Assembly: GCA_902774335.1 (NCBI GenBank)
Contig: CACYHW010000023.1
Coordinates: 1 to 38,603 of the forward strand
Reading direction: 5' to 3'
DNA: 38,603 nt
Origin: an uncultured Bacteroidales bacterium
Lineage (GTDB): Bacteria; Bacteroidota; Bacteroidia; Bacteroidales; Bacteroidaceae
A program made the translations under genes and the position numbers. Of this stretch, positions 1-38,603 are shown in pieces (position 1 is the stretch's first letter; each line of letters starts with the position of its first letter). The notes beneath the pieces were generated by a model. The model was given only the letters and a program-made list of their open reading frames with translations, did not search any database and was not told the DNA's origin.

Positions 1-89
1 TTGAGGATCATCTGGAGCTGCTCCATGAGTATCCGGAGCTGGCCAACCTGTACAGACTTATTTCAACCGACATAAACAAGAAATTATGA
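1..89 (+). CDS. C-terminal end of an upstream gene (partial; possible DUF2520/Rossmann-type protein)
   Basis: The frame starting at base 3 is open from the window edge and gives 28 residues ending in a stop at 87-89. The fragment is rich in Leu and Glu (it contains HLELLHEYPEL and NLYRLIS), like the helical tail of a soluble protein. Its stop overlaps the ATG of the next gene (ATGA at 86-89), a translational-coupling arrangement. In Bacteroidales, kdsC-maf pairs are, as I recall, often preceded by a Rossmann/DUF2520 protein and the tail would fit; that identity is inference. Only the 3' end is visible. Confidence 0.5.
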   Translation, partial: EDHLELLHEYPELANLYRLISTDINKKL

Positions 90-604
90 TAAACTACGAT
101 CTGACCTCCATCAGAGCTATGATCTTTGATGTGGACGGGGTGCTGAGCAAGCCTGTGATGAACCTGTCGGACACGGGCGATCCCATCCGTACGGTGAACG
201 TCAAGGACGGTTATGCGCTTCAGCTGGCCGTCAAGATGGGTCTGCACCTTTGCATCATTACCGGTGCGCGTGTGGACGAGGTGCGCAAGCGCTACGAGGG
301 GCTGGGCATAAAGGATGTATATATTGCTTCCAGCATCAAGATCAACGACTTTAACCACTTTGTGGAGAAGTACAATCTCAAGCCCGAGGAGATTCTCTAT
401 ATGGGCGACGATATCCCCGACTGGCAGGTCATGAGCCTGTGTGGACTGCCCTGCTGTCCGGCCGATGCCTGCCCCGAGATACAGGCGCTCTGCAAGTACG
501 TATCGCCCTACAAAGGCGGCGAGGGCTGCGTGCGCGATGTACTGGAGCATGTGCTCAAGATGCAGGGTAAGTGGATGAAGGATAATCATGCCTTTGGCTG
601 GTAA
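86..604 (+). CDS. kdsC: KdsC-type HAD phosphatase (3-deoxy-D-manno-octulosonate 8-phosphate phosphatase)
   Basis: Predicted to hydrolyse Kdo-8-phosphate to Kdo in the cytoplasm, a step in LPS inner-core synthesis. The 172 residues match the compact, capless C0 class of HAD phosphatases. Motif I is FDVDGVLS, with nucleophile Asp15 and acid/base Asp17. Motif II is IITGAR near residue 58, and motif IV is GDDIPD at 107-112 for Mg2+ binding. No cap domain is present, which fits tetrameric KdsC. The start ATG overlaps the stop of the preceding gene, and the gene ends inside the start region of maf, so the three are probably one operon. Alternative: a related HAD nucleotidase or KDN-9-P phosphatase. 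No separate Kdo gene is in the window to confirm the pathway. Confidence 0.85.
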   Translation: MINYDLTSIRAMIFDVDGVLSKPVMNLSDTGDPIRTVNVKDGYALQLAVKMGLHLCIITGARVDEVRKRYEGLGIKDVYIASSIKINDFNHFVEKYNLKPEEILYMGDDIPDWQVMSLCGLPCCPADACPEIQALCKYVSPYKGGEGCVRDVLEHVLKMQGKWMKDNHAFGW

Positions 605-1190
605 CAATATGCAGCTGCCTTACAACATAATACTGGCATCAAACTCTCCGCGCCGCCGCGAGCTGCTGGCGGGCCTGGGTCTGGACTTTACCGTCAAGGT
701 GATTGACGGCATCGACGAGTCGTGGCCTCAGGAACTCAAAGGGGAGGATATTCCGCTTTACATATCGCGTGAGAAGGCGGCGCCTTACCGCAAGCTCATG
801 GGCCCCAAGGATCTGGTGATAACTGCCGACACCATTGTCTACGTGGACGGTCAGGTGCTGGGCAAGCCCCATGATAAGGCCGATGCGCGCCGTATGCTTC
901 AGCTCATTTCGGGCCGCTGGCATGAGGTGATAACGGGCGTGACGCTGATGACGGCCCGGGGCGAGCGGAGCTTTGCGGTGACCACCAGGGTCAAATTCTG
1001 CAACCTTACGGAGAGCGAGATTGAGAGCTACGTGGAGAGCGGTCAGCCTATGGACAAGGCGGGCGCATACGGCATCCAGGAGTGGATAGGGTATGTGGGC
1101 GTGGAGGCCATAGAGGGCAGTTACTTCAATGTAGTGGGGCTGCCTGTGCAGCGCCTGTACCGCGAGCTTATGAACTTTTGCAAACAATAA
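588..1190 (+). CDS. maf: Maf family nucleotide pyrophosphatase (YhdE-type dTTP/UTP pyrophosphatase)
   Basis: Predicted to hydrolyse non-canonical or pyrimidine nucleoside triphosphates to monophosphates, a housecleaning role in the cytoplasm. The family signature SNSPRRREL lies at residues 18-26, the ADTIV motif carries the catalytic Asp81, LGKP follows at 91-94, and the C-terminal AGAYGIQ segment is typical of YhdE-type Maf. Length (200 aa) is normal. The ATG at 588 overlaps the end of kdsC and has GAAGGA a few bases upstream. A second in-frame ATG at 609 would give MQLPYNIILASNSP, closer to usual family N-termini, so the start is uncertain by seven codons. Confidence 0.9.
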   Translation: MPLAGNNMQLPYNIILASNSPRRRELLAGLGLDFTVKVIDGIDESWPQELKGEDIPLYISREKAAPYRKLMGPKDLVITADTIVYVDGQVLGKPHDKADARRMLQLISGRWHEVITGVTLMTARGERSFAVTTRVKFCNLTESEIESYVESGQPMDKAGAYGIQEWIGYVGVEAIEGSYFNVVGLPVQRLYRELMNFCKQ

Positions 1191-1211
1191 CCTTATTAAT
1201 TATAAGTCAAT

Positions 1212-3884
1212 ATGAAAACTAAATCACTTTTACTAACCTTATCAGTAGCATTGTCTGCCCAAGCGTTTGCGCAGAACCCTATTATCAGCACAATGTTTAC
1301 TCCTGATCCTGCACCGTTTGTATACGGTGACAAGGTCTATCTCTTTACTGATCACGATGAGGACGGCCCCAACCGTGACTTCAATATGAAGGACTGGGCG
1401 CTGTTCAGCACCGAGGATATGGTTAACTGGACCTATCTGGGTATCCAGGTTAACACATCGATTTTCAAGTGGGCCCGTCAGGGTCAGCGCGCCTGGGCCT
1501 GTCAGGGTGTGGAGCGCAACGGCAAGTGGTACTGGTATGTGTGCTGCAACAAGGCTAACGGCGGCGACGCTCTGGCTGTGGCTGTGGCCGATGATCCGCA
1601 GGGTCCCTGGACGGATGCCATTGGCGGTCCGCTGGCCGAGGGTTTCGGCTTTATCGACCCCACAGTGTTTGTGGACGATGACGGCCGCGCTTACCTGTTC
1701 TGGGGTAACAAGGGCCTCTGGTACGGCGAGCTGAATGATGATATGGTGTCGTTCAAGAACGGCTGGGAGGAGGTTCCGGGTTATCATGATCCGGAGTGCT
1801 TTGGCGAGCTGCAGTCCAAGATGAACTGGGCTAAGGGCCGCAACGAGATGATGACCCAGTACGAGGAGGGTCCGTGGGTGATGAAGCGCAACGGCACTTA
1901 CTACATCTCTTATCCCGCAGGCGGCGTTCCCGAGCATATGGCTTACTCAACGGCTCCTACCATCAACGGCCCGTGGACCTACCGCGGACGTATTATGGAC
2001 GAGGCTCAGAACAGCTTTACCATTCACGGCGGTAACATCACGTTCCAGGGCCGCGACTTTATGTTCTACCACAACGGCGGTCTGCCCGGTGGCGGCGGTT
2101 ATAACCGTTCGGCCTGCGTGGAGGAGTTCAAGTGGAACGCCGACGGCACATTCCCGTTCATACCGCAGACCAAGGAGGGTGTGGTGACTCCCGTCAAGAA
2201 CCTGAACCCCTACAAGCGCGTGGAGGCCGAGACACAGGCTCAGTCCAGCGGTCTGAAGGTGGATCATCGCGGCGGCAAGGATCACTTTGTGACCGATATC
2301 GACGACGGCGACTGGATACGCGTTCGCTCGGTCAACTTCCAGTACTCTGGCCAGAAGGCTGTGGTGGCTGTGGTCGGCGAGCAGAAGGGTAACGGCACCA
2401 TTGAGTTCTACGTTGACAACATGGAGGGTGAGCCGTTCTGCAAGGTGCCCGTAAACAGGGACAACGCAGGATTCCCCACCGCCGCATTCACATATCTGAT
2501 TGACACCAATGTCACTGGCGTTCACGATGTCTACATTGTGTTCCGCTGTGAGACTCCCAAGCCTTTCATCTTTGACTGGTGGCAGTTCAACCAGTACGCC
2601 AACATGCCTGTTGTTCAGACCAAGTTCACGGCCGATCCCGCCCCGGTGGTAATAAACGGTAAGGTGTTCCTCTACACCACTCACGATGAGGACGGCGCAC
2701 GTGGTTTCCAGATGTTTGACTGGCTGCTGTACACATCGGACGATATGGTTAACTGGCAGGACTTTGGCGCTGTGGCATCGCTGGACGACTTTAAGTACTA
2801 CGACGGCAAGAACGGCGCGTGGGCCGAGCAGGTTGTGGAGGCCAACGGCGAGTATTATATGTACTGCCCCATTCACGGTCACGGCATTGGCGTGCTGCGC
2901 TCGGACTCTCCCTACGGTCCGTTCCGCGACGCTCTGGGTGAGCCGCTGGTTTGGCAGAAGGAGCACTGGGACGATATTGATCCTACGGTGATGATTGACG
3001 ACGACGGTCAGGCTTACATGTACTGGGGTAACCCCAATGTCTACTCGGTCAAGCTGGGTAAGGATATGATCTCGCTAGACGGTCCTATAATCAAGCATCC
3101 CAAGATTCAGGATTATCAGGAGGGTCCGTGGATATGGAAGCACAACGGTCATTACTATCTGGCGTTTGCATCGACCTGCTGCCCCGAGGGTATAGGTTAC
3201 GCCATGAGCGACGGTCCTGAGGGTCCGTGGGAGTACAAGGGTCACATAATGGACCACACCGTCCGTACACGCGGTAACCATCCGGGCATTGTCCAGTACA
3301 AGGGTAAGAGCTATGTGTTTGGTCTCAACTATGACATAATGCACCTTAAGACCTTTGCGCACGCCGAGCAGCGTTCCGTATCGGTTGCCGAGCTGCATTA
3401 TAACGAGGACGGCACAATTCAGGAGGTTCCCTATTTTCTGGACAACGAGCTCAAGCAGATAAAGCCTTTTGATCCGTTCCGCCGCGTGGAGGCCGAGACG
3501 ATGGCCTGGGGCTACGGTCTTAAGACCAGCCGTACGGATGATATCCTGGACGAGGACGGCAGGACTATGCCTAACCTCTATGTGCATGACATCGACAACG
3601 GCGAGTACATAAAGGTGAGCGGTGTGGACTTTGGACTTAAGGGTGCCAAGAAGGTGCAGGTATCGGTGGGCTCCGACGGACTGGGCTGCATCGAGGTGCA
3701 TCTGGACGACCCCAAGAGCCCGGCTGTGGCGCTGATTCCCGTATCGGCCACCGGCGGACGCATGGAGTTCCAGATATATACCGAGAAATTCCGTAAGCGC
3801 ATTCGCGGCAAGCATGACCTCTACTTTGTCTTTACCGGCGCCGAGAAGGATATGTTCACCTTTGACTGGTGGCGTATGCGATAA
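1212..3884 (+). CDS. Secreted tandem GH43 glycosidase, GH43-CBM6-GH43-CBM6
   Basis: An 890-aa protein with a Sec signal peptide (AQAFA/Q near residue 20, no lipobox) and two repeats of one unit. GH43 domain 1 (about 22-332) shows the three expected acids: Asp32 in TPDPAP (base), Asp149 in FIDPTV (pKa modulator) and Glu219 in YEEGPW (acid). GH43 domain 2 (about 467-750) keeps all three: Asp475 in ADPAP, Asp590 in DIDPTV and Glu637 in YQEGPW. Each is followed by a CBM6-like beta-sandwich (333-460 and 756-889) starting RVEAET and ending FDWW. GH43 enzymes are mostly xylosidases or arabinofuranosidases; the exact substrate cannot be read. Both halves look catalytically intact. It starts 21 bp after maf with no clear promoter of its own. 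Confidence 0.88.
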   Translation: MKTKSLLLTLSVALSAQAFAQNPIISTMFTPDPAPFVYGDKVYLFTDHDEDGPNRDFNMKDWALFSTEDMVNWTYLGIQVNTSIFKWARQGQRAWACQGVERNGKWYWYVCCNKANGGDALAVAVADDPQGPWTDAIGGPLAEGFGFIDPTVFVDDDGRAYLFWGNKGLWYGELNDDMVSFKNGWEEVPGYHDPECFGELQSKMNWAKGRNEMMTQYEEGPWVMKRNGTYYISYPAGGVPEHMAYSTAPTINGPWTYRGRIMDEAQNSFTIHGGNITFQGRDFMFYHNGGLPGGGGYNRSACVEEFKWNADGTFPFIPQTKEGVVTPVKNLNPYKRVEAETQAQSSGLKVDHRGGKDHFVTDIDDGDWIRVRSVNFQYSGQKAVVAVVGEQKGNGTIEFYVDNMEGEPFCKVPVNRDNAGFPTAAFTYLIDTNVTGVHDVYIVFRCETPKPFIFDWWQFNQYANMPVVQTKFTADPAPVVINGKVFLYTTHDEDGARGFQMFDWLLYTSDDMVNWQDFGAVASLDDFKYYDGKNGAWAEQVVEANGEYYMYCPIHGHGIGVLRSDSPYGPFRDALGEPLVWQKEHWDDIDPTVMIDDDGQAYMYWGNPNVYSVKLGKDMISLDGPIIKHPKIQDYQEGPWIWKHNGHYYLAFASTCCPEGIGYAMSDGPEGPWEYKGHIMDHTVRTRGNHPGIVQYKGKSYVFGLNYDIMHLKTFAHAEQRSVSVAELHYNEDGTIQEVPYFLDNELKQIKPFDPFRRVEAETMAWGYGLKTSRTDDILDEDGRTMPNLYVHDIDNGEYIKVSGVDFGLKGAKKVQVSVGSDGLGCIEVHLDDPKSPAVALIPVSATGGRMEFQIYTEKFRKRIRGKHDLYFVFTGAEKDMFTFDWWRMR

Positions 3885-3896
3885 AGCGGTAAATTA

Positions 3897-3928
3897 TTTG
3901 ATTTTTAAATAGTAATCCGATATATTTG
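3897..3928 (+). promoter_or_regulatory. Bacteroidota-type promoter for the 3982-7016 unit
   Basis: A -33 TTTG at 3897-3900 and a -7 TATATTTG at 3921-3928 are separated by exactly 20 bases, matching the TTTG-N19-21-TAnnTTTG consensus of the Bacteroidota housekeeping sigma factor. It lies between the GH43 stop (3884) and the next ATG (3982), so the downstream two genes can be transcribed separately from the glycosidase. The start point is expected near 3935. Confidence 0.75.
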
Positions 3929-3940
3929 AAAGCGATAAAC

Positions 3941-3956
3941 GTCCGGGTAACCGGAC
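3941..3956 (+). other. Small GNRA-loop hairpin in the 5' leader
   Basis: GTCCGG, loop GTAA, CCGGAC: a perfect 6-bp stem closed by a GNRA-type tetraloop, just after the predicted transcription start and 25 bases before the ATG at 3982. It could stabilise the 5' end of the mRNA. Function is inference. Confidence 0.4.
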
Positions 3957-3981
3957 TGAACTGATTATTGCTTTTACAAAA

Positions 3982-4455
3982 ATGAGAAGGATTGCCATTG
4001 CTTTGATGGTGCTGCTCATGGCAGCACCACTTGAGTTGTTTTCACAAAACACTCTCACAGTATTCCAAAAGGACGGTCAGACTGTCAGCTTCGGGTTCTC
4101 CCAGAAGCCTGTGGTTACCTTTACCGACAGCAGTCTGGTGGTGACATCCACCGAGACCCAGGTGGAGTATCTGCTTTCCAAGGTGCAGAAATTTGTATTG
4201 ACCGAGGATCCCACTAAGGTTAACCAGGTCCAGGACGAGCTGCGCAAGCCCGTGCTGGTGCTTGACGATTATCAGGTGAATATAAGCGGCGCCAAACCGG
4301 ATGCCACCGTGAGGGTGCTGTCGGCCGACGGAAAGGAGCTTGCTACGTATAAGACGGACTCCGAGGGTTCCGTTACATTCACTATTTCAGAATTACCTGT
4401 AGGTACTTACATTATCAGATCAAATGACTTAAGCTTTAAAATTTTGAAGATATGA
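3982..4455 (+). CDS. Small secreted protein with type-IX-like C-terminal tail
   Basis: 157 aa with a signal peptide (hydrophobic stretch ending about LELFSQ, residue 22). Residues 25-75 form a beta-rich module (VFQKDGQTVSFGF, then KPVVTF) whose opening recurs at the start of the next gene (VYQKDGSKVRYVV). The C-terminal 60 residues (TVRVLSADGKEL ... LPVGTYIIRS ... FKILKI) resemble the short beta-sandwich tails of Bacteroidota secreted proteins, including type A type-IX sorting domains. The 4-bp ATGA overlap with the following gene shows tight coupling. The function is not recognised; it may be a surface adaptor or a partner of the SusD fusion. Confidence 0.75.
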   Translation: MRRIAIALMVLLMAAPLELFSQNTLTVFQKDGQTVSFGFSQKPVVTFTDSSLVVTSTETQVEYLLSKVQKFVLTEDPTKVNQVQDELRKPVLVLDDYQVNISGAKPDATVRVLSADGKELATYKTDSEGSVTFTISELPVGTYIIRSNDLSFKILKI

Positions 4456-7016
4456 AAAGGACTGTGACATTGCCTGTAATGAGGGTCATGGCGGCTCTCA
4501 TGCTATCGGTGTTGGGTTTGCTCAAGGCTCAGGCCCAGACCGAGGGTTATTATTTTATGAATGTGTACCAAAAGGACGGAAGCAAGGTCCGTTATGTGGT
4601 ACGGGATATAGAAAGTGTAAACTTTACCTTTGAAGAATCGCTGTTGGAAGGTCTGGAGTATGTGGACCTGGGCCTGAGTGTCAATTGGGCTACGTTCAAC
4701 GTGGGTGCCACCAGCCCTGAGGAGACAGGTGACTATTATCAGTGGGGCGCAATTGACACATCCAGTCAGTATTTTTTGGAGGATTATCGTTTTTATGTAC
4801 CGGAAGTTCCGGCATCAACCGGTGATGATGCCGGCGGCATGGATTGGTATTATTCCAAGTATGTTACCTCCACACAGTATGGAACGGTTGACAACAAGTA
4901 CATCCTTGAGCCGGAGGATGACGTGGCATCGGTCAAGTGGGGCGTTAAATGGCGTATTCCTACCATAAAGGAATTTGAAGAACTCAGGTATATGTGCACT
5001 TGGGAATGGACTGAACAGAATGGAGTTGAAGGATACCTGATTACAAGTGATGTCATGGGCTATGAAGACCGCTCAATTTTCCTTCCGGCAACAGGCTATA
5101 TGTATTACGGCATGCTAAGAAATACCGGCTATGGCACTTATTGGTCCAGTTCCTTGTCTAATTCGTCTTATGCGTATTATTTAAATTTCAATTATTCCTC
5201 TTATGAAAATAACAACCGCAACAGGTATTATGGAATGCCTGTGCGTCCTGTTGTCACTTCTGATTCGTGGAGGGGCATAACATCCATAGCACTCAGGCAG
5301 GATACACTTAGAATGTTGTCAGACAGCAAATCATATTTAGATTTGCTGATGTTGAGCGGTGATATGGATTACACATTCAAATACTACAAAGAGGCTGTTT
5401 GGTCATCTGACAATCCGGATATAGTATCTGTTGATGATTATGGTAATCTGGCTACTTTCCGCAATCCGGGTAAAGCCATAATAACAGTCAGATACAAGTC
5501 TTATGTGGCAAAATGTGTGGTTGTTGTAGATGAGAAGCCATTGGATATAAGGTTTGGTCAGGCGTTTGAGTATATGAAGGCTCTTATGCCTGTTACAGGA
5601 GACGGAGCCCAAAGGCATAATGACTTTGGATATGCATCGGTCATGATGCTTACTGATGCCAACGGTTTTGATGTGGTGTCAGATGATAACGGATATAACT
5701 GGACCGGAAATGAACTGGATTATTCCAACAGAAACGCCAATAGCTATGATGCACGAATAATATGGGAATACCTGTATAAACAGATTTTCAAGTGTAATGA
5801 TGTGATCAGCCATATCGATTTACGCTCCCAGAAACCTGAGGATATGTTTATGCTAGGTCAGATGTGCGCATTAAGGGCGTTCTGCTACTGGAATCTGGCT
5901 CAGTTGTATCAGTTCAATTATACAGGTAATCAGAATATGCCCTGTGTTCCAATCATTACTGAAAGGAACCAGGAGAGTGCTCTTGAAAACGGATGTGCAA
6001 GAGCTACGGTTGCCCAGGTCTATACTCAGATCATGAACGATATGAACAGTGCTGTCAACCTGTTGCAACAGGCTCAGGATGCTGGAACAGAGCGTGCCGA
6101 CAAGAGGTATATCGACCTGTCGGTAGCGTATGGATTACGTTCCAGAGTGAACCTGACAATGGGCAACTGGGCAGATGCCGCAAGCGATGCACAGGCTGCC
6201 ATAAATGCATCGGCGGCAAGACCGTCGTCAATACAGGAGGCATCACGTCCGGCATTCTGGACTGCTGACGAGCCTGACTGGATGTGGGGTATCATTGTTG
6301 ATGAAACGGATGCTATTGTGGAGTCCGGCATAGTCAACTACCCGTCGCATATGGGTTCGTTCAACTGGGGATACTCGTGGTACAGCGGCGGCTATAAGAT
6401 TAACAGGAGTCTGTTCAACAGCATAAGCAGCACTGATGTGCGTAAGGGCTGGTGGATTGATGATGCCGGCTACTCGCCTAATCTGACCAGCGAACAGATA
6501 GCATTTATTGCTGATTACTTCGGTGAAGAATTGATTCAGGTCAAGTTCGCTCCCTATAAGAATAAGTTGGAAACAGATATCAACGCCAACGATATACCTC
6601 TGATGCGTATTGAGGAGATGTATCTGATCATTGCCGAGTGTAAGGCCAGGATGGGTCAGGCCGATGCGTTACAGGTGCTGGAGAACTTTGTAACCACATA
6701 CAGGGATCCGCAGTACTCGTTTGCTACGCCTTCAGCCGATGCTCAGAGTCTTGTGGATGAGATATGGAGGCAGCGCAGGATAGAATTCTGGGGCGAGGGC
6801 CTTTCATGGTTTGACATAATGAGGCTTGGCAAGGGCGTAGACCGTCGCGGTGCCGGTTACCCGAATGACTATGTGATATTCAACATTGCAGCCGATGATT
6901 CCATCCTACTCTGGCGTATTCCTGATAAGGAGATAGAGTCAAATCCTCTGATATCGGTGGATGACAACAATCCGGCTTGTGAATTGCCGCAGCCTGTTGA
7001 CGATTATGAGTATTGA
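4452..7016 (+). CDS. Chimeric secreted protein: Fibrobacter-type paralogous domain, Big_2-like domain, SusD/RagB domain
   Basis: 854 aa in one uninterrupted frame. Residues 1-29 are a Sec signal with no lipobox Cys (ends LLKAQAQ). Residues 30-65 echo the previous protein. Residues about 69-268 match the Fib_succ_major/TIGR02145 type domain (VDLGLSVNWATFNVGA, KWRIPTIKEFEEL, FLPATGY, YGMPVRPV). Residues about 277-360 look like a Big_2 domain (WSSDNPDIVSVDDYG, then GKAIITVRY). From about 365 to 854 is a full-length SusD-like fold (IWEYLYKQIFKCNDVI, LRAFCYWNLAQLYQ, EMYLIIAECKARMG, RRIEFWGEGLSWFDIMRL). SusD proteins normally are surface lipoproteins paired with a SusC transporter; this one lacks both. 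The stretch around 5100-6000 looks richer in A+T than the flanks. It may bind glycans as an accessory protein, which is inference. Confidence 0.8.
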   Translation: MKRTVTLPVMRVMAALMLSVLGLLKAQAQTEGYYFMNVYQKDGSKVRYVVRDIESVNFTFEESLLEGLEYVDLGLSVNWATFNVGATSPEETGDYYQWGAIDTSSQYFLEDYRFYVPEVPASTGDDAGGMDWYYSKYVTSTQYGTVDNKYILEPEDDVASVKWGVKWRIPTIKEFEELRYMCTWEWTEQNGVEGYLITSDVMGYEDRSIFLPATGYMYYGMLRNTGYGTYWSSSLSNSSYAYYLNFNYSSYENNNRNRYYGMPVRPVVTSDSWRGITSIALRQDTLRMLSDSKSYLDLLMLSGDMDYTFKYYKEAVWSSDNPDIVSVDDYGNLATFRNPGKAIITVRYKSYVAKCVVVVDEKPLDIRFGQAFEYMKALMPVTGDGAQRHNDFGYASVMMLTDANGFDVVSDDNGYNWTGNELDYSNRNANSYDARIIWEYLYKQIFKCNDVISHIDLRSQKPEDMFMLGQMCALRAFCYWNLAQLYQFNYTGNQNMPCVPIITERNQESALENGCARATVAQVYTQIMNDMNSAVNLLQQAQDAGTERADKRYIDLSVAYGLRSRVNLTMGNWADAASDAQAAINASAARPSSIQEASRPAFWTADEPDWMWGIIVDETDAIVESGIVNYPSHMGSFNWGYSWYSGGYKINRSLFNSISSTDVRKGWWIDDAGYSPNLTSEQIAFIADYFGEELIQVKFAPYKNKLETDINANDIPLMRIEEMYLIIAECKARMGQADALQVLENFVTTYRDPQYSFATPSADAQSLVDEIWRQRRIEFWGEGLSWFDIMRLGKGVDRRGAGYPNDYVIFNIAADDSILLWRIPDKEIESNPLISVDDNNPACELPQPVDDYEY

Positions 7017-7033
7017 GTGATATACCTGAATAG

Positions 7034-7068
7034 GAATCCCCGGGAACCAGAGCGGTTTCCGGGGATTC
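7034..7068. terminator. Bidirectional hairpin terminator between convergent genes
   Basis: A 15-bp stem (GAATCCCCGGGAACC at 7034-7048 with GGTTTCCGGGGATTC at 7054-7068; one G-T pair) with a 5-base loop, followed on the plus strand by TGTTTTAT. It sits 17 bases after the SusD-fusion stop and 18 bases before the end of the convergent HdrA-like gene. Confidence 0.75.
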
Positions 7069-7086
7069 TGTTTTATGCGGTAAGTG

Positions 7087-8109
7087 TTACTGCGGCAGGC
7101 TGTCGACGTATTCCTTGATGGCCAGAGCGGCAGCGCGGGCGTCGTTCACTGTGTCCCACACGCTCATGGGGCGCTTGCAGCTTCCGGCAGCAAAGAGGCC
7201 GGGCTTGCCGGTATCGTTGTCGTACAGGTGCGGGCTGACTGTGCGGATAAAGCCGTAGTCGCCGCTTATGTCGCAGGCTTTGCCCAGCGCCTTGGTACCG
7301 CACGATGCTTCCATGCCTACCATGAGTACCAGAAGGTCCGTAGTCATCTTGAGGGGCAGTCCCATAAGGGTGTCCTCGCTCTTGAGCTGGATGCGGCTGT
7401 CAAAGGTGGCGGCGGCCTCCGAGATGCGGCCGCGCACAAAACTTACGCCGTATTTCTCCTGAGCGGTGCGGTACATCTCCTCAAATCCCTGTCCCCACAT
7501 ACGCAGATCCATATAGAAGACCGATGCCTCGCACGCGGGTATCTGTTTCCTGACCTCGATGGCCTGCTTGACGGCTGTTACACAGCATATCTTGGAGCAG
7601 TAGTTGTTGCCGCTCTTCTCGTCACGGGAGCCTACGCACTGCAGGAATGTCACGCGCTTGGGCTCATCGCCGTTGGCGTTGAGTATCTTGCCGTGCTTGA
7701 TCATCTGCTCCATATCGAGCGAGGTGATGACTCCCTTGTAGATGCCGTAGCCCAGCTCCTCCTTGCGGTGGGCGTCAAAGACCTGATAGCCGGTGGCCAC
7801 GAGTACGGCATCGGCTACATAGGTCTGCTCCTTGGAGTCTATCAGCTTCCACTCGGTGCCCTGCCACTTGAGGTCGGTGATGTCTACGCCGAGTATGGTG
7901 GTGATGCCGTCGGTGAGCAGCTTGCCGCTCAGGTCATCGGCCACCTCCTGGGCTGCCTGGAAATTGGGGAACAGGAAGGCTTTGTCCTGTATGTTCTTGA
8001 GAGGTGACTCCGACTTCTCGAACAGAGTGACCTGAACTCCTTGTCTGGCCAGTACTGATGCGGCCTCTATACCGGCGGGGCCGGCTCCTATTATAGCGAC
8101 TTTTTTCAT
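7087..8109 (-). CDS. HdrA/QmoA-like FAD iron-sulfur oxidoreductase
   Basis: A flavoprotein of the HdrA/QmoA class, predicted to pass electrons among the Hdr-like subunits encoded just upstream. The ATG at 8109 (MKKVAIIGAGPAGIEAA) is preferred; the longer frame begins with TTG at 8115. The N-terminus is a Rossmann FAD site (GAGPAG). The HdrA signature LQCVGSRD is followed by NYCSKICC, giving Cys158, Cys171, Cys175 and Cys176, the ligands of the HdrA-type [4Fe-4S] cluster. At 340 aa it is shorter than methanogen HdrA (about 650) and has no ferredoxin insertion, nearer to QmoA. It ends the operon, 8 bases from the HdrB-like stop. The C-terminus keeps the second FAD contact region (PGLFAAGSCKRPMSVWDTV). 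Confidence 0.85.
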   Translation of the reverse strand: MKKVAIIGAGPAGIEAASVLARQGVQVTLFEKSESPLKNIQDKAFLFPNFQAAQEVADDLSGKLLTDGITTILGVDITDLKWQGTEWKLIDSKEQTYVADAVLVATGYQVFDAHRKEELGYGIYKGVITSLDMEQMIKHGKILNANGDEPKRVTFLQCVGSRDEKSGNNYCSKICCVTAVKQAIEVRKQIPACEASVFYMDLRMWGQGFEEMYRTAQEKYGVSFVRGRISEAAATFDSRIQLKSEDTLMGLPLKMTTDLLVLMVGMEASCGTKALGKACDISGDYGFIRTVSPHLYDNDTGKPGLFAAGSCKRPMSVWDTVNDARAAALAIKEYVDSLPQ

Positions 8110-8117
8110 ATTCAAAC

Positions 8118-9149
8118 TTAGACTAAAAGGTTCTCGGGCTTTTCCGGAGCACGCAGTATCTTGCCGTCGGCTGCTCTGTACTTGGCCTTGGGATCATACG
8201 GTATGCCTATCTTGTCAAGCAGGCGCTCAGCCTGTACCTGATGTATCTGAAGACCCAGTTCCCACGGGTCATAACCCAGCAGCAGGCCGGCCATTTCCTC
8301 ATAGGTGAGTACGGGTATGCCGTAGCCCTCGCGGTCGTAGGTCTTGTGCTCCATCTCGGCTATGGTGTACTGCCAGCGGTCCAGGAACATGGAGCAGCCG
8401 GGGCAGTTGGAGACAATGAAATCAGGCTCGTAAGGCTCCATGGACTCAAGTTTCTTCTTGGTGTTGGATACTGAGTAGCCGCGGTTCTCCTGAACCAGGT
8501 ACTGGCGGAATCCGAATCCGCAGCAGTGACGGCGCTCGGGATAATCCACAACCTCACCGCCCCAGGCCTCGATCATACCGGCCAGAACGTAGGGGAACTC
8601 TGCCTTACCCACGCCCTTATCGGGGAATATCTTGGCGTAGTGGCAGCCTATGTGCTCAACTACCTTAAGAGGACGGCCGGTAAAGCGGTTTACCAGACGG
8701 AATTTCATCTTCTGGGCCAGCTCATTGCGGAAATGATATATTACGTCCGATGGGTGGGCTATATTCTTGGGTATGTTGAACTCGCGTTTGCAGGCCTTGT
8801 AGAGGTTCTCGCGGGTCTTCTGCCACATGTGGCACATCTCGGTGAAGACGCCGAATGATGTTACGCATGAGGGCACGTAGTTCTCATAGCCGTGCTCGGT
8901 CATGAGTGAGAACAGACGGGCCACCACGGTCATGGTTGTCTCCAGAGGTACGACATCGGTATGGTAACCTATACCGGTGCAGGTGTGCTGACGGAAATCA
9001 TCAAAGATGTCCTTGTTCAACTCTTCACGGAGCATACGCAGGAATGCGGTCTCGGAGCCCGGGAAAAAGGTCTGGCGGATGCAGCTGCGCTCGTAGAAGA
9101 AATGGTCGTCAGCTATGGCTTTCTGATATTCATTCCAAAAACGGTTCAT
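8118..9149 (-). CDS. HdrB-like CCG-domain protein
   Basis: 343 aa related to heterodisulfide reductase subunit B, which in methanogens binds the two non-cubane clusters that reduce disulfides. The second CCG motif is intact: Cys169, Cys209-Cys210-Gly211 and Cys249-Pro-Gly-Cys252. The first is degenerate: Cys23 is present, but the CCG becomes CTG (Cys57-Thr58-Gly59) and the final CxxC keeps only Cys95. So perhaps only one catalytic cluster is assembled. No membrane segments are evident. The ATG at 9149 follows the HdrD-like gene by 7 bases. Alternative: an iron-sulfur subunit of a lactate/glycolate-type dehydrogenase, but the neighbours favour an Hdr-like complex. Confidence 0.82.
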   Translation of the reverse strand: MNRFWNEYQKAIADDHFFYERSCIRQTFFPGSETAFLRMLREELNKDIFDDFRQHTCTGIGYHTDVVPLETTMTVVARLFSLMTEHGYENYVPSCVTSFGVFTEMCHMWQKTRENLYKACKREFNIPKNIAHPSDVIYHFRNELAQKMKFRLVNRFTGRPLKVVEHIGCHYAKIFPDKGVGKAEFPYVLAGMIEAWGGEVVDYPERRHCCGFGFRQYLVQENRGYSVSNTKKKLESMEPYEPDFIVSNCPGCSMFLDRWQYTIAEMEHKTYDREGYGIPVLTYEEMAGLLLGYDPWELGLQIHQVQAERLLDKIGIPYDPKAKYRAADGKILRAPEKPENLLV

Positions 9150-9156
9150 AATCTTA

Positions 9157-11112
9157 TCAGTCTATTAGGTTCTCAGCCACAATCTCGGCTATATCCCTTA
9201 CGGGGTAGTCATTTGTGGCATGCTGGAACGCTTTCTTACACATTGGGCAGGCGGTGGCGATTGCGTCAACCGGCTTGTTTGTCAGGTTGGCAAGTGATGC
9301 GTTCCTTATCTTGGTCTGCTCCTCAATGCTGAGCTTTGTATCGCCCAGGTTGAATCCGCAGCACACACTCTTCTCTCTCTGGTAACGGGTCTTCTGCAGG
9401 TTGGTCACTGCGCTCAGAACCTGACGCGGCTCTTCATAGATTCCGCATCCGCGGCCCAGCTCGCAGGGATCGTGGTATGATACCTTACGGTCGTCATGAC
9501 GAACCTTTAACCGGCCCTGTTTGATGAGCATATCGATATACTCGGTATGGTGGACAACCGGAATGTTCAGGTTGTACTCCTTCTTGAATGACTGGTAGCA
9601 GATGGGGCAGGAGGTAACCAGCATGGTGGCTCCTGATTTCTCTAACAGGTCTGTGTTCTTCTGGCGCAGTTCAGCCGCCTGGTTGGTGAATCCCTGCTGC
9701 TGCAATGGCCTGCCGCAGCATATGGTACCCAGTTTATCCATGTACCAGTACTTCTGGCCGGCAGCGGTGAATATGCGCTCCATGGACTCGGTTATGCCGG
9801 GAGTGAGATGTGACATACATCCTCCAAAGTATGCTACTCGGCCTATGGCGTTGAACGGAGTCTGTTTCTTGTCCAGATATACGTAGTTGCCGGTGGTATC
9901 GATGGCACCCTTGGCGCGTGTCTGACGGCGCAGTGCGCTCAGGTCTATGCCAACTGGGCAATCTACCGTGCATCGGTCACACATAAGGCAGTTGTCGGCT
10001 ATCATCTTAAGGCGGCTGCCGCGCTCCTGATTGCGGATGCTGCGGATAAGATATACAGACTGTATCTCGTGATTTTCAAGCACACGGTCTATGGGGCAGC
10101 CCGATATGCAGACGCCGCAACGGGAGCAGGCGTTGAGTTCAAACAGTGTGTAGCCGGTCTTGCCGGTCTCCTCACGTACACCAATCTTACGGAAATATAT
10201 AAGGAGCAGTTCCGTGAAGATATGCATGTAACGGGTGAACGGCATGGTTACAAAGAACACTCCCAGCATAAGGGAGTAGAACATCCACAGTGATGTCTCC
10301 ATGCCGCGTACTATCATGGGATCGAACAGGTTGCCCACTGCCTGGGTAAAGAATCCGCCGTTGCCGTACAGGCAGGCTGTGACTGACTCAGCCAGCAGAC
10401 GCAGAGGGAATATCATCCAGAGTGAGAACTTGGAGAACCGGTCTATGATGGTGTGCTTGGTGGTGCGGCGCATTCCCAGTATCTTGGACCAGAATATCTT
10501 GATGATGGCCATGGTCAGGCCCAGGAATACATACAGAAGCAGAGCGTCCATCAGGTTGGAGTAGGCCTTGTGCTGACGGAACGATGCCGGTGCCTTGTGT
10601 ACAAAGTAACGGTAGAATATACCTACATAGAAGGGACGGTGATAGTGGATTCGGGCTATACCGTCCTCGGTCTCAACACGGTAACGGCGCTGGTTAAGAT
10701 ACTCGGGGTTCTTGTCCTGGCCTGTGTTGTAGATGTGCCAGCCGTTCTGCTGGCGGAGTTCATTGACGGCCTCAATCGACTGCTCATGCTGCATGGTGTA
10801 GAAAGCGTCGCGGCTCTCAATGGCACCCACTACAATAAGCAGGAACCAACCCAGGGCGTATGCCTGGTGCATGATACCCAGCAGCAGGTTCTTCTTGAGT
10901 ATGCGTACATGGAGCAATCCCTCACGTATCATCTCCCAGATGGCGGGGAATATCTTCCAGGAGTACCAGTTGCTGCGTATCACCTTACGCTGCTCGGGGC
11001 TGAATTTCTTTATCCAGCGTATGTATTTGTAGATAATGATGGCAAACAGCAGTATCGTACCTATCAGGAACGGTATCACAAAGTCATTATACGGATATGC
11101 ATGTATCTTCAT
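9157..11112 (-). CDS. Membrane-anchored HdrD/DsrMK-like iron-sulfur protein
   Basis: 651 aa. The N-terminal third has about five membrane segments (about 11-31, 77-98, 186-208, 228-248, 272-307), reminiscent of the NarI/DsrM-type haem or quinone module. It is followed by two [4Fe-4S] motifs (Cys329/332/335/339 and Cys375/378/381/385) and two intact CCG motifs (Cys432, Cys465-466, Cys502/505; and Cys550, Cys584-585, Cys622/625). This is the order expected for a fused DsrM+DsrK or HdrE+HdrD subunit that links a membrane quinone pool to a cytoplasmic disulfide or cluster site. Position between the HdrC-like and HdrB-like genes, with gaps under 10 bases, supports one complex. Confidence 0.85.
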   Translation of the reverse strand: MKIHAYPYNDFVIPFLIGTILLFAIIIYKYIRWIKKFSPEQRKVIRSNWYSWKIFPAIWEMIREGLLHVRILKKNLLLGIMHQAYALGWFLLIVVGAIESRDAFYTMQHEQSIEAVNELRQQNGWHIYNTGQDKNPEYLNQRRYRVETEDGIARIHYHRPFYVGIFYRYFVHKAPASFRQHKAYSNLMDALLLYVFLGLTMAIIKIFWSKILGMRRTTKHTIIDRFSKFSLWMIFPLRLLAESVTACLYGNGGFFTQAVGNLFDPMIVRGMETSLWMFYSLMLGVFFVTMPFTRYMHIFTELLLIYFRKIGVREETGKTGYTLFELNACSRCGVCISGCPIDRVLENHEIQSVYLIRSIRNQERGSRLKMIADNCLMCDRCTVDCPVGIDLSALRRQTRAKGAIDTTGNYVYLDKKQTPFNAIGRVAYFGGCMSHLTPGITESMERIFTAAGQKYWYMDKLGTICCGRPLQQQGFTNQAAELRQKNTDLLEKSGATMLVTSCPICYQSFKKEYNLNIPVVHHTEYIDMLIKQGRLKVRHDDRKVSYHDPCELGRGCGIYEEPRQVLSAVTNLQKTRYQREKSVCCGFNLGDTKLSIEEQTKIRNASLANLTNKPVDAIATACPMCKKAFQHATNDYPVRDIAEIVAENLID

Positions 11113-11118
11113 GGCGGT

Positions 11119-11454
11119 TTACTGTTTTGTCTCGTCAAGGATCTGACGCATATTGATAATGAGTGACCTTAGGTTTACCCCACGCGGGCAGACCAGTGTG
11201 CATTTGCCGCATAGCATACATTGCTTGAGTTGCTCATCCAGTCCCTCGTACTCACCGCGGCGGAATGATGTGTGCACACGGCGTATGCTGAAATCAGTGA
11301 ACTGGCGTGCCGAGCATGTGGCGCTGCAGCATCCGCACTGGAAACAGCGCTTGAACGATGGCTCGCGGTCCAGCAGCATGTGGTAACGCTCCAGCGATAC
11401 CTTGTCCATGTTCTCGGAACGCGGAGTCTTTATGGCGAATCCGAACTTATTCAT
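11119..11454 (-). CDS. HdrC-like dicluster ferredoxin (small)
   Basis: 111 aa with two [4Fe-4S] motifs: Cys37/40/43/47 in CFQCGCCSATC (an extra Cys42 is present) and Cys79/82/85/89 in CMLCGKCTLVCP. Between them, the DFSIRRVHTSFRRGEYEGL helix is typical of HdrC, which wires HdrA to HdrB. The start codon overlaps the end of the preceding 205-aa HdrC-like gene by 8 bases. It is one of two HdrC-like proteins in the same operon. Confidence 0.85.
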   Translation of the reverse strand: MNKFGFAIKTPRSENMDKVSLERYHMLLDREPSFKRCFQCGCCSATCSARQFTDFSIRRVHTSFRRGEYEGLDEQLKQCMLCGKCTLVCPRGVNLRSLIINMRQILDETKQ

Positions 11455-12064
11455 TGTGCGGGCCGTTTTTTATTGAATCATGGAAATCCATTCCTCCGGT
11501 TACGCGGAATATGTTGCGGAGTTCCTCCATTGTCTCAGGGTTGATAGTGCGCAGCGCACCGGCTCCCTCACCGTGGTAGTTGGCTCCGAATTTGGGCGAT
11601 ACGGCCTTGATATTCTTTACATACCACTCCCACACAGGTCCCTGCTCGGGGTGTTTCTCGGGGAATACCACATCGGGATGTACGCAGTAGCCTATGTTAA
11701 GGATGTTGTCACCTATGCCGGCCATCAGGTCAACCTGCTGCCGACCCATGTGGCTGTCCTTGTAGTAGCCCATATCCTGGGATACCTTGCGCAGTATGTT
11801 GATGACAGCACCGGGTACGTTGCCGCGCGGACAACGGGGCTTGCACGACATGCACTGTCCGCAGTACCAGATGGTGTCGGAGCGCAGGAGTTTTTCTACC
11901 TGCTCCTCGTCACCGCGCTGGACAGTGTCGCAGATGCGTCGCGGGTCATAGTCGTAGAACTCGGCAGCCGGGCAGATGGCGGTGCAGATACCGCAGTTCA
12001 TGCAGGCCTTGAGGGAGTCCTCGTATCGGACATCGGACTTGATTATATCAATTAGATTTCCCAT
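11447..12064 (-). CDS. HdrC-like dicluster ferredoxin with C-terminal extension
   Basis: 205 aa with motifs Cys21/24/27/31 (CMNCGICTAICP) and Cys68/71/74/78 (CGQCMSCKPRCP), separated by a DPRRICDTVQRG helix as in HdrC/QmoC N-termini. After residue 90 a 115-aa extension without cysteine clusters (only one Cys is visible) has no function I recognise; it may dock to the flavin or membrane subunit. It lies 27 bases after the VOC gene and overlaps the next ferredoxin. Confidence 0.83.
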   Translation of the reverse strand: MGNLIDIIKSDVRYEDSLKACMNCGICTAICPAAEFYDYDPRRICDTVQRGDEEQVEKLLRSDTIWYCGQCMSCKPRCPRGNVPGAVINILRKVSQDMGYYKDSHMGRQQVDLMAGIGDNILNIGYCVHPDVVFPEKHPEQGPVWEWYVKNIKAVSPKFGANYHGEGAGALRTINPETMEELRNIFRVTGGMDFHDSIKNGPHNE

Positions 12065-12091
12065 AAGCTAAGTGGTTGGTGCGGAGGGCAG

Positions 12092-13171
12092 TTATTTGTC
12101 GAACTTCTTGCGGTTCATCTTCATGGCACGGAACAGAAGCTTGGACAGGGGCTTGCAGCGGTCGCGCTTGACAAGACTGATATACCAGCCCAGTTTCTTG
12201 GCTACCGAAATACGGTAGGTCTCCACGAACTCGATCAGGGTGCCGTCGGGGTCCTCGATGTATGTGAAGCGGCCTGAGGCGTCGCCCATGTTGAAGACTT
12301 TGCCGTCGGGGCAGCTGTCGACGGTGAAGGGGTGGCCTTTCTGGGCGCAGAACTTGCCCAGGTTGTCCATTCCGGTTACGTCGAAGCAGATCTGGATAAA
12401 GCCGGGATCGCCCCAGTAGCGGCCTTCAAAGATCTTGCGGGGCTCGCGGTCGAGGCTCTGTACCAGCTCGATGTAGCCGGTGGGGAAGACGGGCGCGAAG
12501 GCTCCCTTGTTGGGCTTGGACCACTTGAGCAGCACGCGGCGGAACTTGCCGTTGCCGCCTTCCAGGGGCTTGAGGTCGTCAAAGGTGCCGGTCTCGTCAA
12601 AGACCACCTGGTCGTAGCCCAGGATATCGGAATAGACGGTGCGGGCCTTGTCGATATCGGTCACACCAACCATGCAGCCTATCATGCCGCCGAACTGCTT
12701 GCCTTCGTCAAGCAGCAGGTAGTCGTCCTGTACTGCCTGGAACCAGTTGCCCTGGGGGGCGGTTACGTAGAAGGTCTGTTTGCCGTCGGGGGCGGTGACG
12801 ATGGGGCTTACCTTGTCCCACTGTGCCGATATGTATTTGTAGGCGCTCTCCACGTTGCGGCACTTGACTTTGGCGCAGAAAATGCCCAGGTCGCCTGCCT
12901 GGATCTGGAAATCAACGGGTTTGGGCTTGCGCTCGGAGTACTGCCAGATCTCGAATCCGCCGCCACCCTGGAGGTTGATGGCGATTGCGGCGTGACGCTT
13001 GTGGGGCTGACCGCCGGTGTAGGGGAGCATGCGCTCGGCTACGGTGTCGTCCTCGAGAACGCGGATGTCGATTCCGAACATCTTGATGAACCACTTCCAT
13101 GAGTCATATACCGATGTTGTACCAACGCCAACCTGCTGGATTCCAGTTATGAAAAAGCTTTCGTTATTCAT
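12092..13171 (-). CDS. Two-domain VOC (glyoxalase-fold) protein heading the Hdr-like operon
   Basis: 359 aa with two VOC modules (about 5-150 and 160-325) and a basic C-terminal tail (MKMNRKKFDK). VOC proteins bind a metal through His/Gln/Glu residues on paired beta-strands; members include methylmalonyl-CoA epimerase and 4-hydroxyphenylpyruvate dioxygenase. Possible remaining ligands are Gln in ITGIQQVGVG, Glu in GFEIWQY, Glu in GYIELVQ and Glu in GTLIEFVET. Several usual His positions appear replaced (for example GFIQICFDV and GNWFQAVQ), so metal binding is uncertain. It is the first gene of the operon and presumably handles a substrate or cofactor of the Hdr-like complex; that link is inferred from context only. 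Confidence 0.8.
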   Translation of the reverse strand: MNNESFFITGIQQVGVGTTSVYDSWKWFIKMFGIDIRVLEDDTVAERMLPYTGGQPHKRHAAIAINLQGGGGFEIWQYSERKPKPVDFQIQAGDLGIFCAKVKCRNVESAYKYISAQWDKVSPIVTAPDGKQTFYVTAPQGNWFQAVQDDYLLLDEGKQFGGMIGCMVGVTDIDKARTVYSDILGYDQVVFDETGTFDDLKPLEGGNGKFRRVLLKWSKPNKGAFAPVFPTGYIELVQSLDREPRKIFEGRYWGDPGFIQICFDVTGMDNLGKFCAQKGHPFTVDSCPDGKVFNMGDASGRFTYIEDPDGTLIEFVETYRISVAKKLGWYISLVKRDRCKPLSKLLFRAMKMNRKKFDK

Positions 13172-13198
13172 TTGTGTGCTTTAGATATTAATAAGGTG

Positions 13199-13230
13199 CA
13201 ATATTAGTGTTTTTTTGGCGGGTTATCAAA
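13199..13230 (-). promoter_or_regulatory. Promoter of the Hdr-like operon
   Basis: On the minus strand a -33 TTTG (plus positions 13227-13230) and a -7 TAATATTG (13199-13206, one mismatch to TAnnTTTG) are 20 bases apart. The start point would be near 13193, about 22 bases before the VOC ATG. It diverges from the tatA promoter. Confidence 0.6.
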
Positions 13231-13302
13231 TCCGTCAGGGGGCAAAAAGGGGGGTGCGGCTAAAAAAGAGAGGCTTAAATCTGATTATTCGGCAATTAAG
13301 AT

Positions 13303-13310
13303 TACTTTTG
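13303..13310 (+). promoter_or_regulatory. -7 promoter element for tatAC
   Basis: TACTTTTG matches the TAnnTTTG -7 consensus, 27 bases before the tatA ATG. No good -33 TTTG is seen at 19-21 bases upstream, so this is a partial match. Confidence 0.5.
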
Positions 13311-13337
13311 CATATTATCAAACCCAAAACTTACACG

Positions 13338-13568
13338 ATGGATTTCAATTTGCTTCTGCTTGGATTAGGCACTCCGGAGATTGTTCTGATAGTTCTGCTG
13401 TTCCTGCTGCTCTTTGGCGCAAAACGTATTCCCGAGCTTATGAAGAATATGGGCAAGGGTGTAAAGAGCTTCAAGGAGGGTATGAAGGAGGTTCAGAAGG
13501 AGATAAACACTCCCGATGAGTCCGATACCAAGGAACCCGCCCCGGAGAGCGAGCCCGAGTCCAAATAA
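13338..13568 (+). CDS. tatA: Sec-independent translocase subunit TatA
   Basis: 76 aa starting at ATG 13338; the longer open frame upstream has no supported start and would run through the promoter. It has one N-terminal membrane helix (about 13-27) preceded by the polar Glu14 in GLGTPEIV, the FGAK hinge at 26-29, an amphipathic helix (IPELMKNMGKGVKSFKEG) and an acidic Glu/Pro/Ser-rich tail. This is the classic TatA layout. It is 15 bases from tatC. The pair should export folded proteins with twin-arginine signals. Alternative: TatB, but the short tail and single gene favour TatA. Confidence 0.93.
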   Translation: MDFNLLLLGLGTPEIVLIVLLFLLLFGAKRIPELMKNMGKGVKSFKEGMKEVQKEINTPDESDTKEPAPESEPESK

Positions 13569-13583
13569 ACCGCTTTTCCCGTT

Positions 13584-14363
13584 ATGGCTGCCCCTGATGA
13601 CAAGCCGATGACATTCTGGGATCATCTGGATGCCCTGAGGGATGTTATCCTGCGCGTCCTCGCCGTTGCTGTGGCGGGGTTTATTGTTGCGTTCTGTTTC
13701 AAAGAGCCGTTGTTCAAACTGATCCTGGCTCCGAGCAGTCCCGATTTTATACTGTACAGGTGGATATCGTCCGTAGCCTCCATGATAGGTGCCGATGCCT
13801 CCGCACTGAGTGATTTCAGCGTGGATCTGTTCAGCACTACGCTCACGGCGCAGTTCATGATTCACATGAAGATGGCGTTCTACGTGAGTCTGGTGGTCAT
13901 AATGCCTTATACGCTCTATCTGCTTTTCGGCTTTATCAGGCCGGCATTATACCAAAACGAGCGCAGAAGTACTACCAAGGTCGTGGTCTGGTCATACATC
14001 CTTTTCATGCTGGGAATAGTTCTGGACTACCTTATAATATTTCCGTTGGCTTTCAGGTTCTTGGGAACGTATCAGGTGAGTGAGTCCATTCCCAACGTGA
14101 TTACTCTTGAATCCTACACGGATTTATTGGTAACTCTGACCCTGCTGATGGGAATCCTCTTTGAACTGCCCATCCTGGCATGGTTCCTGAGCAAGCTTGG
14201 CATAATAGACGCCGCCTTTATGCGCAAGTACCGCCGTCACGCCGTCATCGTGATTGTGGTGATAGCCGCAATCATCACCCCCACTACCGATGTGTTCACT
14301 CTCACCATCGTCACGCTTCCCATCTATCTCCTCTACGAGGTGAGCATCGGGATTGTGAAGTGA
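13584..14363 (+). CDS. tatC: Sec-independent translocase subunit TatC
   Basis: 259 aa, polytopic with six predicted membrane helices. The cytoplasmic N-terminus has FWDHLDALR, a variant of the conserved HLxELR signal-binding motif. The conserved YNLFGFIRPALYQNER-like region reads LYLLFGFIRPALYQNER, and the helix-4 motif GILFELPI is present. It binds twin-arginine signal peptides and recruits TatA. It follows tatA directly. A 32-bp palindrome begins three bases after the stop codon. Confidence 0.93.
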   Translation: MAAPDDKPMTFWDHLDALRDVILRVLAVAVAGFIVAFCFKEPLFKLILAPSSPDFILYRWISSVASMIGADASALSDFSVDLFSTTLTAQFMIHMKMAFYVSLVVIMPYTLYLLFGFIRPALYQNERRSTTKVVVWSYILFMLGIVLDYLIIFPLAFRFLGTYQVSESIPNVITLESYTDLLVTLTLLMGILFELPILAWFLSKLGIIDAAFMRKYRRHAVIVIVVIAAIITPTTDVFTLTIVTLPIYLLYEVSIGIVK

Positions 14364-14366
14364 GAG

Positions 14367-14437
14367 AGGTGACAAAGGGGACGGTTCTGTTTGGCTCGAC
14401 TTGCGCGAGCCAAACAGAACCGTCCCCTTTGTCACCT
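14367..14437. repeat. REP-type palindrome A (32-bp perfect stem)
   Basis: An inverted repeat with left arm 14367-14398 (starts AGGTGACAAAGGGGACGG) and right arm 14406-14437, loop ACTTGCG. The arms are fully complementary. It lies between the convergent tatC and the 532-aa gene, so it may also end both transcripts. The unit GTGACAAAGGGGACGGTTC resembles the REP elements associated with REP-associated tyrosine transposases; no such transposase is in the window. A near-identical copy is at 16114-16184, and half-units are at 24364-24428. Confidence 0.9.
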
Positions 14438-14456
14438 GGTGGTCAGCCGTCAGCTG

Positions 14457-16055
14457 TTATCTCTTCAAGGTTTTCTTGCCGTCGCGGATGTAGATTTCAC
14501 CGTCGCGCATATCGGCCTCATCAACCTTTACGCCCATCAGGTTGTAAATCTGACCGGGAGCAGCGTAGAGGAGTGACCTGACGCTGGCCTTGATGGTCTT
14601 ATACTTATCGTAGGTGATGTATGTAACGTCGATGTTGTGGGTGCTGGTGTTGTAGACTACTACGGGGACACCCTTCTCCTTCTCGGCGGTTACCTTGAAC
14701 TCGGCCTGTCCGTCGATGAGCTTTGCGGTGTTGGTGTGGTTGGTGTTCTCGTTGAAGGCACCGTAGGGTATGGCAACGCAGCCTGTGTAACCCAACTCCT
14801 CGGCCAATCCTGCTACGGGATACTCCAGATGGATTTCCGATGAATGAGTGTGGTACTCGTAGTATGAAACCTTTTTACGGGATGTTCCGTAAGGTGTGGT
14901 GTAGTTCTTGTACTTATACTTGGTCTCCTTGGTGGTGTAGCTGTAGAATGAACTCAATACCACCTGACCGTTTGTGCCCTGGCCGGGGTTGCCCTGACCC
15001 GGGTTGGTCTGTCCGGGATTGGTCTGTCCTGGGTCGGTCTGTCCGATGGTGGGAGTTTTGGGCTCATCATCAATGATCTCTGTGTATGACTGGGCAGGCA
15101 TGAGTGTGTCGTTGCCGATGATATCGAACTGGCCCAAGTCACAGCGCTGCGCGGTGAAGGTGAGCGGAGCGTTGTCCTTCTGGTTGTAGTACGAAAGGAA
15201 GAAGATGTAGACGCCGGCCTGAAGCTTGATGGTATCGCCCTTGGGATCGGTCTGATAGTCCCAAACCCACTCGGTTCCCTCTTCGGCATATCTGATCTGG
15301 GCATTGGTTTCGTCCAGAGTCTCGACTCCTGTCAGCTTGAGTGACCAGGGCTTGCCTTTATACATGAGTATGCAGGGACCGTCAATCTGATAGGGGTTCT
15401 CACTGAAGAACAGAGGTATGGAGTCGCACCACTCGGAGGGGTTCCTGGAGTCGTACAGGTATCTTGACAGAGGATCATTCTGTGCCTGCTGCCAATCGTA
15501 ATAACCTGTGTAAGGATCTACTCCGTTGAATGTACGTGCGTAACCCTGCAGGTAGAAATCGTGCCAGTCATAATGACCTAAGTAATTACGTAATTTGCTT
15601 GAGTACAGTATTTTGGTGGACGGGTCATATTTGAAGTATACAACCGATTCGCTGGCATACTGAATCTTTTCATAGTCGACGGCCTCCAGCTTGTATGTGT
15701 AAACATACGAAGGACCGTATTTGGCCAGCGATCCCTTGGGAACGGATGTGCTTTCAAAATCGGCCCAATCGGAATCGTATCCCCAGGTTCCGTTGTTGGA
15801 AGTTGTCCTGAAGTAACCGTTGTTACCGTCGGTGATGTAGTAATCTCCCAATACCTGGACAAAGCATCCTTTTTTGAGAGTCTCGGTGTCGATGTCGCCG
15901 GGAGTCCAGACATATTCCATTGCCTGTGACATGTCTGTGATGAGAGCCACCTGGCCTTTCAGCATTACTTTGTTGAAATTGGGGTTGGGATTAACCTGCG
16001 CCTGGCATATTATGCTTGCAGCAAGCGCGCACATAAGGGTAAGGACTTTTCTCAT
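14457..16055 (-). CDS. Secreted protein of unknown function with GQTNP-repeat linker
   Basis: 532 aa with a Sec signal peptide (ends IICQAQ, residue 20). Residues 21-330 are aromatic-rich and beta-like (EYVWTPGDID, WGYDSDWADF), with no motif I recognise. Residues 334-364 are a low-complexity linker of five-residue GQT(D/N)P units. Residues 365-490 form a second globular part. The last 35 residues (QIYNLMGVKVDEADMRDGEI ... RDGKKTLKR) match the short C-terminal tail common on Prevotella/Bacteroides secreted proteins. It has its own promoter at 16076-16106 and is bracketed by REP palindromes A and B. The function is not recognised. Confidence 0.8.
   Translation of the reverse strand: MRKVLTLMCALAASIICQAQVNPNPNFNKVMLKGQVALITDMSQAMEYVWTPGDIDTETLKKGCFVQVLGDYYITDGNNGYFRTTSNNGTWGYDSDWADFESTSVPKGSLAKYGPSYVYTYKLEAVDYEKIQYASESVVYFKYDPSTKILYSSKLRNYLGHYDWHDFYLQGYARTFNGVDPYTGYYDWQQAQNDPLSRYLYDSRNPSEWCDSIPLFFSENPYQIDGPCILMYKGKPWSLKLTGVETLDETNAQIRYAEEGTEWVWDYQTDPKGDTIKLQAGVYIFFLSYYNQKDNAPLTFTAQRCDLGQFDIIGNDTLMPAQSYTEIIDDEPKTPTIGQTDPGQTNPGQTNPGQGNPGQGTNGQVVLSSFYSYTTKETKYKYKNYTTPYGTSRKKVSYYEYHTHSSEIHLEYPVAGLAEELGYTGCVAIPYGAFNENTNHTNTAKLIDGQAEFKVTAEKEKGVPVVVYNTSTHNIDVTYITYDKYKTIKASVRSLLYAAPGQIYNLMGVKVDEADMRDGEIYIRDGKKTLKR
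14964..15056 (-). repeat. In-frame 15-bp tandem repeats coding for the GQTNP linker
   Basis: Imperfect 15-base units encode GQTDP, GQTNP, GQTNP, GQGNP and GQGTN in the 532-aa secreted protein. Such coding repeats can change copy number by slippage without shifting the frame. Confidence 0.65.
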
Positions 16056-16075
16056 AATGAGTTAATTTTACTTTG

Positions 16076-16106
16076 CAAAAGTAAAGATTTTTTTTGAAAG
16101 CGCAAA
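16076..16106 (-). promoter_or_regulatory. Promoter of the 532-aa secreted protein gene
   Basis: On the minus strand a -33 TTTG (plus 16103-16106) and a -7 TACTTTTG (plus 16076-16083) are 19 bases apart, an excellent match. The -7 box lies 20 bases before the ATG at 16055. REP palindrome B starts 8 bases upstream of the -33 box. Confidence 0.75.
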
Positions 16107-16113
16107 GCGCAAG

Positions 16114-16184
16114 AGGTGACAAAGGGGACGGTTCCGTTTGGCTCGACTTGCGCGAGCCAAACAGAACCGTCCCCTTTGTCATCT
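16114..16184. repeat. REP-type palindrome B
   Basis: A 71-nt inverted repeat nearly identical to element A (16114-16145 with 16153-16184, loop ACTTGCG). It has one C-A mismatch (left arm has TTCCG where A has TTCTG) and G-T wobbles near the base of the stem. It begins 15 bases after the end of the carboxyltransferase gene in transcript direction, so it may end that operon. Confidence 0.9.
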
Positions 16185-16199
16185 TGGCTGGTGAACCGA

Positions 16200-17981
16200 T
16201 TATTTCTCGATCCAGCCGATAACTTCGCCCTTGGTGACGAGTGAACCGTGCTCTTTCTCGATTCCGGCGATATGGCAGTCGTAGGGTGCTACGGCGTTGT
16301 CGATGAAGGTGTTGCCGTTGGCCTGGACGCCACACATCCAGTCACCCTTCTTATACTGCTTGCCGAAGGGCGGGTTGGTGGACTGGTCAACGTAGTCGAG
16401 ATCCCAGATCACGCGGCCGCTGACAGCTGCCTCGATGGGCTCGGCATCCGGATGCAGGATGGCACGCTTATCGGCTGCGGTGAAGTGCTTTACGGGTGCA
16501 CCTGCGGTGCCTGCCTGAGCCTTCTCCATACGCTCCATAAGATCCTTGTTGAACTGATCCTTGGCCTGGCCGGATTTGTACTCGCGGTACTGCTTCTCGT
16601 GCATTGCGAACTCGAACAGCTCCTCGTCGTCCTGACCGCGGTCCCAGCCGTTCTCCTCCATCTCCTTGATGAAGCGGGGCAGATCGTTGGGGTAGAGCAC
16701 CTGAGGATCATCGGTATAGAACTCCTTACCCTGCTCCTTGGCCAGCTGGATGATCTCGGGAGCGAGCTCGCCGGGCAGCTTACCTGACTTGCCGAGTACC
16801 ATACCCCACATTGCGGGATCCATACGGGTAAAGGGCTTCTCGTCCATGGACTTGCTGTACAGGTTCATAAGGGCGGCGTTCTTTACGTACTGGCTGAACG
16901 GTGTAACCAGACAGGGTGTTCCCAGCATAGGCCATATGCGCTGTACCTCGTCAAAGAGCTCAACAAGCAGCTCGTCCTCGGAGAGCTCCTTCTGACCCTT
17001 TTTGCGCAGGTTGGCGTTGATGGCGGCGTGCATACCCTTGAGGTCGGCCATGAGTGATCCCATCATACCGCCGGGAAGGCCGCAACCTACCAGCAGTGAA
17101 CTCATCAGTGAGTTCTTGGGGTCGATCCAGTAGCCCAGGAAGTCGTCCATAAAGCTCTGGGTAAGGCTGCGAGCCTCCATGTAAGCCTTCATGTTGATAT
17201 CCTTTACCAGGAATCCGGCATCCTTAAGCATAGCCTGAATGGTTATGACATCGGGATGAACCTTACCCCATGACAGGGGCTCCATGGCTACGTCCAGAAC
17301 GTCACCGCCGGCCTTGGCAACCTCAAGCATGGAGGCTACTGCAAAACCGGGGCCGTTGTGGCCGTGGTACTGTATGATGATATCGGGATGTTTCTCCTTG
17401 ATGGCGCGGACTATTGTGCCCAGCATTGCAGGACGGCCGATGCCAGCCATATCCTTAAGGCAGATCTCCTGTGCGCCGCCCTCGATGAGCTGCTCGGCCA
17501 GGTTGATGTAGTACTCGGCGGTGTGTACCTTAGAATAGGTGATACACATGGTTGCCTGAGCGGTCATGCCAGCCTCCTTGGCCCACTTGATTGAGGGGAT
17601 GATGTTACGCGGATCGTTAAGTCCGCAGAATATACGTGTGATGTCTACGCCCTGAGCGTGCTTTACCTTGTACATGAGTTGACGTACATCGGCCGGAACA
17701 GGGTTCATACGCAATGCGTTCAGACCACGGTCAAGCATGTGGGTCTTGATGCCAACCTCGTTGAAAGGCTTGGTGAATGTACGGACTGCCTGGTTGGGGT
17801 TCTCTCCGTAAAGGAGGTTGACCTGCTCCATGGCACCGCCGTTGGTCTCAACGCGGTCAAAGCAGCCCATATCGATAATTACCGGAGCAATTTTGGCCAG
17901 CTGGTCCTTACGTGGTACATACTTGCCTGATGACTGCCACATGTCACGGTAAACAAGACTGAATTGGATCTCTTTTTTCAT
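16200..17981 (-). CDS. Carboxyltransferase of the pyruvate carboxylase B / oxaloacetate decarboxylase alpha family
   Basis: 593 aa. The N-terminal TIM barrel has the family signature YRDMWQSSGK with metal-binding Asp13, the carboxylated-lysine region ICLKDMAG with Lys176, and the His-x-His pair in QYHGHNGPG (His206, His208). The middle is the conserved PycB-type alpha domain (GLPGGMMGSL, LVTPFSQYVKNAA). The C-terminal 80 residues look like a biotin/lipoyl domain, but the place where EAMKM with the biotinyl lysine belongs reads VQANGN (552-557), so no modified lysine is seen. It may work with a separate biotin carrier. It starts 21 bases after the SDR gene and appears co-transcribed with the lipid genes. 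Role: transfer of CO2 between oxaloacetate/pyruvate and biotin. Confidence 0.85.
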   Translation of the reverse strand: MKKEIQFSLVYRDMWQSSGKYVPRKDQLAKIAPVIIDMGCFDRVETNGGAMEQVNLLYGENPNQAVRTFTKPFNEVGIKTHMLDRGLNALRMNPVPADVRQLMYKVKHAQGVDITRIFCGLNDPRNIIPSIKWAKEAGMTAQATMCITYSKVHTAEYYINLAEQLIEGGAQEICLKDMAGIGRPAMLGTIVRAIKEKHPDIIIQYHGHNGPGFAVASMLEVAKAGGDVLDVAMEPLSWGKVHPDVITIQAMLKDAGFLVKDINMKAYMEARSLTQSFMDDFLGYWIDPKNSLMSSLLVGCGLPGGMMGSLMADLKGMHAAINANLRKKGQKELSEDELLVELFDEVQRIWPMLGTPCLVTPFSQYVKNAALMNLYSKSMDEKPFTRMDPAMWGMVLGKSGKLPGELAPEIIQLAKEQGKEFYTDDPQVLYPNDLPRFIKEMEENGWDRGQDDEELFEFAMHEKQYREYKSGQAKDQFNKDLMERMEKAQAGTAGAPVKHFTAADKRAILHPDAEPIEAAVSGRVIWDLDYVDQSTNPPFGKQYKKGDWMCGVQANGNTFIDNAVAPYDCHIAGIEKEHGSLVTKGEVIGWIEK

Positions 17982-18002
17982 AGTTCTATGTGTTTTTGTT
18001 AT

Positions 18003-18803
18003 TTACATCGGATTAATGGAACGGGCTATCTTGGCGCAGAGTCCGGGGAAGAAACGCTTGATGTAGACCATCAGGAGTTCCTTTCGGCCCACAAGGACCT
18101 CACGCTTTTTACGGTACACGGCCTTGACGATCTTGCGGGCAGCCTGCTCGGGGGTGCAACCTCCGGCCTGACCGGCATCCATCTTGGCGTGCTGCTTTCC
18201 GTCTTTTTCAAGTGCGTAGAATGATATGCGGGTCTGTACGCGGCCGGGGCATACTATGGTTACGCGGATGTTATCCTTGTAGTACTCGGCCTGGACGGTC
18301 TCAAAGAATCCGTACAGGGCGTGCTTGGATGAACTGTAGGCGCAACGCAGCGGGAATCCGAACCTTCCGTTGATGCTGGTGGTGACCATCAGCTGGCCGC
18401 CGCCGTTCTCTATCATCTTGGGCAGGATCACCTTGGTCATGATTACCGGAGCGAACCAGTTTATGTCCATGACCTTGTTGATGACACGCATCTCGGTCTC
18501 ACAGGTGGTTCCGCGCTGGCTTATGCCGGCGTTGTTGTAGAACACGTCTATGTGTCCAAAAACCAGCCATGCCTGCTCGGCCAACTCTGCGACCTCATCC
18601 TTGCGGGAGAGATCGAAGGGTAGGGGCTTGGCATCGGGAGCACCCAACTCCTTGCAGCGGGCGGCTACCATTTCCAGAAGGTCGGCCTCAAGTGCAGTGA
18701 GAATGAGCTTTGCGCCTTCACGTGCAAACTCATATGCGGTTGCCTCACCTATGCCCGATGACGAACCTGTTATCCAGACTACCTTATCCTTGAACTTGTT
18801 CAT
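18003..18803 (-). CDS. Short-chain dehydrogenase/reductase, candidate 3-ketocapnine reductase
   Basis: 266 aa classical SDR: the NAD(P) loop TGSSSGIG at 12-19, NNAG at 90-93, catalytic Ser143, Tyr156 and Lys160 (YSSSK). The C-terminus is hydrophobic and basic (LLMVYIKRFFPGLCAKIARS), suggesting membrane association as in lipid ketoreductases such as KDSR/DHRS7-type enzymes. It overlaps the cysteate synthase-like gene by 4 bases, which follows the acyltransferase. In sulfonolipid synthesis, condensation of an acyl donor with cysteate gives 3-ketocapnine, and an SDR reduces it to capnine. That function is inferred from family and operon. Confidence 0.8.
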   Translation of the reverse strand: MNKFKDKVVWITGSSSGIGEATAYEFAREGAKLILTALEADLLEMVAARCKELGAPDAKPLPFDLSRKDEVAELAEQAWLVFGHIDVFYNNAGISQRGTTCETEMRVINKVMDINWFAPVIMTKVILPKMIENGGGQLMVTTSINGRFGFPLRCAYSSSKHALYGFFETVQAEYYKDNIRVTIVCPGRVQTRISFYALEKDGKQHAKMDAGQAGGCTPEQAARKIVKAVYRKKREVLVGRKELLMVYIKRFFPGLCAKIARSINPM

Positions 18804-20023
18804 TTGCAGTTGTCTATAGCTTCTTTAAACCAGAGAGCTCGATTGCAGCCCTCGCCGGTGTTGAGCAGAACCAGATCGCCGCTCTTGAGCTTGTTCTCCT
18901 CAAGTGCCTTGAAGAATCCGGCTATACATACTACCGATGCAGGTCCCATATAAACGCCTGTTGCGTCCTTGACCATACGGCCGTAACGCTCCAGACCCTC
19001 TTCCTTGACGCGCAGGAAACAACCTCCGCTGTTCTTGACGATGGGGCCTACCAGCGGGTACATACCCGGGGTGCCGGCTGTAAGGATGGAAATCTTAGTC
19101 TGCGGTACCACAGTGGGGAAGTGCTTGTTCCAGCCCTGCGGGAATCCGTTCTCGGTTGCCCATTCCCAAGCTTGGACCATGGGGTCACATGTGTCCTGCT
19201 GAACCAGCAGCATGCGCGGCATCTTATACTCGGGATAAGCATCGGCTATCTCACGCATTCCTTTCTCGAATGCAATGGGACTGGTGCCTCCGGCTACTGC
19301 CTGCATGTATACATCGGGGATTCGGCCCAGTTGGCGCATGCACTCAAAGACAAGGGTCTTCTTGGCTTCTACGCGGATGGGGTCGATGTTTCCGGCCGAT
19401 ATCATTACGCTGTGGTTCTTATGGAAATCAGCAGCCTCAGCCTTGGCCTGACCGTAACCGCCCTCAGAAACCTGAAGGTTCTGACCGGTGGCGCGGATGG
19501 CCTGCTGGGTCTCCTGGTACATATCGTGCGGAGCGAATACGTCAAACTTGACACCTGCCTTGGCCAGATAAGTGGCATAGGCGGTGGCCGCATTACCTGT
19601 CGATGCCAGGCAATACTCCTTGACTCCGTGTTTCTTGAACAGCGTGGCTGCCAGTGAAGCGGCAATGTCCTTGAAGGTACCGGAACCGCCGTTCAGGTCG
19701 TTGCGGGCAACCACAACCTTGCAGTCTATTCCGTAACGGTCTTTTGCATATCGGCTCAGGAACTCCCACTCCTCGATGGGTACTGCGCCCTCACCGTAAC
19801 TTACCTGCTCATCGGCCCCTTCTATGGGGAGGAAGGGCAGGTAGTGGTAGAGGTTGCTTACCTTATGGCCGGGCTTGCAGAGCTCATCCAGCTGACGGTA
19901 ATCGGCATCATAAACCACTTCTGCGTGGTTGCTTCCGCACTCACACAGCTGGTCCTGACTGAACCAGGTGGCAAAATCTCCAATTACCTTGCCACACTTC
20001 TTGCAGACAAGCTTGTAGGCCAT
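18800..20023 (-). CDS. Cysteate synthase-like PLP enzyme (threonine synthase family)
   Basis: 407 aa fold-type II PLP enzyme. An N-terminal zinc-ribbon-like region (Cys7/Cys10, Cys27/Cys29) precedes the catalytic domain. The PLP lysine is Lys118 in GGSGTFKDIAA, and the phosphate loop is STGNAATAYA (141-150). The family includes threonine synthase and the archaeal cysteate synthase, which makes L-cysteate from O-phosphoserine and sulfite. Context decides: it lies between a serine-palmitoyltransferase-like enzyme and a lipid-type SDR with one-base and four-base overlaps, where a threonine synthase has no obvious reason to be. Alternative: a true threonine synthase. A bifunctional role cannot be excluded. 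Confidence 0.78.
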   Translation of the reverse strand: MAYKLVCKKCGKVIGDFATWFSQDQLCECGSNHAEVVYDADYRQLDELCKPGHKVSNLYHYLPFLPIEGADEQVSYGEGAVPIEEWEFLSRYAKDRYGIDCKVVVARNDLNGGSGTFKDIAASLAATLFKKHGVKEYCLASTGNAATAYATYLAKAGVKFDVFAPHDMYQETQQAIRATGQNLQVSEGGYGQAKAEAADFHKNHSVMISAGNIDPIRVEAKKTLVFECMRQLGRIPDVYMQAVAGGTSPIAFEKGMREIADAYPEYKMPRMLLVQQDTCDPMVQAWEWATENGFPQGWNKHFPTVVPQTKISILTAGTPGMYPLVGPIVKNSGGCFLRVKEEGLERYGRMVKDATGVYMGPASVVCIAGFFKALEENKLKSGDLVLLNTGEGCNRALWFKEAIDNCK

Positions 20024-21297
20024 TATCTCTTTATTTGAGCACGCTTGAATACGTTCATATCCTGAATGGCACCCTCGTAGAAGCCGGCGTCGAGTTTCTT
20101 CTTGACATCCTTGAAGACCTCGATGGTGCGCTTAACATGATCCAGAGTGTGTGATGCGGTCGGGATGATACGCAGCATCAGCTGGCCCTTGGGGATAACG
20201 GGATATGTAACGATTGAGCAGAATATTCCGTAGTTCTCACGCAGGTCAACAACTACGTTGGTACCCTCGTTGATACCACCCTCAAAGAATACGGGTGTTA
20301 CAGGTGACTCGGTTACGCCGATGTTGAAGCCCTCGGCCTTGAGTCCGCCCTGCAGAGCGTTTACAACCTCCCACAGATGCTCGCGGTACTCGGGGTGAGC
20401 CTTGATCAGGTCCAGACGCTTCTGGTTACCGATAACCAGAGGCAGAGGCAGTGACTTGGCGTAGATCTGTGAACGCATGTTGCACTTCAGATGGTCAATG
20501 ATCTCAGGCTCTGAGCTTACTACACCGCCGATTGATGCCATACTCTTGGCAAATGCATCGAATATTACATCGATCTCGTCGATTACGCCGTAGTGCTCGG
20601 CGGTACCGCGACCGTGTGCACCCATTGTACCGAAACCGTGTGCATCGTCAATAAGTATGCGGAACGGATATTTCTTCTTGAACTCTACGATGTCAGCAAG
20701 GTGACCCAGGTCACCGGCCATGCCGAATACACCCTCGGTGATTACCAGAACGCCGCCGCCCTGCTCATCGGCCAGCTTGCAGGCGTGGTTGAGCTGCTTC
20801 TCAAGGCTCTCCATGTTGTTGTGCTGGAAAGCAAAGCGCTTGGCAAGACTCAGACGCATACCGTCCAGGATGCAGGCGTGTGACTCAGAATCGTAAACGA
20901 TAACGTCTTTACGGCTGGTCAGTACGTCGATGATTGAGATCATGCCCTGGTAGCCGAAGTTCAGGCAGAGACCTGCCTTCTTGCCTACGAACTCTGAGAA
21001 ATCGTTCTCGAATTTGATGTGATAATCAGTATTACCGGACATCATGCGGGCGCCCATAGGAGCACCGAGACCGAACTTGGCGGCTGCCTCGGCATCGGCC
21101 TTTCTTACCTCGGGATGGTTGGCCAGACCCAGGTAGTTGTTAAGGCTCCAGTTGAGTACGGGCTTGCCGTTGAACTCCATTTCGGGACCGATTTCACCTA
21201 CCAGGCGAGGGAACATAAAGTAACCGTCACCAATTCCCTGATACTGACCGAGAGGACCCGGTGTCTCTTTGATTCTTTCAAAAATGTCTTTAATCAT
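20023..21297 (-). CDS. sulA: Alpha-oxoamine synthase, candidate cysteate fatty-acyltransferase (SulA/capnine synthase type)
   Basis: 424 aa from the ATG at 21297; the longer frame starts with TTG at 21309. It is a fold-type I PLP enzyme of the serine palmitoyltransferase/KBL family: the PLP-stacking His140 in SESHAC, Asp217 and His220 in DDAHGFGT, and PLP Lys251 in FAKSMAS. The N-terminus (LGQYQ ... YFMFPRLVGEI) resembles, as I remember it, the Flavobacterium cysteate acyltransferase more than Bacteroides serine palmitoyltransferase. It should condense a fatty-acyl thioester with cysteate, releasing CO2, to give 3-ketocapnine. Its stop overlaps the ATG of the cysteate synthase-like gene by one base (TAATG). 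Alternative: serine palmitoyltransferase for sphingolipids. Confidence 0.8.
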   Translation of the reverse strand: MIKDIFERIKETPGPLGQYQGIGDGYFMFPRLVGEIGPEMEFNGKPVLNWSLNNYLGLANHPEVRKADAEAAAKFGLGAPMGARMMSGNTDYHIKFENDFSEFVGKKAGLCLNFGYQGMISIIDVLTSRKDVIVYDSESHACILDGMRLSLAKRFAFQHNNMESLEKQLNHACKLADEQGGGVLVITEGVFGMAGDLGHLADIVEFKKKYPFRILIDDAHGFGTMGAHGRGTAEHYGVIDEIDVIFDAFAKSMASIGGVVSSEPEIIDHLKCNMRSQIYAKSLPLPLVIGNQKRLDLIKAHPEYREHLWEVVNALQGGLKAEGFNIGVTESPVTPVFFEGGINEGTNVVVDLRENYGIFCSIVTYPVIPKGQLMLRIIPTASHTLDHVKRTIEVFKDVKKKLDAGFYEGAIQDMNVFKRAQIKR

Positions 21298-21454
21298 ACT
21301 GAAAATCAATTATTTTGTTTGTTATTATTTTCTTGTTTGGGTTGCGCTTTGAAAATGGTACGCTTAAACTGCGCGAAAATACTAAAAATATGGGCAATGC
21401 TATTATAAAATAAGTTATAATTCTGCTCTATTATAATTATAGTGACTTGCTTAC

Positions 21455-21506
21455 GCGGGACTAAGGGTTTAGGGGAGACGACGCTCCCCTAAACCCTTAG
21501 TCCCGC
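21455..21506. repeat. 23-bp perfect palindrome of unknown role
   Basis: Left arm 21455-21477 (starts GCGGGACTAAGGGTTTAGG), loop ACGACG, right arm 21484-21506, fully complementary. It is in the 289-bp gap between the LRR gene and the acyltransferase operon and has no T-tract on either side, so it is not an obvious terminator. Its sequence is unrelated to the GTGAC-type REP elements here. Confidence 0.8.
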
Positions 21507-21510
21507 TCCT

Positions 21511-21565
21511 GCAAACAAAAACGGAACTGCCGATACACGGGTTGGGGTTCGTGTACCGGCAGTTC
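21511..21565 (-). terminator. Rho-independent terminator of the LRR protein gene
   Basis: On the minus strand, a 16-bp stem with one mismatch (arms 21550-21565 and 21524-21539, loop of 10) is followed by GTTTTTGTTT. It begins 21 bases after the LRR stop codon. A second palindrome (21455-21506) follows immediately. The rest of this gap, 21298-21454, holds only an AT-rich leader for the acyltransferase operon with no convincing promoter. Confidence 0.75.
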
Positions 21566-21586
21566 GTTTGGGCAGATATGTTGCTC

Positions 21587-22924
21587 TTACTCTATGTAGA
21601 TTTTTTGAGTCTTTCCTTGGGTTTTGATTATGTTCAGGCCTTTTTGGGGGGCATTGATTTTTTGGCCGGAGAGGTCGTAGTACTCTGTTGGTGCGTTGGC
21701 ATTGAGCTTTATGATTTGGGTGGGGGTTCCTATGGGTTGGATGTTTTGGAACTTGGCCCAGGTTTGGGCGGTTTGGTAGGCGGTCAGGCTTTGGGCGGGA
21801 ACGTAGAGGGTGGCGTTCCGGTAGACGGCGTCTTCAAAGGCTTCGGGTTCTGCCAACGGGGGAACGGCTGCTGTTGATGTAACTGAGGTGATGTTCTCGC
21901 TGTCCATGAATACTCCGTATCCCAGATAGAGGACATTCTGGGGTATGGTTATTGAGTTGAGGCTCGGGCACTGGCTGAAAGCAAGAGGACTCAGTATAAT
22001 CAGGCTGTTGGGAAGGGAAATGGAGTCCAGCCTACTGCAATTATAGAATGCTTCCACACCGATAATGGTTACTCCTTCCGGTATGATAAGGGCTTTTATC
22101 CTTTGACTTGTCACTGACTGTCTGTTTATGCTCTGGATGCCGTCCCTGACAACTAAAGTGTCTTCTGTAACATATCCTTTATGACCGTAAAGCATTGAGC
22201 CGATGTAAATGACGCCGTCGGGCTGTGAATTATACCAAGCGGTTTCGTCAAAGGCATGTATTCCGATGCTTGTTACGCTTGCAGGTACGGAGATATCGGC
22301 CAGCTTACTGCAATTACGGAAGGCATATGAGCCGATAGTCATGACCGATGACGGGATTTGGATGGAAACAAGGTTTGAACATCCGTCGAATGCATTACTG
22401 GAGATGGAAACAATACCGTCTTTTATGACGATGCTGGTATCCTTGGGCATTTCACCCTTGTAGATGTAAGCCACGCTGCCTGCATAAACTACACCGTCGG
22501 GCAGTTCGTTAAACCATACTGTTCCCGAAAAAGCATCATCATCGATTGAAACAATGCTGTTAGGGATGTTTATCTGTTTGAGATTTACGCATCGGTCGAA
22601 TGCATGATCAAAGATATATTCAACGCCGTCCGATATGGTTACCGAGAACAGATTTTCGCTTTTACAGAAAGCATAGCTGTCAATATACTCAACGTGATAA
22701 TCCACGCCCTCATGGCTGACGGTAGCGGGAATGGTGATATCCCCTTGGTACTTTGGGTCATTATCCCCGGGAGCAATGTTGTCAAGATTTCCCAAATGGA
22801 CTACAGAAACCGTACTGTCAGTTAGAATCTCATAGCGGATTCCATCAGAATAGAAATCCTCTGCAGCAATGGTGCAGAACGTTGACGATAAAAACGCAAA
22901 CGCAAACAAATAAAACTTTCTCAT
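21587..22924 (-). CDS. BspA-like leucine-rich-repeat secreted protein
   Basis: 445 aa with a signal peptide (ends STFCTIAA, about residue 21). Residues about 60-370 are LRR_5/BspA-type repeats with the pattern I-P-x-S-V-x-x-I-G-x-x-A-F-x-x-C-x-x-L (for example IPSSVMTIGSYAFRNCSKL). Between some repeats are longer inserts (WFNELPDGVVYAGSVAYIYKG and WYNSQPDGVIYIGSMLYGHKG), themselves duplicated. The last 35 residues (YYDLSGQKINAPQKGLNIIK) are a type-IX-like tail. BspA proteins bind host matrix or other bacteria at the surface. A -7 box lies upstream at 22964-22971. Confidence 0.88.
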   Translation of the reverse strand: MRKFYLFAFAFLSSTFCTIAAEDFYSDGIRYEILTDSTVSVVHLGNLDNIAPGDNDPKYQGDITIPATVSHEGVDYHVEYIDSYAFCKSENLFSVTISDGVEYIFDHAFDRCVNLKQINIPNSIVSIDDDAFSGTVWFNELPDGVVYAGSVAYIYKGEMPKDTSIVIKDGIVSISSNAFDGCSNLVSIQIPSSVMTIGSYAFRNCSKLADISVPASVTSIGIHAFDETAWYNSQPDGVIYIGSMLYGHKGYVTEDTLVVRDGIQSINRQSVTSQRIKALIIPEGVTIIGVEAFYNCSRLDSISLPNSLIILSPLAFSQCPSLNSITIPQNVLYLGYGVFMDSENITSVTSTAAVPPLAEPEAFEDAVYRNATLYVPAQSLTAYQTAQTWAKFQNIQPIGTPTQIIKLNANAPTEYYDLSGQKINAPQKGLNIIKTQGKTQKIYIE

Positions 22925-22963
22925 AAACTAATTATTGAATAAAGGAGTTTAAACAAAGATTGC

Positions 22964-22971
22964 CAAATGTA
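22964..22971 (-). promoter_or_regulatory. -7 promoter element for the LRR protein gene
   Basis: On the minus strand, TACATTTG fits TAnnTTTG exactly, 40 bases before the ATG. The nearest upstream TTTG is 24 bases away, longer than the usual 19-21, so only the -7 box is well supported. Confidence 0.45.
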
Positions 22972-23052
22972 CGCATTTTCCCGGAATACGAACTCCAAAC
23001 CGCCCGAAATCGGCATTCCATCCACAAAATAAAGCCTTCTTAACAAAACTCA

Positions 23053-24054
23053 CTACGGTTGCACGGGACGGACGGTCAGGCCGAAGGCACGGGCGTATGT
23101 GGAGATAAAGAGATGATTCCTTGTGTGGTTGAAATAGAGATGGGGAGCAGAAGAAGCACACTCCGGTTCAATGCTGTTTGCCCAAAAGAAACCTCCTTCG
23201 CAACCGTGACTGTCGCTGGTTTCGGGCAGGAATATGGAGTTGTCGTTCTTTTTGCTGGATACCTTGTAGCCGTTTATGCCGTTCATCGAGGTGTAGATCC
23301 AGGCGCAGTTCAGGGTGTCCATGAGTTCAAGGAATTCCTCCTTTGAGGGGGTGCGCCATTGGCCGCCCCATCTGACGTGGGCTACATCATCCTGAGGCTC
23401 GAGAGTGGTGAACGCGTCAGTGTACTCCTGATAACCGTAAATCTTATCGTTGCAGTATTTTGTCAGCTGGCTGGTTCCTTGGTAATGGAACTTATAAGTG
23501 TTCCACATGTATGATTCTTTAGGCTCAATTTCACCCCATGAGTACAGATTGCCTCTCTCCCAAGGGCGGTAGGCATCCACGTTCATATCGGCCCACTTGA
23601 CACTCAATCCCAGGTCAACAGCCTCCGGACCCTTCCATTCATCGGTCATAAACTCCTTTGTCTCACCGTAGTAAATGAACATCTGATTGATGTAATAAGC
23701 CCTGTAGTAATACTTCTGCCCCGGAACGATATCAGTAACGATTATGGAAAACGGCTTTTTAGAGTATTTACCGGAAGCACTCTTCCTAAACGTGTTCTCC
23801 TCCCCGAAATCCCGATCGGTCGAATACTCAAAACCGCACTGGTAATCAAGAGCAGCCTTCTCCAACCCGCTAATCTGCCCCGAAAGAACAACAGTATAAT
23901 AAGCCCCATAAACAGCAGAAATAGTCAAAGCCTGAGGCCCCTCCTCCGTAATCTGCCCAGGTTCCTGTGCAACCAATCCATCCTCCTCCTTGTCACAAGA
24001 AACCAAATATAAACCAAAAGCAATCAAAGCGAATGTTGAAACGATACTTCTCAT
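23053..24054 (-). CDS. Surface lipoprotein with fibronectin-like and Fibrobacter-type paralogous domains
   Basis: 333 aa from ATG 24054; a longer frame begins at a TTG and would add ten residues before the signal. The lipobox is LVSC with lipidated Cys20, followed by DKEED, an acidic pattern like the Bacteroidota surface-export signal. Residues about 35-135 look like an FN3-type sandwich (YYRAYYINQMFIYYGETKEF). Residues about 145-333 are a Fib_succ_major domain (VDLGLSVKWADMNV, WRTPSKEEFLELMD, IFLPETSDSHG, FGLTVRPVQP), homologous to the first domain of the SusD fusion at 4452-7016. The function of this domain is not established; it is probably surface binding. Confidence 0.82.
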   Translation of the reverse strand: MRSIVSTFALIAFGLYLVSCDKEEDGLVAQEPGQITEEGPQALTISAVYGAYYTVVLSGQISGLEKAALDYQCGFEYSTDRDFGEENTFRKSASGKYSKKPFSIIVTDIVPGQKYYYRAYYINQMFIYYGETKEFMTDEWKGPEAVDLGLSVKWADMNVDAYRPWERGNLYSWGEIEPKESYMWNTYKFHYQGTSQLTKYCNDKIYGYQEYTDAFTTLEPQDDVAHVRWGGQWRTPSKEEFLELMDTLNCAWIYTSMNGINGYKVSSKKNDNSIFLPETSDSHGCEGGFFWANSIEPECASSAPHLYFNHTRNHLFISTYARAFGLTVRPVQP

Positions 24055-24073
24055 AACCAAATATTTAGTCCCA

Positions 24074-24081
24074 CAAATATA
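24074..24081 (-). promoter_or_regulatory. -7 promoter element for the surface lipoprotein gene
   Basis: On the minus strand, TATATTTG matches the -7 consensus, about 20 bases before the ATG at 24054. A -33 TTTG is not seen; the foldback element begins 22 bases upstream. Confidence 0.5.
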
Positions 24082-24103
24082 CAAAAAACCTGAAAGGTGA
24101 GCG

Positions 24104-24336
24104 GAAGGTTCAATATTGCAAAAATAGGGTGTAGGTCGTAGGGAGCGTCAGTGCAGGGCCGTTAAGCGGAATGCCCCGAAGGATCCCGTAAAGAACGGCG
24201 CATGTTTGACGAACGTTAGGCCCCGAAGGGGACTATAAGGAGGAGTTCGACGTTTAGGGTCCGTAGGGGTATGGAGTAGGCCCGGAACGTCGTCTCCCGT
24301 AGACCTACACCCTATTTTTTGCAATATTGAACCTTC
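24104..24336. repeat. 233-nt foldback element (MITE-like long imperfect hairpin)
   Basis: The outer arms 24104-24137 (starts GAAGGTTCAATATTGC) and 24302-24336 are complementary except for one extra A in an A-run. Pairing continues inward imperfectly through TAnGGGAG/CTCCCnTA, GGGCC/GGCCC and CCCC blocks to an apex CCCCGAAGGGG at 24221-24231. The whole element can fold into one long hairpin. It has no supported ORF and no obvious target-site duplication. It fills most of the 369-bp gap between the EamA gene and the lipoprotein gene; the rest is REP half-units and the promoter. Confidence 0.75.
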
Positions 24337-24363
24337 TGTTTCCAGTAGCAGAAAAACTTCAAA

Positions 24364-24428
24364 GTGAGCCAAACGGAACCGTCCCCTTTGTCATCAGTGA
24401 GCCAAACGGAACCGTCCCCTTTGTCACT
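24364..24428. repeat. Two direct REP half-units (site C)
   Basis: Two head-to-tail copies (24364-24396 and 24397-24428, period 33) of GTGAGCCAAACGGAACCG followed by TCCCCTTTGTCA, the right-arm sequence of REP elements A and B. Unlike those, there is no paired left arm. The TCA at 24424-24426 in copy 2 is the complement of the TGA stop of the EamA transporter gene, so the repeat supplies that stop codon. Confidence 0.88.
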
Positions 24429-25323
24429 GCAGAGAACCGATAAGCAGGAAGAAGAGGCCTAGGAGGACGAGCAGGAGGTCGATGACTTTGCTGCGCAGGT
24501 TCTTCTCGTGGAAGAGTAGGGCACCGCACAGGAAGGATACGATTACGCTGGAGCGGCGGATCATGGAGACTATGGAGACCATCGATGCGCTTTGGGCCAG
24601 GGATACAAAGTAGGCGTAATCGGCCAGGGTCAGGAAGACGGCTATGAAGATGATGGGCCACTTCCATTGGAAGGGGGTGGTCTTGTGGCGGGTGGGCCAC
24701 CAGAGGGTGAAGAGGATTACCGTCATCAGAGCCAGTTGGTAGAAGTTGCTCCAGGCCTGCACGAACATATTGTTGAAGCGGCCCAGCAGGTACTTGTCAA
24801 GCAGGGCACTGACAGCTCCCAGCAGAGTGGCCATGATTACGCAGAACACCCATTTGTTGTGAGTGAAACTGATACCCTCCTTCTTGCCGCTCACACTGAG
24901 CATGTAGAAAGAGATTACGGCAATTATCACACCAATCCACTGATACAGGTTGAGCCGCTCGCCAAACAGCAGCAGGCCGCCCAGCAGCACTATGATGGGA
25001 CGGGTGGCGTTTATAGGGCCGAACAAGGTAATAGGCAGGTGTTTCATGCCAAAGTAGCCGAAGATCCAGGAACCCAGCACTATGAACGCCTTAAGCATGA
25101 GCAGGCGGTGTTGCTCCCAGCCGGCCGAAGGGACATAAAAAATACTGCCGTCCAGCAGGCCTGTCTTGGCTGACAGGAGCGTGAACGGCAGCATTAGAAG
25201 TGAGCAGAACAGGGTGTTGAACCAGAGAACCGGAATGACCGCGTTCTCCTTGAGGGATTGCTTCTTTGCGACGTCATACAGACCCAGAAACAGGGCCGAA
25301 AACAACGCAAATCCCAACCACAT
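24424..25323 (-). CDS. EamA/DMT-family transporter
   Basis: 299 aa with about ten membrane helices in two five-helix halves, as in drug/metabolite transporters. The first half carries GYFGMKHLPITLFGPINATRP with an EamA-like helix ending RLNLYQWIG; the second ends SMIRRSSVIVSFLCGALLF and FHEKNLRSKVID. The substrate is unknown; family members export amino acids or metabolites. The gene follows the DUF3078-like gene by 18 bases and is probably co-transcribed. Its stop codon falls inside a REP half-unit, so the last residues (IGSLQ) may reflect trimming by a repeat insertion. Confidence 0.87.
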   Translation of the reverse strand: MWLGFALFSALFLGLYDVAKKQSLKENAVIPVLWFNTLFCSLLMLPFTLLSAKTGLLDGSIFYVPSAGWEQHRLLMLKAFIVLGSWIFGYFGMKHLPITLFGPINATRPIIVLLGGLLLFGERLNLYQWIGVIIAVISFYMLSVSGKKEGISFTHNKWVFCVIMATLLGAVSALLDKYLLGRFNNMFVQAWSNFYQLALMTVILFTLWWPTRHKTTPFQWKWPIIFIAVFLTLADYAYFVSLAQSASMVSIVSMIRRSSVIVSFLCGALLFHEKNLRSKVIDLLLVLLGLFFLLIGSLQ

Positions 25324-25341
25324 GACCGCTGTTCTCCTGTA

Positions 25342-26199
25342 TTAGAACTTGTAACTGAGACCTACACCAAGAATCTCCTTGAACTGTACGCGTGCACCGT
25401 GCTGACCATCGGCATCAATGAACTTGATGTCATCGTCATACTTCAGGGTTGACTGGAAGGTTACGGTGAGCAGACTGGTAACGTTCAGACCTACAAGCAC
25501 ATCCCAGTTGACATCGATATTACCGAATGACTCGTTGTAAGCGGTAAAGAGGTCAAGGGTGGACTTGACGGTGAGCTTGTCCTGAAGGAGGCTGTAGTTG
25601 ACAATGCCCTTGAAACTGGAACCGAGCTCAAAGCGTGTCTTCTTGCCGGCATCCAGACCGTAACGGGTGGAGTAGACAGTGTCGTTGACCATGGTCATCT
25701 TGCCTGATACGGGTGAGTAGTAAGCGCTGATGTGGTCATTGGGCTTGTAGTCAAGACCAACCGAGATGTTCAGGTAACCAGGGGTCAGGAACTTGGAGAT
25801 AAGTTCACGCTCGGCGCCCGAGTAGTCATATCCGTAACCCATCTGAGTCTTGAAATCCAGGAGCGCTGCATAGTACAGCTTGTCGGTGATCTGACGGCCG
25901 AACTTGGATGACAGGTTCAGGTTATCTATGTTCTTGCGCCACTTGGTAGCATCGGTGTAATTCAGACCATAGTTGGCGCTCAGATCATTGTCCCAGGCGT
26001 TCTTGCCCTCCTTGTAGTTGAGCGATCCATTGAAATAGACGTTAGTCGCAATGGAGTTTTCACCACCCTCGCTCCAGTTGGTGAAAGATGTCTGTGAAAA
26101 GTTCACACCTGCCAGGCCGCTGTGAGACCAGGCTGATTCCTCCTGAGCGGCGAGGCTCAGGGGCAGCAGTGCTGCCAAAAAGAACATAGCTTTTTTCAT
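25342..26199 (-). CDS. DUF3078-like outer-membrane beta-barrel protein
   Basis: 285 aa from ATG 26199 (MKKAMFFLAALLPLSLAAQ), a clear signal peptide; the open frame upstream is not supported. The mature protein starts WSHSGLAGVNFSQTSFTNWS, the pattern of DUF3078 proteins, and continues with alternating hydrophobic strands ending in a C-terminal aromatic residue (GVGLSYKF), typical of Bam-inserted barrels. The function is unknown. It lies 59 bases after the permease gene. Confidence 0.82.
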   Translation of the reverse strand: MKKAMFFLAALLPLSLAAQEESAWSHSGLAGVNFSQTSFTNWSEGGENSIATNVYFNGSLNYKEGKNAWDNDLSANYGLNYTDATKWRKNIDNLNLSSKFGRQITDKLYYAALLDFKTQMGYGYDYSGAERELISKFLTPGYLNISVGLDYKPNDHISAYYSPVSGKMTMVNDTVYSTRYGLDAGKKTRFELGSSFKGIVNYSLLQDKLTVKSTLDLFTAYNESFGNIDVNWDVLVGLNVTSLLTVTFQSTLKYDDDIKFIDADGQHGARVQFKEILGVGLSYKF

Positions 26200-26258
26200 A
26201 ATTCCGTTTTTGTTTAGGATTATTGTGCCGTAAAGGTATGTAAAAAACGGATATGGTG

Positions 26259-27527
26259 TTATTTTTTGCGGCTTATAGCATTTCCGGCCAGGTAGCAGAT
26301 AACGGCAACTACCATACCGTTGATGGAAGCGATGCCCCAATGAACCAGGTTAGCTACAACGGCACCCAGAACAACGCCGATAACAGAAGCCCAGTTGACG
26401 TTCTTGATCTCGACATCATCGGACAGATACTCATCACGGTTTGTGATGTAACTTACAATCAGGATGGCGCCGATGGGAGGCAGGGTGCAGTTAAGGATGT
26501 TGAGCCAGCCGCAGAAGTTCCAGTAGAGCCAAACGGCAGCCAGTGTGCCGATGACACCTGCAATGAACACCATGGTTCTCTTGCTGAAACCTGTGATGTT
26601 GCGCAGACCAAGACCGGATGAGTAGAGGGCGTTGTCGTTAGTGGTCCAGATGTTGAGACCCAGAACCAGAACTGACAGGTAGAACATGATCTGGTTGAGG
26701 TTGAGCATAACCTCGAAGATGTCGTTACCGCCTACGTAGATGCTTGATACGGCACCAAAGAAGAACATGAGTGAGTTACCAAGGAAGAAAGCAACAACGG
26801 TAACGATGCAACCGATCTTGGCAGTCTTGGAGAAACGTGCGAAGTTGGGGGTTGCGGTACCGCCCGATACAAAGCTTCCGATAACCAGACCGGCGCCGGC
26901 GATGATGGTGAGCGAGCCGTCGTTGACAGCGTTGAACTGCTGAGCCATAGTAGCGTCACCGCGCTGCAGGGCCATGATCATGGCAACGGTACCCAGGATA
27001 CCTACCATAGGAACGGCAATCCAGCTGACGATAGCAAGACTCTTGATGCCGAAGAATGCGCTGGCGGTCATGAGCAGACCGGCAACGGCAACCAGGATGT
27101 AGCCCTGATAAGGCATGTTATCGGGTGTAACCTCAAGACCCAGGAACTCCTTGGCAACGGGGATGGCGAACATGGCCAGACCTACGCCGAACCAACCAAT
27201 CTGAGTGAAGCTGATCATGGCGCTGGGGAGCCAGCTGCCTATGCGGCCGAAGCTGCGGTGTGCCAGCATATCGAGTGTGAGACCGGTCTTGGCGCCGATG
27301 TAACCCAGTGAACCGGTGTAAGCGCCCAGGATGAGACCACCCAGAAGAAGGGCTGCGATGAACTCTCCGAAGTTAAGGCCTGCTGCCAGATTCTGGCCTG
27401 CCCACATGCTAGCTGAGAAGAAGGTGAATCCCAGCATTACCATAAACATGCTGATGTTGCTCTTGCGACCCTCCTGGGGCACGCGGCTTGATGTGTAGTC
27501 CACATCTACTTTCTTGTACCTTGACAT
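26259..27527 (-). CDS. codB: Cytosine permease CodB-like NCS1 transporter
   Basis: 422 aa with about twelve membrane helices. It is close to E. coli CodB across its length as I recall that sequence: MLGFTFFSASMWAG, LGYIGAKTGLTLDML, GSWLPSAMISFTQIGWFGVG, and the invariant LGLNIWTTNDNALY in helix 8. Predicted to import cytosine with a cation. It sits 22 bases after the phosphoribosyltransferase-like gene, suggesting nucleobase salvage, but no cytosine deaminase is in the window. Because the operon head is thiamine-related, a role in pyrimidine-precursor (HMP) uptake, as for CytX-type NCS1 proteins, is possible but less likely given the CodB motifs. Confidence 0.85.
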   Translation of the reverse strand: MSRYKKVDVDYTSSRVPQEGRKSNISMFMVMLGFTFFSASMWAGQNLAAGLNFGEFIAALLLGGLILGAYTGSLGYIGAKTGLTLDMLAHRSFGRIGSWLPSAMISFTQIGWFGVGLAMFAIPVAKEFLGLEVTPDNMPYQGYILVAVAGLLMTASAFFGIKSLAIVSWIAVPMVGILGTVAMIMALQRGDATMAQQFNAVNDGSLTIIAGAGLVIGSFVSGGTATPNFARFSKTAKIGCIVTVVAFFLGNSLMFFFGAVSSIYVGGNDIFEVMLNLNQIMFYLSVLVLGLNIWTTNDNALYSSGLGLRNITGFSKRTMVFIAGVIGTLAAVWLYWNFCGWLNILNCTLPPIGAILIVSYITNRDEYLSDDVEIKNVNWASVIGVVLGAVVANLVHWGIASINGMVVAVICYLAGNAISRKK

Positions 27528-27549
27528 ATCTTATAATGGTTTGAGTTGT

Positions 27550-28641
27550 TCAGACATATTCCTTGAGTGCGTCGCGGAACTCGCCCAGACGGCGGTCGGC
27601 AATCTCCACGATGTCCAGGTTCTGCGACTTGTCGGCAAACGCCTTCTCCTGAGCGTAGAGCTCGTTCATGGCGTTCTTGTCCAGCTTCCGGTAGTGGTTG
27701 AGTTCCAGCCAGCTGTCGTAGCTGATGGGAGTGGGGTAGCCCAGCTTCTCGTCCAGGAAGTCCTTGAAACGGAAATTGGGGGCTGCGGCACGTATGTTCT
27801 CCCAGTACTCGGTCACCTCGTGATAGTGATCGGGGATCTCGTAGCGGCGGGCGCCTCCGTCGTAGATGATGCACTTCTCGAACAGAGCGTCGTCATCGGC
27901 CAAGACATAACTGCGGAACTCGGGGGATATGACTCCGTCCTTCCAGAAGAAGTCAATCTGAGGCCAGCTGATGCCGGTAACGCCCTTGTCCTGATAGGCC
28001 GAGAAGATTCCCTCGTAGAAGATACATGTGATACCCTCGAACTCGGGCCAGTGGAAACGGAACTCGGGGGTGAGCTCCTCAAAGAGCTCGATGGCGCGGG
28101 TGCCGCCGATGGTGAAGAAGACCAGACGGCGTACGCTGCCTCCCAGACGCTTGAACTCGGCTATGATGTAGCGGATACAGCGTGCCAGAGTCTCGCCCGA
28201 GGCAATGATGTCACCGATCATCAGGGTGACGTCTTTGGGGGCGCTCAACTTGGTGTAGCGTATGTCCAGACCGGTAATCTGATTGTTGCGGATAACGCGC
28301 TCGCATGATATGAAATCCATGTTCTTGACATGAATGCCGTTGCGGAAGCAGCACTCCTCGAGCGGGTAGTTCAGGCCGCCGCGCAGGATGGTCATGATAT
28401 CGGCGCATGAGCCGACGGCGTTCTGCTGCTTGAGCCAGCCCAGAGTATCGGACGTAGCTCCGCACATTGCTATATAGGAATCATATCCTATGACCTCAGG
28501 TGAGGCCAGGAGTTTGCGGGTTCCCTGATTGCTGATTATGTAGTACCGGTTTGTGAAATTACCACCGGCCAGTTGGTAGATGTCAGTCCCGTTGTTGCGT
28601 CCGACTGACTGCAGATAAGTCTTTTCCAGATAAGGCTGCAT
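27550..28641 (-). CDS. Orphan type I phosphoribosyltransferase-fold protein
   Basis: 363 aa from ATG 28641 (MQPYLEKTYLQSV). An earlier TTG at 28671 overlaps a -7 promoter box, which argues against it. The PRPP-loop-like motif VTLMIGDIIASGETLARC sits at about 139-156, preceded by a hydrophobic strand and followed by a helix (IAEFKRLGGSVRRLVFFTIGGTRA), the order of type I PRTases. The flanking 130 N-terminal and 180 C-terminal residues match no family I know; the C-terminus is rich in Tyr/Asp/Glu. It is adjacent to the cytosine permease, so a pyrimidine substrate is a reasonable guess. It may alternatively be a regulatory PRTase-like protein. Confidence 0.75.
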   Translation of the reverse strand: MQPYLEKTYLQSVGRNNGTDIYQLAGGNFTNRYYIISNQGTRKLLASPEVIGYDSYIAMCGATSDTLGWLKQQNAVGSCADIMTILRGGLNYPLEECCFRNGIHVKNMDFISCERVIRNNQITGLDIRYTKLSAPKDVTLMIGDIIASGETLARCIRYIIAEFKRLGGSVRRLVFFTIGGTRAIELFEELTPEFRFHWPEFEGITCIFYEGIFSAYQDKGVTGISWPQIDFFWKDGVISPEFRSYVLADDDALFEKCIIYDGGARRYEIPDHYHEVTEYWENIRAAAPNFRFKDFLDEKLGYPTPISYDSWLELNHYRKLDKNAMNELYAQEKAFADKSQNLDIVEIADRRLGEFRDALKEYV

Positions 28642-28668
28642 AATTGATGCTTTCTTTGTTCTGGAATT

Positions 28669-28676
28669 CAAAGGTA
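28669..28676 (-). promoter_or_regulatory. -7 promoter element for the phosphoribosyltransferase-permease genes
   Basis: On the minus strand, TACCTTTG matches TAnnTTTG, 28 bases before the ATG at 28641, in the 78-bp gap after the PnuC-type gene. No -33 TTTG is at the right distance. If real, the downstream genes are at least partly uncoupled from the TPP riboswitch. Confidence 0.45.
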
Positions 28677-28719
28677 CTCATATTGAGCGGGTTGTCTGCA
28701 GTCCTTGCCTTGGAAGTTT

Positions 28720-29355
28720 TCAACAATTTTCCGACATCCTGATGCCGCGCACCCTCCACTTGATGTAGCCGTATACCGATGCTCCCAGATAGAAACTGTA
28801 GAGCAGGATGGTGGTAATGTGCAGTCCTCTACGGCAATAGATGTAGATGGAGATGGCGTTGACAAGGAACCAGATGCCCCACACCTCGATGATCTTCTGC
28901 GCAAGCACCCAGGTGCCAACGATGTTGAGCATGGTGGTGAGAGCGTCCAGAGCAGGTACGGGAGAGTCGGTGAGGAAGTGCAGTATGCAGAATATTGCTC
29001 CCCATATCATGGCCGATGCACCCAGCACGGCCAGGAACTCGCCGGTCTTGAAGTGGCGGTAGACAATATCATGCGATGCGCGTTTACGGTCACTATGGAG
29101 CCATTTGATAAAACCGTAAACGCACATGCAGATATTGAAACAACTGAATCCCATATCGGCATATATCTTGCTGTGAAAGTATACGCTGGCATAGATCATT
29201 GAGCACATGGCGCTGATAACCCACATCAGAGGTTTCTGACGGAACTCAAGCCACAGGTAGACAAAACTCAGGACCAGTCCAACGGTCTGGATGGTGTCCC
29301 AGAAATCCATGCCGGTAAACTGTCCGGCTATATATGACCAGATATCGGAAAGCAT
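28720..29355 (-). CDS. pnuT: PnuC-family inner-membrane transporter, probably thiamine (PnuT)
   Basis: 211 aa with about seven membrane helices and PnuC signatures (WVISAMCSMIYASVYFHSK, FNICMCVYGFIKWLH, TMLNIVGTWVLAQKIIEVW, ending LGASVYGYIKW). PnuC proteins carry nicotinamide riboside, while PnuT variants carry thiamine. It starts 6 bases after a TonB receptor whose leader holds a TPP riboswitch, so thiamine is the likely substrate. In Bacteroides the same receptor-pnuT pair is THI-element regulated, usually with a thiamine pyrophosphokinase, which is not seen here. Confidence 0.85.
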   Translation of the reverse strand: MLSDIWSYIAGQFTGMDFWDTIQTVGLVLSFVYLWLEFRQKPLMWVISAMCSMIYASVYFHSKIYADMGFSCFNICMCVYGFIKWLHSDRKRASHDIVYRHFKTGEFLAVLGASAMIWGAIFCILHFLTDSPVPALDALTTMLNIVGTWVLAQKIIEVWGIWFLVNAISIYIYCRRGLHITTILLYSFYLGASVYGYIKWRVRGIRMSENC

Positions 29356-29361
29356 GCTGTC

Positions 29362-31860
29362 TTAGAATTTAAGTGTTATGTGTCCCAGGAGAGAGAAGGG
29401 TGCGGCAGGGATGAAACCGATCTGATAGTAACGTTTGTCAGGGGTGAAGCCGTCTTTCTCGTCAACAGCCGAGTATACCCAGCCGTTTGTGGCAACACGG
29501 GCATTGAACAGGTTGTTGGCATCGGCACCGATTACAATGTTGCTGAATACCTTCTTCATGGGGATTTCATATGAGAACGAGAGATCTGACAGGGAGTATG
29601 CGGGCAGTGAACGGTCATCGTTGCCTGTGTTGTCAAGATACTGACGGCTTACATAACCGGTGTGCCATGTGGCCTTGAAGGGTCCGAATTTCAGGTTCAC
29701 GAATCCGTTCAGGATTACGCTGGGCGAGAAGGCCAAAGTGGTCTTGCCCTTGTGCTCTATGGTGCGCAGCTTGTCGCCGTTACCGTCAATGTGGTACTTC
29801 TGCTTGTACTCCTCGATGTCGGGGTCGGTGGGAGAGTACTTGTCGCGCCAGTCCTCGATGACCTCGTCAAAGTCGTTCAGACAGTTCTCGCTCAGGGCTG
29901 CGTTACCCTCAAACTCCAGCCACTCGAAGGGTGCTACGGCGCCTGTCAGCTCGATACCGGTGCGGTATGAGGTCCTGATGTTGGTGGTCAGGTTCTCGCC
30001 TATGTCACTCTTCATACCTGTCTGGACGAACTGGTCCTTGTAGTCCATGTAGTAGAAGTTGACGCCGGCGTTCCAGATGCTGCCTGAATAACTGTAACCG
30101 GCCTCGTAGTCAATCATGTACTCGGGGTTGGGGGCGGGGTATTTGCCGTTGTCGGTAAAGTTGTTGCGCTCGGGCTCACGTCCTGCTGTGGCAACGAGGG
30201 CGTGAAGACGGCTTCCGCCTTCGGTCCAGGTGAAACCGGCCTTGGCATTAAAGAAGTCGTAGCTCTTGTCGATGTCAAGGTTGTGCTTGGCGGTGGTTCC
30301 GTCGGCGTTGACGTAGTAGCGGTCGTTGTAGCCGTCGGTTTTGTAGCTTACGTGGCGATACTGAGCGTCGGTAAATACATACAGGCCGTCGGCTATGGTG
30401 TAGCCGGCCTTGATGTAGGCGCTCAGGTCGTTCTTGGTGGCATCGGAATCATAGTACTTGTTCAGGTTGTTGGCTGTGATGTACTCGTTCAGGGCATCGT
30501 CCTTGACGTAGGGCAGGTAACCGAAATGGTTGCCCTTGAACTGCTGTACTGAAACGCCTGAGCGCAGATCCAGACGGTCAATGGTGTAGACGTTGTTCCA
30601 GATGGCGCCGTAGGTGTGCTGCTCAAGACCTTTCTTGCGGACAAAATCGGTCTTCTTGACCGATGTCTGACCGTCGGCCGATGTCCATGCGGGATCGCCC
30701 TCATCGTTGAGCGAGTTGGAGAGTCCGTACTTGCTCACCTTGTTCTTATAGCGGAACTCCTCATAGTAGCCGTAACCGTAGGTGTAGTGGGCTGTGAGTG
30801 ATGTTGAGAAGTTGTCGTTTACATTCCAGGCCAGTGAGAGTATGTTGTGGTCCTGCCAGAAGTTGTCGGTGGTGCGGTCCCAGAATGAACCGTCTTTCAT
30901 CTGATAGCGGTGGGTTACGTATTTGCCATCGGCATCCTGTACAAAGCACCACTTGGTGTCATCGTAGTCAAGATACTCATACAGGCTGTTGAACTGGCCC
31001 AATCCGGCTTTGTACATATCCTTGTACTCCTTGATTCCGGTGGGGCCCAGATACATGTCGTCCATAAGGCTGGAGTCATCGTTTCCGGCTGTGGTGCCGT
31101 TCCAGGCCTGGCCGGTGACCTCAAAGTTGCCTATGTTGCGGTAGCGGATCATGATGTTATCCGACGGTGTCCAGAGCAGGCCGCCGTAGTAACTTCCGGC
31201 CTTGCCTTTGGTTCCGTGCATGAATCCGTCGGTCTGAGTCATGTTGAATGCACCGTCTATGATGAGGCTGTTTAGGATTGTTCCGGTTGAGAATGCACCA
31301 CCCAGACGCAGGGTGTTGAATGATCCGTATGATGCTGTGATCTCGGCGCTCTTTTCGGGGTTGGGCAGTTTGCTGGTAAGTGCAACGGAGCCTCCGAATG
31401 CGCCGTCACCTACGGTCGATGTGCCCAAACCGCGCTGTATCTGTGCGCTTCCCAGCAGGGATGCGTAACTGTTCATGTTGACCCAGAATACGCACTGGTC
31501 CTCGGGTGAGTTCAGGGCTACACCGTCCAGTGTTACGTTGATGCGTGAATCGGCCGCGCCGCGTATTCTCATGTATGTGGTTCCGATGCCTGTACCGTTG
31601 TCACTCCAGGATATCACACCGGGTGTGCGTGAAAACAGGAAGGGAAGTTCGCGGCCGCTCTTGGAGTAGCGGTCAAGTTCATCACGGTTGATGTCAGTCA
31701 CGGCAAAAGGCTCGTTGCTGTGGGCGCGTACGCCGTCAACGATGACTTCGTTGAGCTGTTTGAGAAGGAGTGAGTCGGTTTGCGACTCGGCATCGGCTGC
31801 TCCAGCCTTAGCAAGGGGGAGAGCCAAAACGGATAAGGACAAAAAAATTACCTTTTTCAT
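29362..31860 (-). CDS. TonB-dependent outer-membrane receptor, probable thiamine uptake
   Basis: 832 aa with a signal peptide (ends LAKAGA, about residue 21). The plug domain covers about 35-155 (LNEVIVDGVRA, TTYMRIRGAADSRINVTLDG, QIQRGLGTSTVGDGAFGGSV) and a 22-strand-type barrel ends in the aromatic HITLKF. There is no N-terminal carboxypeptidase-like domain, so it is not SusC-like. The TPP riboswitch in its 5' leader and the pnuT gene 6 bases downstream assign it to thiamine or a thiamine precursor. Confidence 0.88.
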   Translation of the reverse strand: MKKVIFLSLSVLALPLAKAGAADAESQTDSLLLKQLNEVIVDGVRAHSNEPFAVTDINRDELDRYSKSGRELPFLFSRTPGVISWSDNGTGIGTTYMRIRGAADSRINVTLDGVALNSPEDQCVFWVNMNSYASLLGSAQIQRGLGTSTVGDGAFGGSVALTSKLPNPEKSAEITASYGSFNTLRLGGAFSTGTILNSLIIDGAFNMTQTDGFMHGTKGKAGSYYGGLLWTPSDNIMIRYRNIGNFEVTGQAWNGTTAGNDDSSLMDDMYLGPTGIKEYKDMYKAGLGQFNSLYEYLDYDDTKWCFVQDADGKYVTHRYQMKDGSFWDRTTDNFWQDHNILSLAWNVNDNFSTSLTAHYTYGYGYYEEFRYKNKVSKYGLSNSLNDEGDPAWTSADGQTSVKKTDFVRKKGLEQHTYGAIWNNVYTIDRLDLRSGVSVQQFKGNHFGYLPYVKDDALNEYITANNLNKYYDSDATKNDLSAYIKAGYTIADGLYVFTDAQYRHVSYKTDGYNDRYYVNADGTTAKHNLDIDKSYDFFNAKAGFTWTEGGSRLHALVATAGREPERNNFTDNGKYPAPNPEYMIDYEAGYSYSGSIWNAGVNFYYMDYKDQFVQTGMKSDIGENLTTNIRTSYRTGIELTGAVAPFEWLEFEGNAALSENCLNDFDEVIEDWRDKYSPTDPDIEEYKQKYHIDGNGDKLRTIEHKGKTTLAFSPSVILNGFVNLKFGPFKATWHTGYVSRQYLDNTGNDDRSLPAYSLSDLSFSYEIPMKKVFSNIVIGADANNLFNARVATNGWVYSAVDEKDGFTPDKRYYQIGFIPAAPFSLLGHITLKF

Positions 31861-31908
31861 ATAGATTTATTAGTTAATCACTATGAAAAAGGGTACACCT
31901 AAAGATTT

Positions 31909-31990
31909 GAAATCCAATCCCTCCGCCGGCACTGTCCGGATCAGGTTCATAGGGTATAATCTCAGCCCCTTCAATAGGGCACCCCCTTTC
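31909..31990 (-). promoter_or_regulatory. TPP riboswitch (THI element)
   Basis: On the minus strand the leader reads GGGGGTGCCC, then GGGGCTGAGATTATACCC, then TGAACCTGATCCGG, then GTGCCGGCGGAGGGA. These are the conserved THI-box blocks: CUGAGA (31959-31966 region), ACCUGAUC (31935-31946) and the closing AGGGA. It lies 49 bases before the TonB receptor ATG. High thiamine pyrophosphate is expected to repress the receptor and pnuT. The expression platform between aptamer and ATG has no clear terminator; control of translation is more likely. Confidence 0.93.
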
Positions 31991-31999
31991 ATTCGGCCG

Positions 32000-32007
32000 C
32001 AAAGGTA
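32000..32007 (-). promoter_or_regulatory. -7 promoter element upstream of the TPP riboswitch
   Basis: On the minus strand, TACCTTTG matches TAnnTTTG, placing the transcript start near 31993, just at the 5' edge of the aptamer. No -33 TTTG is found at 19-21 bases. Confidence 0.6.
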
Positions 32008-32048
32008 CGCATTAGTATCGTTACTTAATGCGCCTTTTACATTTTTTA

Positions 32049-32079
32049 TGACGCAAAGAGAAACGACCCCTTTGCGTCA
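32049..32079. repeat. Second REP subfamily, copy D
   Basis: A 10-bp inverted repeat (TGACGCAAAG at 32049-32058, CTTTGCGTCA at 32070-32079) with AGAAACGACCC loop, followed by CTTTTTTT. It lies between the divergent riboswitch promoter and the kinase promoter. The motif GTGACGCAAAGGGGTCGTTTC read on the minus strand recurs at 32815-32843 and is related to GTGACAAAGGGGACGGTTC of elements A-C. Confidence 0.8.
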
Positions 32080-32096
32080 CTTTTTTTGGAGAAATG

Positions 32097-32127
32097 TTGA
32101 TAAATGTGAAAAATTCCGTTATATTTG
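32097..32127 (+). promoter_or_regulatory. Promoter of the cytidylate-kinase-like gene
   Basis: A -33 TTG (32097-32099) and a -7 TATATTTG (32120-32127) are 20 bases apart, 32 bases upstream of the ATG at 32160. The start point should lie near 32134. Confidence 0.65.
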
Positions 32128-32159
32128 CTTTTACACAATACCAATAATGCTATTATAAT

Positions 32160-32804
32160 ATGAATACATCAAACAAGTTTGTCATTACAATCAATCGTGA
32201 GTTAGGTTCGGGAGGAAAGACTGTGGCCAAGCTGCTGGCTCAGAAATTGGGTGTGCCTTTTTATGATAAGTCTCATTTACAGTCAGTTGAAGACAAGGAA
32301 GGCCTGAACGAGGAAAAGATAGAGAACCTCAAATCAAAAAAACGTACATGGTGGCCGGATCTGAAACGTCTGGTTGAACTGGACGGCGGTTTTGCAGTCT
32401 CCATCTATGACAACCTGCCCAACTATGCAGTTCCCGAGAAAAACGATACCGATCAGAAGTTCCGCATGGAACAGGAGATTCTTAAAGGTATAGTCGATGC
32501 CGAGTCATGCGTGGTAGTCGGACGTTGTAGCTTTGTCACATTCAAGGACCATCCCAACCATCTTCATATCTGGATTCAATCGCCTATGGAGTGCCGTGTT
32601 GAGAGAGTGATGAAGAAGAAGGGGATTGCATCGGAGGCCGAAGCTGAGAAATTCATAAAGGAGGTTGATAAGCTTTGTGATGATTATGCCAAGCGCCATA
32701 CTGGTGTAAGCCGATATGATCCCCGCAACTACGACCTTGTAATCTCCATGGCCGACAAGACTGCGGAGGAGGCGGTGGATCTTATCCTCAAATACATAGG
32801 CTGA
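32160..32804 (+). CDS. Cytidylate-kinase-like P-loop protein
   Basis: 214 aa of the Cytidylate_kin2-type family (AAA_26). The P-loop is INRELGSGGKTVAKLLA (Gly16 to Thr21), followed by YDKSHL, a CMP-binding-like region, and VVVGRCSFVTF with the partner-helix Arg. The lid has RVERVMKKKG and HTGVSRYDPRNYD near the C-terminus. The family phosphorylates CMP or an unknown nucleotide-like ligand; canonical Cmk is separate in most Bacteroidota, so the substrate is uncertain. It is a single-gene transcript flanked by copies D and E of the second REP subfamily. Confidence 0.85.
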   Translation: MNTSNKFVITINRELGSGGKTVAKLLAQKLGVPFYDKSHLQSVEDKEGLNEEKIENLKSKKRTWWPDLKRLVELDGGFAVSIYDNLPNYAVPEKNDTDQKFRMEQEILKGIVDAESCVVVGRCSFVTFKDHPNHLHIWIQSPMECRVERVMKKKGIASEAEAEKFIKEVDKLCDDYAKRHTGVSRYDPRNYDLVISMADKTAEEAVDLILKYIG

Positions 32805-32814
32805 GGCCAAAATC

Positions 32815-32843
32815 GACGCAAAACGAAACGACCCCTTTGCGTC
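32815..32843. repeat. Second REP subfamily, copy E
   Basis: GACGCAAA (32815-32822) and TTTGCGTC (32836-32843) with an inner ACGAAACGACCCC loop, nearly the same as copy D. The TCA spanning 32842-32844 is the complement of the TGA stop codon of the VKOR fusion gene, so as at site C a repeat supplies a neighbour's stop codon. The element also sits 10 bases after the kinase stop, between convergent genes. Confidence 0.8.
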
Positions 32844-33978
32844 ACTTTAGGCTGAGGAGCAGGGCTGCAAGGTCTGATGGGGTATCGGCTTCCGGGATGA
32901 GTATGTGACCGTTGTAGATGAGACGGGGAATCGCGGCAACCGTACCACGCGATGTGCGGCCAAAGAGTTCGTTCACCGTATCGGTGTAACGGTCAAACCA
33001 ACGGTCCCGGAGTGCTGCGTCAAGTGCTTCGGGACCTATTAGTTCCTGCGCCTTTGATGTGGCCTCATCCACAGTGCGCGGATGCCATGGTTCATTGATG
33101 TCAGTGCCGAAAAACCACTGCTCATATTCTGTATATTTGTTCCTGTCAGTACGCCATACGGCAAGGCCGATGCGCATGAACTGGCATGATCCGCGGAAAC
33201 GGTCAATGCCCTGCGGCATGTGGGGGTTGCATTCACGGCTCATGGATATGGGGCAGCAGACTACGGCTATGCTGTCGCCCAATTGCGCTACTGCCTCGGG
33301 TAACTGGAGGTGCAGCCTGCGGCAGTGTGAGCACTGCCAGTCAAAGAGCAGGGTAATAAGATGTTCTGCATCGGGATTGCCTACAATGGGCATCTCTGCG
33401 GGGTTGGGGTATCGGAGTTGCTCATCGGTAAAACCGCGCTCGGCAAGTGAGCGGGGAGTTGTATAGAACTGTACAACAGCCAATAACACTGCCAGCAGGA
33501 TGCCTGCGCAGATATTCAATGCTATGCGTCCGGTCTTTTGCCTTACACACCAGATTACTGTAAGTACTGATATGCCGATGCCCAGCACGTGGGCAGTCAT
33601 GCAGTACGGGCAGAACGCATGTATCATGCTGTACTGCAGGTAGATGAACCAGACAGCACAGCCTGTTACCGCTCCGCATACCATCAGGATGGCTTTATAA
33701 AGTAATGCCTTTTCCTGCTTCCCGGTACTATCTGAATTAATAAGGAGAATGCAAGCCAGCAGGGTAAGGTATGCTCCTATAGCCAGTGCGCTTACCGGAA
33801 TAATGCCGAACAGGAATGACCACTTGCTTCCAAGCACCTGATTGCAACTGGTGCCCTGTGTGCAGCCTATCAGGCCGTGTCCTGAGATGGAGTGGATGCA
33901 CAGGATAACGGACAAAAGAAGGACAATGGCGGTAAGTACCACCATTGTCTTTCTCATTATTCCGGTATCTCTGCGCAT
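32842..33978 (-). CDS. VKOR-thioredoxin fusion, envelope disulfide-forming oxidase
   Basis: 378 aa (a second ATG at 33957 would remove seven residues). The N-terminal VKOR module has about four to five membrane helices with loop cysteines Cys39 and Cys45 (IGCTQGTSCNQVLGSKWS) and the quinone-proximal CPYC at Cys123/Cys126. The C-terminal DsbA-like thioredoxin domain has WQCSHC (Cys216/Cys219) and a cis-Pro region AAIPRLI (Pro351). It combines DsbB- and DsbA-type functions: electrons pass from substrate thiols to quinone. The gene starts 6 bases after the GH54 gene and is probably co-transcribed with it, linking disulfide formation to a disulfide-rich exported enzyme. Confidence 0.88.
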   Translation of the reverse strand: MRRDTGIMRKTMVVLTAIVLLLSVILCIHSISGHGLIGCTQGTSCNQVLGSKWSFLFGIIPVSALAIGAYLTLLACILLINSDSTGKQEKALLYKAILMVCGAVTGCAVWFIYLQYSMIHAFCPYCMTAHVLGIGISVLTVIWCVRQKTGRIALNICAGILLAVLLAVVQFYTTPRSLAERGFTDEQLRYPNPAEMPIVGNPDAEHLITLLFDWQCSHCRRLHLQLPEAVAQLGDSIAVVCCPISMSRECNPHMPQGIDRFRGSCQFMRIGLAVWRTDRNKYTEYEQWFFGTDINEPWHPRTVDEATSKAQELIGPEALDAALRDRWFDRYTDTVNELFGRTSRGTVAAIPRLIYNGHILIPEADTPSDLAALLLSLK

Positions 33979-33984
33979 GCCCGG

Positions 33985-36900
33985 TTAACGGATGTTGGGT
34001 TTTCCGGGAGTGGCCACTGATGCGCTGAATGCATCGCCTGCACCGTGATTAACGGTTACGGGAGCTCCCAGTGTGATTCCGCTTCCGGTCAGGTAGGTGC
34101 CTGCGGCAACACTCTCTTTGAGTCCGGTGGCAATCGTGATGACATCGGGCTGGGCGGGCTGCTGCGGACGGCCCCAACCGCCACGGCGCGGAGTCATCTG
34201 GATGGCGCTGATTATATAACTCTCAGAGCCGATGGTTATGGTCTGGCCGTTCTGGAATCCCTGTGCGCTGGCAACGGATATTTTGGTCTCGTTCCTGGCG
34301 GCATCGGCCGAAATGGTTGTGGCACCGGCGGTACCGATGGTGGCAATCCTTACTTTCTCCATAGTGCTGCCTGAGCCCAGATACATAACCTGACCTATTG
34401 AGAGTCCCTGAACGGATGTAACCTTTACGTTATCCTGTCCGGCCTGTACGGGTGCGGCTATGGTCATGGCCTGACCGGTGTGGAAATCCAGCTTGTTGTC
34501 ATCGGTGTCAAAGCCGTCGGGGTAACGGCCTGTGCTCAGATCCGGACCTGCTGCGGGTGATGCGGGAGCGGCTCCGAAAGCGCCGAATCCGCCACGGCCG
34601 CGTCCTGACTGCGGAACGGGAGCATATGCGCCCTCGGCACCTGCACCTGAATCACCGTGATAACCTTCGGCCAGCCACGGATCAACCAGGCCGCCGTAGT
34701 TCATGGCGTCCACAATCAGACCCTTGCCGTTGCGCAGTGTCATGTTGCCGCGTGAACCGTCCAGAACCGGACCTCCAAACAGAAGGTCGGGCTCTGCATC
34801 ACCCTGATAACCTGCATTCTGAACCTTTACGTCCAGGACCACGCTGTTGATGGCGTGCTTTTTGGCGAGCGGTTTGTCAAGTTCAATGGCGTAGATAAGG
34901 GGCAGTACGGGCTCGTTACTGGAGTGGTCAAACTTGGTTGCGGGCTCAAATGTGATACCTGTTCCGTTTACTGCGAACGGCATGTTGCTGGAGTGGTCAA
35001 ACTTGAGCGGCTCCTCCAGTTCAAGACCTGTGCCGGGGTTGTCATTGGGTCCGAGCGGGCCGTTGAACGTGTTGCGTGACGACTGTGTGCCTACGCTCTT
35101 TACGGTAACCCACTCAACGCCGTGACCCTCGGAGTCTATGTCAAGACGGATCTTATCGCCGGCGGTGATGTTCTGGGTGCTTGAAACCTTGATGTTGGTA
35201 TCACCCTTTTTGGCATCGGCCGATAACCATGCCTGCGTGCCGGGTTTGCCTACCTCGGTTACAGTCACAACCTCATACTTCTCAAGTGAGTTGGATACTG
35301 CGGGGTAGGTCGAGCCGTATCCGATGGCCATCTTCTGACCTGCCTGGAATCCGGCTGTGCTGGTTACGGGGATGTTGGTGGAGCCTGCGGGGATGGTAAT
35401 TACCGGACCCTCGGGCAGAGGCTGCCATACGGTGGTGGGATTGCCTGCGGGAGCTGCGCCGCGGAACATACCCTGCTGCGGCTGCTGTGCCTGAGGCTGG
35501 ATTATGTTCTTTACGGTGCGCTTTTCGGCCTCACTGCCTGTGCCGATGGTAATCTCGTGGCCGGCCTCGATTCCGGCAACACTGCGTACATAAATCACGT
35601 TGTCACCCTTGGCTGCATCGACTGATAGGCCTGAGTTGCTTATTCCCATCAGATAGAATGACTTGGGCGCAAGTTTGGTGCCTTTGGGAATATTGATTGA
35701 TGAGAAGTAAGGCAGGTTGACTGCATGGTGAGTGAATGTCCAGCCCGACAGGTTGACTGCCTTTTCGCCGGAGTTGTAAAGCTCAATGAATGAGTTGGTC
35801 TGGTTACCGCTGCCGTCGGCTATGCGGAACTCGTTTATCTTGACCGGCTCCACGTTTCGTACCTTCTGGGCGGCTGTCCACTGGCTCTTGCCTGCGTCCC
35901 AGCTGGCCTTGGCTGAAAGGTCGGCGTTGATGAGTTTCTTACCCGATGTAACCGAGAATGTTACTGCAACGCTCTGGCCCGGCTCAACCGGGAATCCTAT
36001 CTTGCGTACCTTGCCCTTGCCGTTTGCCACAACGCTCTTCCAGCCTCTGGGGGTTACCAGACTGATTTCAAGGTCGTTGATGGTCTGGCCCGATGTGTTG
36101 GTGAAGACTGCGGTTACGTTCTGTGTGGTCTTGGGTGCGAATGTCTGCAGCAGGTTGGGCTTATCGACCTTGTCCGATGCGCTTATCTGCAGCATCTGGA
36201 CATCATATCCGGCTGCTACCACGTTGGCTTGGATTGCCTGGTTGGTCTCAAGAGTGGGGAATGTGCCGGGAGCGGTCATGGCACCCTCGTAGAATGTGCC
36301 CGATGAGCCGTTAGAGTTGTCACCGCCGTTACCCAGCAGGATGGCGCCCTGCTTGCGCATGGGATCGTAACTGCTGCGCGGGTTCTGGATTCGGCCTCCG
36401 TCATACATTATCTGCAGGCTGCCGCCCTGGGCATTGCCGCCCATGGAACGCCAGTGGTGAGGCTCACCGTCGGCTGTGGCGGTTACAAAGCGCCAGCTTA
36501 TGCTGGGCAGGTCGGCGCAGTACTTGTCGTTGGGATCGGGGTTGACGCAACCTACCAGGTTGTTCTCCTGGTCGGTCATGATCCACGGTCCGGGAGCCTG
36601 TCCGTGATACCATGAGGGCTGGTTGCCGTAGTATGTGGTCTCCATCGTGCCGTCACCGTCGTCGCGGCTGTCGGTCTCGGCGTTACCGTAGTCAAAGCAG
36701 CAGCCGGTGTTGTAGTGCTGGCCGTTTATGACCCAGTATTGGCCTTCGGCCTGGTCATCGACCGCGGTGCCGTGGGTATCGTTCCAGCGCAGACCCATAC
36801 CGGCGGTGATGAATACGCCGTAGACCTTGTGGCCCATCAGTGTTACGGGAGCCCAATCGGCCATCGGCACATTATTGAATCCGCCCATTGCCTGGCCGCT

Positions 36901-37299
36901 GAATCCTCCGCGCGGGGCCTGCTGCAGATGGTTCTCCTTGCCTGACTGGTCATAGATTACGGTTATCCAGCAGTAGGTGTCCTTACAGAAGCGATCCTGT
37001 GCGGCGGCATCGGCATAACCTCCGGGGTCACCGGCCGATGGCTGCACCACGCCTATGTCAAGTGTCTTGCCGTCGCTCTGGCGCATTACCTGATAGAGCG
37101 GGCCGTTGTAGGATTTGTAGAGAGCGCGGGTGGTTGAATGCGCAGCAACGCAGGGCGCACCACCTTTGGCGTAAACGTCGCAAGGCCCGTCGGGGCGCTG
37201 CGGGATGCGGCTGTCACCTGCCGCAACGGCTACGGTGGCAATGAGGGCCGGGGCTAAGGCTACTCCAGCCAACAGAAGGATAATACTGGACTTTTTCAT
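33985..37299 (-). CDS. Secreted GH54 alpha-L-arabinofuranosidase with NEW3-like, lamin-tail and tandem beta-repeat domains
   Basis: 1104 aa with a signal peptide (ends VAVAA, about residue 27). Residues 37-366 are a GH54/AbfB catalytic domain: GPCDVYAKGGAPC, QDRFCKDTYCW, YNTGCCFDYGNAET, DQENN with nucleophile Glu245, and GGDNSNGSSGTFYEG with catalytic Asp327. All cysteines of the fungal enzyme's disulfides are kept (Cys40-50, Cys105-110, vicinal Cys200-201), plus an extra Cys251/261 pair. Then come a NEW3-like domain (about 384-452), a lamin-tail domain (about 486-556: VKINEFRI, FIELYNSGEKAVNLSGW) and five related beta-repeats (559-598, 633-684, 692-737, 945-990, 995-1034). Two low-complexity Gly/Pro/Gln segments interrupt them. 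It should release arabinose from arabinan or arabinoxylan outside the cell. A partial GH43 gene lies 10 bases upstream. Confidence 0.87.
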   Translation of the reverse strand: MKKSSIILLLAGVALAPALIATVAVAAGDSRIPQRPDGPCDVYAKGGAPCVAAHSTTRALYKSYNGPLYQVMRQSDGKTLDIGVVQPSAGDPGGYADAAAQDRFCKDTYCWITVIYDQSGKENHLQQAPRGGFSGQAMGGFNNVPMADWAPVTLMGHKVYGVFITAGMGLRWNDTHGTAVDDQAEGQYWVINGQHYNTGCCFDYGNAETDSRDDGDGTMETTYYGNQPSWYHGQAPGPWIMTDQENNLVGCVNPDPNDKYCADLPSISWRFVTATADGEPHHWRSMGGNAQGGSLQIMYDGGRIQNPRSSYDPMRKQGAILLGNGGDNSNGSSGTFYEGAMTAPGTFPTLETNQAIQANVVAAGYDVQMLQISASDKVDKPNLLQTFAPKTTQNVTAVFTNTSGQTINDLEISLVTPRGWKSVVANGKGKVRKIGFPVEPGQSVAVTFSVTSGKKLINADLSAKASWDAGKSQWTAAQKVRNVEPVKINEFRIADGSGNQTNSFIELYNSGEKAVNLSGWTFTHHAVNLPYFSSINIPKGTKLAPKSFYLMGISNSGLSVDAAKGDNVIYVRSVAGIEAGHEITIGTGSEAEKRTVKNIIQPQAQQPQQGMFRGAAPAGNPTTVWQPLPEGPVITIPAGSTNIPVTSTAGFQAGQKMAIGYGSTYPAVSNSLEKYEVVTVTEVGKPGTQAWLSADAKKGDTNIKVSSTQNITAGDKIRLDIDSEGHGVEWVTVKSVGTQSSRNTFNGPLGPNDNPGTGLELEEPLKFDHSSNMPFAVNGTGITFEPATKFDHSSNEPVLPLIYAIELDKPLAKKHAINSVVLDVKVQNAGYQGDAEPDLLFGGPVLDGSRGNMTLRNGKGLIVDAMNYGGLVDPWLAEGYHGDSGAGAEGAYAPVPQSGRGRGGFGAFGAAPASPAAGPDLSTGRYPDGFDTDDNKLDFHTGQAMTIAAPVQAGQDNVKVTSVQGLSIGQVMYLGSGSTMEKVRIATIGTAGATTISADAARNETKISVASAQGFQNGQTITIGSESYIISAIQMTPRRGGWGRPQQPAQPDVITIATGLKESVAAGTYLTGSGITLGAPVTVNHGAGDAFSASVATPGKPNIR
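34198..35625 (-). repeat. Coding repeats: five beta-modules in the GH54 protein
   Basis: Residues 559-1034 of the GH54 protein hold five copies of a roughly 40-residue unit with the pattern A-x-x-G-x-T-x-I-x-V-x-S-V-x-G-F-x-x-G-Q-x-I-x-I-G followed by E-x-x-x-V-x-x-I. They look like short beta-sandwich modules involved in surface or glycan binding. A separate 17-base direct repeat (CTGGAGTGGTCAAACTT near 34919 and 34988) encodes a duplicated KFDHSSN segment between copies 3 and 4. Confidence 0.65.
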
Positions 37300-37309
37300 A
37301 AGTTATAGG

Positions 37310-38603
37310 TTAGTAAGTTATTACGGGCGGGATTGCAACGCGGGCGGGTTCGGTGCGGCCGGGCAGTCCGAATGCGGTGAACTCAATCACTCCAAGTTGG
37401 GTGCCGGGCCACTCTGTTACGGTAAGGCGGACAAACCGGGCTTCTACCGGTTTGAACTCCTCAAAGATGGTGTTGCGCTGCTCCATGTTGGAGGTCTTGT
37501 CAAGGACGGTGGTGTAGGTGTCGCCGTCAAGCGATACATCTACCTTATATTTATAGACTGTTCCGGAACCGGCTCCTCCTCCGAATCCGCGGCGGCCTCC
37601 GGCGTTGAACATTATGCGTACTGCATCCACGTCAAAGAGCTGGACCTCGTCAAAACGGGTGGCGGGTGAGAGTTCTATGGTGATGGAAGGCTCCGGGTCC
37701 TGAGGATCGGGCTCCCAGACGGTGCCGCTGGAGTTATCCACAGCGTATGATGCGTATCGGCCCGGCTGCTGTGACGAGAATTTGGAGAGCGCGTTCATGG
37801 CGTTCATCTTGTTGATGGTCACGGGCAGTGATACTCGGGCTGATTTGACTCCGGGAGCGGGCTGGGGGGTATCGGTAATCTGTACTGACCAGCGGCCCTT
37901 TTTGTCAACATCGATGCGGTCCATGCCTATGCGGCGGCCGCCGGGCGGGTTGGAGAGCACAATGGTGTAGAACTGCCACAGACCTCCATCGGGTCCTTCC
38001 ACAACGCTGCCGTGGGCGGTGCCGGTTACAAGTCCTTCGGTCTTGCGCAGGAGCGGGTTGTTATCGGCATAAGTGTATGGGCCCAGCGGGTGCTTTGCGG
38101 TGTAGTAGCCCTCGGCGTAGGTCTTCCATTGGGTGCCCGATGCCGAGTACTGCATGTAATATGTGCCTTTGTACTTGAAGAGCCAGGGGCCTTCTATCCA
38201 TGCCACACCGGTATATTCGTTCATCTCGCCGTAACGTTCCCACTCATGATTGGGGTTGAAACTGAACAGGTGGGTGGGCTTGTCGGCAAAACGGTTCATG
38301 CGGTCGGGGTCCAGAGGCACTCCGAATATTCCGCTTATGCCGCGGCCCGAGTAGAACAGGTAGGGCTTGTCATCGTCTATGAATATGTGCATGTCGAACG
38401 GCTCATTCCAGCCGCCCTCCACATCGGGGGTGTTCTCCCAGTCGCCCAGGACGGAGTAGGGGCCCAGCGGGTTGTCGGCCACATAGAGGGGACAGTCGTT
38501 GCCGGACATGTAGTATTTGCCACGGAATTTGACCACATCGGGAGCCACGGGCACGCGCTGCACGGGTGTGAATTCCCAGTCCAGCATGTTGTCGCTGTGC
38601 CAG
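37310..38603 (-). CDS. GH43-family glycosidase with C-terminal F5/8 type C domain (5' end outside the window)
   Basis: At least 430 codons; the frame runs off the window edge without a start (the internal ATG at 38587 is preceded in frame by WHSDN, typical GH43 sequence). The five-bladed propeller shows VAPDVVKF, FDMHIFIDDDKPYLFY and the acid-glutamate segment WIEGPWLFKYKGTYYMQYS. The C-terminal 150 residues are a discoidin/F5/8 type C carbohydrate-binding domain (YASYAVDNSSGTVWEPD, RFVRLTVTEWPG, GVIEFTAFG) interrupted by a glycine-rich loop (NAGGRRGFGGGAGSG). It probably removes arabinose or xylose side groups, working with the GH54 enzyme encoded 10 bases downstream. Confidence 0.87.
   Translation of the reverse strand, partial: WHSDNMLDWEFTPVQRVPVAPDVVKFRGKYYMSGNDCPLYVADNPLGPYSVLGDWENTPDVEGGWNEPFDMHIFIDDDKPYLFYSGRGISGIFGVPLDPDRMNRFADKPTHLFSFNPNHEWERYGEMNEYTGVAWIEGPWLFKYKGTYYMQYSASGTQWKTYAEGYYTAKHPLGPYTYADNNPLLRKTEGLVTGTAHGSVVEGPDGGLWQFYTIVLSNPPGGRRIGMDRIDVDKKGRWSVQITDTPQPAPGVKSARVSLPVTINKMNAMNALSKFSSQQPGRYASYAVDNSSGTVWEPDPQDPEPSITIELSPATRFDEVQLFDVDAVRIMFNAGGRRGFGGGAGSGTVYKYKVDVSLDGDTYTTVLDKTSNMEQRNTIFEEFKPVEARFVRLTVTEWPGTQLGVIEFTAFGLPGRTEPARVAIPPVITY

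Follow-up and report, generated by a model that had tools for sequence, protein, structure and literature searches.

A compact candidate sulfonolipid (capnine) gene set with a putative third lineage of cysteate synthase in an uncultured Bacteroidales bacterium

Known capnine pathways

The capnine pathway of Liu et al. 2022, as presented in parts of PMC10191378 and PMC12927429, relies on CapA, CapB and CapC of Capnocytophaga ochracea and Ornithobacterium rhinotracheale, comprising a cysteate synthase, a cysteate acyltransferase and a ketocapnine reductase. Review passages in the same sources give Alistipes and Odoribacter a cysteate synthase different from CapA. The acyltransferase SulA of Alistipes finegoldii is published as active with cysteate and inactive with serine; its PLP-binding lysine is residue 251, and position 281 is Lys in SulA and Ala in serine palmitoyltransferase (SPT) (excerpts of PMC9304779). 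The validated ketoreductase genes of A. finegoldii are not clustered with cfat and Cys, according to sections of PMC11211663, where sulfonolipids of human-associated Bacteroidota are also discussed as modulators of inflammation. The source of sulfite and the last steps of sulfonolipid formation are both poorly known, and the locus described here bears on each.

Architecture of the locus

The window, meaning the whole 38,603-nucleotide stretch of DNA analysed (contig CACYHW010000023.1, assembly GCA_902774335.1, from a gut-type bacterium), carries predicted counterparts of all three Cap activities, encoded by adjoining genes and followed by a fourth:

20023–21297, minus strand: SulA, cysteate acyl-ACP transferase (3-ketocapnine synthase) by sequence comparison
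18800–20023, minus strand: CysS, 407 residues, PLP enzyme of threonine-synthase fold, putative third-lineage cysteate synthase
18003–18803, minus strand: SDR, 266 residues, putative 3-ketocapnine reductase (PF00106, 170 bits)
16200–17981, minus strand: PycB-like protein, 593 residues, carboxyltransferase with a biotinyl-type C-terminal domain lacking the biotin lysine

Sequence and context support the original prediction of an operon for sulfonolipid (capnine) formation in which a cysteate synthase and a ketoreductase accompany SulA, and this compact gene set very probably makes capnine. The fuller reading, which we consider likely as a whole, is that of a sulfonolipid locus in which CysS represents a third lineage, PycB is a resident gene and an operon of VOC and Hdr-like genes forms part of a wider locus.

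SulA and CysS overlap by one base and CysS and SDR by four, and a 21-base gap separates SDR from PycB, confirming the predicted genes and spacing; the description of them as 'fused' does not hold, the genes overlapping or adjoining with no fusion. The SulA frame opens with ATG at 21297; a start at the in-frame TTG at 21309 would lengthen the protein by four residues.

Gene order was compared in the loci of the best 80 of 195 relatives, taken from a genome contig scan in which distant members are under-sampled. Genes were placed by tblastn and simple ORF calling, absence nearby means absence at the thresholds used inside the fetched stretch, and the 80 loci do not equal 80 genomes (L233 and L234, for example, come from one isolate). 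Among the 27 near loci, with a PLP enzyme at least 74% identical, SulA lies directly upstream of CysS in 26, SulA and SDR are both present in 24, and PycB is present in 25. The spacing equals the one-base overlap in 17 of 26 cases and the four-base overlap in 18 of 24, with gaps computed without the stop codon. Because the order recurs in most of these 27 loci, it is not a product of chance. The SulA–CysS–SDR trio was also found in 23 of the 53 more distant loci, a set in which at least L208 and L217 are congeners, contradicting the earlier claim that such clustering is new to this genome. In a separate scan, SulA loci from beyond the genus were examined, 26 in number after leaving out G347, whose stretch did not reach SulA; 25 of them show no partner genes nearby at the thresholds used (in G044 there is an SDR of 35% identity).

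The PycB-like neighbour

The trio order recurs in near and more distant loci, but in none of the 53 more distant loci of the best 80 of 195 relatives does PycB follow CysS on the same strand at a distance of up to 1.5 kb. The closest solved relative of the PycB-like protein is transcarboxylase 5S, and, like that protein and OadA, it has a carboxyltransferase domain with RDxxQ, KD and HxH motifs retained. It differs from them in having lost the biotin attachment motif, (A/S)MK or AMKM, and in having no OadB adjacent in the window, on which grounds a biotin-dependent OadA was rejected; the score against the oadA equivalog is 191.4 bits, below the cut-off of 756.5.

Three congeners (G017, G028 and G034) hold PycB in the corresponding position, between EamA and TatC, without the trio, and it is also carried by three Bacteroidales that gave no SulA match (G038, G055 and G059). 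We consider it unlikely that PycB works in the capnine pathway by providing or consuming oxaloacetate or pyruvate: a gap of ~20–30 bases between SDR and PycB does recur in the genus, and PycB directly follows CysS in G030 and in G014 and G032, where SDR is missing, yet the distribution just described speaks against such a role and the enzyme has no tie to phosphoserine or sulfite chemistry. Because PycB does not follow CysS within 1.5 kb in the 53 more distant loci, stands without the trio in three congeners and has lost the biotin lysine, it is best read as a neighbour, probably a resident gene of the lineage that is co-transcribed with the trio. Of the two roles first proposed for it, metabolite supply or passenger, the findings favour a passenger-like neighbour.

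SulA and the ketoreductase

Assignment of the first gene product to the SulA family is secure at the level of sequence. It scores 608 bits against A. finegoldii SulA (PDB 7u7h), with which it shares Lys251 and Lys281, 543 bits against a cysteate-C-fatty acyltransferase (28eh) and 252 bits against SPT (3a2b). The PLP-binding Lys251 and the SulA-specific Lys281 are present in 80 of 80 SulA rows, and the SPT encoded separately in the same genome has Ala at position 281. In a midpoint-rooted tree none of the 79 SulA rows groups with this SPT, which lies outside them all, and the grouping of the acyltransferase with SPT, named in the original prediction as grounds for abandoning it, was not observed.

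SulA and SPT belong to one α-oxoamine synthase superfamily, and SPT models are among the best NCBIfam matches of SulA, which would fit a trio making a sphingoid base from serine for sphingolipids. That alternative is highly improbable given Lys281, the bit-score gap to SPT, and a score of 310 bits against the SPT model, far below the cut-off of 640 that the genome's separate SPT exceeds. The presence of both SPT and SulA in this genome runs contrary to the suggestion, in a portion of the review PMC10191378, that sphingolipids and sulfonolipids may be mutually exclusive.

The SDR contains the Ser-Tyr-Lys and TGxxxGIG motifs, corresponding to the classical SDR catalytic and cofactor motifs. Its putative role as 3-ketocapnine reductase would place it after SulA, and its clustering with SulA and CysS differs from the unclustered arrangement reported for A. 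finegoldii.

A putative third lineage of cysteate synthase

CysS falls below the cut-offs of both the cysteate synthase and the threonine synthase models: 111.9 bits on TIGR03844 (cysteate synthase, cut-off 324.9), 155.7 bits on PRK08197 (threonine synthase, cut-off 303) and 56.6 bits on TIGR00260 (threonine synthase, cut-off 167.1). As a control, a fragment of A. finegoldii CapA2 alone reaches 334.3 bits on TIGR03844. By the proposed comparison of models, CysS is neither of the methanogen type nor a threonine synthase. A methanogen-type cysteate synthase was rejected on the TIGR03844 score, and a housekeeping threonine synthase on the presence of a separate ThrC elsewhere in the genome (304 bits on TIGR00260).

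CysS shares with CapA2 (9k3c) the PALP Pfam family of PLP enzymes, some motifs and a similar operon in congeners, but is only 21% identical to it in the structural alignment. The motifs GRIPDxYxQAV..GT..IA and PM..AW are common to CysS and CapA2 and absent from Mycobacterium tuberculosis ThrC; they are not strict, PM..AW being missing from the CapA2-type enzyme of G034 and the CysS homologue of G046 deviating from the former motif. In a fold search with an AlphaFold model of moderate quality (pLDDT 72.6), threonine synthases lead and CapA2 appears at rank 34.

Genomic context also speaks for a cysteate synthase. At E 1e-30, CysS has no match in four congeners (G017, G025, G028 and G034); their operon runs SulA–SDR–HdrC1–HdrB–HdrA–HdrC2–HdrD, followed by a cysteate synthase that in G034 passes TIGR03844 (418 bits) and scores 482 bits against A. 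finegoldii CapA2, those of the other three being 78–93% identical to it. CysS homologues of 39–44% identity occur with sulfate-activation, APS/PAPS-reductase or related genes, close to sulfate-to-sulfite functions, in G136, G193, G097, G298, G058, G046, G052 and G174. In G298, SulA is divergently oriented within the same cluster, and G058 has CysS and VOC with no SulA at threshold. Within these comparisons there are also genomes in which neither CysS nor a replacement was seen (G019 and G003), one with only a CysS fragment at a contig end (G013) and one in which CysS is kept alongside the other SulA type (G030).

Because the CapA2 type replaces CysS in four congeners and CysS homologues sit with sulfate-to-sulfite genes, CysS is very probably a cysteate synthase of a third kind, 'third' being relative to TIGR03844/CapA2 and the curated threonine synthase models, with CapA known by description only. 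A second threonine synthase, or another β-replacement enzyme with cysteate coming from elsewhere, is quite unlikely: CysS does lie nearer to PRK08197 than to TIGR03844 and to threonine synthases in fold, but the missed curated cut-offs, the true ThrC, the CapA2 motifs, the CapA2 enzyme in its place beside SulA and Hdr genes in four congeners, and the CysH/D/N genes beside its homologues all count against it.

The VOC and Hdr-like operon

An operon at 7087–13171, 3 kb beyond PycB and absent from the original prediction, comprises:

12092–13171, minus strand: VOC, vicinal-oxygen-chelate protein with two domains and a conserved partner of sulfonolipid genes
11447–12064, minus strand: HdrC1-like 4Fe-4S protein (NF041779, 90 bits, cut-off 350; PF13183)
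11119–11454, minus strand: HdrC2-like 4Fe-4S protein (NF041779, 43.5 bits, cut-off 350)
9157–11112, minus strand: HdrD/HdrB-like protein, 651 residues, two CCG domains (PF02754, two stretches) and a 4Fe-4S domain (PF13183)
8118–9149, minus strand: HdrB-like protein (NF041780, 140 bits, cut-off 450; PF02754)
7087–8115, minus strand: short HdrA-like flavoprotein (HdrA2, 224 bits from a partial profile match, cut-off 1100; PF07992)

Homologues of VOC and of the Hdr-like genes recur next to sulfonolipid genes in several families and in different arrangements; the co-occurrence statistics are uncorrected for phylogeny. VOC loci were collected in two batches, the first 20 being the best or diverse hits (including two genomes without SulA) and the second 20 partly chosen for a nearby SulA or a familiar family, so that counts over the 40 do not describe a random sample. 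In many genomes the partner of VOC is the ketoreductase and not CysS, and the SDR homologue directly adjoins VOC in distant families. The nearness of VOC–Hdr to the trio within the genus could be partly an inherited position, as VOC keeps its place next to TatC/PycB in G017, G028 and G034, where the trio is missing; Hdr genes of the window type are absent from ~12 kb beyond VOC in these three genomes.

The VOC fold was confirmed. Its conserved residues are Q12/Q13, E74, H or Q at position 260 and E314, which we take to resemble a glyoxalase-type ligand set. Assignment as a dioxygenase was set aside, the fold neighbours including both dioxygenases and glyoxalase I, and no reaction was assigned. 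A conserved N-acyltransferase beside the SDR–VOC pair was set aside: in the 20 clustered VOC loci, whose remaining neighbours are unannotated, the only families to recur more than three times are VOC, SDR, Hdr-type genes and SulA.

The Hdr-like genes share with the sHdr–LbpA system of Hyphomicrobium denitrificans and other organisms, as given in parts of PMC6067878 and PMC11582611, two HdrC-type, two HdrB/D-type and one HdrA-type gene. The sHdr order, C1-B1-A-(hyp)-C2-B2, is approached by C1-B-A-C2-B/D in G077, G140, G017, G025, G028 and G034, whereas the order in the window is C1-C2-D-B-A, linked to lipid genes and with a D-type subunit whose N-terminal part contains hydrophobic stretches in hydropathy windows. 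The same excerpts describe sHdr clusters of sulfur oxidation as always accompanied by LbpA. A crude motif scan of the window and 14 loci, run with no positive control, showed no lipoyl protein resembling LbpA, and, the gene order of the window also differing, a true sHdr was set aside.

Proposed pathway

In this organism, CysS would form L-cysteate from O-phospho-L-serine and sulfite, SulA would join cysteate to an acyl-ACP in a decarboxylating condensation that yields 3-ketocapnine, and the SDR would reduce 3-ketocapnine to capnine. An N-acyltransferase, not found in the cluster, would complete a sulfobacin-type lipid. PycB would be transcribed behind the trio and take no step in the pathway. 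No lipidome was found for this genus.

VOC and the Hdr-like complex may be missing parts of this pathway, VOC going with the reductase and the complex with the SulA/cysteate synthase side. In a bold reading, the complex would supply the sulfite for cysteate. A competing explanation, with not far short of an even chance, is that complex and VOC act in lipid redox or isomerization (desaturation or deoxygenation, for example) or in general electron transfer. It draws on the hydrophobic N-terminal windows of the 651-residue subunit, the pairing of VOC with the ketoreductase and the LbpA result; against it, Hdr genes adjoin cysteate synthases of two different lineages, and sulfite-making CysH/D/N lie beside CysS homologues in other families.

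The sulfite-supply reading can tentatively be extended, in a model that is somewhat less likely than not, to a modular sulfonolipid supercluster of gut and rumen Bacteroidales. Its core would be SulA, a cysteate synthase belonging to one of two or more lineages, the ketoreductase and a new VOC enzyme, joined to an exchangeable sulfite module. In some families this module would be assimilatory, made up of CysH–CysD–CysN together with CysQ and an anion transporter; in others, including the window, it would be an Hdr-like complex oxidizing reduced sulfur to sulfite. If so, this complex would be an anabolic use of chemistry known from dissimilatory sulfur oxidizers. The compact three-gene route of the locus suits heterologous work, CysS is a candidate for a third class of cysteate synthase, and VOC and Hdr are conserved companions yet to be characterized.

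Inverted repeats flanking the genes

Two inverted repeats flank the four genes:

16114–16184, strand not assigned: 32-nt inverted repeat downstream of PycB
21455–21506, strand not assigned: perfect 23-nt inverted repeat upstream of SulA

An arm of the downstream repeat recurs in the window as an inverted pair (14377–14427) and a direct pair (24369–24419), and in 9 of 397 fetched loci, including another place in the same genome. Because its arms recur in this way, the hairpin is weak evidence for a terminator or an end of the unit, and a plain terminator was rejected. The upstream repeat was matched in 2 of the 397 fetched loci, both from this very place, and is a possible boundary of the transcription unit.

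A compact gene trio, probably for sulfonolipid synthesis

The window lies on contig C23 of a 2.35-Mb assembly that is 87% complete. On its minus strand, the four open reading frames proposed as one operon are borne out at their positions: the first three overlap by 1 and 4 bases, and 21 bases separate the third from the fourth gene, PycB. In the proposed pathway, the 407-residue PLP enzyme, CysS, would convert phosphoserine and sulfite to cysteate, SulA would convert cysteate to 3-ketocapnine, and the product of the third gene, a classical SDR, would convert 3-ketocapnine to capnine.

Among the loci of the best 80 of 195 CysS relatives, 27 are near (L174–L200, at least 74% identity) and 53 are more distant. 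SulA lies within 400 bp upstream of CysS in 26 of the 27 near and 35 of the 53 more distant loci, and an SDR homologue within 400 bp downstream in 24 and 29, respectively. Several ketocapnine reductases have been validated in A. finegoldii and C. gleum, where, in the sections of PMC11211663 that describe them, they are not clustered with the cfat and Cys genes. The compact trio is unlike that arrangement; it holds as a layout, although not as the peculiarity of this genome that was originally proposed, since the SDR also follows CysS in the more distant loci. Many titles of the CysS-relative records give ruminant stomach compartments, or deer or horse faeces, as the source.

SulA and serine palmitoyltransferase

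The 424-residue SulA reaches 608 bits with its A. finegoldii counterpart (7u7h) and 543 bits with 28eh, a chain named cysteate-C-fatty acyltransferase, but only 252 bits with serine palmitoyltransferase (SPT). Lys281, described in the relevant part of PMC9304779 as the residue distinguishing SulA from SPT, is present in all 80 aligned SulA rows, including that of the window, whereas the genome’s own SPT has alanine there, placing the acyltransferase on the SulA side as predicted. This SPT (contig C2, L085:6975–8162), which adjoins a lipid-kinase-like gene, exceeds the cut-off of the curated SPT model (685 versus 640 bits), so both condensing enzymes are encoded in one genome; a passage of the review PMC10191378 suggests that sulfonolipids and sphingolipids may be mutually exclusive. 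In the SulA tree, the proteins of five same-genus genomes (G017, G025, G028, G030 and G034) fall in another clade, which implies a history of exchange or replacement of sulfonolipid genes in the genus.

Identity of CysS

The expectation that CysS would prove a cysteate synthase of the model type failed: it scores 112 bits on the cysteate synthase model, whose cut-off is 324.9, while a 265-residue fragment of A. finegoldii CapA2 (9k3c) passes with 334 bits, so CysS is not of the CapA2 type. Threonine synthase is an unlikely alternative, with 156 bits falling below the PRK08197 cut-off of 303 and the genome’s true ThrC (304 bits) lying elsewhere.

Three lines of comparative evidence, namely position, displacement and sulfite-gene neighbours, nevertheless point to cysteate synthesis by CysS. 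Four congeners (G017, G025, G028 and G034) have no CysS match and carry the order SulA-SDR-HdrC1-HdrB-HdrA-HdrC2-HdrD followed by a cysteate synthase; that of G034, the only one of the four scanned, clears the model's cut-off with 418 bits and shows 55% identity to CapA2 across the fragment, while its counterparts in the other three genomes are 78–93% identical to it. CysS homologues of 39–44% identity stand beside sulfate-activation and APS/PAPS-reductase genes in five genomes (G136, G193, G097, G298 and G058) and beside part of this set in three more (G046, G052 and G174). There are counter-cases: in G030 CysS occurs together with the other SulA type, in G003 and G019 neither CysS nor a replacement was seen, and the motifs common to CysS and CapA2 are not strict. 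At four loci from two Bacteroidales families (L349, L359, L361 and L363), VOC-CysH-CysD-CysN-anion transporter-CysQ-CysS forms a compact sulfate-to-cysteate operon divergent from SulA.

Position and type of PycB

PycB lies close behind CysS/SDR in 25 of the 27 near loci and in none of the 53 more distant ones, so that the four-gene order does not extend to the more distant loci. The window order is DUF3078, EamA, two further genes, the trio, PycB, a 532-residue gene, TatC/TatA and VOC; G017, G028 and G034 have DUF3078-EamA-PycB-(variable)-TatC-VOC with the trio absent there. This comparative position speaks against the suggested role of PycB in the pathway. The 532-residue protein (14457–16055) carries PGQTNPGQ-type repeats and has no Pfam match at E 0.001.

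The carboxyltransferase motifs are retained in PycB, whose best match among solved structures is the 5S subunit of transcarboxylase. The AMKM motif is absent from the C-terminal biotinyl-type domain of the window protein and of the other biotin-less members seen. Of six aligned relatives with a biotin motif, five are followed by an OadB-like gene (G001, G019, G040, G054 and the second G059 copy); the sixth, from G048, is longer and has no such gene after it. In this genus, a PycB that has lost its biotin site is accompanied by a tandem two-biotin carrier protein at the methylmalonyl-CoA decarboxylase locus (C20, L170:4942–5673 in this genome). Two ESMKME sites occur in the carrier of all 12 examined congeners with biotin-less PycB, this genome included. 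Single-site carriers occur in G001, where the PycB biotin motif was seen, in G003, G027 and G035, where PycB was judged only through a partial match or OadB copies, and in five outgroups with biotin-less PycB. Site loss and tandem carrier may reflect a single evolutionary event, and the pair could be read as a shared-carrier transcarboxylase.

The VOC protein

A second minus-strand operon (7087–13171) comprises the genes for a VOC protein of two domains, a pair of HdrC-like proteins, a 651-residue Fe-S/CCG protein, HdrB and an HdrA of short length. Some of its genes fall inside the fetched stretch at 21 of the 27 near loci; at the other six the contig ends about 1 kb or less from the last mapped gene. 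Among the 53 more distant loci, VOC is found up to 700 bp behind the SDR in 9 and up to 300 bp ahead of SulA in 9.

Across 393 Bacteroidales genomes, each at least 85% complete, SulA occurs in 286 and VOC in 144 (both, 135; VOC only, 9; SulA only, 151; neither, 98), an odds ratio of 9.7 with relatedness ignored. Of the 20 first-fetched VOC loci, 13 have an SDR homologue no more than about 160 bp away (11 upstream on the same strand, 2 divergent); two others have SulA divergent within 150 bp, four have Hdr only and one has none. This pairing with the reductase suggests that VOC acts at a step close to ketocapnine. In all 40 VOC loci, fetched in two batches of which the second was partly picked for closeness to SulA, Hdr genes accompany VOC in seven and CysH directly follows it in eight, never both within the stretch, and five have no Hdr, CysH or SDR within it. 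The predicted VOC structure is confident (pLDDT 93.6), and its neighbours in fold include proteins of the glyoxalase and dioxygenase types; neither a solved sequence relative (E up to 1) nor an NCBIfam match (E 1e-8) was found.

The Hdr-like module

G077 carries SulA-CysS-HdrC1-HdrB-HdrA-HdrC2-HdrD-SDR-VOC on a single strand, and G140 the same order as far as HdrD. A second, divergent Hdr form is found in the SulA-SDR operons that end with a CapA2-type cysteate synthase (L082, L076, L081 and L073, from G034, G017, G028 and G025); its genes are 34–62% identical to those of the window (HdrB about 60%). Hdr is therefore recurrent with SulA and cysteate synthase, in four families (f1, f42, f80 and f104) and two divergent forms. 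Over about 12 kb past VOC, no window-type Hdr is present in G017, G028 or G034, whose sulfonolipid operons have their own Hdr of the second form. Outside the genus, 25 of 26 scanned SulA loci have no such partners close to SulA at the thresholds applied, making these clusters one among several arrangements. In G037, PycB-VOC-HdrC (L157/L173) lies beside what appear by eye to be lysine-fermentation genes, with SulA-CysS on another contig.

The Hdr-like complex of sulfur oxidation converts cytoplasmic sulfane sulfur to sulfite, has the gene order C1-B1-A-hyp-C2-B2 and, in all cases covered by the relevant parts of PMC6067878 and PMC11582611, is accompanied by a lipoate-binding protein. The order C1-B-A-C2-D of G077, G140 and the four congeners’ operons resembles this published order, whereas that of the window differs, and a crude motif scan of the window and 14 loci saw no lipoyl protein of this kind. 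Supply of sulfite by the Hdr module is accordingly put forward as a bold hypothesis and not as membership of that complex. Within the open-access literature, no paper was found to combine sulfonolipid with heterodisulfide, and among the papers listed no title or abstract opening reports clusters of this kind, so any claim of novelty is limited to that scope.

A recurring sequence

The sequence GGGGACGGTTCYGTTTGG occurs in the window as a pair of copies at each of 14377–14427, 16124–16174 and 24369–24419, inverted in the first two and direct in the third. It is present in 9 of 397 fetched loci, with 0 expected when the window is shuffled.
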